Part shown: positions 1-35,818 of the stretch, in pieces | Layout of the letters: every line of letters begins with the position of its first letter | Position numbering within the stretch: position 1 is the stretch's first letter | Origin: Candidatus Sumerlaeota bacterium | GTDB taxonomy: Bacteria > Sumerlaeota > Sumerlaeia > SLMS01 | Assembly: GCA_007132505.1 (NCBI GenBank) | Contig: SLOM01000300.1 | Location: 1 to 35,818, forward strand | Length of the DNA: 35,818 bases | Reading direction: 5' to 3' | Position numbers and translations under genes: made by a program | Notes under the pieces: generated by a model | What the model was told of the DNA's origin: nothing | What the model saw: only the letters and a program-made list of their open reading frames with translations | Database searches by the model: none

Positions 1-70
1 AGAATGGCAAGGTTCCGCGTCGTATTTCCGGCACCGACTCCCACAATGCAGAAAAGGAACCTCGGAGTCT

Positions 71-1894
71 TCATCGGGCCGAATCCCTCGCAAGGAACCT
101 CATGCGCTCCTCGCGATAGTAGAAATTGCGCTTCGCCACCGGATCGAAGGGGTGGCTGTCGGGAACCGGACCCTCCAGAAGGAGGATGCGCAGCCGGCCT
201 ACCTCACGGTGCTCCACTTCCCGCGGGCCGGCCTCCGGGAGCTGCAACTGCCACTCCTCTTCCGGTGGTGGGTCTAGGCCGGGCGGACCCTCGGTCACGG
301 GTCCCCAGATGAGGACGCTGCGGCCCTCCGCAAGCCCGGGATTCTCGTATCCCCGTGCGTCCTGGGTGATCAGGTAGTCCATTGTCGCCTCGCCGGCCAG
401 AGGCTGGAACACGTTCCATGTATAGACGCGCTCGTAGTAGTCGTCCACCGTGATCCGGAAATCGTCCAGCAGGACTTCGCGGACCTCCTTCATTCTTTCC
501 AGTGAGGGCGCATGGTAAAACAGGTAGGGGAGCCCCACGCCCGTGCGGCTGACGTTGGCCAGGTGGGCACCCGAAACCGCGGCGTAGAAGGCGAAGATCA
601 GGGAGAGGGGCACGAGGGCCATCTTCATCCGGCGGACGGGGCAGCCATCATCGAAAAAGAGACGCGAAATACCGATCCCCGCAAGCAGAAACGGTGCAGG
701 GAACGTGATCAGGTAGTAGCGGATCGGGATGAGGGCGCTCGCCCCGGACCTGATCGGATTGTGATAGTTGAAGAACGTCAGGAAAAGCAGCGGCGCAAAC
801 TGCCACGCCAGCAGGAGCAGCCCCGCAAGCACCTCATTCCTCCAACTCCTGCGGTGATCCGGTAGCCACTTCGAGGCGTTGCGGCGGTAGGCAATTGCAT
901 TGTTGATGATATAGAGGATGCCGCACAGCCAGAAGAGAAAGTGAAGCAACCCCACCAGCACCGCCAATCCCTGAAGCGGATGGAACCACCCGCCCAGCCC
1001 GTCCCTGAGCGCTTCCCGGAGCGGGTAAAGATACGTGAAGCCCAGCCTGTAGGGGTTCTCGTGCCAGTCGAATGTGACCACGTGAAGCAGGTTCCGCCAC
1101 GCGTTCGGGTTGGGCAGGTGGCGCTCAACCATTCCGCGGCGTGATTCGGGCGCCTCCAATACCTCCCGGATGTTCGGCTCTCCGCCGCGGATCTCGCTGA
1201 TGAGCATGGGCAGGAAGAGCACGAACAGCAGAGCCGCGCAGGCCAAAACCACCCGCGCTGGTGGCATCCGCCGTCTCCATACAAGGGCCAGAATAATCGC
1301 CGGTAGCGTCATCACGATGGAGAAGTGCAGTTGCAGGGCGAACGCGAAAAAGAGCGTCACGCCCACCAGCGCCCACTTCTTCTCGAGGATAAGGTACCTG
1401 TAAAGGCACCAGTACATCCCCAGCACCATGAGTGGAAGAAAACACGGATTCCAGAGGAAACGAAGCTGCACGATCTCCAGGGGAAAGACCGCATACGTGG
1501 CGGCCGCCGCAATGCCGGCTGGCTGTCCGAAGTAACGCCGGGCAAACCACCACGTCAGAACGAGCAAGCCCGTGTTCAGCAGCCCGATGAAGTATCCCAC
1601 CACGACGGGCGAGTGCGACACAGCCAGCGGGATCGCGTAAAGGACGTACACGAGCGGGCCGAAGACACGGCCGCCGTATTGCATCTCGCTGCCAAGCAGC
1701 GGTATCTCGTCCAGCCGGAGGAGTTGCAGGGCGCGGTAAAGGTCGCGCTCCACGTGCAGGTTGAAGTACGCCAGGTCCGGCCTGTACAGACGAAGAAACC
1801 CGCCCACCACCAGGAGGATGGCAAGAGCGATCCACTCCCACCGCGCAACCGGCGGGGGGGACGGAGGGTAGGAGCGGATTCCGCCGCGGCTCAT
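71..1894 (-). CDS. GT-C fold membrane glycosyltransferase (GT39/ArnT-like)
   Basis: This 607-residue polytopic inner-membrane protein probably transfers a sugar from a polyprenyl-phosphate donor to an acceptor on the periplasmic side. The N-terminus has one membrane segment (about residues 20-37). It is followed by a first periplasmic loop with an acidic pair E49-R-D51, the position and pattern of the catalytic/metal-binding loop of GT-C enzymes such as ArnT and PMT. About ten more hydrophobic segments follow, and a soluble C-terminal region of about 140 residues. The start ATG overlaps the stop of the upstream methyltransferase gene by 4 bp, so the two are translationally coupled. Donor and acceptor cannot be read from sequence. 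It is the last gene of a five-gene minus-strand run. Confidence 0.75.
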   Translation of the reverse strand: MSRGGIRSYPPSPPPVARWEWIALAILLVVGGFLRLYRPDLAYFNLHVERDLYRALQLLRLDEIPLLGSEMQYGGRVFGPLVYVLYAIPLAVSHSPVVVGYFIGLLNTGLLVLTWWFARRYFGQPAGIAAAATYAVFPLEIVQLRFLWNPCFLPLMVLGMYWCLYRYLILEKKWALVGVTLFFAFALQLHFSIVMTLPAIILALVWRRRMPPARVVLACAALLFVLFLPMLISEIRGGEPNIREVLEAPESRRGMVERHLPNPNAWRNLLHVVTFDWHENPYRLGFTYLYPLREALRDGLGGWFHPLQGLAVLVGLLHFLFWLCGILYIINNAIAYRRNASKWLPDHRRSWRNEVLAGLLLLAWQFAPLLFLTFFNYHNPIRSGASALIPIRYYLITFPAPFLLAGIGISRLFFDDGCPVRRMKMALVPLSLIFAFYAAVSGAHLANVSRTGVGLPYLFYHAPSLERMKEVREVLLDDFRITVDDYYERVYTWNVFQPLAGEATMDYLITQDARGYENPGLAEGRSVLIWGPVTEGPPGLDPPPEEEWQLQLPEAGPREVEHREVGRLRILLLEGPVPDSHPFDPVAKRNFYYREERMRFLARDSAR

Positions 1895-2505
1895 CGCATC
1901 CCCGCTTCCCCGGCCGGCTCCATGCGGACCACGTGGTTGAAGCCCGCCTTGCGGGCCTCCGTAATGCGCAGCCCCGCCGATTCTGCCATGCGTTTCAGCT
2001 CCTGGACGGAGAACAGCGTGATGGCGACACCGTGCCGCGCGTGGTAGTATCTATACAGGCGTGCTCCCCAGCCCCGGGCGGGAAGCATCAGCACGACGCG
2101 TCCGCCGCCGGAGCGAAGCGCCCCGGCCATCCCGAGCACGGCTTCACCGGGCGACTGACAGAACTCCAGCGCCCCCAGACTGGCCACCGCGTCGAAGACC
2201 GGCCGGGCAGCGGCATGCTCAAGGTCGCTCGCAAAAACCGGCAGGCCCGTGGCGCCATGGACTTGGCGCAGCATCTCCCGGCTGATGTCCGTACCGACAA
2301 CGGAGGCCCCCTCGCGCATCAGCGCCTCGCTGTAGTACCCGCCGCCACACCCGGCGTCGAGAATGAGCTCACCCTCGCGTGGCCGGAGCAATTCCAGCAC
2401 GGCGCGGAGCTCGATGCGCCGCAGCCTGCCCCAAAGCCACCCCTCGGATTCGCGGCGGTAGGTCTGGGCTCTGCCGGAGAAGTAGTCCGCTGGTCCGATC
2501 GCCAT
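1891..2505 (-). CDS. SAM-dependent class I methyltransferase
   Basis: A 204-residue protein with a Rossmann-type methyltransferase core. Motif I (LDAGCGGGYYSEAL, starting at residue 49) is the glycine-rich SAM loop, and GTD at 71-73 supplies the acidic residue that binds the SAM ribose. A later SLGALEF segment fits motif IV. This is the Methyltransf_11/UbiE-like general type and the substrate is not readable. It is coupled by a 4-bp overlap to the GT-C glycosyltransferase downstream and begins 24 bp after the thioredoxin-like gene, so a role in modifying a glycan or lipid carrier is a reasonable inference only. No strong Shine-Dalgarno is seen before this ATG. Confidence 0.85.
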   Translation of the reverse strand: MAIGPADYFSGRAQTYRRESEGWLWGRLRRIELRAVLELLRPREGELILDAGCGGGYYSEALMREGASVVGTDISREMLRQVHGATGLPVFASDLEHAAARPVFDAVASLGALEFCQSPGEAVLGMAGALRSGGGRVVLMLPARGWGARLYRYYHARHGVAITLFSVQELKRMAESAGLRITEARKAGFNHVVRMEPAGEAGMR

Positions 2506-2529
2506 GGGTACGCGGGTGATGAGGCCCGC

Positions 2530-3099
2530 CTAGGGAACCTCGCAGGTGGCAATGTCGAGAAGTTCGAGGATTTCCCGGACGGTGAGTTCACAGTTCGGGT
2601 CCGATTCGTAGATGCCCGCGATGCGCTTGCGGGCCCCGGCCACGTCACCGGCGGCCTTTCCGCGCGAGATCAGCCGGCGGCATTCCTCCGGCATGGCGCC
2701 CCAGTTGCCGCACTCGGTAAACTTGTGATTGAGGAAGACGAACTTGGGGATCGCCTCGCCGCCATTCGTCAGGAAGCGCTTGAACGCCTCGGGTTGTTCC
2801 TCGCGGGTCACGTAGCGCGTCCGCACGCGGCGCGAGAAGGAAGCCATCTTCTCCAGCACTGGCACATGGCGGTGCACGTCGCCGCACCAGTCCTCCGCGA
2901 AGACCAGCACATTGACCGTCCGGGTGATGGATTCCAGACGGGCCCGCACCGGAGGCTCCAGTTGGTGTTCCTTGCGGAGCTTCTCCATGATTTGGACGTG
3001 ACGGGCATCCTCCGCGGCTTTCAGCCACTGGCGGTAGGTGGCCGCGGACTTGAAGATGGCCTGGAAATCCACGGGCTTGAGGATTGGCGGTCGGGGCAT
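2530..3099 (-). CDS. Thioredoxin-like protein with a single active-site Cys (WCGD)
   Basis: The frame is open further upstream, but I chose the ATG at 3099 because GGGAGAG lies about six bases before it and the extra upstream residues look non-coding. The product has 189 residues. It is cytosolic, with no signal peptide or membrane segment. The motif AEDWCGD (W71, C72, G73, D74) sits where thioredoxins have WCxxC, so only the N-terminal cysteine remains. This matches the thioredoxin_9-type family, which resembles thioredoxin and is often annotated as such without proven redox activity. The C-terminus has a helical tail of about 40 residues. The gene lies in the trpF to glycosyltransferase run. 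A monothiol or bacilliredoxin-like role is possible. Confidence 0.75.
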   Translation of the reverse strand: MPRPPILKPVDFQAIFKSAATYRQWLKAAEDARHVQIMEKLRKEHQLEPPVRARLESITRTVNVLVFAEDWCGDVHRHVPVLEKMASFSRRVRTRYVTREEQPEAFKRFLTNGGEAIPKFVFLNHKFTECGNWGAMPEECRRLISRGKAAGDVAGARKRIAGIYESDPNCELTVREILELLDIATCEVP

Positions 3100-3190
3100 G
3101 GGGGTCTCTCCCGCAGGGATTCGCCACGGGGCGATTACCGTGGCGGGTCCTTTAGACATGCGGGGGGCCACGGGGCGCGAGAAGAAACCA

Positions 3191-3200
3191 CCCCCCCCCC
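3191..3200. repeat. Ten-base C homopolymer tract between two genes
   Basis: A run of ten C followed by four G lies in the 105-bp spacer between the metallophosphoesterase stop and the thioredoxin-like start on the minus strand. It is not in a coding frame of either gene. It could alter spacing by slippage or act as a structured stop, but there is no U-tract and no clear stem, so no function is claimed. Confidence 0.5.
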
Positions 3201-3204
3201 GGGG

Positions 3205-4371
3205 TCAGCCGCCCTGCAGGACCACCTCGTTGACCTCCGGTGGGCAGCGCCAGCGGATGCCGTAGTAGGCGCCGAGCCCGTTCGTTGTCAGCGTGACCGT
3301 GCCATTGATGCGGCCCATCCCGTACACGAACTGGCGGGGGACGGAGCAGGAGGAAATCGTCGTCCCGAACAGCGGCAGGCGCACCTGCCCGCCGTGCGTG
3401 TGTCCCCCCATCACCAGATCACAGCCAATCGCGGCGGCGCGGGCGTAGCTCTCCGGTGTGTGAACCAAAGCGACGCGTGGAAGGCGGCCCGCCTCGTCCT
3501 CCGCCGTGCGCACCTGTGCCCGCAGCCGTTCCTCTTCCCGGGAGGTCAGCGGCACGTAGGGGACTTCGAGGCCGAGGAGCAGCATCTCCGCGCCGGCTGC
3601 CGTTCTGACGCGGCGCCATTCATTGGTGAGGATCTGGATGCCTGCCTCCTGCAGCGTCCGCGCGAAGTAGGAGGGATCCGTCCAGAACTCGTGATTACCC
3701 CGCACGGCGTAGGTGTTCTCCGGCCAGTTGAACGAGCGCAGCAGCGCCGCGGCCTCACCGTGCTGGGCCCGCTTGCTGGCGAAGTCGCCCCCCAGTAGCA
3801 CCACGTCCGGCTCCGAATCGAGCGCTATGCGGATGGCTTCGCGGACGAAATCCGTGTTCAGGAACGGGTGCAGATGAAAGTCCGCCAGGAAAACCATGCG
3901 CACTGGTGGAACCGCCGGCCTGCTGGTGGACGGGCGCAGCTCGGTCCGGCTCCAGCGCAGGTGCCCGGGACGGTTGAGCGGGAGCAGCCTCAGGACGGGG
4001 CGCGGGATGTAGGCCGAGAGTTCCCGCTCCCGCACGGACGGCAGCCCGGTGCGCACCGTCCAGCGGGTCGTCCCGCTGTTCCGCCGCACTTCACGCACCG
4101 CGTCGAAGCCGCACCAGAGCAGGATGCCAAGTCCCAGCCAGACGGGCACTCCCAGCCGCGCATGATCATGGAACGCCGCCCAGGCATGAGCGGCTCCCGC
4201 CAGCGCCGCCAGCGGCAGCAACCCCAGCGGCGCCACTTTCTTGAGCGGCGATTCCCGCAGCCGCGTCAGCACGTTGTTGAACAGCCAAGCCACGGCGGCC
4301 CCGGTGAATACGGCCGCAAGGAAGCCTTCGGCCGCGGCGGTGGCGGCGTTCATGGCCAGTGCGCCGTTCAT
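3205..4371 (-). CDS. Membrane-anchored calcineurin-like metallophosphoesterase
   Basis: The 388-residue product has two or three hydrophobic segments in the first about 95 residues and then a full metallophosphoesterase domain. All metal-binding blocks are present in order: D164-F-H166, GGD with D196, GNHE at 225-228, H304 in VHTPE, and GGHTHGGQ at 322-329. The layout resembles YkuE/YaeI-type phosphodiesterases, which act on membrane phospholipid or lipid-A precursors, but no substrate can be assigned. The start overlaps the trpF stop by 4 bp, so translation is coupled to a tryptophan gene with no evident biochemical link. Confidence 0.85.
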   Translation of the reverse strand: MNGALAMNAATAAAEGFLAAVFTGAAVAWLFNNVLTRLRESPLKKVAPLGLLPLAALAGAAHAWAAFHDHARLGVPVWLGLGILLWCGFDAVREVRRNSGTTRWTVRTGLPSVRERELSAYIPRPVLRLLPLNRPGHLRWSRTELRPSTSRPAVPPVRMVFLADFHLHPFLNTDFVREAIRIALDSEPDVVLLGGDFASKRAQHGEAAALLRSFNWPENTYAVRGNHEFWTDPSYFARTLQEAGIQILTNEWRRVRTAAGAEMLLLGLEVPYVPLTSREEERLRAQVRTAEDEAGRLPRVALVHTPESYARAAAIGCDLVMGGHTHGGQVRLPLFGTTISSCSVPRQFVYGMGRINGTVTLTTNGLGAYYGIRWRCPPEVNEVVLQGG

Positions 4372-5030
4372 CTGTCCTCGATGGCGGCGCGGAAATTGGT
4401 GAAGAAATCACGGAGCAAGTCGTGAGCCTTGACGCCAGGCGACTCCTCCACCCCGGAACTCAGGTCGAACGCGTGCGGGTAAGGTCCCGGCCTGAGGGCA
4501 CTCACCACCTCCCGGATGTTGCCGGGTTTCAGTCCTCCCGCGACGAAGACGCGCCGGGTGGAGAAGAGCGGCTGGACCCAGCGATGCTCGAACTGCCTGC
4601 CGGTTCCGCCGTGGGCCACCGGACTGAAGGCATCGGCAAGGATGGCATAGTGCTCGTTGTCGAAAGCCGAGGCGCGGGCGGCATCTCCGGCATCCTTCAT
4701 GGCGATGGCCGGGATAATGCGCTCGGGGGGGAGATCATCGAGCAATGGCTCGACGGGGCCGTGCACCTGGACCGCGAAGAGGTCGAGCTGGCGTGCGGCG
4801 TTGACGATGGTCTCGGCCGGCTCGTCCACAAAGACACCGACCCAGCGGCCGGCGGGGTGCTTCTTGCGGAAGGCGTGGAGCAGATCGGCCGCGAAGCGGG
4901 CCGGCAGGTGCCGGGGGCTCTTCTCAGTCAGGATGAAGCCGAAGTAGGAGGCGCCGAGTTCAGCGGCCAGCAGCGCATCGGCCAGCCGCGTCAGGCCGCA
5001 GATCTTCACGAGGGGTGGGGGAGGAGTCAT
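4368..5030 (-). CDS. trpF: Phosphoribosylanthranilate isomerase
   Basis: TrpF converts N-(5-phosphoribosyl)anthranilate to 1-(o-carboxyphenylamino)-1-deoxyribulose 5-phosphate, the third step of tryptophan synthesis, in the cytosol. The 220-residue product starts at the ATG at 5030, just before MTPPPPLVKICGLTR. KICGLTR carries the catalytic Cys. Further family blocks are FGFILTEKSPRHL, GGTGRQFEHRW and the phosphate-binding end AGGLKPGNI followed by DLSSGVEESPGVK, where the Asp is the second catalytic residue. The frame is open further upstream, but that extension is not typical of the family. No other trp gene lies in the window, so this is a detached trpF at the head of a mixed operon. Confidence 0.93.
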   Translation of the reverse strand: MTPPPPLVKICGLTRLADALLAAELGASYFGFILTEKSPRHLPARFAADLLHAFRKKHPAGRWVGVFVDEPAETIVNAARQLDLFAVQVHGPVEPLLDDLPPERIIPAIAMKDAGDAARASAFDNEHYAILADAFSPVAHGGTGRQFEHRWVQPLFSTRRVFVAGGLKPGNIREVVSALRPGPYPHAFDLSSGVEESPGVKAHDLLRDFFTNFRAAIEDR

Positions 5031-5133
5031 CGGTTCGGAAAAAAACCTCAAAAGTGTGGATGAATCAATTGCCCCAGATTGCCGGGCTTGCAAGGAACAG
5101 AGGAAGAGTCTCTGGAAAGGAATCCGGTGAGCG

Positions 5134-5901
5134 ATGCAAAAGTTACTGATCGGCTGCGGAGCAGTCATCCTGATTGTGGGGGCAGTCTGTTGTGGAGGGT
5201 TTTTCTGGCTTTCTTTTCAGGTCAGCCGGGCTGTGAGTGGTTGGGCGGAGTCCTTCGAGGCACTTGCGCAGCTTGACGAGAGGTATCCATACGAACTGCC
5301 GGAGGAACGCACCCTCGATCCGGTCCGTCTCGACGACTACCTCGACGCGCGCGCCCAGGTTGTGGAGGAGCTGACACGGCGAAACGAGATCGCGCGCGCC
5401 TTCCTTCAGGGCGAGCCGGAGACGGTTGAGCAGATGAACCCGCTTCAGTTTCTGCGGGAAATGCTCGGGCTTCTGGGGACCACCACCCAGACGATCGAGT
5501 CGGCCCTCGACGCGCGGCAGATGTCCCTGCGTGAGGCAGGCTACATCATCCAGACCTCCTACCTCACCATGTTTCTCGGAGCCGAGGCGGGCGACGAGCG
5601 CATGGAGTCCATTTTCGATCAGCTGATTGGCAGTGCCGAGGAGGTCAACCGCACGCTCGACGAGACCGGCACCGTCGAGCAGCAGGACCGGCTCGAGGTC
5701 GAGGAGGCCATAGAGCAGCTCCGCCGCCTCCGCGAGACGGTCCCGCAGGAGAACTTCGATCTGATCGCCGAACGCCGGGAGCGCTTCCTCGAATACCCCG
5801 CCATCGCCTACCTTGAGTTCCTGGTGCTCATGGGAATGGAAAACGGCGAGTTCGAGCTGGAAGTCCCGGCTGAGGTTGAGGAGATGAACCTGAACAACTG
5901 A
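5134..5901 (+). CDS. Hypothetical N-terminally membrane-anchored helical protein
   Basis: I do not recognise this 255-residue protein. The N-terminus is one hydrophobic segment (about residues 4-28, with Cys8, Cys19 and Cys20), which could be a signal anchor or, less likely, a lipoprotein signal. The rest is very acidic and reads as amphipathic helices rich in Glu, Arg and Leu, with a probable coiled-coil stretch around residues 160-210. A ribosome site AAAGGAA lies about a dozen bases upstream of the ATG. The gene diverges from trpF, with a spacer of about 100 bp, and converges on the CARF-HEPN gene. Context gives no function. Confidence 0.7.
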   Translation: MQKLLIGCGAVILIVGAVCCGGFFWLSFQVSRAVSGWAESFEALAQLDERYPYELPEERTLDPVRLDDYLDARAQVVEELTRRNEIARAFLQGEPETVEQMNPLQFLREMLGLLGTTTQTIESALDARQMSLREAGYIIQTSYLTMFLGAEAGDERMESIFDQLIGSAEEVNRTLDETGTVEQQDRLEVEEAIEQLRRLRETVPQENFDLIAERRERFLEYPAIAYLEFLVLMGMENGEFELEVPAEVEEMNLNN

Positions 5902-5954
5902 CCCGGCCGCTTCGCTGGGCGGCTGGGCCAGGGCTCTGAGGCCTTGTGGGATCG

Positions 5955-7259
5955 TCACCCGCTCCCCGGGGCGCGGCGGGCGAGCGAGCGCAGCACCTTT
6001 TCGTTGTCTATCCACGGGAATTGGAGGGCCTTCATGCGCTTGCGCAGGTCCCCCATGCGTAGGCGCATGAGCCGTTCCACGGCGCGGAAGAACTCAAGCG
6101 CGAGTTGCAGGCTTGCAGGGCGCGTTCCGTGCGCCAGCACCAGGTTGCGCCGGGCCTTGAGCGTGGTCTGGAGCGCCTTGCTCTCCCGGAACGCCTCGCC
6201 GATGGGGTGCCCGAGGATATCCAGCAGGTCGTAGCTTCGGCGGAGGCCGAGCTTGATCGTCGCGTCGTCGAGCCGGCGTTCGGCCTCGAAAGCGGTGCGG
6301 TAGCGGGGCGGGACCTTGCGGATCTCCACGTCGTCCGTGCGGATGCCGTACTCATTCAGCAGCAGTACCTGCGCGTAGAGCTCCGCGGCGCGGTGCAGGC
6401 GGATGAGCGCGTCGTCGTGGCGGCGCTCGATGAGCCGGCGGACCGCGTTGTTCATCAGATCCAGCAGCAGTTCATCGGGGTAGTCGCCATCTCGTTCCTC
6501 GGATCCGGCGATCTTGGTCAGCGGTTCCAGCGTCTCAGGGGGCAGCGCGAACTCGGCAAGCTGGGGATCCTCCCTCACGGCGTCCTCGATCTTTCCGTAC
6601 CGCGCCAGGAACTCCTTGACCCGGAAGGTGTCCCAGTCGGCGAAGGCTTCGGCGAGGGAGCTCAGCGTCCTAATCCTGGCGGCCATGGCCTCGGAGAGTC
6701 CCTTCGTCCCGACCCGGGAGAGCCTTTCGGCGGCGGACCGGAAGCGGAGCTCGCGGACCAGGGCCACGGCCATCCGTGCGTCCGTTTCCGCCATGATGGC
6801 CTCCGGACGGGTGACAACAAGGCGGGAGGGCGCGCGCGGGCCCGGGGAGTAGAGGTAGTGAAGGGCCCTGATGCCGCGATGGATGGCGGCAAGAACGGCG
6901 GCGGCGCTCATGACCTTTGTTCCTGCCGTGTAGTGGAGGACGATGCGTTCGGGATCAAATCCCTCGGCCTCGAGGCGCTGAAACTCCTCCATTGCGGCCT
7001 GATAGACGTCATCCAGCGAGTGCGGTGATCCCACGAACCTGACCCTGACGTCCTCGCGCCGGAGACCCAGCCCTTCCCGCAGGCGCTCGCTGTTCTCGGT
7101 GGAGTCCTCCGTCGCAAGAAGCACAAGGAAACCAGGCTTCTCCTTCGCCAGCTCGCGCAGGAGGGCTTCCACCACGCCGGTGCCCTGGGCCCCCGACGGG
7201 CTGGTGCCCACGGTGACGACATGGCAGGAGGCAGGACGTCTCGAGGGTGAGGGGGTCAT
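5955..7259 (-). CDS. CARF-HEPN protein, Cas02710/Csm6-like, without CRISPR neighbours
   Basis: This 434-residue protein has an N-terminal CARF (Rossmann-like cyclic-oligonucleotide sensor) domain. Its nucleotide loop VTVGTSPSG starts at residue 15, and the second signature HYTAGTKVMS spans 109-118, typical of the TIGR02710/Cas_Cas02710 family. The C-terminal about 180 residues are helical and end in a HEPN-type R-x5-H motif, R371-N-L-V-L-A-H377, the usual catalytic pair of HEPN ribonucleases. AAGGAG six bases before the ATG fixes the start. Known relatives act in type III CRISPR defence: cyclic oligoadenylate binding switches on RNA cleavage. Here no cas gene or repeat array is seen within the window. 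The neighbours are pta (divergent) and an orphan protein (convergent). Confidence 0.8.
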   Translation of the reverse strand: MTPSPSRRPASCHVVTVGTSPSGAQGTGVVEALLRELAKEKPGFLVLLATEDSTENSERLREGLGLRREDVRVRFVGSPHSLDDVYQAAMEEFQRLEAEGFDPERIVLHYTAGTKVMSAAAVLAAIHRGIRALHYLYSPGPRAPSRLVVTRPEAIMAETDARMAVALVRELRFRSAAERLSRVGTKGLSEAMAARIRTLSSLAEAFADWDTFRVKEFLARYGKIEDAVREDPQLAEFALPPETLEPLTKIAGSEERDGDYPDELLLDLMNNAVRRLIERRHDDALIRLHRAAELYAQVLLLNEYGIRTDDVEIRKVPPRYRTAFEAERRLDDATIKLGLRRSYDLLDILGHPIGEAFRESKALQTTLKARRNLVLAHGTRPASLQLALEFFRAVERLMRLRMGDLRKRMKALQFPWIDNEKVLRSLARRAPGSG

Positions 7260-7288
7260 GGCTGTCTCCTTATCGGGGCTGGAATTGC

Positions 7289-7304
7289 GCTTGTCCTGAC
7301 AAGC
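7289..7304. promoter_or_regulatory. Perfect 16-bp palindrome in the CARF/pta divergent spacer
   Basis: GCTTGTC and GACAAGC form a perfect 7-bp inverted repeat around a 2-bp centre. The site is 30 bp upstream of the CARF-HEPN start and about 90 bp upstream of the pta start, a natural position for a dimeric repressor operator. It has no U-tract and sits in a divergent promoter region, so a terminator is unlikely. No matching regulator gene is in the window. Confidence 0.45.
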
Positions 7305-7394
7305 CTTTGCGGGAACCGTCTTCCGGGCAAACGGGAAACCCCACCATTCCGGTCCCCCGACTCCTTTTTCGTGCGCAGGAGTGTGCAGGCCAAT

Positions 7395-8411
7395 ATGGGC
7401 AAGACCCCCGTGATGGAAACGATCCGGGAGATGGCGTGCCGCAAGCCACGGGAGATCATCCTCCCCGAGGCCGCGACCGACGAACGGACGCTGCGTGCCG
7501 TGGACATTCTCCTGAAGGGAAGTGCCATCCAGCCCGTGATGGTAGGCAGGCGGCAGGACTTGCTGGCCGCCGGTCAGGCCTTTGGTCTAAACCTCTCGGC
7601 AGCCCGAACCGTCTATGCTCCCGAATATTCCGGCCTCGAGAAAATAGTGGCTCACTACCAGCGCCGCCGTGCCCGCGAAGGGTTGACGGACGCTCAGGTG
7701 CGCTCCGCCGTTCTCTCCAACCCCGTCCTGTTCGGCGCCGGACTCGTCGGCATTGGCGACGTGCACGGCATGACGACAGGGGCGCGGACCTCCACGGCAG
7801 AGGTGCTGCGCGCCGCCATCAAGATGGTCGGACCTGCCCCGGGGAACTCCGTCGTCACCTCCTTCTTCCTCATGTCTTTCGGGGCGGACAGCCACGTTGG
7901 CCACGAAGGCATCCTCGTGTTTGCCGATTGCGCCGTGATCCCCGAGCCCTCCGAGGAGCAGTTGGCGGAGATCGCCATCTCGGCCGTTCACGGGGCCCGG
8001 GAGCTGATCCCCGGCTTCGACGCCCGGGTTGCGCTGCTGAGCTTCTCCACTTGGGGCAGTGCCTCGCACCCGCGGGTGGAGAAAGTCCGTGCCGCGGTGC
8101 ACCGCCTGCGCCGTCTCGCGCCGGACCTGCAGGTGGACGGGGAACTGCAGGCCGACGCGGCCCTTGTTCCGAGCGTCGCAAAGTACAAGGCGCCGGGATC
8201 CTCCGTGGCCGGCGGGGCGACCGTGCTGGTTTTCCCGGACCTGGACTCGGGCAACATCTCCTATAAGCTGACCCAGCGCCTTGCCGGAGCAAAGGCCTAC
8301 GGCCCCATCCTGGCAGGGCTCGCCCGGCCGGTGAACGACCTCTCCCGTGGTGCCGGACCGGAGGATATCGCCCAAGTGGCAATCATTACCGCGGCACAGG
8401 TCCGCGACTGA
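7395..8411 (+). CDS. pta: Phosphate acetyltransferase (or phosphate acyltransferase)
   Basis: The product interconverts acetyl-CoA plus phosphate and acetyl phosphate plus CoA. At 338 residues it corresponds to the short, catalytic-domain-only form of the enzyme. Recognisable blocks are LPEAATDERTLRA near the start, the central NPVLFGAGLVGIGDVHGMTTGA, and the C-terminal GNISYKLTQRLAGAKAYGPILAG followed by PVNDLSRGA. I chose ATG 7395. An AGGAG lies 13 bases upstream and other starts in frame (GTG 7371, ATG 7413) cannot be excluded. No acetate kinase gene is adjacent. It diverges from the CARF-HEPN gene. A phosphate butyryltransferase is the main alternative, but the NISYKL and GPILAG signatures favour pta. 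Confidence 0.9.
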   Translation: MGKTPVMETIREMACRKPREIILPEAATDERTLRAVDILLKGSAIQPVMVGRRQDLLAAGQAFGLNLSAARTVYAPEYSGLEKIVAHYQRRRAREGLTDAQVRSAVLSNPVLFGAGLVGIGDVHGMTTGARTSTAEVLRAAIKMVGPAPGNSVVTSFFLMSFGADSHVGHEGILVFADCAVIPEPSEEQLAEIAISAVHGARELIPGFDARVALLSFSTWGSASHPRVEKVRAAVHRLRRLAPDLQVDGELQADAALVPSVAKYKAPGSSVAGGATVLVFPDLDSGNISYKLTQRLAGAKAYGPILAGLARPVNDLSRGAGPEDIAQVAIITAAQVRD

Positions 8412-8854
8412 GAAAAGTGAAGATGGGAAGGCCCAGGACCCCGCTGGCTAAGGAGCACCCGAAGAATTGCCCCCCTGAGGCCTGAGAGGGTTCCCCGCGG
8501 GAGCCTGATTTCTGCCGGTTTGGGCTCAAAGTGCCTGACGCCGTCCGGCTCGCAAGGCTCCTCTCTTCCAACACGATACCCGGGACGTCGGCCACGCGCA
8601 GGCGCCACTCAGGAGCCACGAAGGGAAAACGCCTTGGAACGTCCCTCGTTTTTCCTTGCGGCTGATTGCACCTCAGCCCTACCCCTTTAGCTGAACGATA
8701 CAGATGCTAGGGAGTTTTTCCCGCCGGCGATCGGCAAAAGGCAATCCAGCAGAGCGCTTGACGCCAGAATAACCCGTCCTCCCAATAAAGGGCGATGGGA
8801 CACAGCGGCAGCCCTCCGATATCGGGGCACCGCGGCTCGCGAGGCACGTGAATT
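8412..8854 (+). other. 443-bp intergenic region before the pil operon
   Basis: No convincing gene lies here. It should contain the end of the pta transcript (hairpin at 8618-8653) and the pilM promoter. The best sigma-70-like match is TTGACG at 8758-8763, with an A/T-rich patch AATAAA at 8784-8789, but the spacing (20 bp) is poor. A GGGA/TCCC mini-hairpin sits at 8711-8722. I saw no clear sigma-54 box. A structured leader upstream of pilM is possible but not demonstrated. Confidence 0.4.
8618..8653 (+). terminator. Putative rho-independent terminator downstream of pta
   Basis: ACG plus AGGGA pairs with TCCCT plus CGT as an eight-pair stem with a single bulged A (8621) and a 15-base loop, ending in a run of five T at 8649-8653. 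It is about 200 bp after the pta stop, which is rather far, and the stem is moderate in strength. Confidence 0.35.
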
Positions 8855-10006
8855 ATGTTTGGTGGCGGAAGAAAAGCAGCCGGCCTAGACGTTGGCTCCT
8901 ACCAAGTGAAAGCCGTCGAACTCCGGAAAGCCGGGAGCAAACTGGAGCTCCTGCACCTTGGAGTGGCGGACGTCTTCCCCGGCGGTGACAGGGGCGCGGC
9001 TGGCAACTCCGATCCCTTCGAGCTCAAGCTCGGGGCGATCCAGCGCGCCATGCAGCAGTCCGGCATCAAAACCCGCCACACCGTCTCCGCGGTCAGTGGC
9101 GAATCCATCATCGTGCGCTACATCCAGCTGCCGGACATGCCGGAGGCGGAGCTCAAGAACGCCCTGCGCTGGGAAGCTGAAGAGTACATCCCCTTTTCCA
9201 TAGACGAGGTGAATCTGGACTCGGTAGTCCTCGGTCCAAGCTCCACGCAAGGGAAGGTGGATGTGCTGCTGGTTTCCGCCCGGAAAGACCTTGTCAGCGA
9301 GCATGTGCAGCTGCTTCGCGCGGCAGACCTCATCCCGATCATCGTGGACGTGGAGGGATTCGCCTTCCTGAACTGCTTCGAGGTCAACTATCAGCCCTCC
9401 GCTGAGGAATGCGTCTGCCTGCTGAACATCGGCGCCGAGGTATCCAGCATCAATATCTACGTGGGCAACACGTCACGGTTTTCGCGCGATGTTGGCGTGG
9501 CAGGCAACACGCTCACCCAAAGCGTGGCCCAGCGCTGCCAGATTCCGTTCGGCAAGGCCGAGCAGCTCAAGGTCGCCGTCGGCGCAGGGGATCCGATGCC
9601 TGACGAGGACGAGCTTGGCGAGGACGACGCGCTCATCAGCACCATCCGCGGCACGGTGGAGCGGATCACCGGCTCGGACCTCGGCGACGACTCCGCGGAG
9701 GCCGCCGCCACAAAGGGCGTCGAGAACGCGCTGCAACAGCTCATCGGCGAGGTGCGGCGCTCGATCCAGTTCTTCGAAGGCCAGTCGGGCGGGCGCACCG
9801 TGCAACGCGTCATTGCCGGCGGAGGCACATCGCGCCTGCGGAATCTCGCTCCCTACTTCCAGGCGGAGCTTGATCTCCCCGTGGAAGTGTTTGACCCTCT
9901 GCGCAACATCACGGTCTCAAGGGACGTTGACCCCGGGCTGCTGGAGCAGCATCGCGAACAACTGGGAACCGTTATCGGCCTCGGACTGAGAAAGGTGCTG
10001 GACTGA
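8855..10006 (+). CDS. pilM: Type IV pilus assembly ATPase-fold protein PilM
   Basis: PilM is an actin/FtsA-like cytoplasmic protein that binds the N-terminal tail of PilN and links the inner-membrane PilNO alignment complex to the pilus motors. The 383-residue product has the usual length. The first phosphate loop, GLDVGSYQVKAVEL, is near residue 9, followed by an AVSGES block and RYIQLPDMPEAEL, which are typical of PilM. The C-terminal VIAGGGTSRLRNL is the adenosine-binding block. It opens a five-gene operon, and the stop is followed after 3 bp by pilN. The region between residues 245 and 290 is rich in acidic residues. Confidence 0.95.
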   Translation: MFGGGRKAAGLDVGSYQVKAVELRKAGSKLELLHLGVADVFPGGDRGAAGNSDPFELKLGAIQRAMQQSGIKTRHTVSAVSGESIIVRYIQLPDMPEAELKNALRWEAEEYIPFSIDEVNLDSVVLGPSSTQGKVDVLLVSARKDLVSEHVQLLRAADLIPIIVDVEGFAFLNCFEVNYQPSAEECVCLLNIGAEVSSINIYVGNTSRFSRDVGVAGNTLTQSVAQRCQIPFGKAEQLKVAVGAGDPMPDEDELGEDDALISTIRGTVERITGSDLGDDSAEAAATKGVENALQQLIGEVRRSIQFFEGQSGGRTVQRVIAGGGTSRLRNLAPYFQAELDLPVEVFDPLRNITVSRDVDPGLLEQHREQLGTVIGLGLRKVLD

Positions 10007-10009
10007 CCG

Positions 10010-10783
10010 ATGATCAAGATCAACCTCCTCACCCAGGACATGATGCAGGGGGCCGGCGGGGGTCCATCGGCACCCAGCTCGGGCACGACCCTCGTCACGG
10101 GGGTTCTGCTGGCCGTCTTCCTTCTGAACGCGGCAATCGGAGGGGCGATGTATTACTACGTCAGCACCGCCCAAGCGGAGCGGAACGTGGTAAGTGCCGA
10201 GGCCGCCGAGTTGCGCGAAGAGCTGGAGGAAATGGAAATTGTGTACGACGAAAGACGCCTCGATCTCCAGCGCATGGAAGAGCTGATCGAGGTGGCCGAG
10301 TCGCTCGATCCGCCCGATCGGCTGCTCTGGTCGCGAAAGCTCAACATGTTGCCCCTGATTGTTCCGGAGGGCGTCTTCCTCACGGAGATTCGCGTCACCC
10401 GGCGCGTGACAGAGGTGCAGACGCAGCGGTCACTTGAACGACAGCGCGCCTTCGAGCAGCGCCGGGGTCAACGCGGGGCACCCACTCAGCCCCCCCCCAT
10501 TGAGCGCGCCCCCGTCTATCGCCAGACGCTCGTCATGGACGGTGTGGCCTATGTGGCAGGCGGGAGCGACACACAGCGCCTGCAGCAGATTTCCCTTTTC
10601 GCCGCCAATATCCGGGAGCGCCGTGTCGCGCTCCCCTTTGACGACGAGGAGAGCGCCGAGCGCTTCATAGACGGGTTCAGCCCGAACATCGAACCGGCAC
10701 CAGCCACCGCCTCGCAGATCGAAGGACGTGAGGTCCTGGTGTTCAGCTTCACGATGGAGACACTGCCGCTGCGGATCGAGTAA
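10010..10783 (+). CDS. pilN: Type IV pilus inner-membrane protein PilN
   Basis: The short cytoplasmic start MIKINLLTQD is the PilM-binding INLL motif of PilN. A single membrane helix follows (about residues 27-50), then a coiled coil (about 55-100) and a periplasmic domain. At 257 residues it is somewhat longer than usual; an Arg/Gln-rich and Pro-rich stretch (about residues 135-170, including a run of nine C that codes for three Pro) accounts for part of the excess. PilN pairs with PilO to form the inner-membrane platform. Spacing to pilM (3 bp) and order pilM-N-O-P-Q are canonical. Confidence 0.92.
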   Translation: MIKINLLTQDMMQGAGGGPSAPSSGTTLVTGVLLAVFLLNAAIGGAMYYYVSTAQAERNVVSAEAAELREELEEMEIVYDERRLDLQRMEELIEVAESLDPPDRLLWSRKLNMLPLIVPEGVFLTEIRVTRRVTEVQTQRSLERQRAFEQRRGQRGAPTQPPPIERAPVYRQTLVMDGVAYVAGGSDTQRLQQISLFAANIRERRVALPFDDEESAERFIDGFSPNIEPAPATASQIEGREVLVFSFTMETLPLRIE

Positions 10784-10828
10784 GCCGGAAGGCCGGCGCG
10801 AGAAGAACCCGCGAGGAGAAAGGACCTC

Positions 10829-11380
10829 ATGCAACTGACCGAGCAACAAAAACAAGCGCTGATCGCCGGGCTCATCCTCGGCACAGCCATTCTCATCGTC
10901 CTGATCCTCGTGGGATTCATGTTCGTCTTCGACGAGGTACGGCAGGCGCGTAACGATGTGGAAAGGCTCCGCACGCAGATCCGGCAGGATCAGCAGAGCC
11001 TGCGCCGCATCCAGAACTTCCTCGATGACGACGAGACCTACCGGCAGGTGGAGGAGGCCTTTGCCCGCGTGGAGTCAAGACTGCCGGCTGACCAGGACCC
11101 CTTTGACACCTTCGAAACGCTGCGTGGCTACTTTGAAGGCACCGCGGTTGCCTTTACCCGAATCGAACCCCGCAGTTCCGCCGACCGTGGCCGCTTTACG
11201 GAGTACCCCTTCACGATCCGCGGCAGTGCCCGCTACCACGAGTTCGGACAGCTGGTGAACCTGATCGAATGCGATCCCAACCGCTTGATGCACGTGACGG
11301 ATTTCCGGCTGCAGAACAGCGACCGGCGCCCGTCCCTCCACCCCATGGAGGTCGGCATTGTCACGTTCAGCTTCAACTGA
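10829..11380 (+). CDS. pilO: Type IV pilus inner-membrane protein PilO
   Basis: This 183-residue protein has a single N-terminal membrane helix (about residues 11-34), a coiled coil (35-75) and a periplasmic ferredoxin-like domain ending in a beta strand typical of PilO (PMEVGIVTFSFN). It dimerises with PilN and contacts PilP. GAGGAGAAAGG lies just upstream of the ATG. The 45-bp spacer after pilN holds this ribosome site and nothing else obvious. Confidence 0.9.
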   Translation: MQLTEQQKQALIAGLILGTAILIVLILVGFMFVFDEVRQARNDVERLRTQIRQDQQSLRRIQNFLDDDETYRQVEEAFARVESRLPADQDPFDTFETLRGYFEGTAVAFTRIEPRSSADRGRFTEYPFTIRGSARYHEFGQLVNLIECDPNRLMHVTDFRLQNSDRRPSLHPMEVGIVTFSFN

Positions 11381-11411
11381 GAGACGGCTTACCGAGGAGG
11401 TAGACCCCGCC

Positions 11412-12230
11412 ATGCGTCCAACCACACGGATACTCAGTCTGCTCCTTGCCATGTGCCTGCCGGTGACCCTCGCAGGGGCGCAGGAGGAGGCGGTAGTGGA
11501 CTGGGAGGGAGAACCCATCACGGAGGAAACCGCTCCTCTTGAACCGCTCGACACGCCCGACGGGCTTGGGGGAACGATCGAAGAGGAGAGGACGTTCGAG
11601 GCCTCCGTCTTCGAACTCGAGGAGTTGATCGCCGCCCCCGGCGGCGTGCGGCTGCGCGAGTACGAGGAAGACCTGGAGGACCCGCCCCACCTGTTCGACG
11701 ATGAGGACCGCATCCAGCGGATCTTCGGCGACTCGCCGCGCTTCATCTACTACCCCGAGGGCGTGGACCCGATGATCATCCCGTGGGTGCGCGCGCGGAT
11801 CGTGGCGGAGGAACTCTTCGAGGAGGCCCGCATCGCTGCCGCCAACCGCGACTGGGAAAGGGCCCTCAATCTCCTGCGCGAAATCCGCGAGGATTATCCC
11901 AACACCGAGCACGGCCAGCGCGCCCCGCAGGAAATGGCACGGGTGCAACAACTCCGGGATGCGGAACGACAGCCCGAGGAAACGGCCGAGCCGGACCTGC
12001 CGGCGCCACCCGAGGAGCAACAGATCGTCCTCCCTGAGTGGATCGCCAGGAACACAAACGGCATCATTATGGGCAGAAACCCCATGGTCATCGTGGGCAA
12101 CGATTTCCTGCGGACCGGCGACCGGGTGCCACGGTACTCGAGCGTCGTCGTCAAGGAGATCACCGAATCGGAAGTCGTCTATCAGTTTCAGGACCAAGAG
12201 TTCGTGGTTGAAGTCGTAGGGACACTTTAG
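11412..12230 (+). CDS. pilP: PilP-like pilus assembly protein with an extra helical segment
   Basis: I chose ATG 11412 because a Sec signal peptide begins there (cleavage likely after AGA near residue 22) and GAGGAGG lies upstream. The frame is open upstream into pilO. The last about 60 residues (GIIMGRNPMVIVGNDFL through VVEVVGTL) form the small beta domain by which PilP bridges PilNO to the secretin. Unlike classic PilP, no lipobox cysteine follows the signal, and a helical segment at about 130-180 (RARIVAEELFEEARIAA and onward) reads like a TPR pair. At 272 residues it is longer than proteobacterial PilP. The call rests on operon position plus the C-terminal domain. Confidence 0.78.
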   Translation: MRPTTRILSLLLAMCLPVTLAGAQEEAVVDWEGEPITEETAPLEPLDTPDGLGGTIEEERTFEASVFELEELIAAPGGVRLREYEEDLEDPPHLFDDEDRIQRIFGDSPRFIYYPEGVDPMIIPWVRARIVAEELFEEARIAAANRDWERALNLLREIREDYPNTEHGQRAPQEMARVQQLRDAERQPEETAEPDLPAPPEEQQIVLPEWIARNTNGIIMGRNPMVIVGNDFLRTGDRVPRYSSVVVKEITESEVVYQFQDQEFVVEVVGTL

Positions 12231-12281
12231 GTCCAAACCGTCTTCAGCCTGCCGAAATCCTCCAAGGAGCCACACAACTCC

Positions 12282-14489
12282 ATGCGATCCATCACCAGAC
12301 TTGCGCTCACCCGGTCCGTGGCGCTGGCGTGCCTGACCGGAGGTCTTGTCCCGGCCGTGGCCCTTGCCGGCCCGGCAATCACCGGCTGGGACTTCGAAAC
12401 CGGCGGCACCAGCGAGCGGATAGAGCTGCGCTGGAGCGAGCGTGGTTCCGTGGATATGAACCATTTCGCCAAGGCACGACAGGTCGTTGCCGTCCTCCCC
12501 GATGCCGAACTGACGCCGGACCTCGAAACACGACTGAACGTCTCCGGCTCAAGGCTCCTGGAGCGCGCACGCCTTCAGGAAGTCACCCTGCCCAACGGCG
12601 CAAAGGGCGTACAGCTCACCCTCCAGCTCAGCCAGTGGACCGACGTTTCCAGCGCGCTCGAGAACGATGCCCTGACGCTGACCCTGGACCTACCGGACAA
12701 TCTCCGGCAAGGGGACGGGAGCACGATGGTACTCGCCTCGCAGGGCGAAGGACTGGTCTTCACGGATGAGCGGATCGGAGGGCGCGACCGCGAACTGTTC
12801 GGTGCGCAGGACGCCCCACGCACCGGGGCCGGCCAGCAAAGGCCCAGCGGCGACGACCCACTCGCACAGTTCTACGTCCCAGAGGCAGTTGATCCGGAAA
12901 CGCAGCCAGGCTTCAGGCCCCCCGACGCAAGGACGATCGCGGTGGAGACCAGGCTGGACGAGGCCGTCAGCCGGGTGGACTTCCAGGGCACACCCCTTGA
13001 AAACGTACTCCGCGCCGTGGCCGAAGAGGCACAGCTCAACATCCTGATCCGCCCGCAGGACGTGGCCGGCCGCACCGTGACACTGCGCCTGCGCGACGTG
13101 ACGCTCCGCCAGATGCTCGACGGCATCCTGCGTATGAACGATCTTGGCTATACGATCGAGGACGGAGGCATTCTCCGAATCCTGCCCCGCTCCCAGGTCA
13201 CAGCGACCACGAAGGAAACGGTCACCGAGACGATCCTTATCAACTGGGTGTCGGCACAGGACGTGGCCGACTCGGTCCGCCCCTTCATAGACCGGGAGGA
13301 TGGCATGGTGCAGGTCTCCCGCGCCAACAACATGCTCATCATCCGCGACGTCCCGGAAAACATGCAGAACGTCTACAACCTGATTCGGCAGATAGACGTC
13401 CCGGAAAAGCAGGTGCTCATTGAGCTCCGCCTCGTCAACATGACCGAGAGCGCACGCAGGAGCTTCGGCACTCGCACCGGCATTGAAACACAGGCCACCG
13501 ACCCGCGCCACCTGCGCGACCCCGACGCCAACTTCTTCGACCTGAATGAGTTCACCAACGCGACGCGCACTCTCACCGGCACAACCTCCATCACCGACAC
13601 CACCACCCGGACCATAACCTCCGGCTCCACGACCACCGGAGGCACCGGAGTGCTCCCAAGCACCACGACCACCTCCGGGTTCACCTCTACGGGAACCGGC
13701 ACGGCGACCAGCGGGTTGACCGGCACGACGACCTCCTCGGTCGGTATGGTCCCCTCCGCCCGGGCCAGTGCCGGGTTGCTTGCGCCCGGTGCCACGGCGC
13801 TTCAGTACAGTCAGCTCGCCACATGGAACGTCTTCGGCACACGCTATGACATTGATTTCGCCCTCAATGCGGAGGAAGCACGCGGTGAGGCAGTGACGCT
13901 CGCCAACCCGACCGTCCTCTCGCTCAACAATCAGGAAGCCCGGGTGGAGATCAAACGGCAGATCCCCTTCACCAGCGCCATCAGCGCGGCCGAAGGCTCC
14001 GTCGCCACCGTGGAGTTTATAGACGTTGGCACGGAGGTCTCCATTCTTCCCCGGATCACCAACAACGGCTACGTGCAGATGAACATCCAGCCGGAGCAGA
14101 TCATAGACACCGGCGACCGCCCCGGTGGCGTGCCGGTAACCGACGAGCGCCGCGTTCAGGCGTCCGTCATCGTCAAGGACGAGGAAACCATCGCCCTCGG
14201 CGGCCTGCGCGAATTCACCGCCACCTCGGCGGAAACAGGCGTGCCGTACCTGCTGCGCCTGCCAGTTCTTAGCTGGCTCTTCAAGAACCAGGAGAATGCG
14301 CAGGACAAGACGGAGCTCTATCTGTTCGTGACGCCACACATCGTCAAGGATCCGACTCCGAGCTCCTACCAGATGGCCCTCTACGACAAGATTGATTACA
14401 ACTGGGACCTCCCCGACTACTACTTCGACGAGGTGTTTGCCCGTCGCGCACCGGGTGAGGAAGACGATCCACGGCTGCGCCGGCGCTAA
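12282..14489 (+). CDS. pilQ: Type IV pilus outer-membrane secretin PilQ
   Basis: PilQ forms the outer-membrane gate for the pilus. The 735-residue product has a Sec signal peptide (about residues 1-30), an AMIN-like peptidoglycan-binding region (about 30-140), an STN/N0 domain (about 230-290, TPLENVLRAVAEEAQ), an N1 ring domain (about 305-375, NNMLIIRDVPENMQNVYNLI), and a C-terminal secretin beta-barrel domain with VPYLLRLPVLSWLFKNQ and TELYLFVTPHIV. Between N1 and the barrel, residues about 427-505 (nt 13560-13800) are a low-complexity Thr/Ser/Gly stretch that most PilQ proteins lack. AAGGAG precedes the ATG by 12 bases. The gene closes the operon, and a strong terminator follows. Confidence 0.94.
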   Translation: MRSITRLALTRSVALACLTGGLVPAVALAGPAITGWDFETGGTSERIELRWSERGSVDMNHFAKARQVVAVLPDAELTPDLETRLNVSGSRLLERARLQEVTLPNGAKGVQLTLQLSQWTDVSSALENDALTLTLDLPDNLRQGDGSTMVLASQGEGLVFTDERIGGRDRELFGAQDAPRTGAGQQRPSGDDPLAQFYVPEAVDPETQPGFRPPDARTIAVETRLDEAVSRVDFQGTPLENVLRAVAEEAQLNILIRPQDVAGRTVTLRLRDVTLRQMLDGILRMNDLGYTIEDGGILRILPRSQVTATTKETVTETILINWVSAQDVADSVRPFIDREDGMVQVSRANNMLIIRDVPENMQNVYNLIRQIDVPEKQVLIELRLVNMTESARRSFGTRTGIETQATDPRHLRDPDANFFDLNEFTNATRTLTGTTSITDTTTRTITSGSTTTGGTGVLPSTTTTSGFTSTGTGTATSGLTGTTTSSVGMVPSARASAGLLAPGATALQYSQLATWNVFGTRYDIDFALNAEEARGEAVTLANPTVLSLNNQEARVEIKRQIPFTSAISAAEGSVATVEFIDVGTEVSILPRITNNGYVQMNIQPEQIIDTGDRPGGVPVTDERRVQASVIVKDEETIALGGLREFTATSAETGVPYLLRLPVLSWLFKNQENAQDKTELYLFVTPHIVKDPTPSSYQMALYDKIDYNWDLPDYYFDEVFARRAPGEEDDPRLRRR

Positions 14490-14519
14490 TCGCCCGGTCA
14501 ACATCCCGAGCTGAGAATT

Positions 14520-14560
14520 CAGCCCCCCGTGCCTACTGTGGACGGGGGGCTGATCTTTTC
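14520..14560 (+). terminator. Rho-independent terminator of the pil operon
   Basis: An 11-bp perfect stem, CAGCCCCCCGT (14520-14530) with ACGGGGGGCTG (14542-14552), and an 11-base loop are followed by ATCTTTTC. It starts 31 bp after the pilQ stop. It lies between convergent genes. On the opposite strand the stem is not followed by a clear T-tract, so it mainly serves pilQ. Confidence 0.8.
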
Positions 14561-14607
14561 TGGTGCCTGCCTGTGCTGCTTCCTTGCGCTGATTCCGTCA
14601 GGCGCAC

Positions 14608-16761
14608 TCAGATGAATACGAAGTGCGACTCTTCCGCTGGCGGCCCCCAGGTTACGCTGTACTGGATCCACGGCAGCGTGTCCCACAGAAGGTACAGCAA
14701 CAGCGCGGCAAGCATCCAACGCCCCGCGCGGGCCGGGAGAAATCCACCCCGGCACAGGAGCACGAACAGACCTGCAAACCACCACAGCGCGTGAATCGAA
14801 AAGACGTCCCAGTCCTTGGGGTATGGGAAACTGGTGGCCAGCAGAAGCGCCGAAAGCAGGAAGGCCAGTCCGGCCAATGCAATCCCGGCTGCTTCCGGGG
14901 AACGCCATGCCCTCCGCCGGCACAGGACAATGCCGATCAAGAACCACGGCAGCACCGGGCCGCCAAGAAAGATTCCAACTCCGGCAATCTGGCTCAGGTG
15001 CTCCCAACTGGCCAGCGTATAGAAGTGCATATAGTAGGGTTCACCCACCCGCAGAAACACCCGGTCCTTGGGCTCGCCCGTCGAGCCGACTAGCACCGCC
15101 AGGCCGTGCAGGTCGTGGACCTCGCCACCCCAGCGAACGCTCAGGGCGGGGACGTGATCCCGGAACGACTCGGGGTCGCCTTCGTGCTTGAAGAGGAAAA
15201 GCACCGCCATGCAGTTGACCCAGATCAGCAGCGCCACTGCGAGCACTGCTGCCGCGCGTGTCGCCAGCCAACGCCAAGGGCGTCCCGTGTGACGCAGCAC
15301 GTGGACCCACAAGACCACGACCGCAGGCAGTGCCATCGCACCGCTCAGGTGGAAGAGATAGCCAAAAAAGCTGAGCGAGGTTGGCACGACAACGCGCATT
15401 CGGCGATAGCCCCAAGCAAGGGCAGCCACCACCCAAACCTGGACGGCCACCGCAGGGCCATAGACCTCCGCGTAACCGAAATGCGTCAGGAGCGTCTTGC
15501 TGAGCAGCAACGCGGCGAACAACTGCACGAACTCGCGGGGTCCACGGGCCAGCAGATGGGCGAGCACTCCCGCCCCGGCCGCGAAAACCGGCGCCCAGAG
15601 TGTTACGAAACGCGCCACGAAGCGCAGGTCCGCGAAGCCAGATTCCGGCTCCCTGCCACGTTGCTCCGCCCACCACACCACCACGTCGCGCCAAAGGTGA
15701 TACAGCCCGGTGGCGAAGGGATTGTGATAGTCATAGCCGGGAAGCGCCAGAGCGCCAAACGCGTCCCCGTACAACACACGGCATGGGAAGAGAGAGCCCA
15801 GCATGTATAGCACAGCGGCGGCCCCCGGTATGGCCATGGCCGGCAGGGTCCACCGCTTCAGCCGGCGCGCTTGGAACCAGACACCCCGCACTTTGCGCCC
15901 GATTGCCTCCATTACCCAGGGGACGGTCAGCGCCTGCACTGCCAGCAGTCCAGCCCAGAAAAACCCCGTCCCCGTGCGATGATGATGATATCCTCCCCAC
16001 AGGTACTGGGACGGGAACAGGACCTCCATCGCCTTCCAGAGCAGGACAGTTTGAAAGACTGCGTTGGCCAGCCACCAGCGCCTGTGTTCCCGCAGAAGAT
16101 AGACAGGCGCGAGCATCAGCGCGGCGAAGATTCCGAGAAACCAGAAGGGCCGGGCCGGAGAAGGCACGCCGGCGCCTTCCACCACCGGCATTGCGTGAAG
16201 GGATCCGAACCAGGGTTCGTCAGCCGATTTGAACTCCTCATCGAAATCGAGCCCCCGCACGAGCGTCAGCGGCGCCAGATTGTCGAACGGCACATGGCCC
16301 TGCTCCAGCATCACCACCGTGCCGGCCGGAGCACTCAGCCCGAGCCATAGGCGCTCCCCATGGGGCCAGTGCGGGAGGTCCACCCATTGGTACTCGAAGA
16401 AGCCGGGCGCTGGAGGCTGCCCGGTCTCGCCGAAGCGTCTATTCGGGTCGGGGCCCTCGCCCGTTCCGAGAAATGCCACGAGCCGGGTCTGATTGTGATC
16501 TGCCAGACCAAGCCCCTGCCCTTGGCGGTAGAAGACCCGCAGCACCTCCCCTTCGTCCGGCCGTGGGCCCGTATAGAGCCACACCATCTCGTGGATGCCG
16601 GTGCTGCCCCGGCTGATGAAGGCGCGGAAGGTGGCTGCCAGATGTGGTGACCTGCCCGAAGCCTCCAGATTCGCCAGGACAATTGCCCAGAAGAGTGTCA
16701 GCCCGGCCAGCCAGAACGCCAGGAACGCGCGCGAGTGCACGGGCAGGCGCGGCGCGGTCAT
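14608..16761 (-). CDS. Large polytopic membrane protein of unknown function
   Basis: The 717-residue product begins at ATG 16761, which overlaps the PA14 gene stop by 4 bp; the frame is open upstream, but that start would fall inside the PA14 gene. It has one N-terminal membrane helix, a soluble region of about 190 residues on the far side of the membrane, then ten or more hydrophobic helices to the C-terminus. The layout resembles GT-C/PMT-like membrane proteins, but I find no clear acidic catalytic loop, so the call stays open. It forms a pair with the PA14 membrane protein, and the two may work as a complex. The convergent pilQ terminator ends downstream of it. Confidence 0.7.
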   Translation of the reverse strand: MTAPRLPVHSRAFLAFWLAGLTLFWAIVLANLEASGRSPHLAATFRAFISRGSTGIHEMVWLYTGPRPDEGEVLRVFYRQGQGLGLADHNQTRLVAFLGTGEGPDPNRRFGETGQPPAPGFFEYQWVDLPHWPHGERLWLGLSAPAGTVVMLEQGHVPFDNLAPLTLVRGLDFDEEFKSADEPWFGSLHAMPVVEGAGVPSPARPFWFLGIFAALMLAPVYLLREHRRWWLANAVFQTVLLWKAMEVLFPSQYLWGGYHHHRTGTGFFWAGLLAVQALTVPWVMEAIGRKVRGVWFQARRLKRWTLPAMAIPGAAAVLYMLGSLFPCRVLYGDAFGALALPGYDYHNPFATGLYHLWRDVVVWWAEQRGREPESGFADLRFVARFVTLWAPVFAAGAGVLAHLLARGPREFVQLFAALLLSKTLLTHFGYAEVYGPAVAVQVWVVAALAWGYRRMRVVVPTSLSFFGYLFHLSGAMALPAVVVLWVHVLRHTGRPWRWLATRAAAVLAVALLIWVNCMAVLFLFKHEGDPESFRDHVPALSVRWGGEVHDLHGLAVLVGSTGEPKDRVFLRVGEPYYMHFYTLASWEHLSQIAGVGIFLGGPVLPWFLIGIVLCRRRAWRSPEAAGIALAGLAFLLSALLLATSFPYPKDWDVFSIHALWWFAGLFVLLCRGGFLPARAGRWMLAALLLYLLWDTLPWIQYSVTWGPPAEESHFVFI

Positions 16762-17420
16762 GATTCGGGCCTCCCGACGTGGGGATCGGGCCGGAGCCGC
16801 TCTCCCGGGATGAACTCCCATGTCCCGCCGGGTGCCTGCCAGAGGATGCCCAGCCAACCGTTGCGCGTCCGGTTGTGCCATTCGATGTGGATGGGGACCA
16901 GGCCGCCGGGCAACTCGAGTGTCCCCATGTCCCGATGAAGGGACAGCGTGTCCCAGTCATCAAAGAGCATTGTCCCGTCTATCCAGACGCGGGCGCCCTC
17001 CTTGACGTTGATGATGAACTGGTAGTCCCCCGCCCCGGGAGCTTCCAGCCAGCCGGTCAGGCGCGCCCCCAGTGCCTGATCCTGCGGGAGTTGGCCCCAC
17101 TCGTGTTCGGTGCGGTAGCTCAGTTGCCCGGGAACAATCCGGGATTCGAGCGGCTCCTGCAGTGCGCCAGAGGCGTAGAAGGTGGCGAATAGGCCTCCCC
17201 TCATCTCCTGCGTGTCAGGCGCCTGATAAAGGATGCGTCCATCCTGAACGCCGAGCGCCTGCTCGCTCCACTCGTGATAACGGAATACTGCGAATCCCCC
17301 GAGCGCGACCGTCCACACCACAAGCAGGGTGAACAGCATCCAAAACGCCCGCGGGATGGGGTGATAGGGGTGGTTCTTGTGAAGGAACGGTGACATGGCT
17401 GGTTCGTGACCCGGGGTCAT
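16758..17420 (-). CDS. Single-pass membrane protein with a PA14 domain
   Basis: The 220-residue product has one membrane helix near the N-terminus (about residues 27-47) and then an exported PA14-type beta-sandwich. GDYQFIINVKEGARVWIDG (about 141-159) is the PA14 signature, in which the carbohydrate-binding face carries the Asp pair, and WHNRTRNGWLGILWQ is its closing strand block. PA14 domains bind glycans in adhesins, glycosidases and toxins. An alternative start at 17396 (MSPFLHKN) is equally plausible because no good ribosome site favours either. The gene begins 16 bp after the UDG stop and overlaps the polytopic membrane gene by 4 bp. Confidence 0.75.
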   Translation of the reverse strand: MTPGHEPAMSPFLHKNHPYHPIPRAFWMLFTLLVVWTVALGGFAVFRYHEWSEQALGVQDGRILYQAPDTQEMRGGLFATFYASGALQEPLESRIVPGQLSYRTEHEWGQLPQDQALGARLTGWLEAPGAGDYQFIINVKEGARVWIDGTMLFDDWDTLSLHRDMGTLELPGGLVPIHIEWHNRTRNGWLGILWQAPGGTWEFIPGERLRPDPHVGRPES

Positions 17421-17436
17421 GCAGGCGGATTGTGCC

Positions 17437-18201
17437 TCAGCGTTCTCCCGCCGTGATGAGCCGTTGCAGGTCCTCCCAGACGGTCCTCTTCCGCGTGCGG
17501 TGAGACATGATGGCCGGGAGCGGCAGGGTCATGAGGATCGGGACGCCGCGGTAGTCGAGAACCTTCCCTCGTGAGGCGTTCGGCCCCTTCGCCACGGCGG
17601 AGGGCAGGAGGGCTTCAAGACCCGCCGGGCCGAAGCAGATGATCGCTCCGGGGCGGGCCAACTCCATCTGCTTCACCAGGTACGGCCGGCAGGCTTCGAC
17701 TTCCTGGGCGTGCGGCGGACGGAACGGGAAGGCGTGGCATTTTGCCGCGAACGTGATGAAGCAATCCTCCGGGCTGGAACCGATGGCTTCCACAATCCTG
17801 CCCAGGAGGCCGCCGACCTCTCCGGCGTTCAGGCGGCCGGTCTTGTCCTGTTCGGGTGAGGGAATCTCCAGGATCAGTGCGAAGGCCGGATCCAAGGGCC
17901 CTTCGCCGGAAAGCGGCGTCTGGCGGACGTGTGAGAGCAGGCAGCGCTGACAGCCGGCCACCTCCCGGGCGATCGCCTCAAGCCCCTCCTTCCGCTCCTC
18001 AATCGTGAGGTTCGGCAGGCTGGAGAAAGGCGCAAGGTTCTGCCGGTCCGGCCGCGGCGGGGGAGGAGCACCGGCGTTTGCCCGCTTACCCGGGCTCTGC
18101 TGGCCGGACGAGGGCGCCCCGGGGATCTCCAGCGATTGCTCCAAAAAGCTGAAACCAAGGGACCTGAGTAGTTTCTTCTGAAGCAACAGATCGGGCTTCA
18201 T
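17437..18201 (-). CDS. Divergent family-4-like uracil-DNA glycosylase
   Basis: Family-4 UDGs excise uracil from DNA and carry a 4Fe-4S cluster. This 254-residue product keeps the cluster ligands: C84-x2-C87, C155 and C171, with the 16-residue gap of the family. The usual GEAPG motif is here LEIPSPEQD (111-119), and the closing His-Pro motif near the C-terminus reads LPLPA (226-230), so the active-site His is missing. A Pro/Gln-rich linker precedes the domain (about residues 25-60). It lies 6 bp after upp, suggesting co-transcription with uracil salvage. It could be an inactive homologue, an enzyme with other base specificity, or a family-4/5 relative. Reverse strand. Confidence 0.72.
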   Translation of the reverse strand: MKPDLLLQKKLLRSLGFSFLEQSLEIPGAPSSGQQSPGKRANAGAPPPPRPDRQNLAPFSSLPNLTIEERKEGLEAIAREVAGCQRCLLSHVRQTPLSGEGPLDPAFALILEIPSPEQDKTGRLNAGEVGGLLGRIVEAIGSSPEDCFITFAAKCHAFPFRPPHAQEVEACRPYLVKQMELARPGAIICFGPAGLEALLPSAVAKGPNASRGKVLDYRGVPILMTLPLPAIMSHRTRKRTVWEDLQRLITAGER

Positions 18202-18207
18202 GAGTGC

Positions 18208-18837
18208 TCACGCGCTTGTGCCGAAGAGCCGGTCTCCTGCATCGCCCAGTCCGGGAACGATGAAGGCGTGCTCGTTCAGCCGCTCGTCCATGGCGCTGGT
18301 GAAGACCTTCACCTCGGGGTGTGTCTCCTCGACCCTGCGTGCCCCCTCGGGCGAGGCAATCAGGCAGATGGCGATGATCCGTTCCGGCTTGTTGGCTTTC
18401 AGGAGGTCAATCCCGGCACAGAGGCTGCCGGCGGTGGCCAACATGGGATCGAGCACAAAGACCGTCGCATTGCGGAGGTGATCGGGGTAGTTGAAGTAGT
18501 AGGTGGCGGGTTTTTTTGTCACTTCGTCCCGTCGAAGTCCCAGATGGGCCACGCGAGCAGAGGGCAGGAGAGTGTGAAGCCCCGGCAGCATGCCCAGTCC
18601 GGCGCGCAGAATCGGCGCAATCACGAAGTCTTTATTGGCCAGTGCGGTGCCTTGTGTCCCGGTTACGGGCGTTTCAATGTGACGCGCGCGGGTGGGAAGA
18701 TCCCTCGTTGCCTCGTAGGCGAGCAGGAGCGTCAGCTCGGCCACAATTTCGCGGAACAGCTTGGAATCGGTCCGCCGGTCCCTGAGAGTCGTCAACTTAT
18801 GGGCGATAAGCGGGTGTTCCACGGCAATGACGGGCAC
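18208..18837 (-). CDS. upp: Uracil phosphoribosyltransferase
   Basis: Upp makes UMP from uracil and PRPP in the pyrimidine salvage pathway. I chose GTG 18837 because GGGGAG lies eight bases upstream and the 209-residue product then matches the E. coli enzyme end to end (MPVIAVEHPLIAHKL against MKIVEVKHPLVKHKL). A TTG further upstream at 18858 is possible but adds a non-family leader. The PRPP loop is VLDPMLATAGS, and the C-terminal block NEHAFIVPGLGDAGDRLFGT is the uracil-binding end. It heads the upp, UDG, PA14 and polytopic protein run. Confidence 0.94.
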   Translation of the reverse strand: MPVIAVEHPLIAHKLTTLRDRRTDSKLFREIVAELTLLLAYEATRDLPTRARHIETPVTGTQGTALANKDFVIAPILRAGLGMLPGLHTLLPSARVAHLGLRRDEVTKKPATYYFNYPDHLRNATVFVLDPMLATAGSLCAGIDLLKANKPERIIAICLIASPEGARRVEETHPEVKVFTSAMDERLNEHAFIVPGLGDAGDRLFGTSA

Positions 18838-18968
18838 TTCGTCGGCTCCCCGGTGCAAGGTCGCAACATCAGGCGCGGGTTCGCGCGGGCGAAGTGAAGC
18901 AACGCGAGGGCGGGGGTGGGTAGCAAGGATTAGCTTGGCGGCTCATGGCGGTAAAAAATGCGTTCGCC

Positions 18969-18998
18969 TTGTGTTTGCGCCAAATTGTGCACCATAAT
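18969..18998 (+). promoter_or_regulatory. Putative sigma-70 promoter for the DUF58-TgpA genes
   Basis: TTGTGT (18969-18974) and CATAAT (18993-18998, five of six consensus bases) are separated by 18 bp in the spacer between divergent upp and DUF58 genes. A start near 19005 would leave only about ten bases before the GTG 19016, or about 40 before ATG 19046, so it bears on the choice of start. Confidence 0.4.
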
Positions 18999-19015
18999 TG
19001 CCTTTAGAGGGGGGC

Positions 19016-20248
19016 GTGACAGGATTCATACGCTGCCAAACACAGATGACAACTGCCCTCACTTCCGCTCCGCACCGCCTCTGGCAAAACATCCGGGGGA
19101 GGGTGCGTGACGTGGCCAGGCTGCGCTTTTCCCTTCTGCTCACGGCGGAGGGGTGGTGCATGGCCGCCGTGATGCTGCTGATTGGCTTGGCCGCCCTGAA
19201 TACTGGCGCGCCGCTGCTTTACCTGCTGTTCTCTCTGATGTGCGCCTTCTTCATCATGTCGGCGATGATGGCGGGCAATACCATGCGCGGGCTGCATGTC
19301 CGGCGTGAGCTACCGAAGGTCTGGCAGGCGGGCCGACCCCTGCACGTGGCCTTGGAGCTGCGGAACAGCAAGAAATTCAGTTCCAGCCACGGTCTTCGCG
19401 CGCGGGACTGGCTTTCAAGCGGCCATTCTCTCGGGGGCGCCTTCCTCCAACGAATACCTCCCCGCCTGCGGCCGGTGCGCGAAAGCTACGAGTGCGTCTT
19501 CCCGAAGCGGGGCCTGTACCGTCTGAGCGGTGTAGAGATCGCCACGAGGTTCCCGTTTGGCCTCATCGAGCGCTCCCTCGCCGTCGATCTGCCTGCAGAG
19601 ATGCTGGTCCTGCCTCAGACTATTCCCTTGGGGAAACGTCTCTTGGAGCGCCGGGGGGAACTGGGAGGCATGGAGACTCACCGAAAAGGCAGCGGCACAG
19701 GGCTCTACGGCCTCCGGGAGTACAACAGCGAGATGTCGGCGCGGGACATACACTGGCGCACGTCCGCACGGCGCGGGCAGCTGATGGTGCGTGAGTATGA
19801 GGCCGAGGAGCGCCGACGCGCTTCGGTCATACTGGACAACAGGATGCCCGAGGCACTGCAGCGCCAGCACCTGCTTGATTTCGAGATGGCGGTGGTATTG
19901 GCCGCATCCGCCGTGGAGTGGTTCTGCGAGAATGGGTTTGAGGTGGAGCTTCGGACGGCGTCCGGCATCGTGGGGTTCGGAACAGGGGCGAACCATTTCG
20001 TCCGGTGCCAGCGCGCGTTGGCGTGCCTTGAGATGGTGGACCCTGCGGACATTGGTGCCGTCCCGGCGGAACACTCCTCGGAGCACAAGACGGTCCGTGT
20101 GCCGGTGCTCATGCGGGGCGGGATCGCCCCGGGCTCAGGGAATTCCTTCCCGCTCGCGGTGGAGGAGTTCCGGGATGAGCTGTTCAGCGCACTACGGCCA
20201 CAGGGTGTCCCCGCCGAGGGTGCATCCCGCGCGGGAGGTGCCCGGTGA
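19016..20248 (+). CDS. DUF58 domain membrane protein
   Basis: The product has two membrane helices (about residues 35-80) and then a beta-rich region and a DUF58/vWA-like core. The block GTGLYGLREYNSEMSARDIHWRTSARRGQLMVREYE is the DUF58 signature (GxxxxxLReYxxxDxxRxIxWxxSAR). I chose GTG 19016 because AGAGG lies five bases before it (410 residues), but ATG 19046 and TTG 18998 are alternatives and a possible promoter just upstream favours ATG 19046. DUF58 proteins normally occur beside a MoxR ATPase and a transglutaminase-like protein. The latter is next (4-bp overlap), but no MoxR gene is in view. Confidence 0.85.
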   Translation: MTGFIRCQTQMTTALTSAPHRLWQNIRGRVRDVARLRFSLLLTAEGWCMAAVMLLIGLAALNTGAPLLYLLFSLMCAFFIMSAMMAGNTMRGLHVRRELPKVWQAGRPLHVALELRNSKKFSSSHGLRARDWLSSGHSLGGAFLQRIPPRLRPVRESYECVFPKRGLYRLSGVEIATRFPFGLIERSLAVDLPAEMLVLPQTIPLGKRLLERRGELGGMETHRKGSGTGLYGLREYNSEMSARDIHWRTSARRGQLMVREYEAEERRRASVILDNRMPEALQRQHLLDFEMAVVLAASAVEWFCENGFEVELRTASGIVGFGTGANHFVRCQRALACLEMVDPADIGAVPAEHSSEHKTVRVPVLMRGGIAPGSGNSFPLAVEEFRDELFSALRPQGVPAEGASRAGGAR

Positions 20249-22656
20249 GTCTGGAACGCACGCTTCTCTTTTTCCTCTACGCCACGGTGCTCTGGGCCTT
20301 TGGGGCGCTGGCATACTTTGCACATCTCCACACGCCTGCAATTCTGCTGTTCCTCGGGGCTTTTGTCCTGAGGCTGTTCAAGGATCAGCTCGGCCTCCGG
20401 TTGTCCCCGCTTTTCTGGCTGGGAGCCAGTGGGCTTGTGCTTGCCGGCTCGTTTTACGGCTGGTTCGTCCTCTACGAACGTCTCTACACCGTCGTCTATC
20501 TTTTCCTCTATTTGCAGATAAACAAGGTGTGGACGTGGGAGAAGAACCGGGACCTGCTGCAGATATTCGGCCTTTCATTCTTTCACATGCTGGCGGCGGC
20601 CGTCTCCACGCAGGCGCTCTTGTTTGCGCCGGTGATGCTTGGCTATCTCTTCCTCGTACTGGGTGGGTTGATTACGCTGACGCTGAAGAAGGACGCGGAG
20701 AGGGCGATCCTGACCAGCCGGCGGGACAGGCAGAAAGAGGAGGATCCGTTTGCTCCCGCCACCGTCCAGTCCGGCAACAGGGCACGCCTGAGCGAGGTGC
20801 TCGCCAGACCTTATCTGAGCCGGAGCTTCCTTGGTTCTGTGACGGGGGTTCTGGTGCTGATTCTTTTGGCTGGGACTCTGATTTTCTATACAATTCCCCG
20901 CTTGGAGACGCGCTCGATCACCCCCCCCTTCGCCTCCGCGCCATCCGCGCCGCGAAGTGCTTCGGGCTTTTCCGATTCAGTTGAGCTGTCGCATTCCCAG
21001 CAGGTCGTGCTCGACCCGACTGTTGCCATGCGTGCGTACCCGCTGACCGGCTACGAGTTCCAGGGCGGGTATCCCCGGATCGGGATCATGCGGCTGCGTG
21101 CCTCTACTGTCGACCATTACAATGGCCGGCGCTGGACACGGGGCCACACCTTTGGCCGGAGGTCTTCATCCGGAAGAATTGCCTCCCGCAATATCGTGTT
21201 TGAAGAGCGCCGCGAACCGCTCCCCCACGAACGCGAACAGGAAACAGCGATCATCATGGAGCCGCATATCTCGAGCTACCTCTTCGCGCCGGAGGGAGCA
21301 CGGCGCCTTGAGGTCTCGCTTCACAACGCCACCTTCCACGTGGACGATGAAAACCATTCCGTCCGCTTCGCGGATGGACGGCAACCCACCCGGCAGGTGC
21401 GCTACCTCACGAGGAACGTCGCGGCCAACCGCCCCATTGGTCTCAATGAACTGATGGTGGCTCACGAGGGACCGGACCGCGAGGAGGCTTCGGCAACTCC
21501 TGCGGTCATGAGCGGGCAGCGACTCCGCGGAGAATCGGCCGGAGCGCGCGTGCTGGACTCGCTCTTCAGACTCTGGAACCCGACGGTAAGTGGCCTGAAC
21601 CCCGACCGTCTGCCGCGCGAGCTGGAAGAAGTCTATCTGCAGCTTCCGGACCATCCCGATTCGGTGACGGTCTCGCGCCTCGCCGCAGAGTGGACCGGGG
21701 ACCTGGACAATCCGCTGGAGATCGCCAAGGAAATCGAACTCGCACTGAAACGCAACTACGGTTACAGCCTGCGCATTCCCTTCAGCGGACGGTCAGACCA
21801 TCTGAGCTACTTCCTCACGGAGGCCAAGTCGGCTCACTGCGAATACTTCGCAACCGCCATGACCCTGATGCTTCGTGCCCGCGGCATCCCCGCCCGGATG
21901 GTCACCGGCTACGCCTCGGACGAATGGGTTCACGGGGAGCCGGGACACTTTGTCGTCCGGCAGGAGCACGCGCACACATGGGTCGAGGCGCACGTGATCG
22001 GTATGGGTTGGGTGTCCTTCGACCCCACTCCCAATGTCGGAATTGGGAGTGGCCGCATCCCCGACACTTGGGCCCGACGGTTCAGCCGCATGATGGACAA
22101 TCTGCGCCTGGCCTGGTACGGAGCCGTCATTGACTTCGATTCGCAGTCGCAGGAACGCGTCTATCAGACCGTGTTCGCCTCCATAGGCGGGCTTCCGAGT
22201 CCGGGCGACATGCTGGCCCGTTCACCTCGCGAGACGGAGCGCCGCAGCCCGATCCTGCTGGCAGTTCTGAGCTTCGCGGGGGCGGGAGCGCTCGGGCTGC
22301 TCCTGCTTCGGGAGCTGCGTGCCCGCCTCCGGCCAACCATCCGTGGCGGTTCGGCCGCCATGCTCGGCGCGGCCCCGCAAGATCGCCGCATCGAGGATTA
22401 TCTCCGTCTGCTTCATGAAGTCGAAAAACAGGTGGAGCGCACACCCTCCGAGACACCGATGGAGTTCGCCCGCAAGATCGCCCTTCGCAACGGGCCGCTG
22501 TCGGAGGAATTCGCCGGCATCACGGAAACGTATTACACAGCCCGTTTCGACGGTGCCACCTGGGGGGTGGGTGATTCGCAGCGGGCGAATGCGCTCTTGC
22601 GCCGCCTGAGAGAGAGTACCGACCATTCGCGCGGAAGGCCGGCACGCAAGGCCTGA
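20245..22656 (+). CDS. TgpA-like membrane transglutaminase family protein
   Basis: At 803 residues it has about five N-terminal membrane helices (DUF3488-type block) plus another near residue 200, a periplasmic transglutaminase-like domain, a membrane helix near residue 670, and a C-terminal cytoplasmic region. The Cys-His-Asp triad is complete: C532 in SAHCEYFATAM, H577 in HAHTWVE, and D593 in FDPTP. TgpA relatives are thought to act on periplasmic protein or peptide substrates; the reaction of this one is unknown. It overlaps DUF58 by 4 bp. A run of eight C (20921-20928) lies in frame and codes for Thr-Pro-Pro. Confidence 0.88.
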   Translation: MSLERTLLFFLYATVLWAFGALAYFAHLHTPAILLFLGAFVLRLFKDQLGLRLSPLFWLGASGLVLAGSFYGWFVLYERLYTVVYLFLYLQINKVWTWEKNRDLLQIFGLSFFHMLAAAVSTQALLFAPVMLGYLFLVLGGLITLTLKKDAERAILTSRRDRQKEEDPFAPATVQSGNRARLSEVLARPYLSRSFLGSVTGVLVLILLAGTLIFYTIPRLETRSITPPFASAPSAPRSASGFSDSVELSHSQQVVLDPTVAMRAYPLTGYEFQGGYPRIGIMRLRASTVDHYNGRRWTRGHTFGRRSSSGRIASRNIVFEERREPLPHEREQETAIIMEPHISSYLFAPEGARRLEVSLHNATFHVDDENHSVRFADGRQPTRQVRYLTRNVAANRPIGLNELMVAHEGPDREEASATPAVMSGQRLRGESAGARVLDSLFRLWNPTVSGLNPDRLPRELEEVYLQLPDHPDSVTVSRLAAEWTGDLDNPLEIAKEIELALKRNYGYSLRIPFSGRSDHLSYFLTEAKSAHCEYFATAMTLMLRARGIPARMVTGYASDEWVHGEPGHFVVRQEHAHTWVEAHVIGMGWVSFDPTPNVGIGSGRIPDTWARRFSRMMDNLRLAWYGAVIDFDSQSQERVYQTVFASIGGLPSPGDMLARSPRETERRSPILLAVLSFAGAGALGLLLLRELRARLRPTIRGGSAAMLGAAPQDRRIEDYLRLLHEVEKQVERTPSETPMEFARKIALRNGPLSEEFAGITETYYTARFDGATWGVGDSQRANALLRRLRESTDHSRGRPARKA

Positions 22657-22681
22657 GACATCTCCCCCGCGCGGAGCAGAC

Positions 22682-23569
22682 ATGCCGACATCTCCAGACA
22701 GTTTTTTCGATTCCGTACCGGGATTTACGGATTGCAGGGAATTCGCCGTGGGAGGGGTACGGCTCGGTGGCGCAAGCCCACTTTGCCTGATCGCCGGACC
22801 ATGCGTCATGGAATCCCGCTCCCACGTGCTTGAGACGGCCGAAGGTCTGGCGGAAATCGCGCACAAGCTCGGCGTCCCGTTTGTCTTCAAGGCTTCCTAT
22901 GACAAGGCGAACCGCACGTCGGTCCGTGCCTTCCGCGGGCCGGGACTGAAGGAGGGCCTGGAAATCCTGGCGGAGGTGCGCGAGCGCACCGGGCTCCCCG
23001 TGACCAGCGACGTGCACACCGAGGCCGAGGCCGGCCCAGCAGGCGAGGTGCTCGACATTCTCCAAGTGCCGGCTTTTCTCTGCAGGCAGACGGATTTGCT
23101 GAAGGCGGTGGCGGAGACCGGCAAGCCCGTCAACGTCAAGAAAGGCCAGTTCCTCGCTCCGTGGGACATGCGCAACGTGGCCGGGAAACTGCGCGCTTTC
23201 GGGTGCGAGGATATTCTGCTCACGGATCGCGGCGTGTCCTTTGGCTACGGGGCACTTGTGTCGGACATGCGGGCGCTCTCCACCATGCGGGAGCTGACCG
23301 GCCTGCCCGTGTGCTTCGACGCCACGCACAGCGTGCAGCAGCCCGGCGCGCTGGGCGAGGCAACCGGCGGGCAGCGTCAATACGTGCCGCTGCTCGCGCG
23401 TGCCGCTTGCGCCGCCGGAATCAACGCCCTCTTCCTCGAAACGCATGACAAGCCGGACGAGGCAAAGAGCGACGGGCCGAACATGGTGCCTCTCGGCCGG
23501 CTCGAATCGGTCCTTCGTGGTTGCCTCGCGGCGGACGCGGCAGTGCGGGCCTGGCATGCCGGCGGGTGA
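22682..23569 (+). CDS. kdsA: 3-deoxy-8-phosphooctulonate (Kdo-8-P) synthase
   Basis: KdsA joins phosphoenolpyruvate and arabinose 5-phosphate to give Kdo-8-phosphate, the first committed step of the LPS inner-core sugar, so the cell most likely makes LPS. The 295-residue product has AGPCVMES (Cys41), KASYDKANRTS, FDATHSVQQPG and LETHDKPDEAKSDGPNM. The Cys, with the later His, Glu and Asp, is the metal ligand set of the metal-dependent class (Aquifex type); the E. coli type has Asn at the Cys position. GGAG lies five bases before the ATG. A short non-family N-terminal leader of about 20 residues precedes the core. truA overlaps its end. Confidence 0.95.
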   Translation: MPTSPDSFFDSVPGFTDCREFAVGGVRLGGASPLCLIAGPCVMESRSHVLETAEGLAEIAHKLGVPFVFKASYDKANRTSVRAFRGPGLKEGLEILAEVRERTGLPVTSDVHTEAEAGPAGEVLDILQVPAFLCRQTDLLKAVAETGKPVNVKKGQFLAPWDMRNVAGKLRAFGCEDILLTDRGVSFGYGALVSDMRALSTMRELTGLPVCFDATHSVQQPGALGEATGGQRQYVPLLARAACAAGINALFLETHDKPDEAKSDGPNMVPLGRLESVLRGCLAADAAVRAWHAGG

Positions 23570-24389
23570 CGACACACCGGACCCCGGCCTGAGCAGCCCG
23601 CTGCAACGCATCGTGGTGCTGACGGAATACGACGGCACACGTTACCACGGCCTCCAGCGTCAGGGGCACACCGAGCTGACCATCCAGCACGAATTCGAAA
23701 GCGCTGTGGCCCGGCTCGGCGTGGAGCAGCCGGACTTCGTGGCGTCCGGGCGCACCGACGCAGGGGTTCACGCCCGCGGGCAGGTCCTGGCGCTGAACGT
23801 TCCCTCCCGGCAGCCGGTGCGGCGTTACCTCCGCACGCTCAACGCGCTCCTTCCTGAAGACATCCGCGTGCGTGCCGTGGCCGAATGTCCGGATGGCTTC
23901 AGTCCCCGGTTCGATGCGCTGCGCAGGACGTATCTTTACCGTGTTTGCGCTCTTGAGCCCGTGCCGCCGCTGGCCAGGCACTTCGTTGCCTTCGCAAAGA
24001 CAGCGCTGGACGAAGGGCGCACCGTCGCGGCGGCCTCCCTCTTCGTTGGGCGGCGCGAGATGGCGGCATGGCGTTCCTCCATCTGTCAGGCCACCCGGAC
24101 CTTTCTCACCATTGACGAGTGCACCGCCATCGCGCCTCACACGGACCAAAGAACCGGTGAGGCCGTCCCGTGGTGGACGTTCCGGATCGCGGCCCGGAGC
24201 TTCCTCCACCATCAGGTGCGCCTTATGGCTGGTGCCTTCGTGGCGGCGGGAAGTGGCCGGCTGCCATTGGACGAGCTGCGAACGGCATTGGTGGAGGGAG
24301 GCCGCCCGAAATCCGCCGCCATGATGCCGGCGCGCGGCCTGTGCCTTGCGAAGGTTGAGTTCGATCCCGAACGGGACCCTTTCCGTTGA
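23556..24389 (+). CDS. truA: tRNA pseudouridine synthase A
   Basis: TruA makes pseudouridine at positions 38-40 in the tRNA anticodon stem. Start ATG 23556 gives 277 residues and lies inside the kdsA end (14-bp overlap), so translation may be coupled. The catalytic Asp is D68 in SGRTDAGVHARGQV, preceded by EYDGTRYHGLQRQ and followed by ALRRTYLYRV and the C-terminal FLHHQVRLMAGAF block. The N-terminal about 15 residues (MPAGDDTPDPGLSSPLQ) are not conserved. The frame is open upstream in kdsA, but that reading is a shadow of kdsA. Confidence 0.93.
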   Translation: MPAGDDTPDPGLSSPLQRIVVLTEYDGTRYHGLQRQGHTELTIQHEFESAVARLGVEQPDFVASGRTDAGVHARGQVLALNVPSRQPVRRYLRTLNALLPEDIRVRAVAECPDGFSPRFDALRRTYLYRVCALEPVPPLARHFVAFAKTALDEGRTVAAASLFVGRREMAAWRSSICQATRTFLTIDECTAIAPHTDQRTGEAVPWWTFRIAARSFLHHQVRLMAGAFVAAGSGRLPLDELRTALVEGGRPKSAAMMPARGLCLAKVEFDPERDPFR

Positions 24390-24450
24390 CCTGTGCGCCC
24401 AAGGGCCCAACTCTCCGCCATGAATGACAGATCAGCCAAGATGGATCAAA

Positions 24451-25248
24451 ATGAATAGAATCAGCGCTCTCTGCCTCCCCTTCGCCCTCCCCTTCGCCCT
24501 CGTTTTCGCCAGCCTTGCCGCAGCGGAACCGGCAGCAGAGGTGGAGCGGCTGCGCGCCGAAGTCATCTCCGTCTATCCGCACGACACAGACGCGTTCACG
24601 CAGGGCCTGCTTTACCACCAAGGCTATTTCTACGAAAGCACAGGCCGCTACAGGCACTCGGCGCTCCGCCGCGTGGACCCGGAAACGGGTGAAGTGATAA
24701 TGGAGGTCGAGCTGGAGGACCGCTATTTCGGCGAGGGGCTGGCGCTCGTGGACGACCGGTTGATCCAGCTCACTTGGCACGAGGGCACCGCCTTCGTGTA
24801 TGACCGCGAGACCTTCGATCCGCTCGACGAGTTCTCCTACGAGGGCGAGGGTTGGGGACTGACCTACGACGGCAGGCGTCTCATCATGACCGATGGGTCG
24901 CACCACCTGCAGTTCCGGGACCCGGATACGTTCAGCCTGGTGGACGTCGTACCTGTCTATCTGGAGGGCCGGCCGGTGCGCCGGCTGAACGAGCTGCTCT
25001 ACGCGGGTGGCCACGTCTACGCCAACGTCTTCATGCAGGATTATCTGGTCCGGATTGATCCGCGTAGCGGGCGGGTGACAGCCGTCATCGAGGCGGGGCA
25101 CCTCATCCCGCGCGAGGAGCGCCAAGGCATGGACGTGCTGAACGGCGTGGCATGGGACCCCGAAACAGGGGAATTTTTCCTCACGGGCAAGCTCTGGCCG
25201 AAGATGTTTCGCGTGCGTTTTGTGCCGGTGGATGACGGGACGGACTGA
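24451..25248 (+). CDS. Glutaminyl-peptide cyclotransferase (glutamine cyclotransferase)
   Basis: The product turns N-terminal glutamine of peptides into pyroglutamate. It is exported: a Sec signal peptide covers about the first 25 residues, with cleavage near AAAEP. The five-bladed propeller fold is supported by FTQGLLYHQGYFYESTGRY near the start, by RLNELLYAGGHVYANV, and by LNGVAWDPETGEFFLTGKLWPKMFRV at the C-terminus, all typical of the bacterial plant-type QC family. The frame also opens at ATG 24424 (nine residues more), and no strong ribosome site distinguishes them; I prefer 24451, where the signal peptide starts. Confidence 0.88.
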   Translation: MNRISALCLPFALPFALVFASLAAAEPAAEVERLRAEVISVYPHDTDAFTQGLLYHQGYFYESTGRYRHSALRRVDPETGEVIMEVELEDRYFGEGLALVDDRLIQLTWHEGTAFVYDRETFDPLDEFSYEGEGWGLTYDGRRLIMTDGSHHLQFRDPDTFSLVDVVPVYLEGRPVRRLNELLYAGGHVYANVFMQDYLVRIDPRSGRVTAVIEAGHLIPREERQGMDVLNGVAWDPETGEFFLTGKLWPKMFRVRFVPVDDGTD

Positions 25249-25414
25249 GCACGAGGATGGTGCGCGGCTTCCCGCCCGGTGCCCTCAGGGCGGAACCGGA
25301 GATCCACCGGCGCGGCACATCCAGCAACATTGCTGACAAACGCCCTGTCTTCGGGCAGCTATTCAACGTAACGGCCCAAGGGGCCGCCTTGCTTCAGGGG
25401 GCGCGGCGGATCGC

Positions 25415-26860
25415 ATGAGACTCTACCGGCAGACAGTCCGTCTCGCGATTCCGGCCGTTATCGAGAACCTTTCGACTTCCATTATCTTCCTCGTGGACGC
25501 GTTGATGGTGGCGACGCTGGGTCCGGCCGCCCTCGCCGCGGTGGGGCTCGTCGGCGTCATCATGTGGCGCCTGCGCACGATGGGCGGGATCCTGCAGATC
25601 GGCACCACCGCCATGGTGGCCCGGCGCTGGGGAGAGAACAACACGAAGGCCGCCTGCGTGCTGTTCGCCCACTCGGCACTGCTGGGGCTGCTGATTGGTC
25701 TGGGGTGCCTGTTTCTGCACCCGATGGCGGGGGGAATCTTCTCCCTCCTGAACGCAGAGGGCGACGTCCTTGCGTTCTCCGTCCTTTACTTTCAGGTCGT
25801 TATTCTGGCGTTCCCGCTCCGGCTGGCCAGCACCAACATGGGCGCGGCGATCCGGGCCGCGGGGGACACCCGCACGCCGATGGTCACCACCGTGGCCGCG
25901 AACCTCATCAATGTGTTCCTGAACTATGCGCTCATTTTCGGGAAGTTTGGCTTCCCGGAGCTGGGGCTGTTCGGCGCGGCGATTGCCACGGCCATCGCCT
26001 TCACGGCGGAATTCCTGATTTTCCTGGCGATGGGACTGAAAGGCATCCGCCCGAAGCGCCTCTTCGCTGTCCCGAGGGTGGACTTCCCCGCACCGGACGA
26101 CGAGGAGGTCGAGGTCACCTCCGCGCCGGTACCGATCCACCCGGGGCACGAGGATCGTCAGGATGTCCTGCGGCTCGATCCGGCGGGTTTCCGCCTGCGG
26201 GTCAGAGGCTCAACCGGGACGCTTTTCCGCATCTCGCATCCGAGTTTCTGGGAGGAGGCGGGCGTCTCGCTCGGCTTTCTGGTCTTCACGGCCATGCTGG
26301 CGCTCTTCGGCGAGGAGGCGCTGGCGGCGCACTCCGCGGTCATCCGGATCGAGAGCTTCTCCTTCATGGCTGGCTTCGGCATCTCCATCGCCACAGCCAC
26401 GCTTGTGGGGCAGGCACTCGGCGCGGGGGAACTCCGGGCGGCCCGCCGGACCTTTGCGATCTGCCTCACCCTGAGCACCCTGTTCATGGGGAGCCTTGGC
26501 ATCGTATTCTCCCTTTTCCCGGAGTGGTTCGTGGGCTGGTTCGTGCACGAGGACGCCGCAGGCACCTTCCTGCCACTGGCGGCCATGCTGTTCCTCCTCG
26601 GGGCCTTGCAGCAGCCGTTCATCGGCTCGGCGATGGTGCTTAGCGGCGGCCTGCGGGGAGCGGGGCATACCATTGCTCCCTTTGTGGCGCAGCTTTTCGG
26701 GACGATCGGAGCGCGGCTCGGGGCGGGTTATCTTCTCGGCTTTGTTTTCGGCATGGGGATCGAGGGGCTCTACATCGCGACGGTGTTGGACTGGGTGCTG
26801 CGGACGATCATCCTTGGAGGGCTGGTGATGATGGGCCGATGGGAGCGTGCCCGAGCTTGA
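25415..26860 (+). CDS. MATE family efflux transporter with a long central linker
   Basis: This 481-residue inner-membrane protein probably exports drugs or metabolites with a Na+ or H+ gradient. About twelve membrane helices fall in two halves. The first half has the typical MATE start (TVRLAIPAVIENLSTSIIFLVDALMV) and GAAIRAAGDTRTPM, and the second half has IATATLVGQALGAG and SGGLRGAG, which are the paired MATE repeats. Between helices 6 and 7 lies a polar, acidic segment (about residues 220-265, APDDEEVEV and onward) that is longer than in most MATE proteins. It is followed after 182 bp by the propeller-bearing permease. Substrate unknown. Confidence 0.9.
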   Translation: MRLYRQTVRLAIPAVIENLSTSIIFLVDALMVATLGPAALAAVGLVGVIMWRLRTMGGILQIGTTAMVARRWGENNTKAACVLFAHSALLGLLIGLGCLFLHPMAGGIFSLLNAEGDVLAFSVLYFQVVILAFPLRLASTNMGAAIRAAGDTRTPMVTTVAANLINVFLNYALIFGKFGFPELGLFGAAIATAIAFTAEFLIFLAMGLKGIRPKRLFAVPRVDFPAPDDEEVEVTSAPVPIHPGHEDRQDVLRLDPAGFRLRVRGSTGTLFRISHPSFWEEAGVSLGFLVFTAMLALFGEEALAAHSAVIRIESFSFMAGFGISIATATLVGQALGAGELRAARRTFAICLTLSTLFMGSLGIVFSLFPEWFVGWFVHEDAAGTFLPLAAMLFLLGALQQPFIGSAMVLSGGLRGAGHTIAPFVAQLFGTIGARLGAGYLLGFVFGMGIEGLYIATVLDWVLRTIILGGLVMMGRWERARA

Positions 26861-27042
26861 GGCGGCCGGGCGAGGGTGGTTCGGGCTTGCCCACGGAATT
26901 ACTTCAAGGTTGAAGTTTCTCCCGCCGGGAGTGCCAGCCGGAACGGTCCACGCCCCCGGCCGGCGGGCTTCAGCACCCGCCGCCAAGAGCCGGCTTCCCG
27001 CCGGTATCCCAGCGCCTTCAACCGGTCCCCTCAGGAGGCTTC

Positions 27043-29559
27043 ATGGACGCCAATCTCATCGTCGGCCTTGTGATTCTGGTCATCTTCTTCAGCGCTGCGG
27101 CGTTGATGTTCACCCGCACGCTGCCCGCGTTGCTGGTGCTTCCCGTCATGGCGCTGGCAATCGCCGGCTCGACCGCGCTGATCACCGGCGAACTCTCCCT
27201 GCACGACATCAACCAGGGCGTGATCGCTTCCGGCGCCTTCCGCCTGCACGAGGCGATCATCGTCGCCATGTTTGGCGGCATCATCTCCTTCATGATGCAG
27301 AAGTCGGGCGTTGCGGAAAGCCTGGTGAAGAACGCGGCGGAGCTGATCGGCGACAATCCGCTTGGTGTCTCCATTTTCGCTCTGGCGCTCGTGGCCATGC
27401 TGTTTACCAGCATCGGCGGCCTTGGTGCGATCATCATGGTGGCGATGGTGGTGCTGCCGATGTTGGCCACGGTGGGCGTTCCGCCGGTCGCGGCCGGAGG
27501 GATCATGCTCTTCGGCATCAGCGTCGGCGGCATCCTGAATGCTGCGACCTGGGTGCTCTATGCGAGCATCGTGAACATCCCGGTGGAGGAAGTCCGCCGG
27601 TTCGCCCTTATGGTGTTCTTCCTGAGCGCCATGGCCGGGATCACCTTCATCGTGGTGGAGCTCTGGCGGGGCGGTGTGCTGCGGTCCGCCAGGACAATGA
27701 TCACCACCTTCACCATCGTGGGAGTCCTGACCGCCCTGGTGGCTGGTGGAGTGATTGCCTATGCCCTCATCTGGGGGTGGAACGGAGCGGGGGCAACCGG
27801 CGCGGAAGAGGTGGCCGCGGAGGACGTGGCTCCCGCGATACCCCGCTGGCTTGTCTATTCGGTTCGTGGGGTCTTTGGGGCCTTCTTCGCCGTTGTTCTG
27901 GCGATAGCCACCTACGACCACCTGAAAAAGGTGGAGCACTGGCGCCAGCAGGTCGTCGAGGTGAAGTGGTACGCGTACCTGATTCCCATCCTGCCGCTGA
28001 TCCTGATCATCGTCTTCAACATGCCGATCCTGGCCGCATTCTTCTTTGGCTTGCTGTACGCCGTCTATACGACGTTGCGGCCCGGCACCGTGAACATGAC
28101 GGTGCAATGCATGATAAACGGCAGCTCGGCGGTCCTGCCGGCTGCGCTGCTGATGCTCGGCATCGGCATCCTGCTCAACTCAATCCTCGGTCCCCCGGGA
28201 TGGTCGGAGGCAAACGCCGCGGCGCGGGTCATCAAGATAGACATGGCCACATCCGAGCGCGTCGGCAGCCTGCGCCTGCCCACCGGCGAGCTGCCCGCCG
28301 GGACGATCGTCTCCCCGGACGGGCAGTATGCCTACATCGGAACCGAAACCGTTCCCGGCCGGGTCGTTCGCATGGATCTCGAAACCTTCGCCGTGGAGGA
28401 CGAGATTGTCCTCCTCGCCGGCGAGGACAACATCTCCGCCGCCGCAATCAGCCCGGACGGCAGCCACGCCTACTTCGCGACCGAAACCGTCCCCGGACGC
28501 ATCGTGAAGGTGGACCTCGAGCAGTTCGAGCGCGTGGACGCCATAACGCTCCGGCTCGGGGAAAACAACCTCCGGACGGCCCACGTCTCCCCGGACGGAC
28601 AAACCGCCTGGTTCGCCACGGACACCTTCCCGGGCCGCATCGTGCAGGTGGACCTCGAGAACTTCGAGCGCACCGCCTCCCTGTCCCTCGGCGAGGAAGA
28701 AGGCGAGATCCGCGCGGGACTGCTCTCCCAGGACGGCACCACCGCCTACTACGCCACGGGAACATCCCCCGGCCGTATCGTGAAGGTTGATCTCGAGAAC
28801 TTCACCCGCGCCGATGCCATCACCCTCGAAGAAGGTGAGGACCGGCTGCTGAGCGCGGTGATGAGCCCCGATGGCACCGCCGCCTACTTCGGAACGGACA
28901 CAGACCCCGGCCTGATCGTGAAGGTGGACCTTGTGGCTTTCGAGCGCGCTGATGTGCTCGCCCTCGAGGAAGGTCAGGCCAGTCTCGCCAGCGCGGTCAT
29001 GGCGCCGGACGGATCGGCCGCATGGTTCGGAACCGCCACGGCCCCCGGTCTGGTCGTGAAGGTGGATCTCGCGGAGTTTGAGCGCGCCGAGACCACGCTC
29101 CTCCGCTCGGGAGAAGATGCCCTGCTCAGCGCGATGACTGACCTGGACGGCCAGTACGCCTACTTCGGCACGGAGATCGGGCTCCCGGACTGGCCGGTCA
29201 ATGCCTCCATCGAACCCGTCATCAATGCGATCGTGCCCGGCAACCGGCTGCTCTACGTCATCGTCTTCGTCGTGTTGGCTCCGCTGGCGCTCTACCGTGG
29301 CCCGCTGAACATGTGGGGGCTCGGCAGCGGTGTGGCCGCCATCCTGATCCTTGGCGACGCCATGACCGGCGCCGCCGTGATGGCAATGATTCTCACCGTC
29401 GGCATGATCCAGGGCATCTGCGACCCGACGAACACGCACAACGTCTGGTTGGCCAATGAGTTGCGGGTGGACGTACAGACACTCATGTGGCGGACCCTGC
29501 CCTACGTCTGGGGGATGGTGATCATCGGCCTGACCGTCTCCGCATTCATCAACTTCTGA
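27043..29559 (+). CDS. Permease of the IT/CitMHS-like type with an inserted seven-blade propeller
   Basis: The 838-residue protein has about ten membrane segments (residues 5-380), a soluble block of seven propeller repeats (395-712), and then about three more membrane segments (about 730-838). The C-terminal ICDPTNTHN motif and the GPLNMWGLGSG turn resemble uptake carriers of the ion-transporter superfamily (citrate/C4-dicarboxylate type), but no substrate can be read. CAGGAGG lies four bases before the ATG. A HyuA-like gene starts 15 bp downstream, so the pair may import and then hydrolyse a lactam or hydantoin. The propeller interrupts the loop between helices 10 and 11. The side of the membrane it faces is not settled; periplasmic is my guess. 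Confidence 0.85.
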   Translation: MDANLIVGLVILVIFFSAAALMFTRTLPALLVLPVMALAIAGSTALITGELSLHDINQGVIASGAFRLHEAIIVAMFGGIISFMMQKSGVAESLVKNAAELIGDNPLGVSIFALALVAMLFTSIGGLGAIIMVAMVVLPMLATVGVPPVAAGGIMLFGISVGGILNAATWVLYASIVNIPVEEVRRFALMVFFLSAMAGITFIVVELWRGGVLRSARTMITTFTIVGVLTALVAGGVIAYALIWGWNGAGATGAEEVAAEDVAPAIPRWLVYSVRGVFGAFFAVVLAIATYDHLKKVEHWRQQVVEVKWYAYLIPILPLILIIVFNMPILAAFFFGLLYAVYTTLRPGTVNMTVQCMINGSSAVLPAALLMLGIGILLNSILGPPGWSEANAAARVIKIDMATSERVGSLRLPTGELPAGTIVSPDGQYAYIGTETVPGRVVRMDLETFAVEDEIVLLAGEDNISAAAISPDGSHAYFATETVPGRIVKVDLEQFERVDAITLRLGENNLRTAHVSPDGQTAWFATDTFPGRIVQVDLENFERTASLSLGEEEGEIRAGLLSQDGTTAYYATGTSPGRIVKVDLENFTRADAITLEEGEDRLLSAVMSPDGTAAYFGTDTDPGLIVKVDLVAFERADVLALEEGQASLASAVMAPDGSAAWFGTATAPGLVVKVDLAEFERAETTLLRSGEDALLSAMTDLDGQYAYFGTEIGLPDWPVNASIEPVINAIVPGNRLLYVIVFVVLAPLALYRGPLNMWGLGSGVAAILILGDAMTGAAVMAMILTVGMIQGICDPTNTHNVWLANELRVDVQTLMWRTLPYVWGMVIIGLTVSAFINF
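28225..29178 (+). repeat. Seven tandem 135-138 bp in-frame repeats encoding propeller blades
   Basis: Each unit of 45 or 46 residues follows the pattern PG-[RL]-[IV]-V-K-V-D-L-x2-F, then G-E, then S-P-D-G-x2-A-Y-F-G-T-x-T-x-P-G. Unit starts are 28225, 28360, 28498, 28636, 28774, 28912 and 29050. Units 2-6 are exactly 46 residues. Seven such blades make a closed propeller. The pattern is of the YVTN/SMP-30-like surface type, normally found in secreted proteins, not in permeases. Confidence 0.9.
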
Positions 29560-29574
29560 GGACACCGCGCGATC

Positions 29575-31746
29575 ATGGAAGAAAACACGGACAAACGGCG
29601 GATCAAGATCGGTATAGACGTGGGCGGCACGTTCACCCACGCCGTGGCGGTGGACCTGGCGACGATGGACCTTGCCGGCAAGGCGGTCGTCCCGACCACG
29701 CACACGGCGAAGGAGGGCGTGGCAGCGGGCGTCGTGCAGTCCATGAAGAAGCTGCTGGAGGAGGCACGCGTCCAGCCGGATGAGGTCGTCCTCATCGCCC
29801 ACAGCACGACGCAGGCGACCAACGCGCTCCTGGAGGGCGACGTGGCCAGGGTCGGCATTGTCGCCATGGCGACCGGTGCCGGCGGCATCCGGGCCCGCGG
29901 GGAGGCACGCACAGGCGACATCGAGCTCTCCGAGGGCAAGTTCCTCCGTACCGGATTCCGGTATATAGACACCGAGGAGTTCAGCGACGAGAAGGTCCGC
30001 CAGGCCATTGATGAACTCCGGCGCGAGGGCTGCGAAGCCATTGTCTCCACCGAATCCTTCGGGGTGGACAACCCCGAACGCGAGCAGCGCGTCGTGGACA
30101 TGGCCATCGAGATGGGCCTGCCTGCCTGCGCAAGCAGCGCACTCTCCCAGCTATATGGACTCCGCGTCCGCACGCGCACGGCCGTCATCAATGCCAGCAT
30201 GCTCCCGAAAATGCTGGAGACGGCAAACATGACCGAGCAGGCAGTGCGCGAGAGCGGCATTGACGTGGCCCTGATGGTCATGCGCTCGGACGGCGGCATC
30301 ATGGACATCGAGGCCATGCGCAGGCGTCCCATCCTCACGATGCTCAGCGGACCTGCTGCCGGTGTGGCGGCGGCCCTCATGTACGAGCGTATCTCCGATG
30401 GCTGCATGCTGGAGGTCGGTGGCACCTCCACCGACATCTGCGTCATCAAGAACGGCCGGCCCATCATCACCAACGGCGAGGTGGGCGGGCACCGGCTCTT
30501 CGTGCGGACGCTGGACGTGCGGACAGTCGGCATCGCCGGCGGCTCCGTTCCCCGTGTCCGCAACGGCAAGCTGATAGACGTCGGCCCCCGGAGTGCCCAC
30601 ATCGCGGGTCTTGGCTACGATGCCTTCACCGAGGGCGTCGGTGACAAGGAAATGGAAGCAGCGAACGTCCAGCCGAAACCGGAGGACCCGGAGGACTATC
30701 TGGGCCTGCGCGTGGACGGCGCGGAAAAGCCCTCCCTGGCCATCACGCCAACCGGGGCCTCCAACATGCTTGGGCTGGTTAGCGGTTACGGAAAAGGCAA
30801 TATGGATTCCATCCGCCGGTGCTTCGACGCCGTCGGGAAGATGACCGGGTATAAAGCCGAAGACCTTGCGGATCGGATTCTGGACATCTCCACGAAGAAG
30901 GTCATCCCCGTCGTGAAGGCAATGCTCACCGAGCACAAGCTCTGGGGGCGGAAGATCACCTTCGTAGGCGGTGGTGGCGGAGCCGAAGCGCTCGTTCCCT
31001 ACACCGCACAGAAGATGAAGCTCGAACACCGCATCGCCCGGAACACGGAGGTGATCTCGGCGATCGGTGTGGCGCTCGGCATCATCCAGGACACGGTGGA
31101 GCGCACGATCCTGAACCCGGGTGAGTCGGACCTCGTGTCCATCCGGCGCGAGGCGGTTGAATCCGTCCAGCGCATGGGTGCCGACCCTGCCTCCATACAG
31201 GTCACGGTGGAGGTTGACCGGCAGACCAAACGCGTCACCGCCACCGCGCAGGGAACGCCCGAACTGCGGACGCGCTCGCTCGGCGGCGCGCTTCCCCCTG
31301 CGGAAAAGCTGCGCGACACTGCTGCCGACGTCATGGGAGCCGATCCCGCACGGGTCCGCGAGGTCAACGAGAAGGACTCCAGCTGGCTTCGCGTCTTCCA
31401 GGCGGAAGTGGACAAGAAGATCCTTCTTGGGCTACTCACTACCATCCGCACGCCGGTCGCCATCGTGGACAAGGAGGGCATCGTGCGCCTCCAGCTCCCT
31501 GATGCCCGCGTGGATTACGTCTCGCCGTCAGAGGCTGACCAAGCCATTCAGAAGATCATCGAGCAGTTCACCACCTATGGTGACGGCGGGGAGGTCCTCC
31601 CTGACATCTTCGTCGTCAAGCCGGGTCAGATCGCGGACCTGACCGGCTTGGTGGAAGCCGCGCAGATGATCAGTGTCGCCCGCGTCGAGATGCAGGCGCT
31701 CACGAGCGACGAGAAGGTTGCGCTTGTGAGCTGCCGCAAGGGATGA
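29575..31746 (+). CDS. Hydantoinase/oxoprolinase family protein (HyuA-like)
   Basis: The family hydrolyses 5-oxoproline, hydantoins or related lactams with ATP. The 723-residue product has the actin-like ATP site IGIDVGGTFT (12-21), the HydA_N block AHSTTQATNALLEG, and LEVGGTSTDICVIKNG of the core domain, plus a Gly-rich FVGGGGGAEAL. No partner HyuB gene is adjacent. The C-terminal about 200 residues extend past the usual HyuA core and contain a VPVVKAM-like helix and mixed beta segments of unknown role. It lies 15 bp after the permease gene, so co-expression is likely. The substrate is unknown; acetone carboxylase or N-methylhydantoinase subunits are alternatives within the family. Confidence 0.88.
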   Translation: MEENTDKRRIKIGIDVGGTFTHAVAVDLATMDLAGKAVVPTTHTAKEGVAAGVVQSMKKLLEEARVQPDEVVLIAHSTTQATNALLEGDVARVGIVAMATGAGGIRARGEARTGDIELSEGKFLRTGFRYIDTEEFSDEKVRQAIDELRREGCEAIVSTESFGVDNPEREQRVVDMAIEMGLPACASSALSQLYGLRVRTRTAVINASMLPKMLETANMTEQAVRESGIDVALMVMRSDGGIMDIEAMRRRPILTMLSGPAAGVAAALMYERISDGCMLEVGGTSTDICVIKNGRPIITNGEVGGHRLFVRTLDVRTVGIAGGSVPRVRNGKLIDVGPRSAHIAGLGYDAFTEGVGDKEMEAANVQPKPEDPEDYLGLRVDGAEKPSLAITPTGASNMLGLVSGYGKGNMDSIRRCFDAVGKMTGYKAEDLADRILDISTKKVIPVVKAMLTEHKLWGRKITFVGGGGGAEALVPYTAQKMKLEHRIARNTEVISAIGVALGIIQDTVERTILNPGESDLVSIRREAVESVQRMGADPASIQVTVEVDRQTKRVTATAQGTPELRTRSLGGALPPAEKLRDTAADVMGADPARVREVNEKDSSWLRVFQAEVDKKILLGLLTTIRTPVAIVDKEGIVRLQLPDARVDYVSPSEADQAIQKIIEQFTTYGDGGEVLPDIFVVKPGQIADLTGLVEAAQMISVARVEMQALTSDEKVALVSCRKG

Positions 31747-31821
31747 TCCTTTCACTCCGGCGGAGCCGGGTGCCCGCCCGCATTCGCATGACGCCGGTCA
31801 CCTTTGTCGGAGCAGAAAACA

Positions 31822-32676
31822 TTGTCCCGATTGACGAGGCTCGCCGCGGCCCTTGCAGCCTGTTGCTGCACGATACTCGCCACACCCGGCAATGGAGAAA
31901 CGATGAGCGACAAATCGCAGATACCCTGGATCGTCTTCGCCGACAGGGCGGAAGTCCGCGCTGCACCCGTACAGGACAGTGACTCCGTCCGCACAGTCTC
32001 CCATGGTGGCATGGTCTTCGGCACCCAGTTGGAAATCCACCCGTCAACGAACGAGGAGTGGCTCAAGCTCGACCCGGAGTGGTACGGCGGTGGCGGAATG
32101 TATGTCTCCCGCTCCACGGTTCACCGGGTGCACCCCTCCAACCAAGTGGAGGGCGACCTCCCGATCGGCTCAGAGAAGGTGGACCGATGGTGGGGGCTGC
32201 CCCTCGACTATGAGCCCTCGGACCTTGTGTACATACCCGTGAAGTATGCGCTCAGAGGCCGCGAAGATTACCAGCTTCGCCGCGAGGTGGCCGAGGCGCT
32301 GGCGGTAATGCTCGACGCGGCGCGGGAGGACGGAATCGACATCCGCGTGACCTCCGCCTACCGCTCCGGTCCCCGTCAGCGGACCATCTATCTGCGCAAC
32401 ATCTCACGCAACGGTCCCGGCCAGCGGGCCAGTGCTCCTCCCGGCCACAGCGAACACCAGCTCGGCACAACCGTGGACCTGACAGACCCGGAGGGACGGC
32501 ACTCCTTCAGCCAGGCGTTCGACAAGACACCACAGGGCAAGTGGCTCGAAAAGAACGCAAATCGCTTCGGCTTCAGGCGCTCCTACTACCCCGACAACGT
32601 CGAGGAAACCGGCTACATTTCCGAGCCCTGGCACTGGCGCTACCACGGCAAACCGGAAGACAGCGAGAAGGAATAG
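31822..32676 (+). CDS. D-alanyl-D-alanine carboxypeptidase (VanY/LdcB-like), exported
   Basis: VanY/LdcB-type enzymes trim the D-Ala or stem peptide ends of peptidoglycan. The product has a Sec-type leader, an SH3-like domain (about 35-105), and a C-terminal peptidase. Blocks are SAYRSGPRQRTIY, SEHQLGTTVDLTD (zinc His and Asp) and EPWHWRYHG (catalytic Glu and zinc His). I chose TTG 31822 because GGAG lies nine bases before it and the hydrophobic leader LAAALAACCCTILA follows. ATG 31903 also has GGAG upstream but would remove the leader. It converges on the DUF4432 gene, with only 9 bp between stops. Confidence 0.8.
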   Translation: MSRLTRLAAALAACCCTILATPGNGETMSDKSQIPWIVFADRAEVRAAPVQDSDSVRTVSHGGMVFGTQLEIHPSTNEEWLKLDPEWYGGGGMYVSRSTVHRVHPSNQVEGDLPIGSEKVDRWWGLPLDYEPSDLVYIPVKYALRGREDYQLRREVAEALAVMLDAAREDGIDIRVTSAYRSGPRQRTIYLRNISRNGPGQRASAPPGHSEHQLGTTVDLTDPEGRHSFSQAFDKTPQGKWLEKNANRFGFRRSYYPDNVEETGYISEPWHWRYHGKPEDSEKE

Positions 32677-32685
32677 CAGTCTCTG

Positions 32686-33759
32686 TCAGAAGGAGTTCAA
32701 GGCTTCCACCGTGATGGCCAGGCGCATGGAGCGGGACTCGCCAGGCTCAAGTATCTGGAGCCGGCCCTGTCTGCGTTCCTCAGCCCGCCCCTCCACATGG
32801 CAGTTGGCCGGCTCGACACCGAGAACATGCGCCCCCGCGCCGGGCATCTTCCACTGCACCAGCCGGGGGAGCGTGTCCGCAGTCCACGAGAGGCCCAGCC
32901 GCACCGGGGCGTTGTGCCCCGAGCCGCCAAAGGGGAACGCCGGATTATTCACGGAAATCCTGGCGCTCGGGCGTGCCCACGTGCGGGACACGGCTGTCTC
33001 CAGCTCCTCATGATAATAGACACGCTCGGTGTATCGTGCGTCGGGCCGTTGCCATTCCCCGTATCCCTCCACCGGAACTTCCCGGTCGCGTGCAACAACC
33101 TGCTTGGACGGGAACGTAATCTGCGCCTCCGGCGACACGAGCGGGAACCCCAGGTTGAAGTGGTAGAGAATCATCAGCGGGGAGGGATGGAAACCGATGT
33201 TCTCCACGAGGTCCTCGATGTCCAACCGGTTGGTCCCGGCATGGCAGCGGTAGGTACGCGTGAGGCGCAGGTTCTCGCCGAAGAGCCGGCATTCCTCCAT
33301 CACACCGCGCACGCGTATGACGTACTCGTCCTCGTCCCATTCGGTCTGGACGCTCACTTCGCGGGCGGGCGTGTGATGAATGCGCCCGTGGAGGCCGGGC
33401 TGCTCGCCCTCGTCCTCGCAGGGAGAGCCCACCTGGCGCAGACCGCAGGTCATGAGGAGGCCCCCTGCGGCGGTCCGGAGCCAGCCCAGGCCGGACGGGT
33501 CGAAGTGCGCCGGGTGCACGTCGCCGGCGGGGGAGAGCCAGCAGAGCGGAGTCCCGAGGAACTCCGCCAGGCCGATATCCATGCCCCGCGAGGGGTGTAT
33601 CCACAGGGAAAGCCCCGCGCCCGTGCGGACATGAACAGCCTCGGAACCGGCACCGGGGCCTTCCGCAAGCAGAACGCGCCGGGCCCCGGCAACCTGGTCC
33701 ACCCGGCCCGTATGTGCCTCCAGCTCGCGCCGTGTCCATTCACCACCGAAAAGCCGCAT
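32686..33759 (-). CDS. Aldose-1-epimerase-like protein (DUF4432)
   Basis: This 357-residue cytosolic protein resembles the DUF4432 aldose-1-epimerase branch by its galactose-mutarotase-type beta-sandwich pattern, including WIHPSRGMDIG, the LHGRIHHTPA block and FHPSPLMILYHFNLGFPL. Such proteins open or flip sugar anomers, which would feed an isomerase. GAGG precedes the start by six bases. It is the last gene of the kinase, lyxose isomerase and epimerase run, with 8 bp between it and the isomerase, which supports a sugar role. Confidence 0.85.
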   Translation of the reverse strand: MRLFGGEWTRRELEAHTGRVDQVAGARRVLLAEGPGAGSEAVHVRTGAGLSLWIHPSRGMDIGLAEFLGTPLCWLSPAGDVHPAHFDPSGLGWLRTAAGGLLMTCGLRQVGSPCEDEGEQPGLHGRIHHTPAREVSVQTEWDEDEYVIRVRGVMEECRLFGENLRLTRTYRCHAGTNRLDIEDLVENIGFHPSPLMILYHFNLGFPLVSPEAQITFPSKQVVARDREVPVEGYGEWQRPDARYTERVYYHEELETAVSRTWARPSARISVNNPAFPFGGSGHNAPVRLGLSWTADTLPRLVQWKMPGAGAHVLGVEPANCHVEGRAEERRQGRLQILEPGESRSMRLAITVEALNSF

Positions 33760-33767
33760 CGTGCGCC

Positions 33768-35508
<1,741 letters not shown>

Positions 35509-35771
35509 GGGGAGACCCCTTCCGATGGGCTGCTGGAAGCCGGATGTAACCGGATGCATGGTGAGTCAATTTTGGAGCGCCCCCTGTGTCCAGCCAAAAC
35601 TGCTCCGGGCGGCCCCCCCCAGCCCGGGCGGAAGGTGGGTTTCCGCTTTACCTCCCTGAATCGCTGGCAGCACGGTTCCTCCCTTCCGGACGGAAAAGGG
35701 GGCGCAACTCAGTAGAATGTAGACAGTGTGGGGCGGTTCGGTCTTGAATGGGGGCATTCCCTTTCCGGAGG
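35509..35771. other. Intergenic region upstream of pfkB and a possible rightward gene
   Basis: No gene is supported here. On the minus strand TTGACT (35567-35572) could be a -35 box for the sugar operon, but no good -10 follows at normal spacing. On the plus strand TAGAAT (35713-35718, five of six consensus) could be a -10 element for the gene at 35781. A CCGGGC/GCCCGG stem with a C-rich loop lies at 35605-35627 and lacks a T-tract on the plus strand. Confidence 0.3.
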
Positions 35772-35780
35772 ATGCTCCCG

Positions 35781-35818
35781 ATGCCTGCTTCTGCTGTTCT
35801 TTCCGCCCCTGTTGGCCT
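35781..35818 (+). CDS. Possible start of a gene cut by the window edge
   Basis: CCGGAGG (35765-35771) lies nine bases before ATG 35781. An in-frame ATG at 35772 is also present but is too close to that site. The dozen visible codons (MPASAVLSAPVG) suggest nothing specific. A possible -10 element at 35713 fits the direction. It is too short to identify. Confidence 0.35.
   Translation, partial: MPASAVLSAPVG

Follow-up and report, generated by a model that had tools for sequence, protein, structure and literature searches.

Soluble domains inserted in membrane carriers are of a known kind. Within the ion-transporter (IT) superfamily, for instance, carriers of the CitMHS/DASS type with an RCK_C (TrkA_C) insert have been described, and this insert is cytosolic and regulatory. 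Among TRAP carriers, TM7 to TM9a of SiaQM constitute the second scaffold repeat, and the hairpin HPout enters from the periplasm (PMC9971032). Residue R292 of SiaM, located at the end of arm II, touches the substrate-binding protein SiaP in a model, and the R292A substitution in SiaM lowers transport by ~87% (PMC9971032).

Here we describe a permease gene whose coding sequence is interrupted by a beta-propeller. The gene is located in a DNA stretch of 35,818 nucleotides (hereafter, the window) that covers positions 1 to 35,818 of contig SLOM01000300.1 of assembly GCA_007132505.1 from a Candidatus Sumerlaeota bacterium. The author of the first-pass annotation knew of no described carrier with a propeller in this loop, and our literature searches likewise revealed no described carrier with an inserted propeller, a result that does not prove that none exists. 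In the literature searched, there appears to be no precedent for an entire propeller at the predicted periplasmic arm junction of a carrier from the IT superfamily.

The interrupted permease gene and its relatives

The frame first reported at 27043-29559 is indeed open, encodes 838 amino acids and is preceded by a ribosome-binding site, AGGAGG, at 27033-27038. The features of this gene and of the gene that follows it are listed below.

27043..29559, forward strand: open reading frame of the propeller-bearing permease, 838 residues; AGGAGG upstream, orthologue in L029
27043..28188, forward strand: N-terminal permease part, residues 1-382, by hydropathy and DctM profile match
28189..28224, forward strand: entry linker GPPGWSEANAA, aligned to GPSGWSDAHGG of uninterrupted relatives; spacing table
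28225..29190, forward strand: inserted seven-blade YVTN-type beta-propeller, residues 395-716, by repeats, AlphaFold2, Foldseek and phmmer to 1l0q
28225..28359, forward strand: repeat 1 (45 residues), of which the first two strands close the last blade, by repeat delimitation and AlphaFold2
28360..28497, forward strand: repeat 2 (46 residues)
28498..28635, forward strand: repeat 3 (46 residues)
28636..28773, forward strand: repeat 4 (46 residues)
28774..28911, forward strand: repeat 5 (46 residues)
28912..29049, forward strand: repeat 6 (46 residues)
29050..29190, forward strand: repeat 7 (47 residues) with the exit linker EIGLPD at its end, by repeat delimitation and AlphaFold2
29191..29556, forward strand: C-terminal permease part, residues 717-838, with a WPV arm-II-like segment and the PLALYRGPLN and DPTNTHNVW motifs
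29575..31746, forward strand: HyuA-like gene (hydantoinase/oxoprolinase A family), PF01968 E 7e-52

The repeats had initially been placed at 28225-29178 with lengths of 45-46 residues. Their number, seven, and their start were confirmed, but the true end lies 12 bases further, at 29190; units 2-6 are exactly 46 residues long, as first described, but the full set consists of one unit of 45, five of 46 and one of 47 residues. Hydropathy is consistent with the approximate count of ten membrane segments before the propeller and three after it. A TM9a-like helix (residues 362-381) closes the N-terminal permease part.

The propeller is inserted at the same permease residue in a congeneric MAG (G001; SLMS01000266.1, L029). 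The junctions read GPVGWSAANAS-propeller-EWPVNAAIEP in the congener and GPPGWSEANAA-propeller-DWPVNASIEP in the window. Identity between the two proteins reaches 85% in the N-terminal permease part, which is 31-53% identical to relatives without the insert, and 95% in the C-terminal part, where the PLALYRGPLN and DPTNTHNVW motifs are invariant in 12 relatives; the propellers are only 52% identical. That two genes were joined by an assembly or sequencing error, an outcome considered in the first-pass annotation and made conceivable by the fragmentation of the source MAG (303 contigs), is ruled out for practical purposes by this separate congeneric MAG, which has the same junction with so divergent a propeller, and GC3 is uniform over the junction (0.85, 0.85 and 0.89). 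The propeller is a true in-frame insertion in the permease of one Sumerlaeota genus.

Uninterrupted relatives, which the first-pass annotation had proposed to look for, do exist. Genomes of the same family read straight across the site, e.g. G002 (GPSGWSDAHGGQVWPVIAGIQP) and G005 (GPVGWEEAHGGNKWPVLAAIGP), and the permease of G006 has no space for a propeller there. In the two congeners, 377 and 379 residues separate the GIGIL and LYRGPLN motifs, versus 44-57 residues in 24 other sequences, so the insertion is by no means common to every relative. Wherever else the site could be read, in relatives from Sumerlaeota or from other phyla, the insertion was absent. Two further phyla that were searched yielded open frames of 236-620 amino acids (fragments included), none with the insertion. 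Propeller gain was counted once on a tree of 35 permeases computed without the insert columns. Scans of viral contigs with the permease and with the propeller gave no matches.

Fold, source and divergence of the propeller

The mean BLOSUM62 score at a lag of 46 residues equals 2.28, versus a maximum of -0.34 for lags 30-59 in 1000 shuffles. AlphaFold2, supplied with the window sequence and its orthologue, modelled the isolated repeat region as a closed propeller with 28 strands, i.e. seven blades of four (pLDDT 88.4, pTM 0.87), which agrees with the seven blades first annotated; the pLDDT of the full 838-residue protein, modelled from a three-row alignment, is 43. When compared to PDB by Foldseek, the repeat-region model matches seven-blade WD40/G-beta propellers (TM ~0.75). 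The best phmmer match in PDB is the YVTN surface-layer beta-propeller 1l0q of Methanosarcina mazei (E 2.3e-8), which has the same repeat order, A-B-C-D with the SPDG turn, as the window propeller. The closing blade in the AlphaFold2 model is made up of the two N-terminal and the two C-terminal strands; strand C of this blade is the entry point of the chain into the ring, and its exit follows strand B of the same blade. Since the chain ends are adjacent in one closing blade, the carrier chain is broken at one point only.

Altogether, 28 further stretches of the window genome match the propeller, with a best identity of 56%. Proteins of this family begin with a signal-peptide-like segment, most of them comprise at least seven repeats, and many end in a dockerin-like tail, GDxNxDGCVxFxDFxxLLENWG, which falls below the threshold of the Pfam dockerin model. 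As was expected of such repeats in the first-pass annotation, the family is otherwise secreted in these genomes. The two genomes of the genus encode many members of it, G005 encodes few, and none was detected in six other genomes searched. Six secreted propellers (L031, L032, L034, L083, L087 and L088) have the same 46-residue repeat, mostly in at least seven units, and are up to 51-56% identical to the window propeller; unlike the window protein, they have a signal-peptide-like start and a dockerin-like tail and are without a membrane domain. The simplest account would be the recruitment of one secreted propeller into the carrier.

The secreted propeller expansion is genus-specific, and some of its genes are arranged in tandem arrays. 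Between 7 and 18 propeller repeats together with the dockerin-like tail were found in L031 (G000:C240), L032 (C167), L033 (C241), L034 (C110), and L083, L087 and L090 (G001). Only one weak match to cohesin was found in each of the two genomes of the genus.

The dN values between the window and its congener are 0.087 for the N-terminal permease part, 0.026 for the C-terminal part and 0.395 for the propeller. Two secreted orthologous propeller proteins from the same genomes are 87% identical. Differences at four-fold sites amount to 0.70 in the propeller (28225-29190 versus L029:7183-8154) compared with ~0.50 in the flanks (p 0.0005); synonymous values are likewise high for the downstream VanY. 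Some inserted blades score equally against secreted blades and against the orthologous blade. The raised synonymous change makes a partial exchange of blades between the inserted propeller and its paralogues possible. The same synonymous divergence and blade scores could be explained by two independent insertions, or by whole replacement with another paralogue, but these are less likely, because the junction is identical in both congeners and the same-position similarity of the whole propeller exceeds that obtained by blade permutation (6/20000). This blade-specific signal is mostly missing in paralogous secreted pairs of ~50% identity. The propeller dN/dS of ~0.25, with dS near saturation, points to purifying selection, and seven blades are retained in both species.

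Blade-specific conservation of loops differs between the two faces of the propeller. Top-face loops (D-A and B-C) show 0.54 identity for same-position blades versus 0.34 for permuted blades (p 0.00025), as compared with 0.46 versus 0.44 for bottom-face loops (p 0.34). This test, made on one orthologous pair, gives p 0.001 for the difference between faces; the result is unchanged when the loop limits are moved by one residue, and p is 0.015 for blades 2-6 alone, without blades 1 and 7. Strands also exhibit blade-specific identity (0.55 versus 0.45, p 0.0006). Both permease linkers emerge where the closing blade has its B-C loop, a position that belongs to the conserved face.

Carrier family, membrane topology and neighbouring genes

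The permease has no convincing match in Pfam or NCBIfam and no PDB relative by sequence. When its profile was compared by hhalign, DctM scored highest (probability 95, E 3e-8, collinear over 423 columns), followed by GntP (83) and CitMHS (75), versus 0.1 for the unrelated MATE control. Profile similarity to these three families along both repeats places the permease in the IT superfamily. Judged by this remote match, it represents an undescribed family of IT-superfamily (putatively elevator-type) carriers, with TRAP DctM as the nearest relative. The family was found in 36 of 386 sampled genomes, and its conserved motifs are GGLxA, PLxLYRGPLN and DPTxTxNVW. By sequence and gene content the carrier is not a TRAP member: Pfam DctM matches neither the window protein nor the relatives scanned, and no gene for a substrate-binding protein (P) or Q subunit, as in DctPQM, occurs among the neighbours scanned (22682-35559).

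Relatives in G005, G008 and G010 carry another, non-propeller insert of ~150 residues in a different loop, near residue 250, that is predicted to be periplasmic (L030:3797-4272 and the corresponding loops of L014 and L015). The G008 and G010 inserts are homologous with 31% identity, and the G005 insert has no detectable relation to them. The carrier family seems to take up extracytoplasmic domains repeatedly.

The charged permease loops 23-29, 206-220 and 291-313 are net positive. An apparent cleavable signal peptide precedes the first membrane segment in several class relatives, which suggests that the N-terminus is outside. The positive loops, together with segment counting, place the loop 382-734 outside as well, and the propeller is accordingly predicted to be periplasmic. 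According to the DctM alignment, the insertion lies directly after the TM9a-equivalent helix and directly before the arm-II helix leading to HPout, a positional match from a remote profile alignment with a reported confidence of ~0.7 in that stretch. Given the modelled contact between R292 and SiaP, a propeller at this scaffold/arm-II junction would sit at the docking place for the substrate donor of a TRAP carrier. The first-pass annotation had put the propeller at the mouth of the carrier, and this proved apt: the loop is predicted to face the periplasm, and its counterpart in TRAP DctM is the arm junction on the mouth side.

The HyuA-like gene begins 15 bases downstream of the propeller-bearing permease. 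Such a gene lies next to the permease in many relatives, and this operon arrangement is kept across several phyla (among the genomes with the adjacency are G002, G005, G008, G010, G013, G083, G117, G298, G358, G366 and G382). HyuB (PF02538), the usual partner of HyuA, had no match in the two genomes of the genus, nor in 11 of 13 genomes tested, so ordinary hydantoin or oxoproline hydrolysis is not to be assumed. The carrier probably takes up a substrate of the neighbouring HyuA-like enzyme. Pfam searches of the neighbours (22682-35559) identified KDO8P synthase-like, Glu_cyclase_2, MATE, HyuA-like, VanY, DUF4432 and PfkB proteins and one without a match. The glutamine cyclotransferase (Glu_cyclase_2) gene is located at 24424-25248, two genes upstream of the permease, a synteny seen only within the genus; its type of product (pyroglutamyl ends) could connect to the oxoprolinase-like neighbour.

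Possible roles of the propeller and comparison with known systems

We propose that the protein is an elevator-type, DctM-related carrier of the IT superfamily that bears, in one Sumerlaeota genus, a complete propeller from a lineage-expanded secreted family. The alignment and the charge rule place the insertion point on the periplasmic side, after the second scaffold repeat and ahead of the arm-II helix to the hairpin HPout. The conserved face is the one from which the two linkers depart, so it is expected to lie on the carrier mouth, where the propeller may act as a tethered cap or operator that shapes or gates the vestibule. It may also pass substrate on to the moving domain, in broad analogy to the free-standing substrate-binding protein of TRAP systems. 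To a built-in lid or operator above the carrier mouth, with the orientation taken from linker positions alone, we assign a probability of about 0.4. The suggestion of the first-pass annotation that the propeller senses or captures the substrate is one possible reading; a conserved face turned to the membrane would suit a cap or an interface no less well than it would suit capture. More tentatively, a covalent operator at the docking place of the TRAP substrate-binding protein might make a one-component carrier self-contained for both capture and transport, a step that we regard as possible but doubtful. Relatives that have no propeller evidently function without it.

Three other roles are less well supported than that of a cap or operator. 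A somewhat unlikely one is an outward-facing docking module, which would bind an envelope or matrix partner (e.g. other secreted propellers) and tether or place the carrier with transport untouched. Propellers are common interaction scaffolds, the relatives in the genome are secreted, many with the dockerin-like tail, and the genome has a cohesin-like match; however, the face that would look outward is devoid of blade-specific loop conservation, and its bottom loops have drifted from the family pattern (0.46 versus ~0.5-0.67 in most paralogous pairs). It is unlikely that the propeller is a tolerated passenger, i.e. a self-closing domain in a permissive loop that is kept since it folds harmlessly. 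Both its dN/dS and the seven blades kept in the two species speak against this, and its one-faced conservation exceeds the needs of folding alone, even though ends that meet in one blade make an insertion cheap and the propeller, at 52% identity, is far less conserved than the permease (85-95%) or the secreted orthologous propellers (87%). Quite improbable is a periplasmic enzyme domain (lactonase- or amidase-like) that modifies the substrate before uptake and is coupled to the HyuA-like enzyme inside, since no cofactor or catalytic site was found in the propeller, and its weak profile matches to propeller enzymes or subunits (L-NosZ, hydrazine synthase beta and quinohemoprotein amine dehydrogenase beta) fall far short of the curated thresholds and can be put down to the repeat that these proteins have in common.

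A single clean cassette distinguishes the carriers that have the propeller from those that lack it. This amounts to a natural domain-insertion experiment, in which what an extracytoplasmic domain contributes to an elevator carrier becomes testable by removal. The analysis also marks out an unnamed carrier family, HyuA-like-linked in several phyla, with predicted periplasmic loops that seem to have taken up foreign domains repeatedly. Should the propeller be an operator, it would illustrate how one-component carriers can acquire TRAP-like substrate-delivery modules in evolution.

Comparison with the described systems sets the window protein apart in several respects. The propeller 1l0q is a secreted surface protein, whereas the window propeller is found inside a permease. 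CitMHS/DASS-type carriers with RCK_C share with the window protein the interruption of an IT-superfamily carrier by a soluble domain; however, the domain in the window is a propeller and is predicted to be periplasmic, in contrast to the cytosolic RCK_C insert. With TRAP DctM/SiaM, the window permease has in common the collinear profile, and its insertion site corresponds to the scaffold II/arm II junction that is the SiaP docking place in SiaM, but it has extra membrane segments between the repeats in addition to the inserted propeller. In its mode of action, the carrier may perhaps resemble a TRAP carrier together with the donor protein of the latter.
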